A DNA stretch of 64,000 bases from contig JOSY01000011.1 of the NCBI GenBank assembly GCA_000746765.1, positions 27,200 to 91,199 of the forward strand, in the 5' to 3' direction. Of the stretch, positions 1-64,000 are shown in pieces; within the stretch, counting starts at the first letter, position 1, and each line of letters starts with the position of its first letter. The notes below the pieces were generated by a model. The model was given only the letters and a program-made list of their open reading frames with translations. It searched no databases and was not told where the DNA came from. The DNA comes from Marine Group I thaumarchaeote SCGC AAA799-D11. Its GTDB lineage: Archaea; Thermoproteota; Nitrososphaeria; Nitrososphaerales; Nitrosopumilaceae. The position numbers were made by a program, and so were the translations under genes.

Positions 1-351
1 GAAGTAAAAAATGATTTAAAAAAATCAGCCATTGAACTATCTGGTGGTCAACAACAACGTCTCTGCATTGCAAGAGCACTTGCAATCCAGCCCGAAGTTT
101 TACTAATGGATGAGCCTGCATCTGCACTTGATCCTATTGCAACTCAAAAAATTGAAGAGACAATCACTGAACTCAAAAAAGAATATACCATAATTATTGT
201 TACACATAACATGCAACAAGCAGTTAGAGTTTCTGATTATACTGGATTCATGTATCTTGGAGATTTGGTAGAATTTAGAGAGACAAAGAAACTCTTTACA
301 GATCCTAAAAATGAATTAACTGCGAAATATGTTCAGGGTCAATTTGGATAA
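1..351 (+). CDS. pstB: Phosphate ABC transporter ATP-binding protein (5' truncated by window edge)
   Basis: Frame open from base 1; ABC signature [15 protein letters not shown], Walker [15 protein letters not shown]-loop VTHNMQQA; followed by phoU. Confidence 0.9.
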
Positions 352-1010
352 TGGCTCGTTTAATTGATCCTTCTTTGCAAAAACTGTCCTACATCATGGC
401 AGAGATGGGGGATATGGTAATTGAATCCATATCTCTTGCAATAGATTCGTATCTTGATGGAACAAACACAATGGATAAGGTTCTTGCATTATCTGATTCT
501 ATTCGTTCAAAATACTATGAAGTCGAAGATTTGACCTTTGATATGTTATTAAAATTCCAACCAGTTGCTGATGACTTTAGATTAATTCGTTCATCAACTG
601 AAATATCTTATGCATTCTCTAGGTTTGGTAGATATGCATATGACATTACACAGGTACGTGACTTGTTTGGAGATGTCTCAGAATGTACAAACGCATCATT
701 AATTGAATCTACAAAAAAAGTAAAACACATGATTAAAGAAGCTGTGATGTCGTTTGCAGAACTTGATGTGAGAAAGGCAGTTAAAATACGTGAAGATGAA
801 AAAGTAATTGATCAAATCTACAAAGATAGACTTCCTAAACTCATTGAATCAAACAATACAAAATGTGCCCTTGCTGAAGCATTGCTTCTAAGATATCTGG
901 AAAGAATTGGTGATCATGCTGTGTTTATGAGCGATGCAATCAACTACATCGTTACTGGAAAACACCGTCCAAGTGAGGCTAGAATCGCATCTCACACAAA
1001 GTCTGATTAG
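351..1010 (+). CDS. phoU: PhoU-like phosphate uptake regulator
   Basis: 219 aa helical PhoU-like protein directly after pstB (1-nt overlap), ERIGDHAVFMSDAI motif. Confidence 0.85.
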   Translation: MARLIDPSLQKLSYIMAEMGDMVIESISLAIDSYLDGTNTMDKVLALSDSIRSKYYEVEDLTFDMLLKFQPVADDFRLIRSSTEISYAFSRFGRYAYDITQVRDLFGDVSECTNASLIESTKKVKHMIKEAVMSFAELDVRKAVKIREDEKVIDQIYKDRLPKLIESNNTKCALAEALLLRYLERIGDHAVFMSDAINYIVTGKHRPSEARIASHTKSD

Positions 1011-1056
1011 GCGTAACTTGGTTTTTATTCAAGCAGAAATTGGCTGAAATATCTTC

Positions 1057-2136
1057 ATGGAAATACTAGAACTAATCCAAGCTAATCTTCTTACTCCGAT
1101 AATTCTTTTCTTCTTGTTTGGAATTGTTGCAGCTCGAATAAAGTCTGACTTGAAAATTCCTGAAGCAATTTCGGAATTTTTACCAATCTATCTTTTAGCT
1201 GCAATTGGTCTTCATGGTGGAATAGAGATGCGAAACACTGGATTCGAAAACATGTTGATTCCAATGTTTGTTGCAATTGGATTGTCATTGTTGTTCACAT
1301 TAAACCATTATCAAATCCTTAGACGTTTAGGTAAATTCAATCTCTTTGATTCTTATGCACTTGCATCGACTTATGGTGCAGTGGGAGCGGTGCACTTTTC
1401 TGTTGGTTTATCATTTTTGAAAAACCAAGGAGTATCCTCTGAAGGATACATTGCAGCAATTCTTGCAGTGCTAGAACCCCTTGCATTCATCTTGGCAATA
1501 TTTATGACAAATATGGCCGTGGCAAAGCAGATCAAAGCAAAGAAACAGTCTTTTTCAGATGATGCTGCTGAAATTGACATTGGATTAAATCAAACAAAGA
1601 CAAAACTCTCCAAAGTTCTACATGAATCAATTACTGGAAAAGCAATCGTAATTCTACTTGGTAGTATTGTAATTGGCTATATCATCGGTAAGGATGGATT
1701 TGAGCCAATCAAGATTGTGTTTGATGATATGTTCACTGGTGCAATCGTGATTTTCATGATTGAAATGGGAATAATTGCAGGCCAAAGACTAGATGATATC
1801 AAAAAGGTAGGTGTCTTTCTTACTGCATTTGCCATAATTATTCCTCTGTTCAATGGAACCATTGGCGTTCTAGTCTCAACTGCACTAGGATTGAGTGTGG
1901 GTGGTGCAGTCATGTTTGGGTTACTTATGGCTAGTGCATCATTTATTGCAGCCCCTGCAGTTTTGCGTCATGCTATTCCTCAAGCAAAACCCAGCTTGTA
2001 TATCACATCAGCTTTAGGAATTACATTCCCATTTAACATCATAGTTACATTGCCAATTTTGTTTGCAATATCTACATTTGTTCATAATGGAGAAGGAGCG
2101 ATAGACTTATTCTATTTCATTACTGAGGGATTCTAA
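1057..2136 (+). CDS. SbtA-like sodium-dependent bicarbonate transporter family protein
   Basis: 359 aa polytopic membrane protein resembling the SbtA/DUF897 family (ARIKSDLKIPEAISEFLPIYLLAAIGLHGG), followed by a PII-like gene. Confidence 0.75.
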   Translation: MEILELIQANLLTPIILFFLFGIVAARIKSDLKIPEAISEFLPIYLLAAIGLHGGIEMRNTGFENMLIPMFVAIGLSLLFTLNHYQILRRLGKFNLFDSYALASTYGAVGAVHFSVGLSFLKNQGVSSEGYIAAILAVLEPLAFILAIFMTNMAVAKQIKAKKQSFSDDAAEIDIGLNQTKTKLSKVLHESITGKAIVILLGSIVIGYIIGKDGFEPIKIVFDDMFTGAIVIFMIEMGIIAGQRLDDIKKVGVFLTAFAIIIPLFNGTIGVLVSTALGLSVGGAVMFGLLMASASFIAAPAVLRHAIPQAKPSLYITSALGITFPFNIIVTLPILFAISTFVHNGEGAIDLFYFITEGF

Positions 2137-2438
2137 TGAAACTGTACAACGTTAAACTACTAACAATTACTTGTGAGATTTTAGCTCAAGAAAATATTAT
2201 TGAGATTCTAAAAAAACACGAAATCACTGGATACACTACCTATGAAGTTGATGGAAATGGTGCACGTGGATTACGTGGACAGGGATTAAAAAACGAAAAG
2301 AACATCAAGGTTGAGGTAATTATGAGAGAAGAAAAACTACAAGATGTTGTAGAAGAAATATCTAGAACACTATTTGCAAATTATGCAATTGTGCTTTATG
2401 TCACTGATGTTGGCGTACTGCGACCTGAAAAATTTTAA
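2136..2438 (+). CDS. PII-like signalling protein (SbtB-like)
   Basis: 100 aa, PII-like ferredoxin fold pattern with T-loop-like GNGARGLRGQG; overlaps stop/start of SbtA-like gene. Confidence 0.7.
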   Translation: MKLYNVKLLTITCEILAQENIIEILKKHEITGYTTYEVDGNGARGLRGQGLKNEKNIKVEVIMREEKLQDVVEEISRTLFANYAIVLYVTDVGVLRPEKF

Positions 2439-2734
2439 CAGCAAGAATCATCTGAACACAAAACTGGTATTTTTTTGCTTGCACTTGTAACGTTTGAAAT
2501 TAATTCTGATAACTGACTGCTTGAAATTGCATACATTGCTTTTTTCCCTTCATCTCTTGACTTTACAATTCCACATTTTTTGAGTGTCTTTAGATGGTGT
2601 GAAACTAGTGGTTGATCTTTTTTTAATTTTTCAACAAAATCATTAACACATAGTTCCTTGTTTTTTTGTAATAATTCTAAAATCTCAAACCTTGTATCGT
2701 CGCATATGCACTTTAAGAGACTGACTCCGTTCAT
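2435..2734 (-). CDS. arsR: ArsR family wHTH transcriptional regulator
   Basis: 99 aa wHTH (DQPLVSHHLKTLKKCGIVKSRDEGKKAMYAI), Cys motifs KCICDD and C-terminal CSDDSCC; divergent from arsC. Confidence 0.85.
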   Translation of the reverse strand: MNGVSLLKCICDDTRFEILELLQKNKELCVNDFVEKLKKDQPLVSHHLKTLKKCGIVKSRDEGKKAMYAISSSQLSELISNVTSASKKIPVLCSDDSCC

Positions 2735-2745
2735 ATCAATTTAGA

Positions 2746-2755
2746 TTTATATAAA
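2746..2755. promoter_or_regulatory. Palindromic TATA-like element TTTATATAAA in arsR/arsC divergent promoter
   Basis: Perfect 10-bp palindrome centred ~25 nt upstream of the arsC ATG, consistent with an archaeal leaderless promoter. Confidence 0.5.
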
Positions 2756-2774
2756 CTGCTATTTATGTGATGAT

Positions 2775-3173
2775 ATGGAAAATGTGCTGTTTGTGTGCGT
2801 AGAAAATGCAGGCAGAAGCCAGATGGCTGAAGCATTTTTTCGAAAATACGCTCCTGCAAAATATAATGTGATTAGTGCAGGAACTACTCCTTCATCTCGA
2901 CTCAACCCTACAGTTGTAGAAGTAATGAAAGAAGTTGGAATTGACATGACACAACAATCCCCAAAAACACTATCAAACGATATGATTGAAAATTCTTCTA
3001 AAACTATCAACATGGGGTGTATGGATAAAGAATCTTGTCCTGCGTTATTTGTAAAAGACGTACTTGATTGGAATATTTCAGATCCTAAAGAAAAATCAAT
3101 TGATGCTGTGCGAGAAATCCGTGATCAAATTTTAAAAGAAGTTTTACAACTTGTCCAATCCCTTGAGGAATGA
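2775..3173 (+). CDS. arsC: Arsenate reductase / low-MW protein tyrosine phosphatase family
   Basis: 132 aa, FVCVENAGRSQMAEAFFRKYA P-loop (CX5R), divergent from arsR. Confidence 0.85.
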   Translation: MENVLFVCVENAGRSQMAEAFFRKYAPAKYNVISAGTTPSSRLNPTVVEVMKEVGIDMTQQSPKTLSNDMIENSSKTINMGCMDKESCPALFVKDVLDWNISDPKEKSIDAVREIRDQILKEVLQLVQSLEE

Positions 3174-3859
3174 TTTTGGCTTATTCAAATTTACAGATAT
3201 TTACTGTAGAATTAATTGGAACATTCATTCTTGTTGTCTTTGCAACTGGTTCTATTGTTTATGACGCAGAATTTTTTGATGGACAATTGGGAATTCCATT
3301 TGCAGCAGTTGCACCATTTATTGCATTACTAATTGGTGTCTATTCTTTTGGAAAAATATCTCTTGCACATTTTAATCCTGCAGTAACTGTTGGGTATTAC
3401 ATAACAGGACATATTTCAAAAATTCAGATTCTGTATTATTTTGCAGCAGAAATTATTGGTGCATTATTAGGTTCTCTATTTGTTATGAAAGTTATTGGTG
3501 AGAAAGCAAATCTTGGAGCAAATGCCCCAAACTATGATTTTTCATTAGGATTAATTTTTCCAGTAGAAGTGTTGGCATCTGCAATGCTTATGGGTGTGAT
3601 CTTCTATGTAGTTTACACCAAGGGTTTGAGAGGGTTTAGTGGTGTTGCAATTGGAGGAATTGTTGGGTTGGATATTTTGTTTTTAGCATTTATCTCAGGC
3701 GCTTCTATGAATCCTGCAAGAGCACTTGCCCCTGCATTACTGTCTGGAGTATTGAGTGATTTGTGGCTATATTGGACTGCTCCTTTTGTTGGAACCATAA
3801 TTGTGGCTTTTCTATTTCGTGGCAAATTTCAAGCCCAAAGAGCCTCAAATTACGAATAA
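3170..3859 (+). CDS. MIP/aquaporin family channel
   Basis: 229 aa; two NPA-type motifs (HFNPAVTVGYY, SMNPARALAPAL); 4-nt ATGA overlap with arsC. Confidence 0.88.
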   Translation: MILAYSNLQIFTVELIGTFILVVFATGSIVYDAEFFDGQLGIPFAAVAPFIALLIGVYSFGKISLAHFNPAVTVGYYITGHISKIQILYYFAAEIIGALLGSLFVMKVIGEKANLGANAPNYDFSLGLIFPVEVLASAMLMGVIFYVVYTKGLRGFSGVAIGGIVGLDILFLAFISGASMNPARALAPALLSGVLSDLWLYWTAPFVGTIIVAFLFRGKFQAQRASNYE

Positions 3860-3884
3860 TAATGACCAAAATCACTATCAATTA

Positions 3885-5159
3885 TTGAGCAATTCCAAAC
3901 TATTCTCAGATGCCAAAAAAGTAACTCCTTTAGGAGTCAACAGTCCTGTTAGATACTTTGAGCCATACCCATTTTTCACCAAAAAAGCAAATGGCGCATA
4001 CCTTTGGGATGCTGACAATAGAAAACTAATCGATTTTTGTAATGGATATGGTGCATTGCTTTTAGGACACAGAAGAAAAGAGATCATTAATGCTGTCTCA
4101 AAACAACTAACCAAAGGAACTCTTTACTGTACTCCTACAGATGCAGAAACACAACTTGCAAAGCTAATCGTTGGAAATTTTCCATCAATTGAAAAAGTCC
4201 GATTGATGAACACTGGAGGTGAAGCTACAATGACTGCAATCCGATTAGCTCGTGGATTTACAAAAAAGAAAAAGATAATCAAATTTGAAGGGTGTTATCA
4301 TGGCGCTCATGATTCTGTTTTAGTCAAAGCTGGTTCAGGATCAGCTCATAATGGAATTTCAGTTTCTGATGGTGGATTGGATGAAGTATCAAAAAATACT
4401 TTGGTAGTTCAATACAACAACATTGAGGATTTACAAAAAACAATTCAAAAAAATAAAGACATTGCAGGAGTTATTGTTGAACCAATTCTTGCTAACATGG
4501 GCTTGATTTTACCTGAGAAAAACTTCTTGTCTGATTTGAGAAAAATTACTAAAGAAAACAACATTCCATTAATCTTTGATGAAGTAGTTACTGGATTCAG
4601 AGTTGCTCCCGGTGGTGCACAACAACACTTTGGAATAAAACCTGACCTAACTACTATGGCAAAAGCCTTGAGCAATGGATTTACCATCTCTGCAGTTGGG
4701 GGCAAAAAAGAGATAATGGATTTGCTTTCTCCCGGTGGCAAAGTCTATCAGGCAAGTACTTTTGCTGGTAATCCGATATCAGTAAGTGCTGCAATTGCAT
4801 CAATTAAGACCATAAACAAACTCAAAAACAAACTATACTCTAAACTTGAGAGATTCAACCTTCTATTCTCTACTGCACTTGATGACATGGCAACTGATAT
4901 GGGAATTCCTCACCAAATCAACTTTACAGCATCAATGCTCCAGATATTTTTTACAAACAAACCTGTCACAAACTATGAAACCTCAAAGAATGCAAATGCA
5001 AAGAAATTCCAAAAAATGTTCAAAACTCTACTCAAAAAGGGAGTCTTCATTGCACCTTCTCAATTTGAAGTAGTTTTCTTGTCTGATGCTCACACAGAAA
5101 ATGATCTAAATAAGACACTTGATGCATATCACTTAGCACTAAAATCGGTGAAAAATTGA
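3885..5159 (+). CDS. hemL: Glutamate-1-semialdehyde 2,1-aminomutase (start uncertain; longest ORF begins 3801)
   Basis: KVTPLGVNSPVRYFEPYPFF, NTGGEATMTAIRLAR, FEGCYHGAHD, FDEVVTGFR; TTG start at 3885 avoids overlap with the MIP gene. Confidence 0.9.
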   Translation: MSNSKLFSDAKKVTPLGVNSPVRYFEPYPFFTKKANGAYLWDADNRKLIDFCNGYGALLLGHRRKEIINAVSKQLTKGTLYCTPTDAETQLAKLIVGNFPSIEKVRLMNTGGEATMTAIRLARGFTKKKKIIKFEGCYHGAHDSVLVKAGSGSAHNGISVSDGGLDEVSKNTLVVQYNNIEDLQKTIQKNKDIAGVIVEPILANMGLILPEKNFLSDLRKITKENNIPLIFDEVVTGFRVAPGGAQQHFGIKPDLTTMAKALSNGFTISAVGGKKEIMDLLSPGGKVYQASTFAGNPISVSAAIASIKTINKLKNKLYSKLERFNLLFSTALDDMATDMGIPHQINFTASMLQIFFTNKPVTNYETSKNANAKKFQKMFKTLLKKGVFIAPSQFEVVFLSDAHTENDLNKTLDAYHLALKSVKN

Positions 5160-6091
5160 AGTATATTGTAGGAGCTCGAGGAAGTCAGTTATCTGTTGCA
5201 CAAACAAATCTGGTAATTGAGCAACTAAAAAAAGCAAACCCTGATGCAAAATACGAAATTAAAACAATTACAACAAAAGGTGATACTGATAGTAGACCAT
5301 TATTTACGATAGACCAAAAAGGAATTTTTGAAAAAGAGATTGACCGTGCAGTTGCCCAAAAAGAAGTTGATTTTGCAGTACATAGTCTAAAAGATGTTCC
5401 TTCAGAATTAGATGAAAATTTGACTCTAGCTTGCATTCCAAAAAGGGAGACTGTTAATGATGTGTTTATCTCACCTGATGGTTCTTCTCTTGATTCAATA
5501 AAATCCGGTTCTGTGATTGGTACAAGCTCGCTTCGTCGAGCAGTCCAAGTATCTAGGAAAAGGCCTGATGTTACAGTAAAACCGATTCGTGGAAATATTG
5601 AAACTAGAATCAAAAAAGCATCTGGAGAAAACTATGATGCAATAGTTCTTGCCAAGGCAGGAATTACTAGATTGGGTGTTGATGTAAAATACACAGAGCT
5701 GTCAACTGATGATTTTTCCCCTTCTCCTGGCCAAGGTGCAATAGCTATTGTTGCACGAGCAGATGATTCAGAAACAATTGAGATGCTAAAAAAAATTGAA
5801 GATTCTGATTCTCGTTTAGAGATAGAAGCAGAGCGTGCATTGTCTGACTTTGTTGATTCAGGATGTAGGTTTCCTGTTGGAGCATATGCAAAGTCTAATG
5901 GCACTGAGATGACTTTGACTGTAACAGCATTTTCTGTTGATGGAAAACAATCTCTCCACGTAAGTAAAACTGGAGATAAAAATAATCCAAAATCTCTTGG
6001 TCAAAGTGCAGGAGAAGAACTCCAAGAGAAAGGAGTAAATGATCTTGCATTAAATTGGAGGGAAAAAGTGGAGGAGTGGAATAAGACATGA
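5156..6091 (+). CDS. hemC: Porphobilinogen deaminase (hydroxymethylbilane synthase)
   Basis: GARGSQLSVAQTN, FAVHSLKDVPSEL, IGTSSLRRAVQ, DSGCRFPVGAYA. Confidence 0.95.
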   Translation: MKYIVGARGSQLSVAQTNLVIEQLKKANPDAKYEIKTITTKGDTDSRPLFTIDQKGIFEKEIDRAVAQKEVDFAVHSLKDVPSELDENLTLACIPKRETVNDVFISPDGSSLDSIKSGSVIGTSSLRRAVQVSRKRPDVTVKPIRGNIETRIKKASGENYDAIVLAKAGITRLGVDVKYTELSTDDFSPSPGQGAIAIVARADDSETIEMLKKIEDSDSRLEIEAERALSDFVDSGCRFPVGAYAKSNGTEMTLTVTAFSVDGKQSLHVSKTGDKNNPKSLGQSAGEELQEKGVNDLALNWREKVEEWNKT

Positions 6092-6828
6092 CAGGAAAAG
6101 TGTATCTTGTTGGAGCAGGACCTGGAGACAGCAAACTGATCACACTTCGTGCAGTTGAATTATTGCAAAAGGCAGATGTTGTATTGTATGATAGATTGGT
6201 AAGCAAAAAAATCATCTCAATGATTCCAAAAAAGACCGAAAAAGTCTATGTAGGTAGAGCAGTAGGTGATGATACTACTCATCAAAACACCACAAATGAC
6301 TTGATGGTAAAATATGCAAAATCAAAAAAGAATGTTGTTAGACTAAAGGGCGGAGATCCTATAATCTTTGGACGTGGTGGAGAAGAAGCTGAATTCCTCA
6401 AAGAAAACAAGGTAAAATATGAAATTGTTCCAGGTATTACTTCTGGAATTGGCTCTGCCACTTATGCTGGAATTCCACTTACTCATAGAAAACATGCATC
6501 ATCTGTAGTCTTTGTAACCGGTCATGAAGATCCTGAAAAGAAACAAGAGATTGTAAAATGGAAACGACTTGCAAAGTCAGTAGACACTATAGTTATCATG
6601 ATGGGATTATCTAGAATCAATATTATTTGTAAACAACTCATTGATGGTGGCATGGACAAAAAAACACCTGTTGCAGTAATTCAAAATGGAACTACTCCTA
6701 AACAAAAAATGATTAAAGGAAATGTCACAAACATTGCAAAAAAAGTCAAAGAAAATAAAATAACTCCTCCTGCTAATATCATAATTGGAAATGTCGTTGA
6801 TTTGTCAGAAACTATTGGGTGGAAATGA
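6088..6828 (+). CDS. cobA: Uroporphyrinogen-III C-methyltransferase (SUMT)
   Basis: VYLVGAGPGDSKLITLRAVELLQKADVVLYDRLV, RLKGGDPIIFGRGGEEAE. Confidence 0.95.
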   Translation: MTGKVYLVGAGPGDSKLITLRAVELLQKADVVLYDRLVSKKIISMIPKKTEKVYVGRAVGDDTTHQNTTNDLMVKYAKSKKNVVRLKGGDPIIFGRGGEEAEFLKENKVKYEIVPGITSGIGSATYAGIPLTHRKHASSVVFVTGHEDPEKKQEIVKWKRLAKSVDTIVIMMGLSRINIICKQLIDGGMDKKTPVAVIQNGTTPKQKMIKGNVTNIAKKVKENKITPPANIIIGNVVDLSETIGWK

Positions 6829-7631
6829 TGCTTGATGGAAAAACTATAGCAATCACTCGTTCACGTGATGATGCTGCAGAATTCATTTCTCTTGCAGAAC
6901 AAAACAATGCAACTCCAATAGCATTGCCAACAATTGAACTTGTCAGTAAGGGTGAAAAAATTGTTGATGAGTTTCTAGATTCTGTAAAAACTTACAATCC
7001 TGACTATTCTGTTTTTATGAGTTCAAAAGCCGTGAAATTGCTTTTTGATACTGCAAAAGAATCCGGAAAACTTGAAACCCTTCAATTAGCAATTGCAAAC
7101 ACAATTGTAATTTCAGTTGGCCCTAAAACTACTATTGCTCTTGAGGCACAAGGAATCAAAGTTAATCATCAGCCCGAAAAAATATTTTCTTCTGTTGGCG
7201 TTGGTGAATTGTTCACACAACTCAATGCAGTTGGCAAAAAAGTAATAGTTCCTAGAAGTGGTGCATCTACCCCATTTCTCAAAGAATTACTAAACAAAAT
7301 TGGAATTGATGTCTTTGAGATTCATCTGTATGATGTATGTGCATTCAGAGACACATCTCAATGGAATGGATTCAGGGAACTATTCTCACAAAACAAGGTG
7401 GATGGTGTAGTATTTACTAGCGCATCATCTGTTAGGGGGTTTTTTGAGATAATGACTAAAGATTATGATGAAAATAGTCTACTTGACAGTCTTTCCAAAC
7501 TTTCTGTAGTTTCTATTGGTCCCTTTACTTCAGATGAATTAAAGAAATTCAAAGTCAAAAACACTGTAGCTGAAGTTCATACTGTTGCTGGTGCATTTGA
7601 AGCAATGAAAAATACTCTTACCGTTGCATAA
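6819..7631 (+). CDS. hemD: Uroporphyrinogen-III synthase
   Basis: 270 aa HemD-like, ITRSRDDAAEF and VVFTSASSVRGFFEI; position after hemC/cobA. Confidence 0.88.
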   Translation: MEMMLDGKTIAITRSRDDAAEFISLAEQNNATPIALPTIELVSKGEKIVDEFLDSVKTYNPDYSVFMSSKAVKLLFDTAKESGKLETLQLAIANTIVISVGPKTTIALEAQGIKVNHQPEKIFSSVGVGELFTQLNAVGKKVIVPRSGASTPFLKELLNKIGIDVFEIHLYDVCAFRDTSQWNGFRELFSQNKVDGVVFTSASSVRGFFEIMTKDYDENSLLDSLSKLSVVSIGPFTSDELKKFKVKNTVAEVHTVAGAFEAMKNTLTVA

Positions 7632-7672
7632 TTGATGGTCAAACTCTAATACTTTGAAATCTTTTTCAAATC

Positions 7673-7849
7673 ATGGAATATGAAATCAAAAAGAAGATCC
7701 ATATCACCTGTCCTCATTGCGAAAAAGCAATAGAGACTGAAATTGAACTTGAGCTAGAAATCGAAGAGAAGAAAAAGAAAGACAAGAAAAAAGATAAGAA
7801 AAAAGACAAGAAAGAAAAGAAAAAATCAAAAAAGAAATCAAAAAAATAA
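7673..7849 (+). CDS. Small CPHC-motif, lysine-rich-tailed protein (58 aa)
   Basis: Read directly: MEYEIKKKIHITCPHCEKAIETEIELELEIEEKKKKDKKKDKKKDKKEKKKSKKKSKK*; below the ORF-track cutoff. Confidence 0.6.
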   Translation: MEYEIKKKIHITCPHCEKAIETEIELELEIEEKKKKDKKKDKKKDKKEKKKSKKKSKK

Positions 7850-7934
7850 TCTAAACCTGAAAACTTTAGCTCATCCTATTTAGCTCCGCCTATTTTTCCT
7901 CATGTATTTATAATATAACGGGGTTATTTTGCTC

Positions 7935-9335
7935 ATGGCAACTGAAAACCTTGACATGGATTATTCAAAATATGATTTTAAAGACTCTACAGAAATGTAT
8001 GTCCACCTTAGCAAGAAAGGCCTGACTAAGGAAACAGTAATTGGCATCAGCAAGATGAAAGATGAACCACAATGGATGCTTGATTTTAGACTACGTTCTT
8101 ATGAAATTTTTATGAAAAAACCAATGCCAACTTGGGGTGGAGATCTAAGTGTCATTGATTTTCAAAATATCTACTATTATGCAAAAGCATCTGAGAAGAC
8201 AGAAAAGAACTGGGATGATGTTCCAGAAGATGTCAAAAACACTTTTGACAAACTAGGAATTCCAGAAGCTGAAAAGAAATTCTTGGCAGGTGTCGGCGCA
8301 CAATACGAATCTGAGGTTGTATATCACAATCTAAGAGAAGACTTGCAAAAACAAGGTGTTCTCTTTTTGGATACCGACTCTGCTCTAAAAGAGCACCCTG
8401 AAATTTTCAAAAAGTATTTCGGAAAAGTTATCCCTCCAGAGGATAACAAATTTGCAGCACTAAACAGTGCAGTTTGGAGTGGTGGTTCATTCATCTATGT
8501 TCCACCTGGTGTCAAAGTTGACATGCCCCTTCAAGCATACTTTAGAATTAATGCTGAAAACATTGGTCAATTTGAAAGAACATTGATTATTGTAGATGAA
8601 GGTGCAGACGTACACTACATTGAAGGTTGTACTGCTCCTGTTTACTCTTCAGAGTCATTGCACTCTGCAGTTGTTGAACTAGTTGCACACAAAGATGCAC
8701 ATCTAAGATACACAACAATCCAAAACTGGAGTAACGATGTTTACAATCTCGTAACAAAACGAGCTTATGCATATGAAGGTGCAACAGTTGAATGGATTGA
8801 TGGAAATATTGGAAGCAAACTTACAATGAAATACCCTGGTGTCTATCTAATGGGTGAGCGTGCTTATGGTGAAACACTCTCTATTGCATTTGCAGGAAAG
8901 GGACAACACCAAGACACAGGTGCAAAAATGGTTCACTTGGCACCAAATACTACCTCTAAAATTACATCCAAATCCGTAAGTAGATTGGATGGACGTTCCA
9001 CTTACAGAGGATTGCTTAACGTAGCAAAAGGAGCTACTAACGTAAAATCTACTGTGAGATGTGATGCACTACTATTAGACGATACATCAAAAACTGATAC
9101 ATATCCATATATGGAAATCAATCAGGAAGATGCCACAATCACTCATGAAGCAACAGTTGGAAAAATTGGTGATGAACAAATCTTCTATCTTATGAGCAGA
9201 GGATTTTCTGAGGAAGAGGCATTGTCCTTAATTGTTAACGGTTTCATGGAACCATTTACCAAAGAACTTCCAATGGAGTACGCAGTCGAACTAAACAGAC
9301 TCATCAAACTAGAGATGGACGACTCTGTGGGATAA
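7935..9335 (+). CDS. sufB: Fe-S cluster assembly protein SufB
   Basis: [52 protein letters not shown]-like [11 protein letters not shown] at 7935 within the 7929 ORF. Confidence 0.95.
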
Positions 9336-9360
9336 ACTCCCATTTTCATTTTGATTAAAC

Positions 9361-10758
9361 ATGTCTCAAACACTTTCCAAATTAGACACAAGTCACATTG
9401 ATGAAATTTCTTCATCATACAATGAACCTGATTGGCTAAAAGATTACAGAAAAGACTCTTTGTCTGTTTATGACAGCCTTCCAATTGAACTGTCCCCTCT
9501 TTACAATAAGTACACTGATGCAAAAAAAATGGATCCTGAAAAAGTTTCATTGTCTGCATCAACTGCACAAACTACACCTTCTTTTCTTCAAAAAAGATTG
9601 GGCGAACTTGAAAACGAAATTTGCGTTATCCAAATTGGCACACACATAACTAAAATCAACCTACCTGAAGATCTAAAATCCAAAGGATTAGTAATCTCTT
9701 CTATTTCTGATGCAATTGCAAATAATTCTGAACTAGTCAAAAAAGCACTAGAAACATCAAAGTCTCAAGATGATAAATTCACTGCCTTAAACAATGCAGC
9801 CTTTAACTCAGGCATATTCATCCACATTCCACGTAATTTGATTCTAGAAAAACCAATTCATTTCTTATCTTGCTTGTCTGATGATGGGCTTTCAGTAATA
9901 TCTAGGAACATCATTTTTGCTGATGAAAGTAGCAAAGCAACAGTTGTCCAAGAACTGTATTCTCCAAAATCTGATTCTCAACAAGCATATCTGGAATTAC
10001 TTAACACCAATGTTGCAGCAAATGCACAACTTGATGTTACCACATTACAAATGATTGATCAACATGCAGTTAACTTTTCTACACGAAGAACTGATCTTGC
10101 ACAAGATGCAAAAATAAACTGGTATTCTGGACTCTTTGGTTCAATGCTGTCCAGATACAAAATTGACTATTTCCTAAATGGAACAGGTGCATCCTCAAAT
10201 GATTCAGAAGTTGTCTTTGGAAATAATGAACAATCATTTGACATTCAAACAAATGTGAATCATGAGAGCCCTGCAACTGAGGGACGTGTAGTTGAAAAAT
10301 CAATCCTTAGAAACAAATCAAAATCTTTGTTCAAAGGTATGATTCGAATTAAAGAAAATGCTGTAAAATCAAACTCTTTTCTGTCTGGCCGTTCAATCCT
10401 GTTGGATAAAGATGCAAAATCTGATGCAATTCCTGGGCTTGAAATTTTCACAAATGATGTTAAAGCAACGCACTCCGCATCAGTAGCTCAAATTGATGAA
10501 GAACAAGTATTCTATTTGAAAACAAGATGTCTAAGCCATGAAGAAGCTGAAAGAACTATTGTTGAAGGATTTTTGGAACCACTTTCAAGAAAGATGTCTT
10601 ACCAAGTCAGGGCATGGATTGCTTATCTTATTGAATCAAAATGGGAAAACCGTGAACTTACTGTCAATACTGATGAAGAACTAACCAAATTTGTTGAAGT
10701 AGAAGAAACACGTTACAACGAAGATGCCGAAATAGAACAACACTACAAGTATAGGTGA
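9361..10758 (+). CDS. sufD: Fe-S cluster assembly protein SufD
   Basis: SufB/SufD family C-terminus (THSASVAQIDEEQVFYLKTRCLSHEEAERTIVEGFLEPL), follows sufB. Confidence 0.92.
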   Translation: MSQTLSKLDTSHIDEISSSYNEPDWLKDYRKDSLSVYDSLPIELSPLYNKYTDAKKMDPEKVSLSASTAQTTPSFLQKRLGELENEICVIQIGTHITKINLPEDLKSKGLVISSISDAIANNSELVKKALETSKSQDDKFTALNNAAFNSGIFIHIPRNLILEKPIHFLSCLSDDGLSVISRNIIFADESSKATVVQELYSPKSDSQQAYLELLNTNVAANAQLDVTTLQMIDQHAVNFSTRRTDLAQDAKINWYSGLFGSMLSRYKIDYFLNGTGASSNDSEVVFGNNEQSFDIQTNVNHESPATEGRVVEKSILRNKSKSLFKGMIRIKENAVKSNSFLSGRSILLDKDAKSDAIPGLEIFTNDVKATHSASVAQIDEEQVFYLKTRCLSHEEAERTIVEGFLEPLSRKMSYQVRAWIAYLIESKWENRELTVNTDEELTKFVEVEETRYNEDAEIEQHYKYR

Positions 10759-11072
10759 TTTTTTTGTCTGAATGGATAAAGGCCTGTAATATAGATCAAG
10801 TAAAAGAAGGACAACTTTTTGGGTTTACACATGATGAAAAAAAAATTCTTTTAGCAAATCTAAAGGGAAAAATCCATGCAACAGACCTAATTTGTACTCA
10901 TGCTGATGCTGATCTTTCAACTGGATTTCTAAGTGATGAAGGTGTACGATGTCCATTACATCTCTCTGTTTTCAACTTAGAGAATGGTGCACCTCAAAAC
11001 CTTCCTGCTGAAACACCTCTAAAAGTATACAATGTTAAAATAGACGACAGCGAAATTTACGTGGAGGTTTAG
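10755..11072 (+). CDS. Rieske-type [2Fe-2S] ferredoxin
   Basis: C-x-H...C-x2-H pattern: LICTHADAD...VRCPLHLSVF. Confidence 0.85.
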   Translation: MIFLSEWIKACNIDQVKEGQLFGFTHDEKKILLANLKGKIHATDLICTHADADLSTGFLSDEGVRCPLHLSVFNLENGAPQNLPAETPLKVYNVKIDDSEIYVEV

Positions 11073-11075
11073 GAT

Positions 11076-12320
11076 ATGCAAAGTGTAGAATCAACTTTTG
11101 AAAATTTAAGAAAAGATTTCCCTATACTTACAAGAACTGTTAGAGATAACAAACATCTAGTTTATCTTGATAATGCATCTACTACACAAAAACCAAATCA
11201 AGTAATTGATGCTATTACTGATTATTACCAAAACCATAATGCAAATATCCACAGAGCAGTTTATGCTCTAGCTGAAGAAGCAACAGAAGCCTATGAAAGT
11301 ACCAGAGATAAAATTGCTAATTTTGTTAACATCAAAGACAGACAAGAAATCATCTTTGTTAGGGGAACTACTGAAGCAATTAATCTAGTTGCATATGCAT
11401 GGGGAAGACCTCACATTAATGAAGGAGATATTATTGTCACTACCGAATACGAACATCATAGCAACATTGTTCCATGGCAACTTCTTACCCAAGAAAAACG
11501 CGCTAAACTAGAATACATTGGAATGGATGATAATGGGGAATTAATTCTAGATGATCTTGATAAATATCTTGCAACAGGTAAAGTGAAACTGGTCACATTT
11601 AGTTTGATGTCTAATGTACTTGGTACAATTACTGATGCCAAAAAAATTATTGAAAAATGCAAGGCCGCAGGTGTTCCTACTTTAGTTGACGGGGCTCAAG
11701 CAGTTCCTCACATGAAAGTTGACCTTGAAGATTTAGGATGTGATTTCTTTGCATTTTCTGGGCACAAAATGTTAGGACCCACTGGAATTGGTGTACTGTG
11801 GGTTAGAAAATCTGTACTTAACACAATGAGCCCTTTCCATGGAGGCGGTGACATGATTCGAGAAGTTCACAAATACGAGACTACTTGGAATGACTTGCCT
11901 TACAAATTTGAAGCTGGAACTCCTAACATTGCTGATGTTGTTGGTCTAGGGGCCGCAATTGACTATCTTACCAAAATTGGAATGGACAATATTCGTGAGC
12001 ATGAAATTGAATTAACAAAATATGCAATTGAGAAATTATCTCAAGTTAAGGGACTTCACATCTATGGCACTAAAGATATTTCAAAACGTGGAGGTGTTAT
12101 CTCGTTTAATTTTGCAGATGTGCATCCGCATGATGTTGCACAAATTATTGATGAGGAAGGAATTGCAGTACGTTCTGGCCATCATTGTGCACAGGTATTG
12201 ATGGAGAGACTAAACGTTGCTGCTACTTCAAGAGCCAGTTTTTACATTTACAATACTAAAGAAGATATTGATGTACTTGTTAATTCATTAAATACGGTGG
12301 CAAAGGTGTTTAAGTTATGA
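11076..12320 (+). CDS. sufS: Cysteine desulfurase SufS
   Basis: VYLDNASTTQKPNQVIDAI, FFAFSGHKMLGPTGIGVLW, VRSGHHCAQVLMERL. Confidence 0.95.
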   Translation: MQSVESTFENLRKDFPILTRTVRDNKHLVYLDNASTTQKPNQVIDAITDYYQNHNANIHRAVYALAEEATEAYESTRDKIANFVNIKDRQEIIFVRGTTEAINLVAYAWGRPHINEGDIIVTTEYEHHSNIVPWQLLTQEKRAKLEYIGMDDNGELILDDLDKYLATGKVKLVTFSLMSNVLGTITDAKKIIEKCKAAGVPTLVDGAQAVPHMKVDLEDLGCDFFAFSGHKMLGPTGIGVLWVRKSVLNTMSPFHGGGDMIREVHKYETTWNDLPYKFEAGTPNIADVVGLGAAIDYLTKIGMDNIREHEIELTKYAIEKLSQVKGLHIYGTKDISKRGGVISFNFADVHPHDVAQIIDEEGIAVRSGHHCAQVLMERLNVAATSRASFYIYNTKEDIDVLVNSLNTVAKVFKL

Positions 12321-12760
12321 GTAGTAATGCTGACATTTACCATGAAATGATTGTAGATTATTCAAGAAACCCCATAAATTATGGAGAGATAGAAGATCAT
12401 GATGTAACTTTCCATGACTCTAATCCATTATGTGGTGATAGTATCGACATTGATATGAAAATTGATGATAACAAAGTAACTGATATCAAATTCCATGGTA
12501 AGGGGTGTGCAATCTGCATGGCATGTTCTTCAGTTTTAACTGAAATCACTAAAGGAAAAAGCCTTGAAGATGTAAGAAATATCGAAAAAAATGATGTCCT
12601 AAGTGAGTTGGGATTAGAACACCTACAAGCAGTCCGAATCAAATGCGCTTTACTTTCTCTCAAAGTACTCAAATCTGCTCTTTACACATACATTGGAAAG
12701 CATCTTGAAAATTCCAAAGATGTGGATAAACTAAAAGAAGAGGCAGCAAACCTGTACTAG
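12317..12760 (+). CDS. sufU: SufU/IscU-type scaffold or sulfurtransferase protein
   Basis: HDSNPLCGDSIDIDMKID, GKGCAICMACSSVLTE. Confidence 0.9.
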   Translation: MSSNADIYHEMIVDYSRNPINYGEIEDHDVTFHDSNPLCGDSIDIDMKIDDNKVTDIKFHGKGCAICMACSSVLTEITKGKSLEDVRNIEKNDVLSELGLEHLQAVRIKCALLSLKVLKSALYTYIGKHLENSKDVDKLKEEAANLY

Positions 12761-12761
12761 T

Positions 12762-13106
12762 ATGAGTTTTACTCCTAAAACACCAATTGAGCTTCAAATA
12801 AGAAAAATAATCTTTGAAAAATTCAATGAGGTAGATACCATTTTTACAAATGATTCTATTTTTGAAATTCTCAAAACATATGGTGACATTAACCCTTCAT
12901 GGATAATTGATGATCTCGAGCCTTTTATCAACGACTTGTGTGATTCTGGCCTTGCAAGAAATGTTGCTCAGAATTTTACCACCATTCATCTGAAACTCTT
13001 TGATGCTGTTGAAAAACTTCATTGCAATGCTTGCAATCAAGACATCTTTCTTGGAAAATCTGAAGATAGAGTTTGCCCAAACTCTTCGTGTAAATCTACT
13101 ATTTAG
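12762..13106 (+). CDS. Conserved hypothetical with C-terminal zinc ribbon
   Basis: 114 aa, LHCNACNQDIFLGKSEDRVCPNSSC. Confidence 0.6.
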   Translation: MSFTPKTPIELQIRKIIFEKFNEVDTIFTNDSIFEILKTYGDINPSWIIDDLEPFINDLCDSGLARNVAQNFTTIHLKLFDAVEKLHCNACNQDIFLGKSEDRVCPNSSCKSTI

Positions 13107-14325
13107 ATTGGTGTCTTATTCTAGCATCTTCTAATGCTTTAATCATTGGCAATTTTTCTCCTGTAAGGTATAACACTAAAGCTCCCCCGGCAGTACTGAT
13201 GTGATTAATTTTATCTGCCAGTCCTTGCTGCTTTAGTGCAGTTGTCAGGTGACCTCCACTAACAATTGTTGTTGCCATTGAATTTGCTACTGCAGTCAGT
13301 AATGCTTTAGTTCCAAAACTGAAATTTTCTTTTTCAAAAAATCCTGCCGGACCGCTGATAAATACAGTTCCTGCACCTGCAATTAATTTTGAATAATATT
13401 CTACAGTTTTTGGACCTAAATCAAATATCTTGTCCCCCTTGCCCATCTCTCTTACATCCATCTCGACTCTCTCACCGTCTTTGTCAATTGCAATGTCTAC
13501 TGGTGTTGCAAAGACGTCTGGATATTCGCCTATCAATGTGTGAGCTTTTGCGACAACTTCTTCTTCTCTTTTGATTCCAAGTGAGGATTTCACTCTAGCT
13601 TGTGCACGCATGAACACATTTCCAATTAATCCTGTTAGTAAGACATGATCTGCTCTGCCGTTTTGAATAAGTAATTTGATTGCCTCAAGCCTATCTGGTA
13701 CTTTAGAGCCTCCTAAAACTATCACATGAGGTGCCTTTGCAACAGTCATGATTTCATCAAGATTTCTAACTTCTCTTTCCACAATTCTTCCTGCACATGC
13801 AGGTAGTACTTGTGGAAATCCTACAATTGATGGGTGTGATCTGTGTGCACTAGGAAATGAATCTAAAACACAGAGATCAAACAGTTTTGCTAATCGAGTA
13901 ACCATAATTGTTTTTGCTGCATTTTCTGGAGTAAACTCGTAATTTTCTTCAGCACATAATCTGAGATTATCTAAAAGTAAGATGTCTCCACTTTCTAAAT
14001 TTTTAATCGCATTTTGTGCAGCTTCTCCAATAACATCTTCAACATATTTTATTTCCCGATTCATTAATTTTTCAAGAACTTTTGCATGTTTGTCCATTCC
14101 AGTATAATCGTTATTCCCGACTCTTCCTTGGTGTGACGCAACAACCACTTTGGCATCTTTTAGTGACTGCAGTGTTTCTATGGCTTCTTCAATTCTTTTA
14201 GTACCTGAAATCTCCATGGTTTCTGGATCGATTGGACAATTCATGTCTACTCTCAAAAAAACGGTTTTACCTTTTAGGTCAAAATCATCTAGTGTGAGTA
14301 CCTTCACGACTTTTCTATTATGCAC
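13099..14325 (-). CDS. pgk: Phosphoglycerate kinase
   Basis: VFLRVDMNCPID, VLGGSKVPDRLEAI, FISGPAGFFE, VSGGHLTTAL. Confidence 0.95.
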   Translation of the reverse strand: MHNRKVVKVLTLDDFDLKGKTVFLRVDMNCPIDPETMEISGTKRIEEAIETLQSLKDAKVVVASHQGRVGNNDYTGMDKHAKVLEKLMNREIKYVEDVIGEAAQNAIKNLESGDILLLDNLRLCAEENYEFTPENAAKTIMVTRLAKLFDLCVLDSFPSAHRSHPSIVGFPQVLPACAGRIVEREVRNLDEIMTVAKAPHVIVLGGSKVPDRLEAIKLLIQNGRADHVLLTGLIGNVFMRAQARVKSSLGIKREEEVVAKAHTLIGEYPDVFATPVDIAIDKDGERVEMDVREMGKGDKIFDLGPKTVEYYSKLIAGAGTVFISGPAGFFEKENFSFGTKALLTAVANSMATTIVSGGHLTTALKQQGLADKINHISTAGGALVLYLTGEKLPMIKALEDARIRHQSK

Positions 14326-14443
14326 TTGGTTAAATTCTTTGAGCCGATCAGAATTATTCGGTTAACTTTGTTTTCAAAAATATTGATTTCCAAAACTTAT
14401 CTATTGACAAAAATTAAAAGATGTGTAAATGGAGTTTGATTGA

Positions 14444-15112
14444 TTGCAAAGCTGGCTTTTTGACATCAGGTCTCGTTCATTTGTATTACTGACAATTTTA
14501 TTTTTGATTTTAACTGGATTAGTGTATTCTGGGGTTACTGAAAGCTTTGATCAAAATGTAGTTTCATTTTTCTCTGAAAATGTTGGAAACCCCACACTTG
14601 ACATCATAATGCAGTATGTAACGGAAAGTGGTGATGTCTTTAACATGTTGATATTTGGAATTGTGATGTTAATTATTCCAAAAACTCGAAGGATAGGAAT
14701 TACTCTTATGATATTGATTGTATTGTCTACTCTTCTAACTGGATACATAAAATGTGGAATTGACCGTGATAGGCCTGATTTTGATTATGAAGGTGTAGAG
14801 TTTCCAGTGGAGATTAGCCGTGATACTTTTGCTCTGTTTTGTGAGGGTGGATTTGATGCTTCTTACCCCTCTGGGCATGCTGCTAGGGCTATGATATTTG
14901 GAATCATTTTGGGATATGCATTGTCTGAAAGGTTCCCTAGGGGTGCATATTTGCTGTTCTTGTATCCTGTGATGATCTCTTTGAGCAGAATCTATGTTTT
15001 GCAACATTATCCTATGGATGTGATAGGTGGAACTGTTATCGGAATTATGCTTGCTGGTGTGATGGCAAATAGAACAAAACTTTACAAAATTTTTGATAAA
15101 TCAAAAACCTAA
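14444..15112 (+). CDS. PAP2-family membrane phosphatase
   Basis: RDRPDF, YPSGHAARAM, SRIYVLQHYPMDVIGG (PAP2 signature). Confidence 0.85.
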   Translation: MQSWLFDIRSRSFVLLTILFLILTGLVYSGVTESFDQNVVSFFSENVGNPTLDIIMQYVTESGDVFNMLIFGIVMLIIPKTRRIGITLMILIVLSTLLTGYIKCGIDRDRPDFDYEGVEFPVEISRDTFALFCEGGFDASYPSGHAARAMIFGIILGYALSERFPRGAYLLFLYPVMISLSRIYVLQHYPMDVIGGTVIGIMLAGVMANRTKLYKIFDKSKT

Positions 15113-15424
15113 TTCAGTTAATGCAGAATTGCTAATCAAAACTATTGCATAATGTTTGTCATCGTGATGATATGTCCAATATCTAACATCACGAATTTCA
15201 TTTTTTTGTCTTAATCCATGAGTTACTCCAGTTGTAACAGTATATCCGATTCTTTTTGCAAGTTTTGATTCTTTTGGCATTAAAACTCTAAAACCTTCTT
15301 TTTTACCCTGGAATCCAATACTTACCATGTCTTCAACAGCATTTGATGCATCTTTTTCATCTTTAAGATCATATGTTTTTACAACTGGCAAGTCTTTTGG
15401 ATGAAAATCCATGATATTTGTCAT
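15101..15424 (-). CDS. Hypothetical protein
   Basis: 107 aa uninterrupted ORF, plausible composition; overlaps PAP2 gene tail by 12 nt. Confidence 0.5.
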   Translation of the reverse strand: MTNIMDFHPKDLPVVKTYDLKDEKDASNAVEDMVSIGFQGKKEGFRVLMPKESKLAKRIGYTVTTGVTHGLRQKNEIRDVRYWTYHHDDKHYAIVLISNSALTELGF

Positions 15425-15537
15425 ATATCTTGACTAATATTTTTTAAAAAAATGATATTTGCGATCAATATTAGTTAATTTTCTTAACTGGTAAGTCAAA
15501 TCATGATTATATTAACAACTTAATCGACTCTTTTGAT

Positions 15538-16386
15538 TTGTTTGAATCATTGGCATCATTAGAAAAAACAGTTTTACAACTACGTAAAAAACAACAAGAA
15601 GCAACTAAACTAAGAAGAAAAGCAGAAAAACAACTCAAAGAAGTTCTTTCAGCTCAGAGACGTTCTTCTTCAGGTCTTAACTCCCTTGATAAAAAAATAG
15701 AAACTGAAAAAGAAGATGTCTCAGATGTCTCTGACGTTTTAAATCAAAAAAATTCTCAATTAGCAAGTATTGAAAGATTAGTTCAGGCTGCTGAAGAGCG
15801 CTTATCCCGGGAAAAAGAGGCAATTGAACAAACTGAGCAAGAAATTGAATTTTCTGAGACTCCTGAAGAAAAGCAGTATGCTGAGTCAAGATTACGCTCA
15901 TTAAGGGATCATGTTGAAGAATTGACTTCTGAAATTAAGAGTAGACAAAAAACTGCAAAAAAAATTGCTGAAGATGTTGCCAAATATGATAGCATAAAAT
16001 CAAAAATTTCAACTAAAATCCAAAAGCAATCTAAATCAAAACCCTCACTCCGTGAGACAATGACATCCAGTAAGAAAGCAGCAGAAAAATTTGTCAAAGA
16101 AGTAGAAAGGAGAACAAAAGCTGAGGAATCTGCAAAGAGAGCATTAGCAAAAGCGTCTGCAAAATTAAAAGAACTTTTGGCTAAACGAAAAACTGCAGCT
16201 AAAAAGAAGGCAACTAAAAAGAAACCAGCAAGAAAAACTGCAGCTAAAAAGAAGGCAACTAAAAAGAAACCAGCAAGAAAAACTGCAGCTAAAAAGAAAG
16301 CCACTAAAAAGAAACCCGCAAGAAAAACTGCAGCTAAAAAGAAAGCCACTAAAAAGAAACCCGCAAGAAAAGTAGGTTTTGTGTAA
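15538..16386 (+). CDS. Coiled-coil protein with histone H1-like Lys/Ala/Pro repeat tail
   Basis: TTG start; long heptad-rich region then 4x KTAAKKKATKKKPAR. Confidence 0.75.
   Translation: MFESLASLEKTVLQLRKKQQEATKLRRKAEKQLKEVLSAQRRSSSGLNSLDKKIETEKEDVSDVSDVLNQKNSQLASIERLVQAAEERLSREKEAIEQTEQEIEFSETPEEKQYAESRLRSLRDHVEELTSEIKSRQKTAKKIAEDVAKYDSIKSKISTKIQKQSKSKPSLRETMTSSKKAAEKFVKEVERRTKAEESAKRALAKASAKLKELLAKRKTAAKKKATKKKPARKTAAKKKATKKKPARKTAAKKKATKKKPARKTAAKKKATKKKPARKVGFV
16189..16368 (+). repeat. Four tandem 45-bp coding repeats (15 aa KTAAKKKATKKKPAR)
   Basis: 16189-16233, 16234-16278, 16279-16323, 16324-16368; copies 1=2 and 3=4 at the nucleotide level. Confidence 0.95.
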
Positions 16387-16395
16387 ATTTTTACA

Positions 16396-17001
16396 ATGAA
16401 AAAACGTGGGCCGATTATTGCTGTCTCTGGAATAATTTTAGTTGTAATTTCTCTTTCAATTGCAGCATCTGCTATCCCAACTAATGTTACTGGACCTGGT
16501 GATTTCTTTGTCTCTTCATTGTTTGAAGATATGTTTGATGAAATATCTGATGAAATTCAAATTATGCCTGATGATTCGGCACATTTCTCTTACACGACAT
16601 ATTCTTCAGATGTTCCAATTTTGTGGGGTATTCAAATTCTTGATTATCAAGCAGGAGATGAATTATCAATAACAATCTCAAACATTTTTGGTGATGATTA
16701 TGGAACATTCATTCAAGATGAACCTATTCTTTTTGAAGTATTACAAATATCTCAATCTGATACACTAAATCTTGAAATTAAAAATCTCGGTGTAAATGAT
16801 GTTACAATAATTACTATGTTTTCTGAAGATCCTGAAAATTCTGAAGCTTTCACAAATCCTGATTCTCCAGTAATGAATATGGTTGTACCATTGATGGTTT
16901 CTGGTATTTTACTAGTTTTGGGAATTATTGTTTCCATAATTGGAGTTATAGTGATACTAGTAGATCTGAAAAATAACTATGATAATAAAAGAAATTATTG
17001 A
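16396..17001 (+). CDS. Membrane-anchored extracytoplasmic hypothetical protein
   Basis: N-terminal signal/TM GPIIAVSGIILVVISLSIAASA and C-terminal TM VPLMVSGILLVLGIIVSIIGVIVILV. Confidence 0.6.
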   Translation: MKKRGPIIAVSGIILVVISLSIAASAIPTNVTGPGDFFVSSLFEDMFDEISDEIQIMPDDSAHFSYTTYSSDVPILWGIQILDYQAGDELSITISNIFGDDYGTFIQDEPILFEVLQISQSDTLNLEIKNLGVNDVTIITMFSEDPENSEAFTNPDSPVMNMVVPLMVSGILLVLGIIVSIIGVIVILVDLKNNYDNKRNY

Positions 17002-17091
17002 GGAATAACTATGAAAAAATTCACAATTATTTTTTACCGTGATTGAAAATCATCATTATTTTTAATTAATACTATGTGAAATTCTTAAAAG

Positions 17092-20000
17092 TTGTCAAAA
17101 AACATATTTTCAGTTATTGGGTTGATTTTTGCAATAATATTACTTTCCCCCAATGTGGCCGTTTTTGGTTATGATCCCGATGACCCTTCCTTTCAACAAC
17201 CTAATCCGAATGTACCTCCTCATCCTGATACTCCTGTGGGCAAAAACTTGGTACACCATGAACAAGAATCCATTAAAAACACGATTGATTTTTTACGCGA
17301 AAAAGGATTTCATGCTGAAGCAGATAACATTCAGAAATATTTAGATCAAGGTAAAATTGAAGTTGTAAAAAAAGGTGATTGGGTAGGTCCTGACTCTGAT
17401 GATTTTTTTGTCAATCCTGACGATCCTAGTGAAGATCTAGATGGACTTAATACTGAACATGGAGGTTCTGTTTTTATTAATAAAGAATTATTAAAAAATT
17501 TTCCTAGAAAACCTTATGGTCCTTCTGATGTTGATAAAATAGTAAAATTAGCTGCTACATTGATACATGAAAAAGTTCATTCTGAAAAACATTATTGGAG
17601 ATTATTTGTTTATGATGAAAATGAAGTTGAAGCATTTAAAATTGAATTAGAATTTTTAGATAAATTCATCGATATTTATTTGAAAGAATGTAAAACTCTG
17701 ATTGAAAATAATGCTGATGTTCAAGAGATTAAAGATTGTTTACGTACAGTAAAATGGTTAGTTGATCAAAAAATTAAAGCAATTGGAGATTATCATAAAG
17801 GAAAATATGGAGACCCAATAAACAAATCAGATTTGCATGACATTTCTGATGCTCTTCATGAATTTTTTCAATGTTTGATTTTGGATAATTGTGATAAAAC
17901 ATTTGATGAAATACTTGATGAAATAATTAAAAAACATAAAAAATTTTGGGAGTATGAAAAAAATGAATTTGAAAAAATGATGATGGATATCAAATTAAAA
18001 ACACAAAATATGCAAATTATTCCTTCTTGGATAAAAACAACTACAAATTTTTGGGCTGAAAACCAAATTTCAGATGATGAATTTGTTAATGCGATGAAAT
18101 TTCTAATTCAAGAAAATATTATACGTGGTTACGCGGTTTCTGAGAAATCTATGATCCCTGAAAATAACTCTAATATTCCAAAATGGATAAAAAATAATGC
18201 TGCATGGTGGGTTAATGATCAGATAGACGATGCTAGCTTCTTGTCTGGAATTGACTATATGTTAGATACTAAAATCATAGACATTCCAAATATTGTAAAA
18301 CTAGAAAACAAAAAGAAAGGCGAAATTGAAATTGATGTTGTAGATCCTCCAGAAGATGGTGGCTTTGATGAAACCCCTACAAATATCAAAAGTCCTCCAG
18401 AAGGTGGCTTCCCTATGTTACTATACAAAGATTGGTTGAAAGGATTTGGTCAATGTGATAGACAATATGAAGAAAAATGGAGTGGAGAAGGAGAAAATAG
18501 AAAATTAAAAGAGTTTACTGAAAAATGTGTTGATAAAAATGGAAATGTAATAGGAACTACTACTTGGGTTTATGATGATGAAGGCAATTTAGTACATGTT
18601 TTTGAAACACCTGATCCTTCAACAGGAAAGGGTAGAAATGCTGTAATAATTTGGTATGATGAAGATGGCGTTGCTGCTATTTCCTGTTGGGCCGATGGCA
18701 AAGAAGAAATCTATCGAGAAGTGATAAAAGACCAAAATGGAAATTATGATGTTCTACAAGAAGAAAAATCATTTTCATATGTAATTCCTGATGGAGCAAA
18801 TTGGACAATTAAAATTGAAACAGAGAACAATGAATCTCACGAATTTTCAATTGATCCAATTCTTGCAGTTGAACAAAATATTCCTCAACACACTGAATCT
18901 GATCTGTACATCCCACCTGTTCATTTATTCCAAAGTTGGACTCCTGATGGTTGGGAAGGTGCTTTAGAAGAGGGGTTAACTACTCCTGTTCCCCCTGGTG
19001 GTAAGGGAGATGTCATCCCTGGTGAAGATAATTTCGTACATAAAGAAGAAAAAACATGTCAAGATGTACAAAATGGAAATATTCATCGTTTTGAAAAAGG
19101 AAAAATTGATTATACTCTAATTTGTAAAGATGGAAAACAAGTTGGCAAAATACAATATCACTTTGACTTTAATGGAAGATTAATCAATATTCAATTTATA
19201 GGGGAATCTGGATTGATTTCAGAAACTGAAATAATCTATTTGTTAGGACATGGTGATGCAATTAATTGGATTCAGTGCAAAGATGAAAACGGTAACATTA
19301 TAGATAAAAAACAAGTCAAAACAGATGATGATGGAAATATTGTATTAGTGCCATTTGATGATTCTACTGATTCTCAAACAGACACTTCTGATATTGTTAT
19401 TCCAACGCCGATAAGTTATTGGGATGGAACAACATATCAAATTTCATCATATGATGCTGGTCCTACTGAAACATATCTTGTAGATTTGTTTGGAGGAAAT
19501 GATGGTAAAGTCATTGGCACTGCAAGTGTCATTGATTCAGAATTAGGTAAAGCACTTGACTTTGATGGAACTTCCTATGTCTTAATTGAAAACAATGATA
19601 ATCTCAATTTTGGAGTAGATGATTTTACAATCATGGCTTGGGTGAAAACTAACACCCAAGGTACAGGAGGAGCAAATGACTTTATCTTATCAAAATCTCA
19701 CTCAGGAGCAGATATCCAATACACTCTAGGATATAGAGAAAATACAAATGCTAATCCTTGGGTTGCAATGCAAGACCCTGAAACAGGTGAACTTGGTTGG
19801 GCTCAAGCTCAGATCAATATTGCAGATGGAGAATTTCATCATATAGCAGGCGTCAGAAGTGGAACAACTATGACATTTTATTATGATGGAGTTCCAAAAA
19901 GCGAAATAGAGACTTCATATGCTATATCTGCAACCAGTGAAAATCCAGTAACTGTAGGTGGACGAGTAAATCAATCACATGATCCAAACTTTAATGGACA

Positions 20001-20112
20001 AATTACCATGATCGGAATTTTTAATGTTGCTTTGAATTCTGATACTATAAAACACATCTACGAATCAAGAGAATTAGGTATTGGTGTTTCAGGACAAGAT
20101 TCTTTTAAGTAA
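17092..20112 (+). CDS. Large secreted protein with HExxH metallopeptidase-like domain, two W-I-K repeat modules and C-terminal LamG-like domain
   Basis: Signal peptide IFSVIGLIFAIILLSPNVAVFG; LIHEKVHSEKHY; IPSWIKTTTNFWAENQISDDEFVNAMKFLIQENII and IPKWIKNNAAWWVNDQIDDASFLSGIDYMLDTKII; GKALDFDGTSYVLIENNDNLNFGVDDFTIMAWVKT. Confidence 0.75.
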   Translation: MSKNIFSVIGLIFAIILLSPNVAVFGYDPDDPSFQQPNPNVPPHPDTPVGKNLVHHEQESIKNTIDFLREKGFHAEADNIQKYLDQGKIEVVKKGDWVGPDSDDFFVNPDDPSEDLDGLNTEHGGSVFINKELLKNFPRKPYGPSDVDKIVKLAATLIHEKVHSEKHYWRLFVYDENEVEAFKIELEFLDKFIDIYLKECKTLIENNADVQEIKDCLRTVKWLVDQKIKAIGDYHKGKYGDPINKSDLHDISDALHEFFQCLILDNCDKTFDEILDEIIKKHKKFWEYEKNEFEKMMMDIKLKTQNMQIIPSWIKTTTNFWAENQISDDEFVNAMKFLIQENIIRGYAVSEKSMIPENNSNIPKWIKNNAAWWVNDQIDDASFLSGIDYMLDTKIIDIPNIVKLENKKKGEIEIDVVDPPEDGGFDETPTNIKSPPEGGFPMLLYKDWLKGFGQCDRQYEEKWSGEGENRKLKEFTEKCVDKNGNVIGTTTWVYDDEGNLVHVFETPDPSTGKGRNAVIIWYDEDGVAAISCWADGKEEIYREVIKDQNGNYDVLQEEKSFSYVIPDGANWTIKIETENNESHEFSIDPILAVEQNIPQHTESDLYIPPVHLFQSWTPDGWEGALEEGLTTPVPPGGKGDVIPGEDNFVHKEEKTCQDVQNGNIHRFEKGKIDYTLICKDGKQVGKIQYHFDFNGRLINIQFIGESGLISETEIIYLLGHGDAINWIQCKDENGNIIDKKQVKTDDDGNIVLVPFDDSTDSQTDTSDIVIPTPISYWDGTTYQISSYDAGPTETYLVDLFGGNDGKVIGTASVIDSELGKALDFDGTSYVLIENNDNLNFGVDDFTIMAWVKTNTQGTGGANDFILSKSHSGADIQYTLGYRENTNANPWVAMQDPETGELGWAQAQINIADGEFHHIAGVRSGTTMTFYYDGVPKSEIETSYAISATSENPVTVGGRVNQSHDPNFNGQITMIGIFNVALNSDTIKHIYESRELGIGVSGQDSFK

Positions 20113-20140
20113 AACAAAAAGAGTTTAAAAAAATATGGTT

Positions 20141-20455
20141 CTATTGAGGATTTACTTCCATCTGACCAAATTTGCCTTTTGTTAAAGACACTTCACCTTT
20201 GAATTCATTGGTGTATCCATTTGTGATCACAACAACATCTCCAACATTTACTGCTTTGATATCATCTCCCCACAATGTTAATTTCATTTGGTCATCTTCA
20301 GTTTCACCATCAGCGATAACAGCATCGCAGACATCCACTGTTCCTCCACTTTTTAGATTAACAGTTCTTGGATCTCCTTTGCTTTTTACTTCGGCTTTAG
20401 CATTTATTCCACTTCGCATTTTTTTTACTTGTGAAATTGGTATGTATTCTGCCAT
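20141..20455 (-). CDS. OB-fold (RPA/SSB-like) nucleic-acid-binding protein
   Basis: 104 aa, VDVCDAVIADGETEDDQMKLTLWGDDIKAVNVGDVVVITNGYTNEFKGEVSLTKGKFG. Confidence 0.75.
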   Translation of the reverse strand: MAEYIPISQVKKMRSGINAKAEVKSKGDPRTVNLKSGGTVDVCDAVIADGETEDDQMKLTLWGDDIKAVNVGDVVVITNGYTNEFKGEVSLTKGKFGQMEVNPQ

Positions 20456-20576
20456 GTATTTTTGAGTCCATTACGCACGATTATAAGCTTTGTTAAAATT
20501 TCTTCAAATTGGCAGATCATTTTTCAAATTTATTCAAATAGCAATCGAAAAATACTGCTCTTTATCCATTCTCATT

Positions 20577-20677
20577 GCAGAGATATCGAAGCCCGGTCAA
20601 CCGAGAGGGACTCAAGATCTTCTAAATAGGAAATCCCTTCTCTCAGGAGTTCGTGGGTTCAAATCCCACTCTCTGCA
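20577..20677 (+). tRNA. tRNA-Leu(CAA) with ~16-nt intron at 20617-20632
   Basis: Acceptor GCAGAGA/TCTCTGC, type II variable arm CTC-TCAG-GAG, T-arm GTGGG-TTCAAAT-CCCAC; anticodon stem AGGGA/TCCCT is continuous only if the 16 nt after position 37 are removed; mature length ~85 nt. Confidence 0.88.
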
Positions 20678-20710
20678 CTAAATTTTCCATAAAATTACAA
20701 ATCTTTGAAA

Positions 20711-20833
20711 TTAAGCAACAAGTGCTTTGACTTTGCTTACAGAATGCTCTGAAATTTGTTTATGTATTTCTGCTACACTTTCGTCCTTGAATGATAGATT
20801 GCACCTAAAACACTTCCAAACCATCTCGGACAT
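20711..20833 (-). CDS. Small zinc-finger-like protein (40 aa)
   Basis: Read directly: MSEMVWKCFRCNLSFKDESVAEIHKQISEHSVSKVKALVA* (CxxC...H...H). Confidence 0.6.
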   Translation of the reverse strand: MSEMVWKCFRCNLSFKDESVAEIHKQISEHSVSKVKALVA

Positions 20834-21018
20834 GCCTACCTATATGCATAATTTGCTTATAAAGATATTGCATGATTGATCCAATTTGTTACAATCCATG
20901 ATCATTGTTTTGAAAAACATGTAATTTTTTTATTTTTTTGAAACAGAATGTGATTTTTTTGTGACTATACACTAATCCAAGGGTTTAGAAGCAAAAAAAC
21001 TAGCATATTCTTTGAAAG

Positions 21019-21639
21019 ATGGTAGATATTTTTGAAATTTTTGGAGAATTATCGTATTTTGGAATCTTTCTTGTACTGATCCTTGTAAATGCCTCTCCAA
21101 TCTTAATGCCTCCAAGCTGGATTGTACTAACATCATTCTATCTTCTTGATCCCAGCTTGAATGTTGTGTTTCTTGCTATGGTTGGTGCAACAGGTGCAAC
21201 TATTGGTAGATTGTTTCTCAAAAAAATCAGTGGATTATTTAGAAAGTTTGTTGGAGAAGAACAAAAAACAAATCTTGACATAATTGGAGATTATCTTAAT
21301 CACAAAAAGTATGGTTATTTGCTTGCATCTTTTCTTTTTGGTGCAACCCCCCTCCCAAGTAATATGCTTTTTATCACATACGGGTTAATGCGTGCAAAAA
21401 GTGTTGGAATCTATATTGGATTTTGGCTTGGTAGAACAATATCATACATTATAATGATCTATTTTGGAAATGTTGTTTTACAACCTTTCTTGGAAATATT
21501 TGAGGATCGTCTAACTGGGATTTTACTAATTGATGGTGTGGGAATAGGTGTGATTGTTCTGTTTGCATCAATAAATTGGACAGTATTAATCACTCAGAGA
21601 AAAATTAAATTTGTCAAACCGAAAATATGGAGATTCTAA
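21019..21639 (+). CDS. VTT/DedA-like membrane protein
   Basis: 206 aa polytopic protein, FLFGATPLPSNMLFITYGL. Confidence 0.6.
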   Translation: MVDIFEIFGELSYFGIFLVLILVNASPILMPPSWIVLTSFYLLDPSLNVVFLAMVGATGATIGRLFLKKISGLFRKFVGEEQKTNLDIIGDYLNHKKYGYLLASFLFGATPLPSNMLFITYGLMRAKSVGIYIGFWLGRTISYIIMIYFGNVVLQPFLEIFEDRLTGILLIDGVGIGVIVLFASINWTVLITQRKIKFVKPKIWRF

Positions 21640-22260
21640 ATGAAAGTCCTTGAATTACTCAAAAAAGATGTAAAAAAAATTATGGAAAATGATCCTGCCC
21701 ATGACTATGAACATATAATGAGAGTATACAAAAACGCACAAAAAATCTGTAAAAAAGAAAAAGCAAATGAGAAATTGGTTTTAAGTGCTGCATTATTACA
21801 TGATATCGTTTCGTATCCTAAATCTGACAAGCGCTCAAAAATGTCTTCAATTGAGAGTGCAAAAAAGTCAAAACAAATCCTAAAAAAATATGATTTTGAT
21901 GAAAATGAAATAACTATTGTTTCAGATGCCATTCGTGATCATAGCTTTTCTCAAAAGAAAACACCAAAAACTATCGAAGGCAAAATTCTTCAAGATTCTG
22001 ATAGACTGGATGCTTTAGGTGCAATTGGCATTGCTAGGGTTTTTGCTACAGGTGGTTCTCTGAAGAGACCTTTTTACAACATTGATGACCCATTTTGTAA
22101 AAAGCGAAATCCTGATGACAAAATATGGACTGTGGATCATTTCTTTCAAAAATTGCTTAAACTAGAATCTCTGATGAATACAAAATCTGGAAAAATAGAA
22201 GCAAAAAGAAGAACTAGAATTCTAAAAGAGTATCTAAAACAACTAAAACAAGAAGTCTAA
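21640..22260 (+). CDS. HD-domain phosphohydrolase
   Basis: HDYEHIMRVYKNA...AALLHDIV...DRLDALGAIGIARVF. Confidence 0.85.
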   Translation: MKVLELLKKDVKKIMENDPAHDYEHIMRVYKNAQKICKKEKANEKLVLSAALLHDIVSYPKSDKRSKMSSIESAKKSKQILKKYDFDENEITIVSDAIRDHSFSQKKTPKTIEGKILQDSDRLDALGAIGIARVFATGGSLKRPFYNIDDPFCKKRNPDDKIWTVDHFFQKLLKLESLMNTKSGKIEAKRRTRILKEYLKQLKQEV

Positions 22261-22568
22261 CCATAATCGACGTATCTGTCGTATCTTTTTTCAATCTCTT
22301 TGTTTAGCCCTGCAATTATCTTCTCATATTCTTCCTTTTTTCTAAAATCGATATACTTTCGAATTGCATCAAATTCTTCATCTTTAGGATATGATTCAAA
22401 GATTGGTTCTGCCATCTTTAGATATTCTAGAGTTTTCTCACGAAACTCCTCTCTTGTGGGTTTTTTGATGCCTTTCATTCTAAACTCGACTGATGCCCAA
22501 CTTGCACCAATTACATGTGGTAGTAAATCAAATGCCCTTTGAATCTCGTATCGTTCGTCGTTTCTCAT
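22257..22568 (-). CDS. Conserved hypothetical protein
   Basis: 103 aa ORF in the hemA/hemB strand block, 4-nt overlap with hemB. Confidence 0.55.
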   Translation of the reverse strand: MRNDERYEIQRAFDLLPHVIGASWASVEFRMKGIKKPTREEFREKTLEYLKMAEPIFESYPKDEEFDAIRKYIDFRKKEEYEKIIAGLNKEIEKRYDRYVDYG

Positions 22569-23545
22569 GATTCTTGAAGAAATCTTGATGCATATTTTGC
22601 AAAATAAGTTACTATCATGTCTGCACCAGCCCTCTTTATCGAATATAGTATCTCTTCAGTCATGTCTTTTTCATTGACATATCCTAACTGTGAGGCTGCT
22701 TTTACCAATGCATATTCTCCAGAAACGCTATAAGCTGCAACTGGGACATTGAATTTCCTTCTTGTTTCTGCAATAAGATCCAAATATGATAGTGCTGGCT
22801 TTATCATAACAATATCTACGCCTTCATTGATGTCAGTTTCTACTTCCATCATTGCTTCTCTAGCATTTGTATATGGAACTTGGTATGTTTTTCTGTCTCC
22901 GAACTTTGGTGCACATTCTGCAGCGTCTCTAAATGGTGCATAAAAGTTTGAACGATGTTTTGCAGAGTGAGACATTATTGAAACATCTGAAAAGCCTTCC
23001 TCATCAAGCGCCTTTCTGATTGCTGCTACTTGTCCGTCCATCATTGCAGATGGCGAGACTGTGTCAACCCCTGCTTTTGCTTGACTTACTGCAATTTTTG
23101 AAAGTGTATCTAAACTAGTATCATTATCAATTTTGTTTCCTTGAATAATTCCACAATGTCCGGTGGATGTAAACTGACACAGACATACGTCTGCCATTAT
23201 TACCATCTTATCTCCAAAGTTTTCTCGAATTTGAGATATTGCTTTTTGTACTATTCCGTTATCATCAAATGCAGAAGAACCTGCATCATCTTTCTGTGTT
23301 GGAATTCCAAATAACATGATTGCCGGAATGCCCAAATCACTTATGGTTCCAACTTCATCGTTGACATCATCTAATGGAAGTCTTTCTATGGCTGTCATTG
23401 ATTCAACTTTGGTTCTTGTCTTTAGATCCTCTTGAACAAATACTGGACAAATGAAATCTTTTGGAGAAAGTGTGGTTTGCTGAATCAACTCTCTCATCTT
23501 CTCTGATGTTCTTAATCTACGAAGACGTCTAGTTGGAAATGACAT
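22565..23545 (-). CDS. hemB: Delta-aminolevulinic acid dehydratase (porphobilinogen synthase)
   Basis: MSFPTRRLRRLRTSEKMRELI, FICPVFVQED, VMIKPALSYLDLI, YSVSGEYALVKAA; start trimmed from ORF at 23608. Confidence 0.95.
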   Translation of the reverse strand: MSFPTRRLRRLRTSEKMRELIQQTTLSPKDFICPVFVQEDLKTRTKVESMTAIERLPLDDVNDEVGTISDLGIPAIMLFGIPTQKDDAGSSAFDDNGIVQKAISQIRENFGDKMVIMADVCLCQFTSTGHCGIIQGNKIDNDTSLDTLSKIAVSQAKAGVDTVSPSAMMDGQVAAIRKALDEEGFSDVSIMSHSAKHRSNFYAPFRDAAECAPKFGDRKTYQVPYTNAREAMMEVETDINEGVDIVMIKPALSYLDLIAETRRKFNVPVAAYSVSGEYALVKAASQLGYVNEKDMTEEILYSIKRAGADMIVTYFAKYASRFLQES

Positions 23546-23576
23546 GTTAGAAATTCTCTTTGGGTAAAATATAATC

Positions 23577-24848
23577 CTAGTCAGCCTGTTCTTGTTTTTT
23601 ATAGTCAAAGAGCTTGCTTGCCAAATCTACTACCTCTGGATTGCCTTGTTCAGAGGCTTTTCTGATATTGTTCATTGGAGTAGAAACAATGCTCTCTACT
23701 ACTGCTTTGGTTAATTCATCAATAATCTTGATTCTTTTCTCATCTTTTTCATCTAGCATCTGAAGTGCTTTTTGCAATTCTTTTGCTCTGAGTGATTCTA
23801 TGTTCTTGAATACGTCTTTTACCAGTGGTTCTGCTTCTAGTCTTTTCATTGAGGCCTCTAATACAGATACTTCTTCGTTAATTATATTTTCAACGGTTTT
23901 TACCTTGTTTAATCTGGCATTCATGTTCTTCTCAACCATTTCTGCAATTTGATCAAGATTCATCAATTTTATGCCTCCAATTGTTGCAACTTTTTCATCT
24001 ACTGTTCTTGGATTTGATAAGTCCAAAATCATCATGCCTTTGTTTTTGTCTTTCATTGCTTCTGTAATTCGCTCATATGTTACAAGAAAATATGGGGCAG
24101 TTGTTGCAACAAATATCACATCATAATTATCAAATCCTGAAAGAACCTCTTCAAATTTGACTGGATTTCCTCCCATTGTTTCACAAAATGTTTTTGATCT
24201 GCTTAGTGTTCTACTTGTAACATCAAATGCATAACCGCGTCTTTGTAATGATTTTGCAACTAGTGTAGAAACTTCTCCAGTTCCAATCAGTAATGTCTTT
24301 TTTGTTTTTAATTCATCAATATTTTCTTCTGCAAGTTTAACTGCCATTGAACCAACTGATATTCCCCCTTTACCAATTCCACTGGAGTTTCTAATTCTAG
24401 TTCCTATCCTAATTGCTTTATCAAATAATGTGTTTAGGTGTTGACCTGATGCTTTTTTCTCTCTTGCAGAAGTAATGGAATTTTTGATTTGACCAAGAAT
24501 CTGTTCTTCGCCTAATACCATAGAATCCAAGCCTGAAGTCAGTTTCAATAAATGATGTAAAGCATTTTGATTCTCTTCAAATTCCATATTTTCATCAAAA
24601 ACTTGTTCTTCTAATCCAGCTAATGATGCCCATGTTTTCTTTATCTTATCTACTTCTTGATTATTTGATTTTCCAAATAATTCTATTCTGTTACATGTTT
24701 GAATTATGACACATTCATCTAATCCTGAATGTTTCTTGAATTGTTCATATGCATCTTCTATGTCTTTTATTGTAAATTGTTCTAAAATATGAATTGGTGA
24801 ATTACGAAAAGTCACACGTGCATTAATGATGTTTTGATTCATTTCCAA
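23577..24848 (-). CDS. hemA: Glutamyl-tRNA reductase
   Basis: CVIIQTCNRIELFG, LTSGLDSMVLGEEQILGQIK, LLIGTGEVSTLVAKSL. Confidence 0.95.
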   Translation of the reverse strand: MEMNQNIINARVTFRNSPIHILEQFTIKDIEDAYEQFKKHSGLDECVIIQTCNRIELFGKSNNQEVDKIKKTWASLAGLEEQVFDENMEFEENQNALHHLLKLTSGLDSMVLGEEQILGQIKNSITSAREKKASGQHLNTLFDKAIRIGTRIRNSSGIGKGGISVGSMAVKLAEENIDELKTKKTLLIGTGEVSTLVAKSLQRRGYAFDVTSRTLSRSKTFCETMGGNPVKFEEVLSGFDNYDVIFVATTAPYFLVTYERITEAMKDKNKGMMILDLSNPRTVDEKVATIGGIKLMNLDQIAEMVEKNMNARLNKVKTVENIINEEVSVLEASMKRLEAEPLVKDVFKNIESLRAKELQKALQMLDEKDEKRIKIIDELTKAVVESIVSTPMNNIRKASEQGNPEVVDLASKLFDYKKQEQAD

Positions 24849-25372
24849 TTCCTCACTATTGTAATGGCTCTTTTTTCAGCTTTTTTCATCTGACCGTCTT
24901 TTATTAACTGATCAATCTCATTATCAGCCATGATACTGCTAAGACATGCTTTTCTTTCTGCTGGAGTTGCAATCTTTTCTTTTGTAGCATCTCTTGCGAT
25001 CTTTTGAATTTTGATTTGACTAATGTCTTCTTTTGTGATGATTTTCTTAAAGACTCGTTCTGATTTTTTCTTGAGTTTTTTTTTTTTCTTTTTTCCTGCA
25101 TTGATAATGTTTTGATTGAGTTTTTTATCATTAGTTGTTGTAATTATGATATCTGGTTTGAATTCTGATATGAATTTAGTATCTTGAATTTTTTGTTTTT
25201 TTAATTGGATTTTTTTTAATTTGGCAAGTTTGGTAATCTGTGGGGTCACTTTGTCGCTAATTACTGTGATATTGCATTCTTGATTCATCAAAGAATTGAT
25301 TCTTTTTTGTGCCTCATTTCCTCCTCCAATCACAATAACTGATTTTTCTTGCAGGTTTAGGTCTACTATCAT
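24839..25372 (-). CDS. Precorrin-2 dehydrogenase-like (Met8/CysG-N family), apparently shortened
   Basis: N-terminal Rossmann VIVIGGGNEAQKRINSL...DIIITTTNDKKLNQNIINAG; then a poly-Lys run and C-terminal helices. Confidence 0.7.
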   Translation of the reverse strand: MIVDLNLQEKSVIVIGGGNEAQKRINSLMNQECNITVISDKVTPQITKLAKLKKIQLKKQKIQDTKFISEFKPDIIITTTNDKKLNQNIINAGKKKKKKLKKKSERVFKKIITKEDISQIKIQKIARDATKEKIATPAERKACLSSIMADNEIDQLIKDGQMKKAEKRAITIVRNWK

Positions 25373-25463
25373 CGATCAAAAGCCCTTCGATTTCTATTTA
25401 TGTATTAAAATTCCACATGTGAATCCAGCTACATTTTTAATTGAATGTAAGGGTCTTTGTCAT

Positions 25464-26489
25464 ATGACATCGATGGATGAATTAGACAAAGAACTTCTAA
25501 ATGAAATTCAATGGACATTTCCACTTGTTACTAGACCATTTGATGCAATTGCAAAAAAATTTGATACTACGCCTGAAATTGTAAAAGACCGCCTTAAACA
25601 ACTCAAAGAGATTGGCGTTTTACGACAACTCAGTGCAATTTTTGATACTAGAAAACTTGGCTATACTAGTTCATTAGTTGCAATGGAAATTGAACCTGAC
25701 AAATTAGAATATGTTGCAAGTCAAATTAATCGACATCCTGGTGTTAGTCATAATTATGAACGTGATCACCAATTCAATCTTTGGTTTACTCTAGCTGTGC
25801 CACCTGGCTCTGATTTGAAAACAGAACTTGATAAATTCAATGTGTTAAAAGGAATCAAAAAAGTGCGAATGCTTCCTACTTTACAACTCTTCAAAATTGG
25901 TGTAAAACTTGACATGGTTGATGAAAAAAAGCATGACGTTGCACCAACTGAAGAAAAAAAAGAAATCAAAAATGTAAAGTTTGAACCAACAGAAGCAGAC
26001 AAAGATTTCATTCGCGAATTACAAAAAGACATGGATATCATTGATGAACCATTTGTAAAAGCAGCCCACAATCTTGGAATGACTGAAAACGAACTATTTG
26101 CAAAGATGAAACACTATGAAGAAATTGGAGTTATGAGAAGATTTGCTGCCATCTTAAGACATAGACAAGTAGGATTTACCGCAAATGGAATGATTGTGTG
26201 GAAAGTTCCTGAAGATAGAATTGCTGATGTTGGCGCCCAACTTGGTGCTTTCCCTCAAGTAAGTCATTGCTATGAACGCCCTACATATCCTGACTGGCCT
26301 TACAATGTATTTTCAATGATTCACTGTAAGACACATGATGAAGCAAATGAAATGGCAAAAACAATTCAGGATCAAATTCGTGTTGATGATTATCGAATTC
26401 TCTTTAGTTCACGTGAATTCAAAAAGACACGTGTAGAGTATTTTGTAGAAAACTCATTCTCTTTAGAAGAAACAGTTCCTGCTTCCTAA
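25464..26489 (+). CDS. Fused siroheme decarboxylase (AhbA-AhbB-like, Lrp/AsnC-type double wHTH)
   Basis: Two tandem AsnC-like modules; half 1 VSHNYERDHQFNLWFTLAVP, half 2 VSHCYERPTYPDWPYNVFSMIHCKT (AhbB-like); beside hemA/met8-like. Confidence 0.85.
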   Translation: MTSMDELDKELLNEIQWTFPLVTRPFDAIAKKFDTTPEIVKDRLKQLKEIGVLRQLSAIFDTRKLGYTSSLVAMEIEPDKLEYVASQINRHPGVSHNYERDHQFNLWFTLAVPPGSDLKTELDKFNVLKGIKKVRMLPTLQLFKIGVKLDMVDEKKHDVAPTEEKKEIKNVKFEPTEADKDFIRELQKDMDIIDEPFVKAAHNLGMTENELFAKMKHYEEIGVMRRFAAILRHRQVGFTANGMIVWKVPEDRIADVGAQLGAFPQVSHCYERPTYPDWPYNVFSMIHCKTHDEANEMAKTIQDQIRVDDYRILFSSREFKKTRVEYFVENSFSLEETVPAS

Positions 26490-26830
26490 ATCTCATTTTC
26501 ATCATGCCCTACGACATGAATTGTGCAAAAATACTGGTCATTCATGTTGCAATAAAATGCTGAATTCTCTCCACATTCGTTACATGGTGGCTTTTCATCA
26601 TGCTCTGATAATTTTGTGTGGTAAATCTTACTTCTACTAGTAATTGCAGAATCTTTGTAGATTCTTGTAAGATTGGTGTAATATTCTAGTTCTCCTTGGT
26701 TTAACGGAACATCATTTTTGATTTTCTTGATAATTGATTCCCATTTTTTATATTCGCCTATTTTGGCAAGCTTCATTCTTTCTATGACTTCGAGAGTTTT
26801 TTGAGAGTCTATTGGAAAATCCATTTGCAA
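26486..26830 (-). CDS. Small Cys/His-rich hypothetical protein
   Basis: 114 aa, CNECGENSAFYCNMNDQYFCTIHVVGH. Confidence 0.6.
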   Translation of the reverse strand: MQMDFPIDSQKTLEVIERMKLAKIGEYKKWESIIKKIKNDVPLNQGELEYYTNLTRIYKDSAITSRSKIYHTKLSEHDEKPPCNECGENSAFYCNMNDQYFCTIHVVGHDENEI

Positions 26831-26831
26831 A

Positions 26832-27830
26832 TTAGTTTGCTTGTGGTGTTGCTTTTAATTCGTACTCTGGCCATGTATTGTACAAATCATCAATTTCTTT
26901 CATATCTGAAGAACTCAAATACTTTCCATCAGAAATTGCTGCAAACATTTCAATTTCTTCTTCACTAACAACAGTAGGTAATACTGATGCAATCTTGTTC
27001 TTTGATAAGATAAATTTAATCGCAAATTCTGTTATGTTTAGTCCGTTGCGTTCTGCAATTGGTCTGAATTGTTCTACTTTTTCTAGTGCTGACTTTCTCC
27101 ATTCTACTTTTCTATCCTTTCTGTGGTCATTTGCTGGGATTACTGTATCTGCCTTTACTTTTCCTGTTAGGATTCCTGATGCGTCTGGAACTCTGACAAG
27201 AATTCCGACATCTTCTTTTTCGGCTTTTTGAATTAACTCGTTTCCTGGAGTTTGCTCCAAGATGTTGTAGACTGTTTGAACTGATGATATGCTTTTTTTA
27301 TCCATTGCCTCGAGTCCTTCTTGTGTCCAACCAATTGCTGGACCCAGTGCAACTTGAGCTGCTTTGATCTTTCCTTCCTGCATTAATTCATCAATCGTGT
27401 TAAAGGTCTCATCGTTTCTAATGTGATGTAATTTTGGATTGTGCAATCCTAACGAATCAAGATAATCTGTTTGTAATCTTTCTAAACATGCATCAACTGC
27501 TTTTCTTGTATATTCTGGACTGTAATTTTGCGGTAATTCTGCATGTCCAATTTGCTCAACATCTGAAAAGTCATAACCATACTTGGTAGAAATAACAACC
27601 TCGTCTCTCATTCCTTTGAAAACTTCACCAATAAGTCTCTCACTTTTTCCTTTACCATACATATCTGCAGTCTCAAAATAATTAATTCCTAAATCATATG
27701 CTTTTTTTAGCATTCTTTTTGCTTCATCTTCTTCAACTTTTTTGCCCCACCAATCTAGGGCAATACTCCATGCACCAAAGCCTATCTCAGATACTTCGAT
27801 TCCACTTTTGCCTAGTTTTTTGTATTTCAT
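26832..27830 (-). CDS. Aldo/keto reductase
   Basis: MKYKKLGKSGIEVSEIGFGAWSI, YFETADMYGKGKSERLIGE, VISTKYGYDF. Confidence 0.9.
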   Translation of the reverse strand: MKYKKLGKSGIEVSEIGFGAWSIALDWWGKKVEEDEAKRMLKKAYDLGINYFETADMYGKGKSERLIGEVFKGMRDEVVISTKYGYDFSDVEQIGHAELPQNYSPEYTRKAVDACLERLQTDYLDSLGLHNPKLHHIRNDETFNTIDELMQEGKIKAAQVALGPAIGWTQEGLEAMDKKSISSVQTVYNILEQTPGNELIQKAEKEDVGILVRVPDASGILTGKVKADTVIPANDHRKDRKVEWRKSALEKVEQFRPIAERNGLNITEFAIKFILSKNKIASVLPTVVSEEEIEMFAAISDGKYLSSSDMKEIDDLYNTWPEYELKATPQAN

Positions 27831-27905
27831 CTTTTACACCTTGATTTTAAGAGATATTTGAAATTTCTTCATTTATGTTTATCCGAGATTTGCACCTTTG
27901 AAATT

Positions 27906-28583
27906 CTATCCTAAACTGGAAATTAATGGTACAATATCCTTCTTGATACACACAATCATAGGGATGTCGTTTTTGACATATGATGAAACTTGAGTTTCCC
28001 TCAAATCCATTATCAGATCTTGAAAGTCCCTAACATTATCCACCTCAAATGCCAGCATGAAATCTTCATCATGAATTCCAAACGAGTATGTTGTGTTTAG
28101 AATTACTTGTGGGTATTTTTTACTAACTTCAATATGCTCATCCATTATCTCTTGTCTTTTTTCTTGAGGTAAGAGATACCATTCTCGAGTTTTTGTAAAT
28201 GGATAAACTATGACATGTTTCTTTGGTTCCATCCCAGTGATGAATCCATGCTCTTTTCCTTGTCCCTTTACGTAGATTGATGGTCTTGAACATGATAGAT
28301 ATGTTCTAGATGGAATGATGTATTTTCCAAAAACAGTTTTGTATAATTTTTCTATGGCTTTTTGAATCTCTTCTAATGAATTTCCAACAAACCATAGTAG
28401 AAAGTCTGCGTCATCTCTTAAACCTAAATTCGAATATGCTCTATATCTTATTCCAGAATTTTTCAAAATATTTTCTACTTCTTTTGCAGATTCTTCTTTT
28501 GCTAAATCTGCCATCCATCTCCATTTTGGATCAACTTTGAAAAATGAGAAATTGAAATAATATTGCTCGTTGTCCTCTGACAT
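27906..28583 (-). CDS. Chlorite dismutase-family (HemQ/Cld-like) protein
   Basis: 225 aa; HVIVYPFTKTREWYLLPQEKRQEIMDEHIEV...TTYSFGIHDEDFMLAFEVDNVRDFQDL. Confidence 0.75.
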   Translation of the reverse strand: MSEDNEQYYFNFSFFKVDPKWRWMADLAKEESAKEVENILKNSGIRYRAYSNLGLRDDADFLLWFVGNSLEEIQKAIEKLYKTVFGKYIIPSRTYLSCSRPSIYVKGQGKEHGFITGMEPKKHVIVYPFTKTREWYLLPQEKRQEIMDEHIEVSKKYPQVILNTTYSFGIHDEDFMLAFEVDNVRDFQDLIMDLRETQVSSYVKNDIPMIVCIKKDIVPLISSLG

Positions 28584-28628
28584 GTTTTGTACAATTTGAA
28601 AACCCTATTTAAACAAAAACTAGATTTT

Positions 28629-28841
28629 CTATTGTGAAATTTCTATAATTTTCTCTTTTGATTTGTGTCCTGTTTTTATCTGAACTTGTGATGTGGAAAC
28701 TTCAAAATATTTTGCAATCTTTTTGATAACCTCTTTGTTTGCTTCCCCCTTTACTGGTTTTGATTTTACTCCGATGATTATTTTATCATTCTCAATTTCA
28801 AAAAATTCTTCATTAAATTCTACTTGAACTTTGTAAATCAA
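28629..28841 (-). CDS. DUF167/YggU family protein
   Basis: IIIGVKSKPVKGEANKEVIKKIAKYFEVSTSQVQIKTGHKSKEKIIEI. Confidence 0.85.
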   Translation of the reverse strand: MIYKVQVEFNEEFFEIENDKIIIGVKSKPVKGEANKEVIKKIAKYFEVSTSQVQIKTGHKSKEKIIEISQ

Positions 28842-28865
28842 TTTTATGATGAACTTATAATTTGA

Positions 28866-29636
28866 CTATGCAGTTTGTTCTAAAACCCAATCATATCCTT
28901 CTGATTCGAGTTTGTCTGCAAGAGATGCATCTCCTGTTTTGAGAACTTTGCCTCTTGCAAATACATGAACATAGTCTAGTTTATCTAAGAATTTTAGAAT
29001 TCTTGCATAGTGGGTAATGACAATTACTGTTGCATCTTTGCCTGAAACTTGACTGATTGCTTTTGCAACTGCTTGAACTGCATCAATATCTAAACCAGAA
29101 TCTGGTTCATCTAAAATTGAAATTTTTGGTTTTAGTACTGCCATTTGTAAAACTTCTGCTCTCTTTTTTTCTCCTCCAGAGAAACCTTCGTTGAGATATC
29201 TTGAAAGAAACTCTTCTTTTAATCCAACTTTTTCCAAATTCTCTTTAAGATATTTTTGAAACTCTCTTACTGTGATGAATACTTCTCTATCGTCACCTTC
29301 AAGTGCTTTACTTAGAGAATTGTAAGCTGTTCTAAGAAAATGAGAAAATCCTACACCAGAAACTTCTGTTGGATATTGGAATCCTAAGAATAATCCCTTC
29401 TTTGCTCTTTCATCTGCAGTTAATTCTAAAATGCTTTCTCCATCTAACAAAATATCTCCTTGTGTTACTTCGTATTTTGGATGTGCAAGTAATGTGTAAG
29501 CTAATGTACTTTTTCCTGAACCGTTAGGTCCCATGATGGCATGAACTTCTCCAGGTCCTGTTTTCAAATTAACTCCTTTGAGAATTTCTTTTCCTTCTCT
29601 TGTAACATGAAGATCTTTGATTTCAAGAACTGCCAT
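28866..29636 (-). CDS. sufC: Fe-S assembly ATPase SufC
   Basis: MAVLEIKDLHV, IMGPNGSGKSTLAYTLLAHP, GFSGGEKKRAEVLQMAVLKPKISILDEPDSGLDIDAV. Confidence 0.95.
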   Translation of the reverse strand: MAVLEIKDLHVTREGKEILKGVNLKTGPGEVHAIMGPNGSGKSTLAYTLLAHPKYEVTQGDILLDGESILELTADERAKKGLFLGFQYPTEVSGVGFSHFLRTAYNSLSKALEGDDREVFITVREFQKYLKENLEKVGLKEEFLSRYLNEGFSGGEKKRAEVLQMAVLKPKISILDEPDSGLDIDAVQAVAKAISQVSGKDATVIVITHYARILKFLDKLDYVHVFARGKVLKTGDASLADKLESEGYDWVLEQTA

Positions 29637-29731
29637 GTTGCGCAATGTTTTGTTTCTATATATAATACCGACGAAATTTAGCTAATCCTAACGTGTTGTT
29701 TTGATAATAAAATGAAAAGAGGGGGGGGGTG

Positions 29732-30688
29732 TTAATATTTGGCCAGAGATGGTCTCAAAGTAATTTTGAGTTTGTAATTTGTTAGAATCTCTTTACATCT
29801 ATTTCTGATAGTAACTTCAGTTACTCCTGCAATACTTGAAACGTCTCTTTGGAGTACGTTTTGACCAAGCAGGACTGATGACACGTACAGATATGCTGCG
29901 GCAATTCCATTTGGAGCTTTTCCATCTGCAATGCTGCTATCTTTTGTCTTCTCTGCAATTTCTAAGGCTAGTCTCTCTACTCTGACCTCAGTTTGTGTCA
30001 TGTTTGCTATCTTTGAGATGTATTTGTCCATGGTTACTACTGGGGCAGTTAATTGTCCCATTTCCATTACCATGGTTCTGTAGTATCTTGCTGCAAGTTT
30101 TGTTTTTGATTTAACGTCTTTTGGTGGACATATTCCACGAATAATTTCTTCTAGTGATCTTACTACATCACATTGTTTGCATGCCATGTAAATTGTAGCT
30201 GCTGTAATACTAACTACTGATTTTCCCTTCACATCAACATGTCCATCCAAGTTTCTGTATATCATAGAAGCCGTCTCCAACACATTTTTTGAAAGACCTA
30301 GACCATCACATGTTTCGCCCATTTTTGTTAAAACATTTGCAAGTCGTCTTTCTTTTGGTGTGGATACTCTTACTCTTTGTTGCCACTTTCTAAGATTGTG
30401 CATTTGGTTTGCAACTTCGTGGTTGATTGTTTTTCCACTAAAGTCTTTTGAACTAATTGCTATCTCAGTTGTAATTCCCAAATCATGTTGGGAATAAGTT
30501 GTTTGTCCGGTTGCTCTTGCTAACTTCATTTTGTCTTCGAGATTCGAACTTATTGTTTCTGGACCATAATCTGCCACTTGATCATCGACTACTACGCCGC
30601 AACCAGAGCAGATTATTTCTCCGTTCTGCATGTCATTAACTACTGTTGCTTGACATTCAGGACAGTTTTGTTTTTCTAGTACATTCAT
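29732..30688 (-). CDS. tfb: Transcription initiation factor IIB
   Basis: Zn ribbon CPECQATVVNDMQNGEIICSGCGVVVDD, two cyclin-like repeats. Confidence 0.95.
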   Translation of the reverse strand: MNVLEKQNCPECQATVVNDMQNGEIICSGCGVVVDDQVADYGPETISSNLEDKMKLARATGQTTYSQHDLGITTEIAISSKDFSGKTINHEVANQMHNLRKWQQRVRVSTPKERRLANVLTKMGETCDGLGLSKNVLETASMIYRNLDGHVDVKGKSVVSITAATIYMACKQCDVVRSLEEIIRGICPPKDVKSKTKLAARYYRTMVMEMGQLTAPVVTMDKYISKIANMTQTEVRVERLALEIAEKTKDSSIADGKAPNGIAAAYLYVSSVLLGQNVLQRDVSSIAGVTEVTIRNRCKEILTNYKLKITLRPSLAKY

Positions 30689-30954
30689 TTTCTTCTTCTC
30701 CTAAATTTTTTCTTTGAATTGTCAGGAGAATGTTCTGTTGCGAAAACACTTTTGCCAATGTATCTTTTGATATTGTTTGTTAACGGAGTTGCGGATGCAA
30801 ATGGTCTTCTTACTGGACCAATCAATTCCATTACTTTCGCAACTCTAGTTCCCTTCTCGTCGCAGAGTATTTGTCCTTCAACTAATTTGTTAGATAGTTG
30901 AATGATTACCCTGCCACTACCGGCTAGGTGCATTATTTCGCCTACCTCCTGCAA
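30685..30954 (-). CDS. H/ACA RNP protein Gar1-like
   Basis: 89 aa, GTRVAKVMELIGPVRRPFASATPL, Arg/Lys-rich tail; next to TFB. Confidence 0.8.
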   Translation of the reverse strand: MQEVGEIMHLAGSGRVIIQLSNKLVEGQILCDEKGTRVAKVMELIGPVRRPFASATPLTNNIKRYIGKSVFATEHSPDNSKKKFRRRRK

Positions 30955-31028
30955 TTAAAAACACTAATCATGATATTCTTATCATAGACTTCTGTCAACT
31001 TTACTTTAGCTAAGAGCTAGATTTGATT

Positions 31029-31328
31029 TTATTTTGATTGTTTGGACCTTTTTGCAACAAGTTTTTCAGAAATTTTGTTAAGAATTTTTGTCTTAGAGGA
31101 TCCTTTTGGTAAAACAACATACCCTGACCTGACAAATGGTCTTTTAGGAAATCTTACTTTGTCATCTGATTCTGTAATTTCAAATCCTGCTGATTTTGTT
31201 GCATCCATCAATTCTTTTAATGAAGGATCGAAAACGCATTTCTCTAATCCTAATCTTCTACCTTTTGATTTTTTTAAATTCTTGTTGAAATAATCCAACC
31301 AGATTACGACGTGTTCGTAATCTTTCAT
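31029..31328 (-). CDS. srp19: Signal recognition particle 19 kDa protein
   Basis: VVIWLDYFNKNLKKSKGRRLGLEKCVFDPSLKELMDA. Confidence 0.88.
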   Translation of the reverse strand: MKDYEHVVIWLDYFNKNLKKSKGRRLGLEKCVFDPSLKELMDATKSAGFEITESDDKVRFPKRPFVRSGYVVLPKGSSKTKILNKISEKLVAKRSKQSK

Positions 31329-31329
31329 T

Positions 31330-31713
31330 TTATTCCTTTACTAAAACTGCGTTAACGATTCCGTTTTGTCCTGGTTTTGAAACAACTCTGCATTTACCTT
31401 CTTGTGTTTCAAGAATTGCACCTTTTGTAATGATGCCACGTCTTTTGTAATCGTTGTTTGTTGCATTGTCTAATACTTTGAGAATTTTTGTTTTCTTTAC
31501 TTTTGCATCTCCTGTTGCAAGATTAACAAAATCAATTGTCTTAACAGCTGTTTTTCTATTTTTTCCACGAACTGCTCTTGTTACTGTAACTTGAGCTCCT
31601 GTTACAGCTTCATTTGGATATCTATCAGTTTCATACTTTCGTCTAATTCTAAGTGGATGTCTTCGTCCTCCAGTTGTTTTACTGGTTGCTAAATTCTCTA
31701 CTGATTTTCTCAC
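31330..31713 (-). CDS. rps8e: Ribosomal protein S8e
   Basis: TSKTTGGRRHPLRIRRKYETDRYPNEA, RGIITKGAILETQEGKCRV. Confidence 0.93.
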   Translation of the reverse strand: MRKSVENLATSKTTGGRRHPLRIRRKYETDRYPNEAVTGAQVTVTRAVRGKNRKTAVKTIDFVNLATGDAKVKKTKILKVLDNATNNDYKRRGIITKGAILETQEGKCRVVSKPGQNGIVNAVLVKE

Positions 31714-31781
31714 GAAAACTTGTCTGAATCACTCTAATTTATACAAAACGCAAAAAATTAGCCTTAAAGCAAAAAATTTGC

Positions 31782-32360
31782 TTAGTTTACTTCTGTTGCT
31801 ATTTGGGGTACAGGATTTGTATGTCTTGTACTTGCAGTTTTTCTGACTTTTGAGAATAGTCTCTGTTTTAGATCTTCTACATCTCCTTGAATTCCAAAAT
31901 ATTTTTGGAACTTTTCTGTTGTAGTGTAAATTTTGATTCTCCCAACATTTTGGTGAGTGATGTAATCTAATTGTCTAAGTTCTTTCAAATGTGCATAAAC
32001 TCCAGAACCTCTGACTTCTACAAGCTGCTTGGATGATATTGGTTGCTGATATGCAATGTATGACAATGTCTTAAGGGTGGCATTTGGAAGAACTGGTTTT
32101 GAAGCATATCTTTTGACTGTAGCGCTATATTCAGGTTTGAGTTGCATAACATAAGATCCATCTGGAAGTATGACTACTTCAAGTGCTTTGAAGGCGGACT
32201 TTGTCTTTTTCATAATGTTTTGAAGAATATCTAACGTCTTTGTTCTTGATTCCGTGCCTGAGGCTCTGATGATGTCTTCTATTCGTAGCGGTCTACCTGC
32301 TGAATAAAGTGCGGCTTCTACTCTTGCTGTTGCTACGTTAATGTCTTCAATTTTGGCCAA
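31782..32360 (-). CDS. scpB: Segregation and condensation protein B
   Basis: VEAALYSAGRPLRIEDI, ALKTLSYIAYQQPISSKQLVEVRGSGVYAHLKEL. Confidence 0.9.
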   Translation of the reverse strand: MAKIEDINVATARVEAALYSAGRPLRIEDIIRASGTESRTKTLDILQNIMKKTKSAFKALEVVILPDGSYVMQLKPEYSATVKRYASKPVLPNATLKTLSYIAYQQPISSKQLVEVRGSGVYAHLKELRQLDYITHQNVGRIKIYTTTEKFQKYFGIQGDVEDLKQRLFSKVRKTASTRHTNPVPQIATEVN

Positions 32361-32414
32361 TTACTCGTTCATTCCTCCAAAATATAGTTAAAGAAACCCT
32401 TTCTTCATTTTTGA

Positions 32415-33092
32415 TCAGTTTGTTAATTCTTCTTTTATTACTGTAATTTTGATATCATCTTCCGCCTGTTCTAAATCCACTTTTTGGTCTCTTGCCAAAA
32501 ATAATATTGCAAAGAAGCATCTGATTGAATCAACAGGGTCTAATTCTTCAATTATGTTTTGCAGTAACCCATGTCCTGCATTTGCAATTTTTTTCATAAC
32601 CAAGTCTTCGTATTTTCCAATTATGCTTTCAAGTGAAATAAAATATTCTTGAAAGTCTGGTGCTTCTATTGGTTCTATCTCTACTTGCCTGTTTCTTCTT
32701 GATTGAGGGTTTGCAATTGTACCAATTAGGTTTTGAAGCAAACCTAACAAATCATCTAATGATACTGGGTATGTAGACTCGTGTCTGTATGGCATCTCGA
32801 TTAAGTCGATATCTACGTCAGTTCTTTGATGCATTGGTTTTTTCTGCATTGCAGCCCTTTGTAATGCGAAAATACTTTCTACTTTCATTCGGTAAATTAG
32901 TGATGATGATAGTGCTGCCATTCCTGCTACTTTGAGGTCTTTCTTACCTGATTTTTCAAGAATTTTTATCAATAAATTCAAAATTTGGATTAAATCAATC
33001 TCCCACACGTCTTTTTTGACAACTGATTGGGGGCTAAACAGAATGTTTACTGGTTCTTGTGAAATGCTGTTAGGTGTAGGTGATTCACTCAC
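32415..33092 (-). CDS. scpA: Segregation and condensation protein A (kleisin)
   Basis: 225 aa, PQSVVKKDVWEIDLIQILNLLIKILEKSGKKDLKVAGMAALSSSLIYRMKVESIF; next to scpB. Confidence 0.8.
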   Translation of the reverse strand: MSESPTPNSISQEPVNILFSPQSVVKKDVWEIDLIQILNLLIKILEKSGKKDLKVAGMAALSSSLIYRMKVESIFALQRAAMQKKPMHQRTDVDIDLIEMPYRHESTYPVSLDDLLGLLQNLIGTIANPQSRRNRQVEIEPIEAPDFQEYFISLESIIGKYEDLVMKKIANAGHGLLQNIIEELDPVDSIRCFFAILFLARDQKVDLEQAEDDIKITVIKEELTN

Positions 33093-33186
33093 ACGAATAT
33101 TTTCTTCCTATTCAATAATATCTAAGGGCTCTATTTTTTTCTCATATCCAGTCAACTCTTATATTGTTAGTACCAAAAGCAATTTT

Positions 33187-34239
33187 ATGAAATCCGCCAG
33201 AATTCCAGGCCCAAATGAACCTCTAACAATATCTGAATCTGAAAATCCAAAACCTTCTGGAACTCAGGTTTTACTAAAGGTAAAATCTGAAGGTGTATGT
33301 CATAGTGATTTGCATCTGTGGGAGGGCGGATACGACCTTGGAGATGGGCAATTTTTGAAAGTTACTGATAGAGGCGTAAAATACCCTGTAACTCCTGGAC
33401 ATGAAATCGTTGGAACTATTGAACAAGTTGGAGAAAATGTTTCCAATGTTTCTGTAGGTGATGACGTACTAGTTTTTCCATGGATGGGATGTGGTGAATG
33501 TCCTGCATGTAAAGTTGGAAATGAAAATCTTTGTGATGCTCCAAAATCAATGGGATTATTTCAAAATGGTGGTTATGCTGATTATGTTTTAGTTCCTAAT
33601 TCTAAATATTTAGCAAAACTTGATGGTGTTGATCCTGACTCTGCAACTTCACTTGCTTGTTCTGGACTAACTGCATATACTGCTATTAAGAAAGCAAATC
33701 AAAACACTCCGGAATTCATTGTAATTGTTGGTGCAGGTGGATTAGGATTAATGGGAGTTCAAATTGCAAGTGAGATTACTAATGCAAAAATTATTTGTGT
33801 TGATTTAGATGATGCAAAACTAGAAACTGCCAAAGAAATGGGTGCTCACTTTACTGTAAACTCTAAAGATCCTGATACTGTTCAAAAAATTATGTCAATA
33901 TGTAATGATAAAGGTGCAGACAGTGTAGTTGATTTTGTCAATGCACCTCCTACTGTAAAAACTGGTCTGGCCGTGTTGAGAAAAAGAGGAAATCTTGTTC
34001 TAGTTGGATTGTTTGGTGGCTCTTTGGAGTTGTCTCTTGTTACAGTTCCTCTCAAATCAATTACAATTCAAGGTGCATACACTGGAAACTATAATGATAT
34101 GGTGGAATTACTTGCTCTTGCAAGAAAAGGAACAATCAACCCAGTTATATCAAAAAGATATTCTCTTGATGAAGCAAATTCTGCATTACAAGATTTGAAA
34201 GATCGTAAAATTCTTGGACGTGCAGTTATCAACCCATAA
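33187..34239 (+). CDS. Zinc-dependent alcohol dehydrogenase family protein
   Basis: EGVCHSDLHLWEGGY, GHEIVGTIEQVG, CGECPACKVGNENLC, VGAGGLGLMGVQIA; start trimmed from ORF at 32932. Confidence 0.92.
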   Translation: MKSARIPGPNEPLTISESENPKPSGTQVLLKVKSEGVCHSDLHLWEGGYDLGDGQFLKVTDRGVKYPVTPGHEIVGTIEQVGENVSNVSVGDDVLVFPWMGCGECPACKVGNENLCDAPKSMGLFQNGGYADYVLVPNSKYLAKLDGVDPDSATSLACSGLTAYTAIKKANQNTPEFIVIVGAGGLGLMGVQIASEITNAKIICVDLDDAKLETAKEMGAHFTVNSKDPDTVQKIMSICNDKGADSVVDFVNAPPTVKTGLAVLRKRGNLVLVGLFGGSLELSLVTVPLKSITIQGAYTGNYNDMVELLALARKGTINPVISKRYSLDEANSALQDLKDRKILGRAVINP

Positions 34240-34285
34240 CCAATTACTGTAAATCTTATTAAATCAAAAAACTTACTGTTCAATA

Positions 34286-35036
34286 TTGGACGTTAAAACA
34301 GGTAGTGAGGTTGCATTAGCACATCTAAAAAATAAACAATTCATTACTGCTCATACGTTATTTTCTGACCAAGCAGAATCTGTAAAAAAAATCAGAACCT
34401 ATCAAATCTGCATTATTGTATTTGTTAGCTGCTGAATGTAAAAAACAACACGGAAAAGATTCTGAAAATGAAATTGCAGAAGCTGGAGATTTGTTTTTGA
34501 AATATTCTAACCGCAAAGATGCAGATAACGTAAAAGGTGCATTACTTTGTGCATCAAAATGTTTTTTGAGTTTGGGAGACTTTGATAAAGCAAGAGACAC
34601 ATATCAGCAAGCAAAAACAATGTTTACAGAATCTCCTCAAATTACAAGACCTGTTGTAATTATTGATGACAGTAAAGCTATAGCATTGAAATTACAGACT
34701 TATGTTGAAAAACTAGGATACTCTGACATTCATGTTTTTGAAAATGGCAAGACTGGTGTTAAAGGATGTAAAGATTTATTCTCTGAGGGAAAACATCCTA
34801 TACTTCTTTTGGATATGGGATTGCCTGATCTTGAAGGTGATACTGTTGCAGAAAAATTACTAAAAGAAAAATTAGATTTACAGATTGTCGTCATAACTGC
34901 TGATGAGAAAACTACTGAACGTGTAAACAAGACACTTAGTTCTGGTGTATCTGCATTTATACAGAAACCTTTCACACTTGATGAAGTCAAAAAAGCAATA
35001 GATGTAGCAGAATCTGAGTATGATCTATTACAATAA
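34286..35036 (+). pseudogene. Response-regulator-like protein gene interrupted by a frameshift at an A8 tract (34384-34391)
   Basis: Frame 2: (M)DVKTGSEVALAHLKNKQFITAHTLFSDQAESVKK; frame 0 continues SEPIKSALLYLLAAECKKQHGKD... into receiver domain PVVIIDDSKAIALKL...ILLLDMGLPDLEGD...FIQKPF; skipping one A joins them. Confidence 0.65.
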
Positions 35037-35528
35037 CAAAAGTGACATGTTGAGAATGTTTACATCTCTGATGTCTATCTCATTGATTCTATAATCAATT
35101 AATCCTTCAGAGAATTTTTCAACAATTTTTTCTGATGTATTGTCTTTTTCAGATTCGATTTGAACAATTACTTGCATGTTCCATTCTCCTTCCATGTTTG
35201 CAACAAGAACGTAATTATTTAATTTTTTAACAAAATCTGTAATAGAATCTCTAACTGCCTCAAGTGATTTTGATGGTTTTAATTTCATCATTACTGATTG
35301 ATACTTGTTAATTCCTGATACGTCTGTTAGAACAGCTTTGTATCCTTTGATAATTCCACTTTTCTCTAAACGTTCAATTCTTTTTCTAATTGTTCTATCT
35401 GAAACATCATGTCCTGATTTTTCTAATTCTGCGGCGATTTCCTTTGATGAGGTTCTTGCATTATTGTTAAGAATTTCAATAATTTTCTGATCTACTTTGT
35501 CTAGATTAGACCAAGCATCCTCACTCAT
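35028..35528 (-). CDS. Lrp/AsnC family transcriptional regulator
   Basis: KVDQKIIEILNNNARTSSKEIAAELEKSGHDVSDRTIRKRIERLEKSGIIKGYKAVL. Confidence 0.88.
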   Translation of the reverse strand: MSEDAWSNLDKVDQKIIEILNNNARTSSKEIAAELEKSGHDVSDRTIRKRIERLEKSGIIKGYKAVLTDVSGINKYQSVMMKLKPSKSLEAVRDSITDFVKKLNNYVLVANMEGEWNMQVIVQIESEKDNTSEKIVEKFSEGLIDYRINEIDIRDVNILNMSLLLL

Positions 35529-35588
35529 ACAAGTAAGAAAAACTAATGCTTTTTGTATTTTTGGCTTATTCTATGCTTGTATTACTGA

Positions 35589-36152
35589 TTATTCTTCTAA
35601 AATCCAACCTGATTCAAACAAGTTACTATCTTGCTCTTCACCAATTTCTGTGGCAAACCTCCAGATGAATGGATACTCTGTATTCATCTGTTCTTTAATT
35701 TTCATTAATGATTCTATTTCAGAATTCAAATTTTCATCAGCTGTTTTGTACTCTTTACAAAATTTGCATTTCTCATCAAGTGTAATTGGATCTGATTCAA
35801 TCAGTGGGTATGTTCTGCATGCAAGAGGTCTGTCTTTGTAAATTTTACATGGAAATCCGTTATGAGGTGATTTGTTTCCACTTTCTGTATCTAAAAAGGG
35901 ACAAGTGTTTCCATTCTTTTCAACTCCCATCATCTGATATGCCAAAATTTTAGTAGGAATTGTATCTCTATCCTTAGAAACTCCTATTCTGGGTAAAATT
36001 TTAACATCTAAATTGTTCTCATCTGCTAATTTTTCCATTCTTTCTTTTTCCTCTGGTAATATCAAAACCCCAATCTTCCCAAATTTTTTACTTGGATAGT
36101 ATTCTCTTTCAATACAGCACTGAGAACACTCATCGATACACTTGAATTCCAC
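35589..36152 (-). CDS. YkgJ-type cysteine-cluster protein
   Basis: CIDECSQCCIEREYYPS, NTCPFLD, FPCKIYKDRPLACRTYPLI, CKFCKEY. Confidence 0.85.
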   Translation of the reverse strand: MEFKCIDECSQCCIEREYYPSKKFGKIGVLILPEEKERMEKLADENNLDVKILPRIGVSKDRDTIPTKILAYQMMGVEKNGNTCPFLDTESGNKSPHNGFPCKIYKDRPLACRTYPLIESDPITLDEKCKFCKEYKTADENLNSEIESLMKIKEQMNTEYPFIWRFATEIGEEQDSNLFESGWILEE

Positions 36153-36237
36153 AATTTCTTTTTACTTTCAACGCATAAAACTCATTATAAAAAATCAAAA
36201 ACCTATCAGTTATATGCTTATAATGTGAATTACACTC

Positions 36238-36549
36238 ATGGGTAAGCGCCAAGTAAAAAGTGAAAGTGCATTAAAAGAGATTCGTCTTCCTGAAGAAGGT
36301 GAACTATTTGGTAGAGTTCTCAAAATGCTTGGCGGTGAAAATGTCTTAATCAAATGTACTGACAATGTCACAAGAAGAGGTAGAATTAGAGGTAAACTGA
36401 AGAGAAGAGTTTGGATAAGAGACAATGATATCGTAATCATTGCACCATGGGACTTTAATGAATCTGAAAAAGGTGACATAGTTTGGAGATTTACACTTCC
36501 TCAAGTTGAATGGCTAAAGGAAAATGGACACATTCCAAAAGATTTCTAA
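36238..36549 (+). CDS. Translation initiation factor aIF1A
   Basis: EIRLPEEGELFGRVLKMLGGENVLIKCTDNVTRRGRIRGKLKRRVWIRDNDIVIIAPWDF. Confidence 0.95.
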   Translation: MGKRQVKSESALKEIRLPEEGELFGRVLKMLGGENVLIKCTDNVTRRGRIRGKLKRRVWIRDNDIVIIAPWDFNESEKGDIVWRFTLPQVEWLKENGHIPKDF

Positions 36550-36594
36550 TTTAACACCTTAGTTAATATAGTGAGAGAATCATCTCCATACTAA

Positions 36595-36786
36595 ATGGAA
36601 CAAGGTACCGTAAAATGGTTTAACCGTACTAAGGGCTTTGGTTTTATTGAAAGAGAAGGTGGAGACGATCTATTTGTTCACAAAACAGATGTTGACGGAT
36701 TCATCAACGAAGGCGATAAAGTCGAGTTTGAAATCGGTGAAGGCAAAAAAGGCCCAGCAGCACAAAAAGTCAAAAAAACAGAATAG
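36595..36786 (+). CDS. cspA: Cold shock domain protein
   Basis: [32 protein letters not shown]. Confidence 0.95.
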
Positions 36787-36882
36787 ACAATGAATTTTTA
36801 ATTTAAGATTTCATCTTATGTTTTCTTAACCTAGTCTATCTTTTTATTATTTTTACAATTATTTTTAATCAAAAATTTGTGG

Positions 36883-37006
36883 TCCCAAGCGAAGGAATTG
36901 AACCTTCGACAACCCGGTTTCTGTATGCCTGATATGCTGTTATTCGGTCAGCCATCTAAAGCCAACAACTACAGCCGGAAGCTCTACCAGGCTGAGCTAG
37001 CTTGGG
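36883..37006 (-). tRNA. tRNA-Tyr(GTA) with ~50-nt intron (36919-36968)
   Basis: Acceptor CCCAAGC/GCTTGGG, D-arm GCTC...GAGC, loop CTGTAG then 50 nt then A38, stem TCCGG/CCGGG, T-arm GAAGG-TTCAATT-CCTTC; mature length 74 nt. Confidence 0.9.
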
Positions 37007-37106
37007 ACAAGAAAAACGAAGTTTACTGCTATTAAAAAACTATCGTAGCGATTTGATCTACTTATCAATATAAGCATAAATAGTCTCCAACGTTGTTGAA
37101 TGTTTA

Positions 37107-37715
37107 ATGTCTGAGCTAAAACTATCCTACTCAGGTTATGTTTGTGCACCTTACCTTCACACCCATGAGTCAATTGAACTAAAAGAATCATGGTTGAACT
37201 CAAAAAATATTGAAAGATTATACTTTGTTACTGGGACATTTTCATCAGAAAGCAAACCCTATTTTTCAGATTCTACAAACCACTATCTTTTAGCAAAATT
37301 CAAGGATAGTGCAAAAATTGCAGATGATCTTGCTGCCCATAACCAAGAAAAAACATCTTTTGTCTTTAATGTAAAAGACGATCTATTTCAGCATGAAGTT
37401 CTTGGAGATGTTAATTTTGTTTCTGTATATTATTTGGAATATGGTGAAGATGAAGATGTTTCTGAAATTGCTCATTTATTGGTAAAAAAAGAACAAATCG
37501 AGAGTGCTGGAATAGGAAACATGGAAACATTTTGTAAAAACCCATCAAAATTTACATTCCCTTACTCTGAAAATATTATAGTAATTGAAGTTGCAAGCGA
37601 AAAGAGTCATCAAAGTGTCAAAAAATATTGTGAGCAAACAAGAAGAGATGCTAACAGAAAAGGTCTGTCGATGACTAATTTGATGAGTCTTTCAATTTTA
37701 GAACAACTAAAGTAG
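37107..37715 (+). CDS. Conserved hypothetical protein
   Basis: 202 aa uninterrupted ORF between tRNA-Tyr and eIF5A. Confidence 0.6.
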   Translation: MSELKLSYSGYVCAPYLHTHESIELKESWLNSKNIERLYFVTGTFSSESKPYFSDSTNHYLLAKFKDSAKIADDLAAHNQEKTSFVFNVKDDLFQHEVLGDVNFVSVYYLEYGEDEDVSEIAHLLVKKEQIESAGIGNMETFCKNPSKFTFPYSENIIVIEVASEKSHQSVKKYCEQTRRDANRKGLSMTNLMSLSILEQLK

Positions 37716-37749
37716 AAAAGTTAAATATTCGACCAAAAACTGTTTTTGC

Positions 37750-38160
37750 ATGAGCAAACCTTCTGATCTTGGTTCATTAAAAATAGGCTCTTACATTCTA
37801 TTGCCACATTCAGATCAACCAAGTGGAGAACCATGTAGAATTGTTGAATATGATACCTCAAAACCAGGAAAACACGGTGCGGCAAAAGCAAGAATTGTTG
37901 CTGAAGGAATTTTTGATGGTCAAAAAAGACCACACGTAGGACCTGTCAGTATGCAAATCCATGTACCTATGATCAACAAAAAAGTAGGTCAGATTATCTC
38001 CATGACTGGTGATACTGTTCAGTTGATGGACTCTGAAACTTTTGAAACAATTGATGTCACATTAATTGATGATGAAGTTAAAGGAAAATTAGAAAACGGA
38101 CAAAATGTGGAATACTGGGTTGTAATGGATAAAACTAAAATCATGCGCATTAAGACATAG
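37750..38160 (+). CDS. Translation factor aIF5A
   Basis: SKPGKHGAAKARIVAEGIFDGQKR hypusination loop, C-terminal OB fold. Confidence 0.94.
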   Translation: MSKPSDLGSLKIGSYILLPHSDQPSGEPCRIVEYDTSKPGKHGAAKARIVAEGIFDGQKRPHVGPVSMQIHVPMINKKVGQIISMTGDTVQLMDSETFETIDVTLIDDEVKGKLENGQNVEYWVVMDKTKIMRIKT

Positions 38161-38163
38161 TGC

Positions 38164-38228
38164 GGATGCTGATGATTATCGGAAAAGCCGTCTGATTTAT
38201 GATGACGATTATGAGTGTTGAAGCGTCC
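38164..38228 (+). ncRNA. C/D box sRNA; D guide predicted to target C34 of a CAU-anticodon tRNA
   Basis: Stem GGATGC(38164-38169)/GCGTCC(38223-38228); C TGATGA 38170-38175; D' CTGA 38192-38195; C' ATGATGA 38199-38205; D TTGA 38218-38221; guide CGATTATGAGTG. Confidence 0.75.
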
Positions 38229-38270
38229 TTAGAATAAACTTAAACAATTGTTGGATTGATTTTTTATAAA

Positions 38271-38960
38271 ATGAAACTTGCTTCTCTCTTTTCAGGTGGA
38301 AAAGACAGTACTTATGCTATTTACTTGGCACAAAAACAAGGACATGAAATCAAATGTTTACTAAGCATATTTACAAAATCTGAAGAAAGTCACTTACTTC
38401 ATCATCCAAACATACAATGGACAAAACTACAAGCAGAATCAATGAAAATTCCTCAAATTACAGTTAATTCTAAATCTGATGACACAAACGATGAACTGTC
38501 TTTGTTAGAAAATCTACTAAAAACTGCAAAAGATGAGTATGGAATTGAAGGATTAGTTCATGGTGGCATCAAGAGTAATTTTCAAAAAGAAAAATTTGAA
38601 AAAGTTTGTTCTAAATATGGTTTAACTGTAGTTGCACCCTTGTGGAATCTAGACTCCGAACAGTACATGAATGATTTACTTGAAGCAAATTTTGTTTTTG
38701 TTATGATTACTGTATCCTCTGATGGGTTAGATGATTCTTGGTTGGGAAAAGTAATTGGCACAACTGAAATTAAAACTCTAAAGGAATTATCTGACAAGTT
38801 TGGATTTAATTTAAATTTTGAGGGTGGTGAAGCTGAAACATTTGTAATTGATTGCCCTCTCTTTTCTAACTCGATCAAAATTAATCGTGCCGAAAAAAAA
38901 TGGGATGGTTATAGAGGAAGGTTTGAAATAGTGGATGCGGAATTGAATTACAATGCTTGA
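38271..38960 (+). CDS. Diphthine-ammonia ligase-like (Dph6/ATP-PPase) protein
   Basis: MKLASLFSGGKDSTYAIYLAQKQGHE (PP-loop), VHGGIKSNFQKEKFEKVC, EGGEAETFVIDCPLF. Confidence 0.85.
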   Translation: MKLASLFSGGKDSTYAIYLAQKQGHEIKCLLSIFTKSEESHLLHHPNIQWTKLQAESMKIPQITVNSKSDDTNDELSLLENLLKTAKDEYGIEGLVHGGIKSNFQKEKFEKVCSKYGLTVVAPLWNLDSEQYMNDLLEANFVFVMITVSSDGLDDSWLGKVIGTTEIKTLKELSDKFGFNLNFEGGEAETFVIDCPLFSNSIKINRAEKKWDGYRGRFEIVDAELNYNA

Positions 38961-40281
38961 TGGACTTAAGAGTAGTTTAGGTGATGCAATCAAAAAGATT
39001 GTAAAATCTTCTGGAATAGATGAAGAACTAATCAAGGAACTATCAAAGGATGTCCAAAGAGCATTACTACAATCTGATGTTAATGTTAGACTGGTACTTG
39101 AAATCACAAAGCACTTGGAAGAGCGTGCCCTTAATGAAACCCCTCCTCCAGGACTATCTCGAAAAGATCACATTGTAAAAATTCTCTACGATGAACTCTC
39201 AAATCTGCTTGGAAACGAATCTGAGTTTGATTTTAAACCTGGAAAACAAAACAAAATCATCTTACTTGGAATTCAAGGAAGCGGTAAAACTACGGTTGCA
39301 TCAAAACTTGCCAAATTTTTGACTAGACAGGGGTACAAAGTTGGTGTTATTGGAGCTGATACCTACAGGCCTGGTGCATTAGTACAACTCAAAACAATGT
39401 GTGAAAAATCAAATGTTGAAGTATATGGTGAAGAAAATAACAAAGATTCTCCTAGTATTGTTAAAAGTGGTCTGAAACATTTTGAAGATCAACCATTGGA
39501 TGTTATCCTAATTGATACAGCTGGACGTCATAAAGAAGAACAAGACTTGCTTGAAGAGATGGATAGAATTAACAAAGTCGCCGATCCTGATTTAGCATTA
39601 CTTGTAATTGATGGAACAATTGGTCAACAATGCTTCAATCAAGCTGAAGCATTTCACAAAACAATTCCTGTTGGCGGTGTAATAATTACAAAATTAGATA
39701 GTTCTGCAAAAGGTGGTGGTGCATTAGCTGCATCAGCTGCAACTGGTGCACAAATTATGTACATTGGTACTGGTGAAAGAATTGATGATCTAGAAAAATT
39801 CTCTCCAACAAGATTTGTTGGACGTCTGTTAGGAATGGGTGACATTCAAGCTGTATTGGATTTAGCAAAACGTTTGGAAAGTGAAAGTGATGATGACCGA
39901 ATGAAAAGAATCTCTAGTGGAAAAATGAATATGGAAGATTTTCTTTCTCAGTTAGAAGAAGTAACTAAGATGGGTTCATTACAAGGAATTCTTGAAAGTA
40001 TGCCTGGTCTTTCTGGAATGGTAAAAGACGATCAAGTAAATCAAATGGAAGACAGGGTTACAAAATGGAGATACATTATACAAAGCATGACCACTCAAGA
40101 AAAAGCAGACCCTGAAGGACTATTGAATTCCTCTAGGATCAAAAGAATAGCACGTGGTTCAGGTTGGCCTGAGGGTGAAGTTAAAGAATTGATAAAAAAT
40201 TACAAAAATTCTAAGAATATGATGAAGGCCTCCAAGGGAAGACAAATGCAAGGCACTCTTAGAAGAATGGGATTGGGTTAG
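38953..40281 (+). CDS. srp54: Signal recognition particle 54 kDa protein
   Basis: ILLGIQGSGKTTVASKLAKFL, DTAGRHKEEQDL, TKLDSSAKGGGALA, Met-rich C-terminal domain. Confidence 0.96.
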   Translation: MLDGLKSSLGDAIKKIVKSSGIDEELIKELSKDVQRALLQSDVNVRLVLEITKHLEERALNETPPPGLSRKDHIVKILYDELSNLLGNESEFDFKPGKQNKIILLGIQGSGKTTVASKLAKFLTRQGYKVGVIGADTYRPGALVQLKTMCEKSNVEVYGEENNKDSPSIVKSGLKHFEDQPLDVILIDTAGRHKEEQDLLEEMDRINKVADPDLALLVIDGTIGQQCFNQAEAFHKTIPVGGVIITKLDSSAKGGGALAASAATGAQIMYIGTGERIDDLEKFSPTRFVGRLLGMGDIQAVLDLAKRLESESDDDRMKRISSGKMNMEDFLSQLEEVTKMGSLQGILESMPGLSGMVKDDQVNQMEDRVTKWRYIIQSMTTQEKADPEGLLNSSRIKRIARGSGWPEGEVKELIKNYKNSKNMMKASKGRQMQGTLRRMGLG

Positions 40282-40306
40282 TAATTCAAACAAAATTCCT
40301 TCTAAA

Positions 40307-41449
40307 ATGACTAATCAGAAAATTGTCCCCATTGCAAATCAAATATTAAAAAAATATGACTTGTGTGATAATTGTCTGGGACGATTATTCTCAAAACAAT
40401 TGCATCTTTCATCAAATAAACTTCTTGGAAAAAAATTAAAAAAAAATTCAAAATCTACACAAAGATGCTATATATGTAAAAACTTGTTTGATAATTTGAA
40501 TTATTTTCTAAATATGATGCTTGATTCTGCATCTTCTTATTCATATTTTTCATTTAGTGTTGGCGCAATAATAAAACCTTCAATAATTGATAGAGATGAT
40601 ACCATTCGTTCCAAATTCAAACTAAAGGGAATTGATGGAATAAAGACTGACATCACAAAAGAATTAGGAAAACTTTTTTCAAGAAAAACCAAAAAAACAT
40701 TTGATTATTTAGATCCTGAAATTGTTTTTACTGTAAATCTCAAAGAGGAATCTTGTGATATTAGATCCAAATCTTTGACTCTTTCTGGAAGATATGTAAA
40801 ATCTGTACGCGGTTTTCCACAAAAACAAAAATCTTGCACAAACTGTTCTGGCAAGGGATGTAGAATTTGTGATTTTCATGGTATTACAGAATATGATAGT
40901 GTTGAAGGAGAAATATCTCAATTTCTTTTTGAAAAATTAGGTGGGACCACTGCAAAATTCACATGGATTGGTGGTGAGGACAAATCTAGCTTGATTCTAG
41001 GCACGGGGAGACCATTTTTTGTCAAGATTCAAAATCCTCACAAAAGAAATCTAAGAGCAAAATCTGCAAATTTGGAACACGTTGAAGTTAGAAATTTAAA
41101 AATTGTTTCAGATTCTCCAAAAAAACCATTAAAATTCAATTCTTTAGTTGAAGCAAAAATTTCGGCATCTTCAAAAATTGATTCAAACCTATTACGAAAA
41201 CTAAAAACTCTTACAGAAAACCCTATTGTAGTTTATGAAAAATCTGGAAAACGATCTGAGAAAAGAATTCTCTCTATAAAATACAAGAAACATGATGATG
41301 TCTCATTTACATTATTTTTCAAGTTTGAAGGTGGGTTGCCTGTAAAACGTTTTGTTACTGGTGATGATGTTTCTCCTGGAATAAGTCAGATTATTGGTGT
41401 ATCGTGCAAATGCCTTGAATTTGATTTTCATGATGTTGAAGTAAAATGA
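40307..41449 (+). CDS. pus10: tRNA pseudouridine synthase Pus10
   Basis: CDNCLGRLFSKQL...RCYICKNLF; RYVKSVRGFPQKQKSCTNCSGKGCRICDFHG; GRPFFVKIQNPHKRNL. Confidence 0.85.
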   Translation: MTNQKIVPIANQILKKYDLCDNCLGRLFSKQLHLSSNKLLGKKLKKNSKSTQRCYICKNLFDNLNYFLNMMLDSASSYSYFSFSVGAIIKPSIIDRDDTIRSKFKLKGIDGIKTDITKELGKLFSRKTKKTFDYLDPEIVFTVNLKEESCDIRSKSLTLSGRYVKSVRGFPQKQKSCTNCSGKGCRICDFHGITEYDSVEGEISQFLFEKLGGTTAKFTWIGGEDKSSLILGTGRPFFVKIQNPHKRNLRAKSANLEHVEVRNLKIVSDSPKKPLKFNSLVEAKISASSKIDSNLLRKLKTLTENPIVVYEKSGKRSEKRILSIKYKKHDDVSFTLFFKFEGGLPVKRFVTGDDVSPGISQIIGVSCKCLEFDFHDVEVK

Positions 41450-41484
41450 TAACAATTAACTAGCTCCAAATATTTCAAATTATC

Positions 41485-41583
41485 ATGCCAATAAGAAAAA
41501 AAGGTAAACATCAAAGACATGCTGATCAAAGAGCAAAAAGACGAAGAATAAAACATGCAAAATCTGGAAAACCAAGATCATAA
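41485..41583 (+). CDS. Very small highly basic protein (32 aa)
   Basis: Read directly: MPIRKKGKHQRHADQRAKRRRIKHAKSGKPRS*; intergenic between pus10 and next gene. Confidence 0.55.
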   Translation: MPIRKKGKHQRHADQRAKRRRIKHAKSGKPRS

Positions 41584-41619
41584 TCAAATCAACCTTTTTA
41601 CATTCAAAATTATCGAGGG

Positions 41620-42333
41620 ATGATGTTGGATCCACTAGTACGTTTCAAAGATGCACATTCTAAAGGAATAATCCCTGATGATGTGTATGAACTAACAATC
41701 AAACGATTTCCAATTACTGTTGCAGGAATTAATAGAATTGAAAAGGCCTCAGGAATACGTTACCCTGTTGCTTATGTAGAACCATCACTCGTAATATCTA
41801 CTCCTAATCCCAATTCTTATGAATATGGAATTTTATTTGCAAGAACAATTCCTGTGGTGTTTGAAGATAAATTTCAGGTTGTAATTCAGATTTCTGCCCC
41901 CTTAGTTGCATATGGTCTCAAAGGCACAATCCATGCAATTTTGGCCCATGAGTTTTTACATTTTCTAGAGCTAATTCGAAAAATTTCAAAGATGGAATTA
42001 CTCTCTGATGAAATCTCAGGAAATTTATTTGAAAATGTATATAGTGATGAAACTAGATTGTTCGAACCTAGAGTTGTTTTCAAGGATCGTACACTGTTAA
42101 ATCATATTACAAAAAAATTTCCTGCTGGGTTCCGTGATTATAAACTAGAAGATAAGGTTACGAAATTTTGGATTGATAGAAATCTACCTAAAACAAACAT
42201 CTCTTTAGATTCAAACACTGTAAAATTACCTGCAGATGCTCTTTCAAAAATAAAACTTGATCCTTCATTTATTTCTAAAATTGAACAATTAGAAGAAAAG
42301 AGTTCAAAAGTTCGTAAAAAGAAATTATACTAA
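41620..42333 (+). CDS. Conserved hypothetical with HExxH (metallopeptidase-like) motif
   Basis: AILAHEFLHFLELI within a 237 aa protein. Confidence 0.65.
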   Translation: MMLDPLVRFKDAHSKGIIPDDVYELTIKRFPITVAGINRIEKASGIRYPVAYVEPSLVISTPNPNSYEYGILFARTIPVVFEDKFQVVIQISAPLVAYGLKGTIHAILAHEFLHFLELIRKISKMELLSDEISGNLFENVYSDETRLFEPRVVFKDRTLLNHITKKFPAGFRDYKLEDKVTKFWIDRNLPKTNISLDSNTVKLPADALSKIKLDPSFISKIEQLEEKSSKVRKKKLY

Positions 42334-42345
42334 TTTGAAAATAAT

Positions 42346-42519
42346 TTATTGATTAAATTCTGTTAAACCACATTTTCCACATGTGTGTCTATCTTTGTGC
42401 TCTGACATGAAAACTCCTTTACCACATCTTGAACAAATTTTTTTAATTCTTGAAACTTTGTCTCCATCTACTTTATAATATGCATAGACATTTGGGCTAG
42501 AACCCTTTTTTCCTGCCAT
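42346..42519 (-). CDS. rps27ae: Ribosomal protein S27ae
   Basis: Read directly: [57 protein letters not shown] (57 aa, missed by ORF track). Confidence 0.93.
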
Positions 42520-42944
42520 TATTCAGATTTCTCCTCTTCTTTGGGTTCTTCAGCAGGAGCTTCTACTGCTTTTTCTTCAGCAGGTGCATCTTCGGATGGT
42601 GCTTCTTCAGCAGGAGCCTCTTCAGCAGGAGCTTCTGCCGCTTCAGCTTCTGCAAGTTTTGCTTTTGATTTTTCTAATCTTGCAAAAATTGTTGGGTTGA
42701 CATGTTTTTTTGCCAATCCTTCATCTTCATAAACAAAGAAAGTTCCTGTTACAATTGGTTTTCCAACATGTGTTTGTAATCTCATTGGAATTACCACTTT
42801 GCCATCAAGTTTGAATTCTTTAGTAATCATGTCTACTGCTTCTAGTTTTTTGAGTTTTCCTGCCAATCCTGCAAAATTGCATGTAAGCTCTCTTCTAGAT
42901 AGGAAGGTGTTATCTACATCTGTGATGGTCTCAATTATAGACAT
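42519..42944 (-). CDS. rps24e: Ribosomal protein S24e with acidic Ala/Pro/Glu tail
   Basis: [29 protein letters not shown]...[18 protein letters not shown]; next to S27ae; start trimmed from 43025. Confidence 0.88.
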
Positions 42945-43012
42945 GTATCCAAAATCCTTTAGATATTTCATATAAACCTTGATTGAAATAGATAAGAAAT
43001 TTAAGAAAATCC

Positions 43013-43588
43013 TTGAGTAAATCAACTATGGAACGCTATATGCTTCATCTAAAAAACACTAGTTATGGGCCTGAGAATTCTCGCGAGGTTGTTTACAAAG
43101 CAAGAGATCTTGCTTCAGACATGAATGCTTCAATTAGAGTTGCCAGAATTGCCAAAAAGTTTGTTGAATTAGATGTCTCAGTTGAAAAAGAAGATCTTGA
43201 TACATTAATTGAAAAACTTTCTCCAATTGGCCCTGTTGATAATATTCGTCATGTCGTTGAAGAAGAAATCGACAAAGAAAAAGGAATTGCTGATGGAATA
43301 TTTTATTTTAATAATGAAAGATTTTGGGAAAGTCATGAAGCATTTGAAGGTGTTTGGAAGAAATGTTTTGGACGAGAAAAAGAAGTTGTACAAGGAATTA
43401 TTTTAATGGCTGTTGCTTTTGCACATGCTCAAAAAGACGAATTAAGCATTGGACTTGGAATGCTTCGAAGAGTTTTAGAAAAATTGGGAACGTCTCCTTC
43501 TACATATCATTCTATTGATGTAGATAGAATTCGAACTAAAGCTGTAGAGATGCAACAAGCAAACAAGTTAACTACGTTTGAGATTTGA
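43013..43588 (+). CDS. DUF309-domain protein
   Basis: GIFYFNNERFWESHEAFEGVWKKCFGREKEVVQGIILMAVAFAHAQK. Confidence 0.75.
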   Translation: MSKSTMERYMLHLKNTSYGPENSREVVYKARDLASDMNASIRVARIAKKFVELDVSVEKEDLDTLIEKLSPIGPVDNIRHVVEEEIDKEKGIADGIFYFNNERFWESHEAFEGVWKKCFGREKEVVQGIILMAVAFAHAQKDELSIGLGMLRRVLEKLGTSPSTYHSIDVDRIRTKAVEMQQANKLTTFEI

Positions 43589-44924
43589 TTAATTCTAAAG
43601 ATTTTGTTACTACATCTGCCCCTTGAAGAAGGCCTATACTTCCTTTCTTTGCTTGCTCTTCAGTCATTCTTGTTGTTCCATCTTTTTTGATAAAGTCTCC
43701 AGAAACTAATACTGGAACTGGATCATCACTGTGTCCTTTGTTAATACATGGAGTTGAATGGTCAGCAGAAATTACTATTGCTACCTTGTTAGTATCTATA
43801 TTTTCAACTAACGTTTTGAAGAATCTCTGGTCAATCTCCTCTATGTTTTTCATTTTTCCTATGGCGTCACCATCATGTCCAAACTCGTCTGGACCTTTAA
43901 GGTGTACATAAATTGAATTTTGAGTCTCCATTGCTTTTGCAGCAACTCTTGCTTTCTCTTCATAATCTGTTAATCCTCCAGCTTCAAATGCTTTCATTTT
44001 TAATACTTCTGAAATTCCTAATTCTACTGGCATGTCTACAATGCATGAAAAATTCATACCGTATTTTTCATTGATTGGTATTACATCTGGATATTTGTTT
44101 CCTGCATCTCTAAGCAAAATACAACTAAGTTTCTTTTTTCCTTGCTCTTCTCGTTTTTTGTTAATTTGACTTTCTTTGCAAATATTGATTGTTTGCTCTG
44201 AGAATTCATTTACTATGTTTGCAGTAGATTTTGCATCTTCAACATCTTCTAAAGGTAGACATTTTTCAATTTTCAAAAAATCTCCAACCGCTTTTGCTAC
44301 TCCCATGCCTCCAATGTTACTATATGCTGGATCAGTGTTTGTAATTTTTGATGATAATTTTTTTGAATTGTTTCTGATTCTGACAGTTACTCTATGACCA
44401 ATTGTTGGTGCTACTACAACAGATGTGTCTGGATTTGAGAACTTTATCTTCTCTTCAATCTCTTTTGCAACTCCATCTGCATCTTCTTTTTCAATATGTC
44501 TTCCTGCTCTTCTATCAATAATGACTTCTTGATCATCTAATGTTGAATAATTTCCTCTTAATGCAAGATCTCCGTCTTTAAAGTCAATTCCAATTCCTAT
44601 TGCCTCAATTACTCCTCTACCTGCATAATCCTCATGTTTGAATTTGTATCCTAACATATTGAAAACAGCAATATCTGATTCAGGTGCAATACCCTTTCCT
44701 ACGGAAATCACTTCTCCTATTGCACCATTACTTGCAATTTTGTCCAAAATTGGGGTATTTGCAGCCTCTAATGGTGTCTTTCCATCTAAATCCGGATGTG
44801 GAAGGTCTCCTACACCATCTAACAGAACGTAAATCATATGAACATCAGAATTATCCATAATCTTCCCCTGATTAATCCAGACCTGATGCTCTCCTTTAAA
44901 GCTTGCAACAAATTTTGCGATCAA
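43572..44924 (-). CDS. apgM: 2,3-bisphosphoglycerate-independent phosphoglycerate mutase (archaeal type)
   Basis: VLLDGVGDLPHPDLDGKTPLEAANTPILDKIA, YVHLKGPDEFGHDGDA, VISADHSTPCINKGHSDDPVPVLVSG. Confidence 0.92.
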   Translation of the reverse strand: MIAKFVASFKGEHQVWINQGKIMDNSDVHMIYVLLDGVGDLPHPDLDGKTPLEAANTPILDKIASNGAIGEVISVGKGIAPESDIAVFNMLGYKFKHEDYAGRGVIEAIGIGIDFKDGDLALRGNYSTLDDQEVIIDRRAGRHIEKEDADGVAKEIEEKIKFSNPDTSVVVAPTIGHRVTVRIRNNSKKLSSKITNTDPAYSNIGGMGVAKAVGDFLKIEKCLPLEDVEDAKSTANIVNEFSEQTINICKESQINKKREEQGKKKLSCILLRDAGNKYPDVIPINEKYGMNFSCIVDMPVELGISEVLKMKAFEAGGLTDYEEKARVAAKAMETQNSIYVHLKGPDEFGHDGDAIGKMKNIEEIDQRFFKTLVENIDTNKVAIVISADHSTPCINKGHSDDPVPVLVSGDFIKKDGTTRMTEEQAKKGSIGLLQGADVVTKSLELIKSQT

Positions 44925-45043
44925 AACAACAATGAACTTTCTAATTTTTTGTTTTTTTATTTCTAAAAAGAAGTATTTTTTGATGAAATTCGTATTTTCC
45001 TATTTTTTACAAATTTTTTTCCAAAAATATTTTCTGATTTGAG

Positions 45044-46114
45044 ATGACATTGGATCTTAGTAAACGTTTTAACAGACATTTACTGCAAATTACAATTATG
45101 GGAGATATGCGCAAAGATTATGTTTCTGAGCGTTTCATGATTGTTTCAAAAAAAGAAGACAAAGTTAAAGATCCAAAAAAATCTCCTTTTGCTCCTGGTA
45201 ATGAATCAATGACAAATCCTTCTGTTTTGTCTCTTGTTGCAAAAGATGGAATGTTGCAAAGATTACAAGATAGTGACGATGAATTTGTTGAAGGATGGTC
45301 AATTAGAGTTTTTGAAAGTAAAAATCCAATTGTATCTGTTGACACTGAAAACTCTTACAGTGATAGACCTTTTTACAGTGAACCTGCATATGGATATCAT
45401 TACATTGTTGTAGCTTCTCCAAATCAAAAAGATACTTTTGCAACAATTGATACTGAACAATGGTCTAACATTTTAGTAGTTGTTCAAGACCGATTAAGAT
45501 GGCTTTATACTCAAAAAGGTGTGACATATGTTTCAATTTATGCTGATCAAGGTGAACTTTCTGGCAGTGCCAACCCTCACCCTCATCTTAACATTCTGAC
45601 ATTCTCTACAATTCCTCCTATCATTGAAGAAGAAGCAGAAGCCTCTCACAAAATTCTAAATGAAAAGGGTGTCTGCCCTATGTGCCAAACTGTTAATGAA
45701 GAAATTAGTGGTCCTAGGCAGGTCCTTCAAACTGAAGGCTTTATCGCATTTTGTCCTTGGTCTCCATCATATCCGTATGAATTCTGGATTGCCCCTAAGA
45801 AACATACTACAAGTTTCTCTAAAATCACTCAAAAAGAAATCAATGATTTGTCTCTAATTCTTAGAGCAACACTTGGAGGATTATCTCAAACTATCAAAAA
45901 CGTCTCATACAACCTGGTGTTCCATCTTTCTCCTGAAAAAAAGAACAGCCGACAGATTCACTGGCATATTGAAATTTACCCTATAACAAAATCTTGGTCT
46001 GGTTTAGAACGTGGATATGGAATTTTCTTAAATGATATTTCTCCTGAAGAGGCTGCAGAAAAACTTGGCGCTGCCTGTAGAAAAGAACTAGCTAATCTAG
46101 TTGGAATTGTATGA
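45044..46114 (+). CDS. Galactose-1-phosphate uridylyltransferase-like (HIT superfamily)
   Basis: GSANPHPHLNILTFSTIPP, CPMCQTVNEE, RQIHWHIEIYP. Confidence 0.8.
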   Translation: MTLDLSKRFNRHLLQITIMGDMRKDYVSERFMIVSKKEDKVKDPKKSPFAPGNESMTNPSVLSLVAKDGMLQRLQDSDDEFVEGWSIRVFESKNPIVSVDTENSYSDRPFYSEPAYGYHYIVVASPNQKDTFATIDTEQWSNILVVVQDRLRWLYTQKGVTYVSIYADQGELSGSANPHPHLNILTFSTIPPIIEEEAEASHKILNEKGVCPMCQTVNEEISGPRQVLQTEGFIAFCPWSPSYPYEFWIAPKKHTTSFSKITQKEINDLSLILRATLGGLSQTIKNVSYNLVFHLSPEKKNSRQIHWHIEIYPITKSWSGLERGYGIFLNDISPEEAAEKLGAACRKELANLVGIV

Positions 46115-46154
46115 CTCTGAATAGTTTATTATTCAACTAAATCTTTGATGAATT

Positions 46155-46601
46155 ATGCAACTTGAATATTGGTTAGGACTTGGCAGTATTGCGTTCTTTG
46201 TACTATTTGTTCTTGTAGTTAGTTCACTTTACTTTTTCATGTTTGATGATCCTAATACTTCTGATCTTCCAATTGATCCTGATAACTTTGCAAATCCAAA
46301 ACTTCTTCAATTCATTTCAATCACTATTGCCCCTGGAGGAATTTTAGCTGCTGTTGCATTCATTTTGTCAAAATACTATGGCTCTAAAAAAATTGGTGCA
46401 ATGCTTATTGTAGATGGAATTATCTTGCTTGTTGGAATGGCATTTTCTCAAACTCTTATTGATAAAATAGCTGAACCATACATCACAGATACTGTTTTAA
46501 TTCTACCTCCATTGTTTATGGTGTTGTCAGCCCCTGTAATCTATTTTGGATTACGTTTGATGAAAGTTAGAAAGCCTCGTCCAAAAAAAGAATATTTCTA
46601 A
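46155..46601 (+). CDS. Membrane hypothetical protein
   Basis: 148 aa with about four predicted TM segments by hydropathy. Confidence 0.6.
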   Translation: MQLEYWLGLGSIAFFVLFVLVVSSLYFFMFDDPNTSDLPIDPDNFANPKLLQFISITIAPGGILAAVAFILSKYYGSKKIGAMLIVDGIILLVGMAFSQTLIDKIAEPYITDTVLILPPLFMVLSAPVIYFGLRLMKVRKPRPKKEYF

Positions 46602-47035
46602 ACATGATCAAATCTTAATTCATTTGCAACTTGCTTGAAACCTAATTTTTCATAAAATGGCTTTACATCATCAGTACAATCTAGAATTGTCTTGTAACAG
46701 CCTTGTTTTTTAGCAATTTCTAGAAGATATTTCATAATCTTCTCTCCGATTTTTTGCCCTTGGAAATTTTTATCCACAACAACATCCTCGATATGTCCTA
46801 CTCGTCCTCCATTGTGGATGAATTTTTGTTCTATCAATAATGTCGTTGAGCCAACTACCTTCCCATCTATTTCAGCTACTGCTATCATATAGTCTGGATT
46901 TGAATCAATTTTTTTGAAAATCTCTTCTGCTTTGGTTTTGTCAATATCGCTTGCTTTTCTTAATGAATCAAGTGTGGTAAGAAAACCATTTTGCAAATCC
47001 TCAATGTCTAGTTTTCTAATTGTTGGTTCGCTCAT
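46598..47035 (-). CDS. GNAT-family N-acetyltransferase
   Basis: GHIEDVVVDKNFQGQKIGEKIMKYLLEIAKKQGCYKTILDCTDDVKPFYEKLGF. Confidence 0.9.
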   Translation of the reverse strand: MSEPTIRKLDIEDLQNGFLTTLDSLRKASDIDKTKAEEIFKKIDSNPDYMIAVAEIDGKVVGSTTLLIEQKFIHNGGRVGHIEDVVVDKNFQGQKIGEKIMKYLLEIAKKQGCYKTILDCTDDVKPFYEKLGFKQVANELRFDHV

Positions 47036-47748
47036 TTCTGCCTCTTTCTGGATTTCTTTGTAAATTCTTCATTTGCTTGTTTGTATGATTCCTTATTTCC
47101 GATATCCATAAAGCCTTTTTTTGTAATAAAACTACTAACTAATTTTTTGTTCTTCATTGCTTTTTTGATTACATCATCCATTCCATATGGTTTGTTTTTT
47201 GGAATGTATTTCAAAATCCCTGGTTCCATCACATAACATCCCATGTTGATATTTGCTTTAATTTCCGGTTTTTCCTCCCAACTTGTCACTTTACCTGTTT
47301 TTGAAGTATTAATCACCCCGTATTCCAAATTAGTTTTGTACTCGTATAGACTCATAGTTGTAAATGCTTTCTTTGCTTTGTGTTGTTTTATCATGTTTCT
47401 AAGACTAAAATCAAAAATAGTATCTCCATACACACAAACAAAAGTATCATCAATAAATTTCTCTGCAGTTTTGAGTTGACCTGCAGTTGCTAGTGGTTTT
47501 TTTGAAATTGCATATTCAATCTCAACTCCGAATTCTTTTCCATCTTTAAAATAATTTTGAATCTTTTCTTTACGATAACTTACACACAGCACTATTGATT
47601 TTACACCATTTTTTTTATTCCAATCAATTAGGTGTTCTAGAATTGGTTTTTTCCCTAATGGTAACATAGGTTTTGGAGTTTTGAGTGTTAATGGACGTAA
47701 TCTTGTACCTAGTCCTCCAGCTAAAATTACTGCCTTCACAAATACCAA
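47032..47748 (-). CDS. Sugar-phosphate nucleotidyltransferase
   Basis: VILAGGLGTRLRPLTLKTPKPMLPLGKKPILEHLI. Confidence 0.92.
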   Translation of the reverse strand: MVFVKAVILAGGLGTRLRPLTLKTPKPMLPLGKKPILEHLIDWNKKNGVKSIVLCVSYRKEKIQNYFKDGKEFGVEIEYAISKKPLATAGQLKTAEKFIDDTFVCVYGDTIFDFSLRNMIKQHKAKKAFTTMSLYEYKTNLEYGVINTSKTGKVTSWEEKPEIKANINMGCYVMEPGILKYIPKNKPYGMDDVIKKAMKNKKLVSSFITKKGFMDIGNKESYKQANEEFTKKSRKRQK

Positions 47749-47794
47749 TTCGTATGTGAGTATTTATGTTCAAGGATGATTTTATTCTGTAATC

Positions 47795-49093
47795 TTATCC
47801 TTTAATTTTTAATATTTTTTCTAAAACATTTTCTGGTGTTTTTCCAAAAACAATAATCATTGGTTCTTTTCCAAAATCTCCCTTATGATAAATTACATCT
47901 GGAATTCTTTTTGAATTTTTTAATGCAGAACTTATTCCCCATCTAATTGTCGATCCTTGGATTTTTACATTTTTAGGTTCTTTACTACGATCGTAACTAC
48001 TAACTGTGAGCTTTGATTTTTTAATTTTTGACAGTGTTGTATTTTGATATTTTAAATTAATTGCAGAACAAATCTCTGGATGTTTTTTGTTCATTGACAA
48101 TAATGCAGTTGCTACATGCTTTGAGCCTCCATATTCCAAATCACCCGCAACAAGTACATCTTTTCCTGCCTTCACAATTCTGCCTGAAATACCTAAAACA
48201 TCTTTTGTGGATTTTGGTTTTTGTTTTGAGAACACAAAATTTGTCTGGCATTCTGGAATGTTTTTGTATATTCCTTTAATGTTTGTAAATTTGGTTATTG
48301 CCGATGATAACTCTTCTTCAATCCCTTTGTTTCCTATATCTGTAATTACAATTCCTTTTCCAATTTTTCTTGCATTTTTTATTGAATTTTGTGTAAATTT
48401 CTTTGCAAAAAATAATGATTCTTTAACATTTTTCTTTCTTGCAAGTGAATATACTATTGCTGCTGAGTGATTACATCCGCTACCATGATTGATTTTTGGA
48501 ATTTTTTTACCTGAAATGATATATTTTTTATTTTTTTCAAGAACAAAGTCCGATACTGTATTTTTATCTTCTTTGAATCCTGTAATTACAACACTTTTTG
48601 CTCCCATGTCTTGAATTGTTTTTGCAACTTTTTCAGGTGTATTTTTTGCCGAAATTTTCATTTTTGTAAGAAATTCTGCTTCTGATTTGTTTGGTGTAAT
48701 TATTGTTGCAAGAGGAATTATGTACTTTTGAAAATCTTTTTTTGCATTATTTTCTATTAGACTTCCTCCTGTTGTTGATTTTATTACAGGATCAACTACT
48801 ATTGGAATTTTTAATTTGTTTAATTGTTGATGTATTATTTTTATAATTTTTGAATTATACACCATACCAATTTTAATTCCGTCAATTTTAAAATCTGAAA
48901 ATAGCGGCTGTAATTGTTTTTTCAACATATTTGGTGATACTGGTTCAACAATTCCAAATTTGGAAGTATTTTGACTTGTAATTGCAGTTATTGCAGTTAA
49001 TGTATGTACTTCTAATTTTGAAAACACTCTGATGTCACTTTGAATCCCTGCTCCTGATGATGGATCAGAACCGCCAATAGAAAGTATATTCAC
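47795..49093 (-). CDS. Bifunctional HMP(-P) kinase / thiamine-phosphate synthase (ThiD-ThiN)
   Basis: ThiD: ILSIGGSDPSSGAGIQSDIRVF, VVDPVIKSTTGG, NHGSGCNHSAAI; ThiN-like C-terminus AGDLEYGGSKHVATALLSM...VIYHKGDFGKEPMI. Confidence 0.88.
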   Translation of the reverse strand: MNILSIGGSDPSSGAGIQSDIRVFSKLEVHTLTAITAITSQNTSKFGIVEPVSPNMLKKQLQPLFSDFKIDGIKIGMVYNSKIIKIIHQQLNKLKIPIVVDPVIKSTTGGSLIENNAKKDFQKYIIPLATIITPNKSEAEFLTKMKISAKNTPEKVAKTIQDMGAKSVVITGFKEDKNTVSDFVLEKNKKYIISGKKIPKINHGSGCNHSAAIVYSLARKKNVKESLFFAKKFTQNSIKNARKIGKGIVITDIGNKGIEEELSSAITKFTNIKGIYKNIPECQTNFVFSKQKPKSTKDVLGISGRIVKAGKDVLVAGDLEYGGSKHVATALLSMNKKHPEICSAINLKYQNTTLSKIKKSKLTVSSYDRSKEPKNVKIQGSTIRWGISSALKNSKRIPDVIYHKGDFGKEPMIIVFGKTPENVLEKILKIKG

Positions 49094-49196
49094 ATTATTT
49101 TCTTATTTTCAGCACTAATCTATTTTTCTTTTTAATTTGTTTAATTTGTGAATTTTTATGATATTTGTTTTATAGTTTGAACTTTATTTCATACTG

Positions 49197-49388
49197 ATGA
49201 CTGAAGTTCCAATGATTAATGATTCCGCTCCTGAGGAATTACGTTGTACTACCTGTTTGTTGCCAATGCAATACCAAACCAAAAAAGATGGAAAATTTTT
49301 GTGGCAATGTTTCAAATGCGGTAAGCAATATCTTGTACCTGGAAACAATGATGGGTCTGTAGAAGAAAGTTGGAGTCCTCCAAGATAA
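49197..49388 (+). CDS. Small zinc-ribbon protein
   Basis: 63 aa, LRCTTCLLPMQYQTKKDGKFLWQCFKCGKQY. Confidence 0.7.
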   Translation: MTEVPMINDSAPEELRCTTCLLPMQYQTKKDGKFLWQCFKCGKQYLVPGNNDGSVEESWSPPR

Positions 49389-49440
49389 CATAACTGAAAT
49401 AGATTCTCTCAACTCAGAAAATCAAAAACTCCGAAAATAT

Positions 49441-49608
49441 GTGTCTCTAATTAATGCTGAACTAGAATTATCTCAAAGAGTTTCTGAAATAAAACATAAT
49501 TTTGCAAATTCTCCTGATTCTGAGCGTATAATCAAGCCTATTTTAGATAGGATTTCTAAAATTCAATCTGAAAAATTATCTCTTCAAAAAGAACTGAACT
49601 TAAACTAG
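49441..49608 (+). CDS. Possible small coiled-coil protein (open frame extends upstream to 49363 without ATG/GTG/TTG)
   Basis: Open frame reads ...VLQDNITEIDSLNSENQKLRKYVSLINAELELSQRVSEIKHNFANSPDSERIIKPILDRISKIQSEKLSLQKELNLN*; first usable start GTG 49441. Confidence 0.35.
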   Translation: MSLINAELELSQRVSEIKHNFANSPDSERIIKPILDRISKIQSEKLSLQKELNLN

Positions 49609-49609
49609 A

Positions 49610-49708
49610 TTATGATGATGATTGGGTTACACAATCAAACGAACAAAACTCATCTTTCATACTGTAAAACTCTCTTCCACAATGTCTGCATTCCCTAATA
49701 GTTCTCAC
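49610..49708 (-). CDS. Possible 32-aa zinc-finger micro-protein
   Basis: GTG start: (M)RTIRECRHCGREFYSMKDEFCSFDCVTQSSS* (CxxC...CxxxC). Confidence 0.45.
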   Translation of the reverse strand: MRTIRECRHCGREFYSMKDEFCSFDCVTQSSS

Positions 49709-49840
49709 AAGATCTAATACTGTATTATTCCATTTAAAACCGATCTATTTTCTTAATATAGTGCCAATAAAATCTGCTGCGATCAATAAATTTCTGTAAC
49801 TTTATGATTGTTTAAATCAGGCAAAAGCCTAGAATAATTT

Positions 49841-51169
49841 ATGACAACTCAAATGACTGCTGCACGACGTGGTGTTGCAACCGACGAGATGAAGCAAGTT
49901 GCAAAAGATGAAGATGTTTCTCTTGATTGGTTAATACCAAAAATTGCAAAAGGTTCTATTATTATTCCAAGTAATAACTGCAGACCTCAACAAATTCACA
50001 ATGTTGGAATTGGTAAGGGTTTGAAAACTAAAGTAAATGTGAACATTGGAACTTCTACACTAAATGTAAATCTTGAAGAAGAGATAGAAAAAGCAAAAGT
50101 TGCAGTCAAATATCATGCAGATACTATGATGGATCTTAGTGATGGTGGTGATGTAAAACACATTAGAAAAACTTTGTTAGAAACTGCTCCAATAACTTTT
50201 GGCACTGTTCCAATCTATGAAGCCTACAATTACGGTGTTGAAGTGCACAAAAATCCTTTGAACCTCACTGAAGATGATTATCTAAACGCATTTGAAAACA
50301 ACGCAAAAGATGGTGTTGATTATACAACTATCCATTGTGGAATTACAAAAGATATTGCAAAAAGAATTCTAAAGGTTCAGAGACATGGTGGAGTTGTCAG
50401 TAAAGGTGGTACCATTACTGCTGCATGGATGCTTAAACATGATAAAGAAAACCCTTACTTGACTCATTATGACTATCTTGTAGAGATGGCCAAAAAATAT
50501 GATGTCACTTTTAGCCTTGGAGACGCTCTTAGACCAGGCTCAATTTTGGACTCCCATGATGAGTTACAAGTTCAAGAAATGATTAACATCTCTCAATTAA
50601 CTAAACGTGCACATGAACAAGATGTTCAAGTAATGGTTGAGGGACCTGGACATGTTCCACTAAATGAGGTTGCAGCAAATGTTAGACTTGCAAAATCTTT
50701 GATTGGTGATGTTCCGTATTATGTCCTAGGTCCATTGGTAACTGATGTTGCATCTGGACATGATCATATTGCAAGTGCCATTGGTGCAGCTGTATCTGCA
50801 AGTGAAGGTGTTGATCTTTTATGTTATCTTACTCCTTCAGAACATCTTGCATTACCTAATGCTGAAGAAGTAAAGGCTGGATTGATTGCTTATAGAATTG
50901 CAGCCCATGCAGGAGATCTTGTAAAAATTCGTGATAAAGCGATCAAATGGGATATGGAGATGACTGAAGCTCGTCGTACATTGGATTGGGAAAAACAACT
51001 TGCACTATCTATTGATCCTGAAGAAGCTGCAAAAATTCACAGTAGAACTGGACAGCACCCTGGTAACAATGTCCCTTGTACTATGTGTGGGGGCGCATGT
51101 GTTTACATGATGCTGCCTCAACAAAAAAAGTACGAAAAAGAAAACGAAAATCTACAACAAATTGAATAA
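49841..51169 (+). CDS. thiC: Phosphomethylpyrimidine synthase ThiC
   Basis: NVNIGTSTLNVNLEEEIEKAKVAVKYHADTMMDLSDGG, VMVEGPGHVPLNEV, CTMCGGACVYMM. Confidence 0.96.
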   Translation: MTTQMTAARRGVATDEMKQVAKDEDVSLDWLIPKIAKGSIIIPSNNCRPQQIHNVGIGKGLKTKVNVNIGTSTLNVNLEEEIEKAKVAVKYHADTMMDLSDGGDVKHIRKTLLETAPITFGTVPIYEAYNYGVEVHKNPLNLTEDDYLNAFENNAKDGVDYTTIHCGITKDIAKRILKVQRHGGVVSKGGTITAAWMLKHDKENPYLTHYDYLVEMAKKYDVTFSLGDALRPGSILDSHDELQVQEMINISQLTKRAHEQDVQVMVEGPGHVPLNEVAANVRLAKSLIGDVPYYVLGPLVTDVASGHDHIASAIGAAVSASEGVDLLCYLTPSEHLALPNAEEVKAGLIAYRIAAHAGDLVKIRDKAIKWDMEMTEARRTLDWEKQLALSIDPEEAAKIHSRTGQHPGNNVPCTMCGGACVYMMLPQQKKYEKENENLQQIE

Positions 51170-51556
51170 TACTTTTTCAAGACTAGGAACTGTTTCATAA
51201 TCTTTCAGTTCATCCACTTTAATCCATTTGAAATCTGAATTTTCCCAATTTAGTTTGATGGTTGGATTTTTTGCTTCAAACAAGAATGGAAAAATCTTCC
51301 ATTCATGATTTTGATATTGTGGTGAGTTAACTCTCATCTCTTCAACAGATTTTACTAGAGTGATTTTGTCTTCTGTGATTCCCACCTCTTCAAAAATTTC
51401 AATTTTAGCTCTTTTTAGTGGCTCTTCATTTTTTTCAATAATTCCGCTTATGCCTGCCCATAACCCTTTCATGGTTTTGACTTTATCGCTTCGCTTTAGA
51501 ATTAATAATTTATCATTATCTTTGATAAAAGAAGTAACAATCTTTGTTGAGCGCAT
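51152..51556 (-). CDS. NUDIX hydrolase
   Basis: GLWAGISGIIEKNEEPLKRAKIEIFEEVGI (Nudix-box-like). Confidence 0.85.
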   Translation of the reverse strand: MRSTKIVTSFIKDNDKLLILKRSDKVKTMKGLWAGISGIIEKNEEPLKRAKIEIFEEVGITEDKITLVKSVEEMRVNSPQYQNHEWKIFPFLFEAKNPTIKLNWENSDFKWIKVDELKDYETVPSLEKVLFNLL

Positions 51557-51561
51557 ATCCG

Positions 51562-52413
51562 TTATTTTTCAACGGCTTTGACCATCTTTGTTAGTTTTTT
51601 GTATGATTCATTGATGTCGGTATGTTTGGCCAATCTGTCTTGGCAGTCTTTAATGTAATTTACAACCTCTTCTGTTTTAGATTCTTGAACTGCAGTTAGT
51701 AATCTTCCAATATCTTTCCAAAGTTCTTCTGCTACTCTACGAATTTCTGGATTTGCAATTATGGTTTCAATTAATTCAGGAGATTCTGTCATGATACTCT
51801 CTGCCAATGTTTTTTGAACTCTGAAAGTTGTACCTGACATTTTTTCTGTTAGCAACATTTTTTCATCTTTTGAAACGATATTTGCAAAAACTAAATTCAT
51901 CAAATGAGTCAGTCCTAAAATGACTGCAATCTTTTTGTCATGTTCTACTGCATCAATTGTAACAAAGTTTGCACCTTCAAATAATGATTTTGTTACGGTC
52001 AATTCTTTTTTTGCATCTTTGATTGGAACTGAAATTATATTTTGACCTTTTATTGTTTTTACACCTGGTCCAAACATTGGATGGATACAAATTGGATTAA
52101 TTTTTGCAGGCATTTTTGATAATGATGAAACAACTTTGGATTTCTCAGATGAAATTTCAATAAGATATGTTCCTCTTTTCATCTCTTTTGCAATTAATCT
52201 AATAATCTCTGGAGTTCTTCTTGTTGGTGTACATAATACCACATAATCTGCCTTAAGAATTGCACCTACTAGAGAATCTGATTGTATAATTCCTTTGCCT
52301 GGGATTTTGTTTTCCGAATCAAAACCTGTTACTTCAAATCCTTTGCCTGCAAAATATTTGGCAAACCATTGGCCCATTTGTCCTCCCGCTCCAATAACTG
52401 TAACTTTCTTCAT
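51562..52413 (-). CDS. tyrA: Prephenate dehydrogenase
   Basis: KVTVIGAGGQMGQWFAKYFAGKGFEVTGFD, ICIHPMFGPGVKTIKGQNII. Confidence 0.88.
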   Translation of the reverse strand: MKKVTVIGAGGQMGQWFAKYFAGKGFEVTGFDSENKIPGKGIIQSDSLVGAILKADYVVLCTPTRRTPEIIRLIAKEMKRGTYLIEISSEKSKVVSSLSKMPAKINPICIHPMFGPGVKTIKGQNIISVPIKDAKKELTVTKSLFEGANFVTIDAVEHDKKIAVILGLTHLMNLVFANIVSKDEKMLLTEKMSGTTFRVQKTLAESIMTESPELIETIIANPEIRRVAEELWKDIGRLLTAVQESKTEEVVNYIKDCQDRLAKHTDINESYKKLTKMVKAVEK

Positions 52414-53780
52414 TGATCTTCACTCATGATATTCTTTAGTATATTCATTCCCTCAATTAGTGTCTTCTCGTCTTGACATGCAGAAATTCTTATGAAATTT
52501 TTGTAATTGCCAAATCCTTCTCCTGGTGCTACAGCTAAACCTTTTTCAAGTGTGCTATTTGCAAATTGTACTCCGTCAAATCCTTCTTTGTTGACTCTGG
52601 CAAAAATGTACATTGCGCCATCTGGAACAACAATATCTAAATTCATTTCATTTGCTTTTTGAATCAATATGTTTAGTCTATCTTGGACTGTTTTATTATT
52701 GTTGGATGTATCTGCCTCTAATGCCTTCATGGCAATGTATTGAATTGGTTCTGATACATTAGTTAGACATAATGCTTCTAATTTTGCCATTTTTTCAATT
52801 ATTTTTCTATCTGCAATTGCATATCCAATTCTAAATCCTGTCATGGCATGAGATTTTGAAAATGATTGCGTCACAATACTTTTCTCATAATTATAACTCA
52901 AAACACTTTTCCAATTTGATTTTACATATTCTGAATAAATTTCATCACTTAAGACATAGAGATTATTCTTCTTTGCAATCTCAATAATTTGATCTTGTAG
53001 TTTCTCTGGAAGAATTTTCCCTGTTGGGTTATTTGGATAATTCAAAACAATCATTTTTGTATTTGTATTGATTGTATTTTGTATCTGTTCAATTGAAGGC
53101 TCCCATTTGTTTTCAAATGATGTGTTTATTGTTCTAACTTTGATTCCTGCATTTAGTGCGCAATCTTTGTAAGCAGGCCATGCAGGCTCAATTACAATCA
53201 TTTCATCTCCTGGATTAAGAAGAGTGGTTATTGCTGTAAATATTGAAAATCTTGCACCAGGACTTACTATTATGTTGTCTTGAGATATGTCTACATTGAA
53301 TTTCTTACTTGCATGTTTTGCTAATGCTTCTCTGAATATTGGCATTCCTTTTGCTTGTCCATATTTTAAAAATCCTTTATCAAACACTTCTTCTAGTGCA
53401 TCTTTTACAATTGTTGGCGGCAAAAAGTCTGGTTCCCCTACTTCCATATGGATGATGTTTTTTCCTTGTTGCTCCAATTCTTTTGCTTTAAGAAATATTG
53501 AAAGATGTGTTTGCTTGTTTGATGATTGAACTTTGATTGATTCGTTTAATAGAAAATTCAAAAACTTTGTAGCAATTTTTTCATCTAACCCAATTTCTTG
53601 ACATAATGAAATTACCTTTCCACGTAGATTTTCTTCACGTGTTTCATCTGTCACTCCTTTACCGATATTTTTTTTAACTTCCCCAATCTCTTTTGCAATA
53701 TCTGTTCTTGTTTTGAGTAATTTTATCATCTGAAGAGTTACTTCGTCCATCTTGTTACGAAGGTCGTTGATATCTGACAT
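52410..53780 (-). CDS. Chorismate mutase-aminotransferase (class I/II) fusion
   Basis: N-terminal AroQ: DINDLRNKMDEVTLQMIKLLKTRTDIAKEIGEVKK; PLP domain: VLNYPNNPTGKILPEK, IVTQSFSKSHAMTGFRIGYAI. Confidence 0.88.
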   Translation of the reverse strand: MSDINDLRNKMDEVTLQMIKLLKTRTDIAKEIGEVKKNIGKGVTDETREENLRGKVISLCQEIGLDEKIATKFLNFLLNESIKVQSSNKQTHLSIFLKAKELEQQGKNIIHMEVGEPDFLPPTIVKDALEEVFDKGFLKYGQAKGMPIFREALAKHASKKFNVDISQDNIIVSPGARFSIFTAITTLLNPGDEMIVIEPAWPAYKDCALNAGIKVRTINTSFENKWEPSIEQIQNTINTNTKMIVLNYPNNPTGKILPEKLQDQIIEIAKKNNLYVLSDEIYSEYVKSNWKSVLSYNYEKSIVTQSFSKSHAMTGFRIGYAIADRKIIEKMAKLEALCLTNVSEPIQYIAMKALEADTSNNNKTVQDRLNILIQKANEMNLDIVVPDGAMYIFARVNKEGFDGVQFANSTLEKGLAVAPGEGFGNYKNFIRISACQDEKTLIEGMNILKNIMSEDQ

Positions 53781-53784
53781 TTTC

Positions 53785-54882
53785 TTACAAAACAGGCTTA
53801 ATTTGACCTGAGATTAGTGCATGATCTGCAATTGTTAATGCCACAAGTGAATCTACTACTGGTGGGGCTCTTGGAACAACACATGGATCGTGTCTTCCTT
53901 TCACTTGAAGTGTAGTTTCTTTTTTAGTCTTAATGTCCACCGTACTTTGTTTTTGTGAAATTGATGATGCTGGTTTGAATGCAATTCTCATAGTAATGGG
54001 CATGCCGTTGGAAATTCCTCCTAAAATTCCCCCTGAATTGTTTGTCTTTGTTATGATTTTGCCTCTTTTTACCGTGTACAAGTCATTATTCTCTGAGCCG
54101 TAAAGCTCTGATCCTTTGAACCCTGATCCAAATTCTACTCCTTTCACTGATGGGATGGAAAACATTGCTTTGCTTAAATCTGATTCTAATGAACTAAAAA
54201 TTGGTTCCCCTAAACCCACTGGAACATTTGTTGTAACTGATTCAATTATTCCTCCTAATGAATCTCCTTTCTTTCTTGCATCTAAAATACTTGTTCTCAT
54301 CATCTTTGCTGTTTTAGTTTCAGGACATCTTACTTCATTTTTGTAAATTGAATTAATCATTTTTTCATTAAACTCTCTTTCCATCTTTATTTTTCCAATT
54401 TGTGATGTAAATGAATTTGTTTCAATTCCTAAAGTTACTTTGAGAAGCTTTCTTGCAATTGCACCACCCATTACATGTGTGGCAGTTAATCTTCCAGAAA
54501 ATCTTCCTCCTCCTCTGTGATCATTATATTGATTGTATTTTATCATGGCTGGATAATCAGAATGTCCTGGTCTAAGCTTTGTTTTCAAATTTTCATAATC
54601 TTTTGACTTTTGATCACTGTTCCAAATTACCATTGTTATCGGTGCGCCCGTTGTATGTCCTCTGAAAACACCCGAGATGATTTCTACTACATCTCCTTCT
54701 TTTCTTTGTGTTGAGATTAGATTCTGTCCTGGCTTTCTTTGGTCTAACATTTTTTGAATATCTTTTTCGTCAATCTCTAATCCTGCAGGACAACCATCTA
54801 AAACTGCTCCAATAGACTTTCCATGACTTTCACCAAAACTTGTCAACACAAGACGCTGACCAATAGAACTTCCCGGCAACAT
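53785..54882 (-). CDS. aroC: Chorismate synthase
   Basis: TSFGESHGKSIGAVLDGCPAGL, DHRGGGRFSGRLTA, GRHDPCVVPRAPPVVDSL. Confidence 0.96.
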   Translation of the reverse strand: MLPGSSIGQRLVLTSFGESHGKSIGAVLDGCPAGLEIDEKDIQKMLDQRKPGQNLISTQRKEGDVVEIISGVFRGHTTGAPITMVIWNSDQKSKDYENLKTKLRPGHSDYPAMIKYNQYNDHRGGGRFSGRLTATHVMGGAIARKLLKVTLGIETNSFTSQIGKIKMEREFNEKMINSIYKNEVRCPETKTAKMMRTSILDARKKGDSLGGIIESVTTNVPVGLGEPIFSSLESDLSKAMFSIPSVKGVEFGSGFKGSELYGSENNDLYTVKRGKIITKTNNSGGILGGISNGMPITMRIAFKPASSISQKQSTVDIKTKKETTLQVKGRHDPCVVPRAPPVVDSLVALTIADHALISGQIKPVL

Positions 54883-55067
54883 ACTATCAAAGATAAATGA
54901 TGCTTATAATTCCTCATTCTGAATTTTCTCAAATTTTCATATCTCTTTAGATTATTTTTTAGGTCTGATTTAGGTATGATTATAATTTATAAAATATAGA
55001 GTTGTTTTATAAAATTATTTCAATATATTCTTAAATATAATAATTACATATAGAATATATGGAAAAA

Positions 55068-55175
55068 CGTGCAAATTTTACTGCATAATTTGCGCGGCCT
55101 TGCGAAAAAGACATGTTATCTACGCAAAAGCGTTGAGGGTGTGGAGAATGCTTTTCACCCTATACAAGGTCGCGC
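55068..55175. ncRNA. Candidate structured RNA element (stand-alone ncRNA or aroC 5' leader switch)
   Basis: P1 GCGCGGCCTTG(55092-55102)/CAAGGTCGCGC(55165-55175); ACGC-AAAA-GCGT(55122-55133); AGGGTG(55136-55141)/CACCCT(55156-55161); P0 CGTGCAAATT(55068-55077)/AATTTGCGCG(55087-55096); GC-rich island in AT-rich intergenic DNA. Confidence 0.6.
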
Positions 55176-55208
55176 CTTTTACCCCCTTTAGTTGATTTTT
55201 TTTGAAAA

Positions 55209-56477
55209 TTATTCTGGTTGAATTATTGCCCCAATCCTGTTCATCTCTTCAACAAAATTAGGATATGAAACTTGCACTGATTCTGGGTCTGTAACGACAC
55301 AATTCCCAACATACATTCCAGCAATACAAAATGCCATGAAAAGTCTATGATCGTTTTCTGAATTTAGTTCTGCACCACAAAGTTCTCCTGATGATTCTAA
55401 AACCAATCCGTCTTCTTTTTCTTGTACTTTGATTCCTAACTTTGTTAATTCTCTTGATGTAATTGCAATTCTATCTGTCTCTTTTAATCTTGCATGTTTT
55501 ACATTTACAATTTCTATTGGTTTTTCTGAATTTAATGCAAGTATTGCTAGTGGTGGTAACAAATCTGGTGAGTTGCTCAAATCAAATCTTCCACCTTTTA
55601 ATTTTTCAGGTGTTTTAATTTTAATTTCATTTTCATCAATACTAACTGTGACTCCCAACTGCTCTAATATGTCAATAAACACTTCATCGCCTTGTGGTAA
55701 ATTACCAATATTTCCTTTGATTGTGGTTTCATCTCCGTTGAGTACAGCTGCAGATAAAAGTAATGCAAGACTAGAGAAATCAATTGGAACTATAAATGAT
55801 GCAGTCTTGTAAACTTGTGGTGAAATATTATATCTCTTATATGGAATTAATGTTTGAACACTTACTCCAAATTTTCTCATTGTTGCAATTGTTGCATCAA
55901 GATATGGTTTGGATACTAGATTATCTTTTATTGAAAGATTAATTCCATTTTCAGTTAATGGAGCACTAATTAGTAATGCGGAAATAAATTGACTGGAAAA
56001 ATTTCCTGGAATTGTCACATCTCCTCCTGTAATTTTCCCCTTGATTTTGATTGGTGGTTTTCCATCAGTTGATTGGCATTGTGCTCCTATGCTAGATAAT
56101 GCATCTAAGAGAGGCTGCATGGGTCTTTTTTGGAGACTCTCATCTCCTGTCAAAGTAATTTCTTCTGTAAACAATCCTGCAATCCCTGAGGCTATTCTGA
56201 TTGTTGTACCTGAGTTTTCAGTATTGATTTCAGGCACGATTTTATCAAATTTTATGGGATTTTTCACAATTATGGATGAATTTTCTGTTTCTATCTCTGC
56301 TCCAAATTTCTTACATGCTTCAATTGTAGCAATGGTGTCTGCTGATAACAATACATTTTCCACTTTGCTATTATTTCCTGCAAGCGATGCAAGAAAGATT
56401 GCTCTATGAGTATAACTTTTGTTTGGAGGACAAACTATCTCTCCTGAGATTTTTGATTTTTCAACTTTACACTTCAT
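55209..56477 (-). CDS. aroA: 3-phosphoshikimate 1-carboxyvinyltransferase (EPSP synthase)
   Basis: PPNKSYTHRAIFLASLAG, NSGTTIRIASGI, HARLKETDRIAI, NDHRLFMAFCIAG. Confidence 0.95.
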   Translation of the reverse strand: MKCKVEKSKISGEIVCPPNKSYTHRAIFLASLAGNNSKVENVLLSADTIATIEACKKFGAEIETENSSIIVKNPIKFDKIVPEINTENSGTTIRIASGIAGLFTEEITLTGDESLQKRPMQPLLDALSSIGAQCQSTDGKPPIKIKGKITGGDVTIPGNFSSQFISALLISAPLTENGINLSIKDNLVSKPYLDATIATMRKFGVSVQTLIPYKRYNISPQVYKTASFIVPIDFSSLALLLSAAVLNGDETTIKGNIGNLPQGDEVFIDILEQLGVTVSIDENEIKIKTPEKLKGGRFDLSNSPDLLPPLAILALNSEKPIEIVNVKHARLKETDRIAITSRELTKLGIKVQEKEDGLVLESSGELCGAELNSENDHRLFMAFCIAGMYVGNCVVTDPESVQVSYPNFVEEMNRIGAIIQPE

Positions 56478-57324
56478 GAACTTCAGCCTTTTTGTTACTG
56501 ACTTTTGAAACTATTATGTTTCCTTCTAATGTTGAAAATGCTTTTTTGATGTTTGCCTCATTCTCTTTTTTTGTAATTGCTGCAATTGCTGGACCATTTC
56601 CTGAAACTGACGCACCTAATGCACCTCTTTCAATTAACCCTGTTATTGTTTCTGGATTTGAACTAAGAATTGATGCTGTAGCTAACCCGTTAATTATCAT
56701 TGCTTCCCAATAGTTTGATTTCCTTGCCAAATTCCATGCGTGATCAAAAACTGATGATAACACTTTGAGTTTCTTCAAGTTTCCACGTTTTCTGTTTTTT
56801 GGAATAAATATAACTGCAATTAAATTAGATGGACCCTTTTCATAACTAATTCTTTTTTTCTTTGCATTGTCTGTTACATTAAATCCTCCATAATAACATG
56901 AACATGCATCATCATATGCACCAGTAATGCTTACTTTTGATTCAATAGATGCATCTACACCTGCAAGTAAAATTTGCTGATCAGTAAACTTTGATTTGAA
57001 AATTTTTGCACAACCTAGTGCAACTGCTGATGATATTGCACTAGAACTTTTTAATCCATATCCTGTAGGAATTTCTGATTCTAAGGTTATTGTTATTTTG
57101 TTTTGGTCAAGATCTTTTTTTGAAACAATTTTTTCTACCGTCTTATTGATTAAACGAGAACTAAGTGTCTTGTTTTCTGATTGAATCACTATGCCTTTTC
57201 CAGGAGATGTTTCCACTGTGGCTTCTACCTTTAGGTCTATTCCTAGTGTTGCGCCCTTTTGATTTGCAATTGCATTTACTATTGAAACTGCCCCATGTAC
57301 TGTTGCTTTTGCTTTTGCCATCAA
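56467..57324 (-). CDS. Archaeal (GHMP-type) shikimate kinase
   Basis: SEIPTGYGLKSSSAISSAVALGC, GALGASVSGNGPAIAAI; between aroA and aroE. Confidence 0.9.
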   Translation of the reverse strand: MMAKAKATVHGAVSIVNAIANQKGATLGIDLKVEATVETSPGKGIVIQSENKTLSSRLINKTVEKIVSKKDLDQNKITITLESEIPTGYGLKSSSAISSAVALGCAKIFKSKFTDQQILLAGVDASIESKVSITGAYDDACSCYYGGFNVTDNAKKKRISYEKGPSNLIAVIFIPKNRKRGNLKKLKVLSSVFDHAWNLARKSNYWEAMIINGLATASILSSNPETITGLIERGALGASVSGNGPAIAAITKKENEANIKKAFSTLEGNIIVSKVSNKKAEVHEV

Positions 57325-58142
57325 AATCCTCCTAACAGTGCTTTTTTCATGGCATTATAAGGTGCTTCCATCCCATGCCAAATCTCAAATGCTCTTACTG
57401 CTTGGCCTAATAACATCTCATATCCAAAAATCACAATAGCGTTTTTTTCTTTTGCTCTTTTTAGAAAATCTGTGTGCATCGGCATGTACACTATGTCATA
57501 AACTACTGTTTTTTCATTAATTCCTTCTAGAGAAATCGGACTAGGTTCATTTTGCAATCCTACTGATGTTGCATTAACAATGATGTCATAATTTTTTGCA
57601 GATTCTTCAACTTGATCAATAGTTATGGCATTTGCATCAAGACTAATCTTTTGTGCAAATTTCACTAGATTATTTGCTTTTTCTATTGTTCTGTTTGCAA
57701 TTGTGATTTTTTTTGCTTTTTCTTTTGCAAAACCTGCTACAATAGCTCTTGCAGCTCCTCCTGCTCCTAATAACAACACATTAGAATTTTTGATATCTAC
57801 ATTTCTTTTCTTTAATGGCTCTAGAAAACCATCCATGTCAGTATTGTATCCTTTTAGTATGCCGTCATTATTAGTAACAGTATTTACTGCACCTATCAAA
57901 CTACATGATTCATCAATTTTATCCAAATATTTCATCATCTCAACTTTGTGAGGAATCGTTACATTAAACCCGTCAATTTTTATTTTTTTCAAACCCTCAA
58001 TACCTTCAGCTAATTCCTCTTTGGGGATTCTATATGCAATGTATGAACAATCAAGATTCAATTCTCTAAATGCTGCACTGTGAATATTTGGAGATAAAGA
58101 ATGGTTTATTGGATCTCCGATAACTGCGAATGTTTTTCCCAT
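57321..58142 (-). CDS. aroE: Shikimate dehydrogenase
   Basis: AVIGDPINHSLSPNIHSAAF, GFNVTIPHKVEMM, LLLGAGGAARAIVAG. Confidence 0.95.
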   Translation of the reverse strand: MGKTFAVIGDPINHSLSPNIHSAAFRELNLDCSYIAYRIPKEELAEGIEGLKKIKIDGFNVTIPHKVEMMKYLDKIDESCSLIGAVNTVTNNDGILKGYNTDMDGFLEPLKKRNVDIKNSNVLLLGAGGAARAIVAGFAKEKAKKITIANRTIEKANNLVKFAQKISLDANAITIDQVEESAKNYDIIVNATSVGLQNEPSPISLEGINEKTVVYDIVYMPMHTDFLKRAKEKNAIVIFGYEMLLGQAVRAFEIWHGMEAPYNAMKKALLGGF

Positions 58143-58191
58143 AATATCTTCGCGTAATATGATTGATTTAAACTCTCAATTGATGTGATGG

Positions 58192-58863
58192 TTATTTTTT
58201 CAAATTTGTGATTTTATTTACTTCATCAACACTAAACTGACCTGGGGCAACTGGTTTTCCCAGTGAGACATATGTGTATGGACTGCCCAAATATAGGCAC
58301 AAAATCCTTGAAATTCTGCCAAAATCTCCCATGGCAAATGAGATTAGATTGTTTTTACCTCTCTTACTGTACAGTTCAAGCATTCTTGTTGAATCATCAG
58401 TTGATTTTGCTGTACTAACAATTTTTACAAAATTTGACAATTTACTCATTTGTTTCATCTTATTTTTTAGCTCAGTAGAACTTGGTGTCTTTTTAAAATC
58501 ATGCCATGAAACAAGCAATTTTGTTTTTGTTGATTTTAGGTATCTTACTAATGATGAATTCTTTTTCAAAGTGTTAAACTCTACATCTAATAAAAATGGA
58601 TTATACTCTGCAATTAATTTTATTATTGCAATTCTTTCTTTTTCATTTCCCGGAAATTGACCTCCCTCTGTTTTTGGTCTTAGTGTACATACTGATTTTT
58701 TCAAATCTTTTTTGATTAGTTCTAATGTTTCAGGGATTTGTTCGATTTTTAGAAAATCAAATCTTATCTCAACATAATCTGATTTTTTTAAAGCAATTTT
58801 TAATGTCTGTTTAACCTTGTTGGGTGTTTTTTCTGCAATGGATACGCAAGTTTTGTATTTCAT
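58192..58863 (-). CDS. aroD: 3-dehydroquinate dehydratase (type I)
   Basis: YVEIRFDFLKIEQI, VCTLRPKTEGGQFPGNEKERIAII, VSWHDFKKTPSS, VKIVSTAKS. Confidence 0.9.
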   Translation of the reverse strand: MKYKTCVSIAEKTPNKVKQTLKIALKKSDYVEIRFDFLKIEQIPETLELIKKDLKKSVCTLRPKTEGGQFPGNEKERIAIIKLIAEYNPFLLDVEFNTLKKNSSLVRYLKSTKTKLLVSWHDFKKTPSSTELKNKMKQMSKLSNFVKIVSTAKSTDDSTRMLELYSKRGKNNLISFAMGDFGRISRILCLYLGSPYTYVSLGKPVAPGQFSVDEVNKITNLKK

Positions 58864-58864
58864 C

Positions 58865-59926
58865 TTATTTTTCTAAAATATATTCATCTGAAACTTCCAT
58901 ACCAAAGTGTCTACCTGTTGCAGGTTTTGAATGAACCATTACTGTATCTCCTTTCTTAAGATGTGTGACTGATACTAGTTGCCCATTTGGTTTTACAAAA
59001 CGAATTGTCTCTGCATCTTGTGCAATTATTCCGCCTATCTCTCCACCAGCTTTTGCTTTTATCATTAACATTGGTCTTCTTTCAATCTTTGATCTTCCTA
59101 CCGTAGCTCTCCTTGCCTTTCCTTTAGAATTTAGAATTAGTACTTCTGAGCCTGTTTCGACCTCTGACAAATAGTTAGTTGTACCATCTGGTGACAATGT
59201 GTAGCAATGTACTGCACCTGCATTGACTCTAAAGGGTCTTGGTGATGTAAATGATGAACCCACTGATTCATTATGAACTAAAAACAAAAAGTTTGATCTG
59301 CTTCCAATTAGCATTCCTTCTCCTTTGTGAAGCATTGATGCAGTATCTACACAAACTCTTTCACCATCACCTACTTCTTTTATGTCGATGATTTTTGCAG
59401 GTTTCATATCGAAACTTCTAGTTCCCAAGTAGACCATGGCTTCTCTAACTTCATTTATTGATGATGTGCTGAAAATTACCCCATCTACTCCTACTTCTAA
59501 AATTGAAAACATCTTTCTAACTTCCTCAGGTGTTCTTGCAATTGCAAAAATTTTGGTATGTATCTTGTGTAATTTTGCAATAATGTTTTCTAATGGGATT
59601 ATTTTCCAGTCTTTAACTTCTACAATTACAAAATCAAGACCTTTTTTTGCAATAGTTAGGATATCTTCAATATCTGTATTTGATAACACTTGGAATTTCC
59701 TTCCAACTTTTTTGCCCTTTGGTTTTGTTGTATTTTCTTTTTCAAGAACAACATAGTTGGCATTGTTGGATGGATAAACTGTTTGTAATTTTGTTTTTTT
59801 CTTACCAAGTTTTTTTGGATCAAGGTATACAATTTTGATTCCTTCTTCCTCTAACTGTGGTAAAAGTTTGGATAATTGTGCCTGTGAGCCTTTAGGGGAA
59901 ATTATTAATTCTCTACTTTTACTCAA
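58865..59926 (-). CDS. 3-dehydroquinate synthase II (archaeal AroB')
   Basis: GVDGVIFSTSSINEVREAMVYLG, GDGERVCVDTASMLHKGEGMLIGSRSNFLFLVHNE, SPRPFRVNAGAVHCYTL. Confidence 0.92.
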   Translation of the reverse strand: MSKSRELIISPKGSQAQLSKLLPQLEEEGIKIVYLDPKKLGKKKTKLQTVYPSNNANYVVLEKENTTKPKGKKVGRKFQVLSNTDIEDILTIAKKGLDFVIVEVKDWKIIPLENIIAKLHKIHTKIFAIARTPEEVRKMFSILEVGVDGVIFSTSSINEVREAMVYLGTRSFDMKPAKIIDIKEVGDGERVCVDTASMLHKGEGMLIGSRSNFLFLVHNESVGSSFTSPRPFRVNAGAVHCYTLSPDGTTNYLSEVETGSEVLILNSKGKARRATVGRSKIERRPMLMIKAKAGGEIGGIIAQDAETIRFVKPNGQLVSVTHLKKGDTVMVHSKPATGRHFGMEVSDEYILEK

Positions 59927-60701
59927 TTTTCTTCATTGCTTCCTTTGCTGTACCTTTTCTGAAAATTATTTCAGCTAATGCTTCTACCATTTTTTCAGGT
60001 GCTTTGTGTGCAAAGATATTTCTTCCATATGTGACACCTTTTGCTCCTGCAGTCATGGCATCTTCAGTCATTTGAAGAATATCTAAATCTGTTTTTGCTT
60101 TTGGTCCACCTGCAATTACAATTGGAACTGGTGTACTCTTTACAACTTTTGAAAATGAATCAATGTCTCCTGTGTATAGTGTCTTAACAATGTCTGCTCC
60201 GCATTCTGCTCCAATTCTTGCAACGTGTGCAACAATTTCAGGATCATGTGGGTCTTTGATGTTCTCTCCTCTTGGATACATCATTGCTAATAGTGGCATT
60301 CCCCATCTGTGACATTGGTCTGCAGTTAATCCTAACTGTTCTAACATCTCGGGCTCTTCTTTTCCTCCAATGTTGATATGTAATGAAACTCCATCTGCTC
60401 CTAATGCAACTGCTTCTTTTACAGTTCCAGTAAGCATCTTTCGATTTGGTGATAATGATAATGCAGTACTGCTTGAAAAATGAACTAAAACTCCGACTTT
60501 GGGTGGTTTTGGTAATGATTTGATTATTCCTTTGTTAATTATTACACTTGTAAGGCCGTGACCTTCACATTTGTAAATTGTTGATGCTGGGTCTTCAAGA
60601 CCCTCAATAGGACCATTTGAAATTCCATGGTCCATTGGAATACATAACATTCTTCCTTTTCTAAGAATTCGATTAAGTCTAATTTGGTTACCTGATACCA
60701 T
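59919..60701 (-). CDS. 2-amino-3,7-dideoxy-D-threo-hept-6-ulosonate synthase (class I aldolase-like AroA')
   Basis: [64 protein letters not shown]. Confidence 0.9.
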
Positions 60702-60836
60702 GAGTGGATCTGCTTTTTGTGCCCTACTTAAAAATAACGTGAACCATTAATCTCAAATTCATTAAGATTTAAGCACAAACCCTCAATTGTTTTTTCTATC
60801 AAGGATTAAATAGAAATTCCAAAGGATGAAAGGCAA

Positions 60837-61955
60837 TTGAGTCAGACAACTGAACAACTACAAAAAAGTGACATTAAAGATATTCTAGAAAATTCTCTTA
60901 ATGGAAAAAGACCTGGTCCTGAAGACTGCATGAGATTATTGGAATCTGATGATGTTCATCTAATGGGACTTGTATCTGGACATTTGACAAGAAAACAATT
61001 TGGAAAGAAGGCCTCTTTTGTAAATAACATAATTTTGAATTACACTAATGTCTGCATCACTGACTGTAAGTTTTGTGCATTTTACAGATCTCCTGGTGCT
61101 GATGACTCTTACACATTAACTTTGGATCAAATTGAATCTAGAGTCAAAACTGCATGGGATATGTTTAAGATCCGCCAAGTTTTGATTCAGGGTGGTCATA
61201 ACCCAAATTTGAAAATTGAATATTATGAAGATGCATTCAAAATGATTAGGGAAAAATTCCCTAAAGTTGGAGTGCATGGATTGTCAACATCTGAAATTGA
61301 TATGATTGCACGAGTTGAAAAATCATCCACAAAAGAAATTTTATCAAGATTAAAAGATGCTGGGCTACAATCAATGCCTGGTGCAGGAGCTGAAATTTTA
61401 ACTGATTCTGTAAAAGAGATTATCAGCCCAAAGAAAATCTCCAGTGATGATTGGATTAGAATTATGGACGAAGCCCATTCACTTGGAATACCATCTTCTG
61501 CAACAATGATGTATGGACATGTAGAAAACAAGAATGACATTGTTGAGCACTTTTTCAAACTTGTAAAACTACAAGAAAAAACTAAAGGATTCATGGCATT
61601 TATCCCTTGGAACTTTGAACCAAACAACACTTTGATGCATGAAGAGGGATTGGTTGAATATGGTACCGGAGGAATTCAACTCTTGAAAATGATTGCAATC
61701 TCTAGATTGATCTTTGATGGCCTTATTCCTCACATCCAATCTTCGTGGTTAACTAACGGCATTGGCATGGCTCAATTAGCTTTGCAGTATGGTGCCGATG
61801 ACTTTGGTGGAACTCTGATTGGAGAAGAAGTGGTTTCTTGTACTGGTGCACGCTCAACTGAACTTACTGATAAAATCATCATTGATGCTATTCATCAAAT
61901 TGGCTATTCTGTAGAAGAGAGAGATAATTTCTATAATCCTATATCTGTATCATAA
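60837..61955 (+). CDS. Radical SAM protein, MqnC/CofH-like (probable dehypoxanthine futalosine cyclase)
   Basis: NYTNVCITDCKFCAFYRSPG radical SAM CX3CX2C, VLIQGGHNPNLKIEYYED, PWNFEPNNTLM. Confidence 0.8.
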   Translation: MSQTTEQLQKSDIKDILENSLNGKRPGPEDCMRLLESDDVHLMGLVSGHLTRKQFGKKASFVNNIILNYTNVCITDCKFCAFYRSPGADDSYTLTLDQIESRVKTAWDMFKIRQVLIQGGHNPNLKIEYYEDAFKMIREKFPKVGVHGLSTSEIDMIARVEKSSTKEILSRLKDAGLQSMPGAGAEILTDSVKEIISPKKISSDDWIRIMDEAHSLGIPSSATMMYGHVENKNDIVEHFFKLVKLQEKTKGFMAFIPWNFEPNNTLMHEEGLVEYGTGGIQLLKMIAISRLIFDGLIPHIQSSWLTNGIGMAQLALQYGADDFGGTLIGEEVVSCTGARSTELTDKIIIDAIHQIGYSVEERDNFYNPISVS

Positions 61956-63392
61956 TCCGTAATCAGACCATTTAGAATCAACTAGGTTCTTTGTTTCCTC
62001 ATCAACTTTTACTTGTTGTTGAATTTCTCTTTCATATCCTTCCTCTTTTGTTTTCTGTGTTGCATCAATTCCCATTTTGGAACCTAAATTGACAAGTGGT
62101 GATGCTGGATCAAGTGTATCTGTTGGGGTATTGTTGATTATTGTAGTATCTCTTGCTGCATCAGCTCTTGTTGTAATTGCCCAAATCACATCATTGATGT
62201 CATGTACATTGATGTCCTCATCTACTACTACAAACATCTTAGTTAGTGATAACTGTCCCATTCCCCATAATCCCATCATTACTTTTTTTGCCTGGCCTGG
62301 GTATCTCTTTTTGATTGAAATTATTGCAAATCCTTGAAACCAACCAGCTGCTGGCATACTGAAATCAACTACTTCTGGATGGAACATCTGAATAAGTGGT
62401 AAAAATGAACGCTCGATTACTTTTCCAATATATGCATCCTCTAGTATTGGTTTTCCAACTACTGTTGTTACATAGATTGGGTTTTTCCTTCTCATTATTC
62501 CTGTTAATGTAAAAGTTGGATATGGTTCAACTGGTGTGTAGTATCCTGTATGATCACCAAATGGCCCTTCATCTCTAATATCTACTGGGTCTACATATCC
62601 TTCTAAAACAATTTCTGCATTTGCTGGAACATCTAAATCAATTGTCTTACACTTTACAGTCTTGATGCCTTCTTTTCTTGTAATTCCTGCAAACAGGTAT
62701 TTGTCAAGTCCTTCTGGAACTGGAGCAATTGATGAGAATACTGTTGCAGGCTCTCCCCCAATAATTACCGCAGTTGGCATTTTCTCTCCTTTGTCTTTTG
62801 AAATATCTCCGTGATTAGCTCCTCTCTTGTGTTTTTGCCAATGCATTAGTGCATGTGTCTTATCTACAATTTGCATTCTATACACTCCTAGATTTCTAAC
62901 TCCTGTTTCTGGATGTTTTGTTGCAACTAAACCTAATGTGATAAATCGCCCTGCATCATTTGGCCAAGATTTCAAAATTGGTAAATCTTCAAATGATGCA
63001 TCAGTTGATGTAATCTCCGTTACTGGTCCACTTGTTTCAAATTTTGGAAATGATGCTGTCATCTTTGAAAGCTCTGGAAGTTTTTTTATTTTGTTTAACA
63101 AACCTGATGGTACATCCATCTTTGTCATGTCTGCAATACGTTGTCCTATTTCAGTAAAATCTGTCATTTCAAGTCCTATCTCTAATCTCTTCATAGAACC
63201 AAATGCATTTCCTAAAACTGGCATGTCGTAATCTTTTACATTTTCAAAAAGAATTGCAGGTCCATCTGAATACATCTCTCTTCGCATAATCTCTGCAATC
63301 TCTAAATTCGAATCAACTTGTGTTTTGACTCTCTTTAATTCTCCATTTTTTTCAAGCTCTGAAATGAATTCATGAATATCTTCTATTGGCAC
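61950..63392 (-). CDS. UbiD-family decarboxylase
   Basis: FISELEKNGELKRVKTQVDSNLEIAEIMRRE, EGPFGDHTGYYTPVEPYPTFTLTGIMRRKNPIYVTTVVGKP. Confidence 0.92.
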   Translation of the reverse strand: MPIEDIHEFISELEKNGELKRVKTQVDSNLEIAEIMRREMYSDGPAILFENVKDYDMPVLGNAFGSMKRLEIGLEMTDFTEIGQRIADMTKMDVPSGLLNKIKKLPELSKMTASFPKFETSGPVTEITSTDASFEDLPILKSWPNDAGRFITLGLVATKHPETGVRNLGVYRMQIVDKTHALMHWQKHKRGANHGDISKDKGEKMPTAVIIGGEPATVFSSIAPVPEGLDKYLFAGITRKEGIKTVKCKTIDLDVPANAEIVLEGYVDPVDIRDEGPFGDHTGYYTPVEPYPTFTLTGIMRRKNPIYVTTVVGKPILEDAYIGKVIERSFLPLIQMFHPEVVDFSMPAAGWFQGFAIISIKKRYPGQAKKVMMGLWGMGQLSLTKMFVVVDEDINVHDINDVIWAITTRADAARDTTIINNTPTDTLDPASPLVNLGSKMGIDATQKTKEEGYEREIQQQVKVDEETKNLVDSKWSDYGL

Positions 63393-63465
63393 ATTAATTC
63401 TGAATCCGGTTCAAGTATAAGCTTAACTAGATTTGATGATGAATTTTCACTTGAAAATACTGAAT

Positions 63466-63879
63466 TTACATTGGTGGCAATTCTGTTTTTTTATCATGTC
63501 CTCCAGAACCAAATTTGCAGTAGAAACATAATTCTGATTCCATATACTTTAACTGCTCAACTTGAATTGCTCCAAGTTTTAGTGCAATTTTTGTAAGAAT
63601 CTTATACTTTAATGGCATTGCAGGAATCACCTCATCCATGTATACTCTGTAATGATCGGGACAAAACTTGAGCGTAACTTTGGCAGGCTCTTTACCCTTT
63701 TCATTTACCTGCTTTGTGAAATTGATCTGCTCACGAATGTATTCATGTTTTGGACATGGGCAGTCTTTCCCACCTGGATGTTTGTATGCAGGTGTGTTTT
63801 TCCAGTCAAATTCTGGAAATTCTTTCTCAAAGTCGTCCATGTGATCTGTTAGTGAATTATGCTTATAAAACTTGATCAA
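63466..63879 (-). CDS. Conserved hypothetical Cys/His-rich protein
   Basis: 137 aa; KHPGGKDCPCPKHEYI, LCFYCKFGSGGHDKK. Confidence 0.65.
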   Translation of the reverse strand: MIKFYKHNSLTDHMDDFEKEFPEFDWKNTPAYKHPGGKDCPCPKHEYIREQINFTKQVNEKGKEPAKVTLKFCPDHYRVYMDEVIPAMPLKYKILTKIALKLGAIQVEQLKYMESELCFYCKFGSGGHDKKTELPPM

Positions 63880-63936
63880 ACCTGTCTATGGTAATAACCC
63901 AAATGCTCATAAACCCCGGATTATCCATCCAGTTTA

Positions 63937-64000
63937 ATGGCAGCTGCTAAAAAGCAAACTAAAAAAGATCTTGAAAACAAGATTGCCGAATTAGAAGCAA
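63937..64000 (+). CDS. Start of a charged/coiled-coil protein, truncated by window end
   Basis: MAAAKKQTKKDLENKIAELEA... Confidence 0.5.
   Translation, partial: MAAAKKQTKKDLENKIAELEA

Follow-up and report, generated by a model that had tools for sequence, protein, structure and literature searches.

A predicted dual-guide box C/D sRNA gene between the aIF5A and Dph6 genes of a marine thaumarchaeote, with predicted targets in elongator tRNA-Met and 23S rRNA

Anatomy of the locus

We analyzed a 64,000-nt stretch of DNA from a Marine Group I thaumarchaeote (hereafter, the window), in which a 65-nt element lies between the genes for aIF5A and Dph6. An initial annotation had proposed a C/D box sRNA at this place, and the sequence was indeed present between these two genes. 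The following features are all on the forward (+) strand.

37750-38160 (+): aIF5A gene, upstream; NF003076 and TIGR00037 above cut-off
38164-38228 (+): box C/D sRNA gene, predicted dual guide, 65 nt; sequence, covariance model (90.3 bits), found in 86/95 genus genomes
38164-38170 (+): 5' strand of the terminal stem, GGATGCT; pairs with 38222-38228
38171-38173 (+): kink-turn bulge of 3 nt, G-A-U; its bases 2-3 are bases 1-2 of box C
38172-38178 (+): box C, ATGATTA, placed in the register of a kink-turn; from an alignment of 97 unique homologues, most relatives having ATGATGA
38179-38191 (+): D' guide spacer TCGGAAAAGCCGT, 13 nt; pairing core GGAAAAGCCG at 38181-38190, 10/10 against the genome's own 23S rRNA
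38192-38195 (+): box D', CTGA, invariant in the homologue alignment
38199-38205 (+): box C', ATGATGA; TGATGA invariant in the genus set, which is unbiased
38206-38217 (+): D guide spacer CGATTATGAGTG, 12 nt; pairing core GATTATGAGT at 38207-38216, 10/10 against elongator tRNA-Met
38218-38221 (+): box D, TTGA, non-consensus; UGA invariant, first base U, A or C among homologues
38222-38228 (+): 3' strand of the terminal stem, AGCGTCC; partner of 38164-38170
38271-38960 (+): Dph6 (diphthine--ammonia ligase) gene, downstream; TIGR03679 above cut-off

Only 3 nt separate the aIF5A stop codon from the sRNA stem, and the ATG of Dph6 begins 43 nt beyond the sRNA end. The full order of 38164-38228 is GGATGCT-GAT-GATTA-TCGGAAAAGCCGT-CTGA-TTTA-TGATGA-CGATTATGAGTG-TTGA-AGCGTCC. 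With 65 nt and boxes C, D', C' and D in this order, the element corresponds to the archaeal box C/D sRNAs (50-70 nt). Compared with the consensus sequences RUGAUGA for boxes C and C' and CUGA for boxes D and D' (PMC7994747), boxes C' and D' are canonical, and boxes C (AUGAUUA) and D (UUGA) each deviate at one base. The family covariance model scored 90.3 bits at this position (E 9e-26), and its next-best match in the window scored 14.3 bits.

The register of box C differs from that of the initial annotation, which had read TGATGA as box C, a terminal stem of six pairs and a D' spacer of 16 nt. To fit a kink-turn, box C must be moved 3 nt downstream; the T of the earlier motif forms stem pair 7 and covaries, and its G is replaced by A in relatives, where the first base of the bulge is G or A and the AUGA after it is invariant. 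The stem thus contains seven pairs, and after this shift the D' spacer (13 nt) is close in length to the D spacer (12 nt). A stem, a 3-nt bulge and two sheared G-A pairs are accordingly found together, with the GA of box C and the UGA of box D invariant.

Box C position 6 and box D position 1 (C6-D1) are U-U in this sRNA and do not form a Watson-Crick pair. Among the 97 unique homologues, 90 likewise had no Watson-Crick pair at C6-D1 (21 of these G-U); the Watson-Crick cases were four G-C, all with box D CUGA, two A-U and one U-A. Box D itself was UUGA or AUGA in these homologues, except for CUGA in four Nitrososphaera types. The C6-D1 Watson-Crick pair is a criterion of the predictor SnoReport 2.0 and does not appear among the three requirements for L7Ae binding, namely the stem, the sheared GA pairs and the box C uridine (PMC7994747). 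All three are retained in the sRNA despite its degenerate terminal C/D motif.

We also searched Rfam, and 38164-38228 fell below the cut-off of every C/D family; the archaeal family sR-tMet (RF02163) reached 16.9 bits, against a gathering cut-off of 50. The same genome contains adjacent genes for fibrillarin (PF01269, E 7.9e-90) and Nop5 (PF01798, E 1.2e-69) on contig C55. As far as sequence can tell, 38164-38228 is confirmed as a box C/D sRNA gene with the same predicted job as sR-tMet, standing outside that Rfam family.

Conservation and covariation across Nitrososphaeria

Conservation of boxes and guides in relatives, as expected from the initial annotation, was found both within the genus and across the class. 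BLASTN detected homologues in 86 of the 95 genus genomes, including 53 of the 56 good-quality ones, and the covariance model gave matches at E <= 0.01 in 337 of 400 class genomes, of which approximately 50 are weak (E > ~1e-8) and possibly represent other C/D sRNAs. Genomes without a strong match were mostly, though not all, incomplete MAGs. A pattern scan matched loci in Nitrosopumilus, Nitrosarchaeum, Nitrosopelagicus, Nitrosotalea, Nitrosotenuis and Nitrososphaera. Since the TGATGA of box C' and the D guide were both part of the search pattern for loci outside the genus, invariance of the D guide is informative within the genus only.

All seven pairs of the terminal stem showed changes on both sides, and 98.9% of the alignment cells were paired, compared with 34-49% in slid controls. 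Pair 7, for example, is T-A here and T-G or C-G in relatives. The gene order was retained as well: where the flanking sequence was long enough, Dph6 lay 3' of the sRNA at almost every Nitrososphaeria locus, and many loci had aIF5A closely 5'.

Several homologues varied on this plan. The Nitrososphaera-type homologues L166, L171, L192, L211 and L223 have the canonical box D CTGA, and their D'-C' spacer is 10-14 nt or more, compared with the usual 4-5 nt in Nitrosopumilales. The tRNA-Met guide sequence also occurred in C/D-like RNAs that have no 23S guide, in a Thermoprotei MAG (as the D' guide) and in an Altiarchaeota MAG (L154, L197). Pattern matches in the bacterial MAGs L183 and L213 and in the uncultured archaeon L226 were rejected as probable chance matches, with a poor fit to the full anatomy of the family.

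Guide matches to elongator tRNA-Met and 23S rRNA

The genome, a 1.36-Mb MAG that is 87% complete, contained 37 tRNA genes collected by covariance model, three of them with the anticodon CAU. We took the intron-containing CAU tRNA at C52:14527-14640 (GCCGGGG...CCCCGGC) as elongator tRNA-Met; of the remaining two, judged from their stems, L044 resembles the initiator and L045, of the GGGCCCG type, tRNA-Ile2. The D guide core GATTATGAGT was complementary at 10 of 10 positions to A31-C40 (ACUCAUAAUC) of elongator tRNA-Met, and the N+5 position fell on C34; no other perfect D-guide site was found among the sense tRNAs and rRNAs of the genome. The earlier assignment of this guide to C34 is therefore upheld by a tRNA of the same genome, and these matches support the prediction that the D guide directs Cm34 of elongator tRNA-Met(CAU).

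The D guide had been given as 12 nt, which holds for the length of the spacer, but its outermost C and G lie outside the tRNA match, and pairing is confined to positions 2-11 upstream of box D. These ten positions were invariant in the 86-row genus alignment, whereas the outermost two, that is, position 1 and the base next upstream of the core, varied among relatives. Ten invariant positions with variable flanks are consistent with the rule of Yang et al. 2016 (cited in PMC7089733), by which no more than 10 nt of a substrate are read by a guide.

An intron lay upstream of ACUCAUAAUC in all 30 genus tRNA-Met loci read. It appears to sit at about 30/31, the sole position that restores the full anticodon stem, the exact splice sites being predicted on this basis. 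With the intron placed there, the D-guide target A31-C40 would be wholly exonic (exon 2), so that methylation could precede or follow splicing. The tRNA-Met gene is intronless in Nitrososphaera-type genomes and in one further archaeon, with the exonic bases of the D target unchanged. Minimum free energy folds of the pre-tRNA-Met and of the mature tRNA did not give a cloverleaf.

For the D' guide, the initial annotation had named no target. A scan of the genome's RNAs found that its core GGAAAAGCCG was perfectly complementary (10/10) to nt 2599-2608 of the genome's own 23S rRNA, with the N+5 position at nt 2602, which aligns with E. coli C2510, close to the peptidyl transferase centre; no other perfect D'-guide site was found among the sense tRNAs and rRNAs of the genome. 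Both guides thus have complementarity in the range of ~10-12 nt and a target at N+5, C34 in one case and C2510 in the other. As a background, 621 of 127,344 other window 10-mers (0.49%) had a perfect complement among the sense tRNA and rRNA 10-mers of the genome, and at this rate per match, chance is an unlikely source of two perfect matches within a single element.

The D' guide and its 23S target also changed together, as GGAAAAGCC/GGCUUUUCC versus GGAAGAGCC/GGCUCUUCC. Guide GGAAAAGCC occurred with 23S CGGCUUUUCC in Nitrosopumilus-type genomes, Nitrosarchaeum and Cenarchaeum, and guide GGAAGAGCC with 23S CGGCUCUUCC in the genomes of L171 and L223 (Nitrososphaera types) and of L222. This covariation strengthens the assignment of the D' guide to 23S rRNA.

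A further observation concerns the Nitrosotalea-like homologues L159, L164, L165, L173, L177, L179, L191 and L214, in which a trailer (A/T)GGCTTTTCT just 3' of the stem has 9-10 nt of complementarity to the D' guide of the same RNA; some of these trailers track the variable base of the guide. In the precursor, such a trailer could keep the D' guide covered. No D'-complementary trailer was seen in the genome of the window.

Predicted function, alternatives and known systems

We infer the following course from the anatomy and the target matches. The region 38164-38228 would be transcribed, probably within an aIF5A(-Dph6) transcript, and then trimmed to the box C/D sRNA. Given the 3-nt gap to the aIF5A stop codon, processing out of the aIF5A transcript is probable, and sRNAs are described as maturing from whatever transcribed context holds them (PMC7994747). 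A kink-turn would arise from the 7-bp stem together with boxes C and D, and a k-loop from boxes C' and D'; each would be bound by L7Ae and would recruit Nop5 and fibrillarin. The D guide GATTATGAGT on A31-C40 would then direct fibrillarin to 2'-O-methylate C34 of elongator tRNA-Met(CAU), and the D' guide GGAAAAGCCG on 23S nt 2599-2608 would direct formation of Cm at nt 2602. We assign a probability of about 0.92 to this reading, in which a single dual-guide sRNA specifies Cm34 of elongator tRNA-Met and Cm at the 23S equivalent of C2510.

An alternative is a cis-acting role: as a kink-turn in the 3' UTR of aIF5A or the 5' leader of Dph6, the element would bind L7Ae and regulate both genes, the guide matches being secondary or historical. 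Its class-wide conserved position by Dph6, often just after aIF5A, would agree with such a role, as would the known binding of L7Ae to k-turns in other RNAs (PMC5539422). However, the D guide core does not vary within the genus, whereas drift is seen in the D'-C' loop and at box C position 6, the D' guide covaries with rRNA, and a pure k-turn would have no use for two matches of 10 nt with N+5 on C34; we therefore regard this explanation as very improbable. We place just as little weight on the possibility that the D guide serves the initiator tRNA-Met, tRNA-Ile2 or several CAU tRNAs. The anticodon loop CUCAUAA is common to all three, but G31 and C39 in the initiator and Ile2 types introduce one wobble and one mismatch within the duplex and lower the pairing score, whereas the match to A31, U39 and C40 of the elongator is complete, also in the intronless Nitrososphaera-type genomes. 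The initiator tRNA-Met and tRNA-Ile2 were accordingly dropped as D targets.

Box motifs are short, and weak C/D-like matches occur throughout the window, so we also considered whether C/D-like boxes had come together by chance in this A+T-rich intergenic region. This explanation is refuted by the class-wide conservation, and the compensatory changes in the stem, the distance between 90.3 bits here and 14.3 bits for the second-best match in the window, and two perfect guide matches with a background of 0.49% each leave it a negligible probability.

The predicted dual-guide sRNA has counterparts for its tRNA target. A C/D sRNA guides Cm34 of tRNA-Met in Haloferax (PMC2584109), and Pyrococcus sR49 is predicted to do the same (PMC7994747). 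Like sR49 and the Haloferax volcanii guide (Rfam sR-tMet RF02163), the thaumarchaeal RNA is a box C/D sRNA for elongator tRNA-Met with a locus of its own; it differs from them in that its second guide has a 23S rRNA target. Furthermore, the haloarchaeal guide is reported to pair partly with the intron, so that methylation must precede splicing (PMC2584109), whereas the thaumarchaeal target would lie entirely in exon 2. Human SNORD97 and SCARNA97 are likewise box C/D RNAs for 2'-O-methylation of C34 in elongator tRNA-Met(CAT) (PMC6601510), but they belong to eukaryotic nucleolar and Cajal-body RNPs, and no sequence relation to SNORD97 was detectable (model 13.3 bits, cut-off 45).

With archaeal rRNA double guides (Dennis et al. 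2015, PMC4644070), the sRNA shares two guides, short spacers and a target near the peptidyl transferase centre, and helices 90-93 are a reported methylation hotspot (PMC4644070). Those double guides usually address two nearby rRNA sites, whereas the thaumarchaeal sRNA would address one tRNA and one rRNA. In Pyrobaculum, according to Lui 2018 as summarized in PMC7994747, the second guide of tRNA-guiding sRNAs has no target.

RNA-guided formation of Cm34 in tRNA-Met is thus already known, and what is notable here is the combination of a tRNA and an rRNA target in one RNA, and its deep conservation. The literature searched contained no description of a two-target version kept across the class; an earlier prediction in the N. 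maritimus genome paper or in the Pyrobaculum C/D survey is possible. The prediction extends RNA-guided Cm34 of elongator tRNA-Met from Euryarchaeota and humans to ammonia-oxidising archaea, specifies two methylations that are testable in cultured Nitrosopumilus, and offers an example of one C/D sRNA with tRNA and rRNA targets, the latter backed by guide-target covariation. It is conceivable, though we think it unlikely, that across Nitrososphaeria this RNA couples methylation of the tRNA-Met wobble position to that of C2510, and that its locus was kept with aIF5A and Dph6 as a set of co-expressed elongation tuners.

The window also contains two intron-containing tRNAs, tRNA-Tyr(GTA) at 36883-37006 (-) and tRNA-Leu(CAA) at 20577-20677 (+); both were found by Rfam, and ARAGORN, which reported no tRNA in the window, missed both. 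Elsewhere in the genome, we noted a second box C/D sRNA candidate, L350 (G000:C77:154641-154699, +). No target was found for its D' guide; its D guide GATCTTGAGT is complementary at 10 of 10 positions to tRNA-Leu(CAA), with N+5 at C34, and this predicted target is the intron-containing tRNA at window positions 20577-20677.
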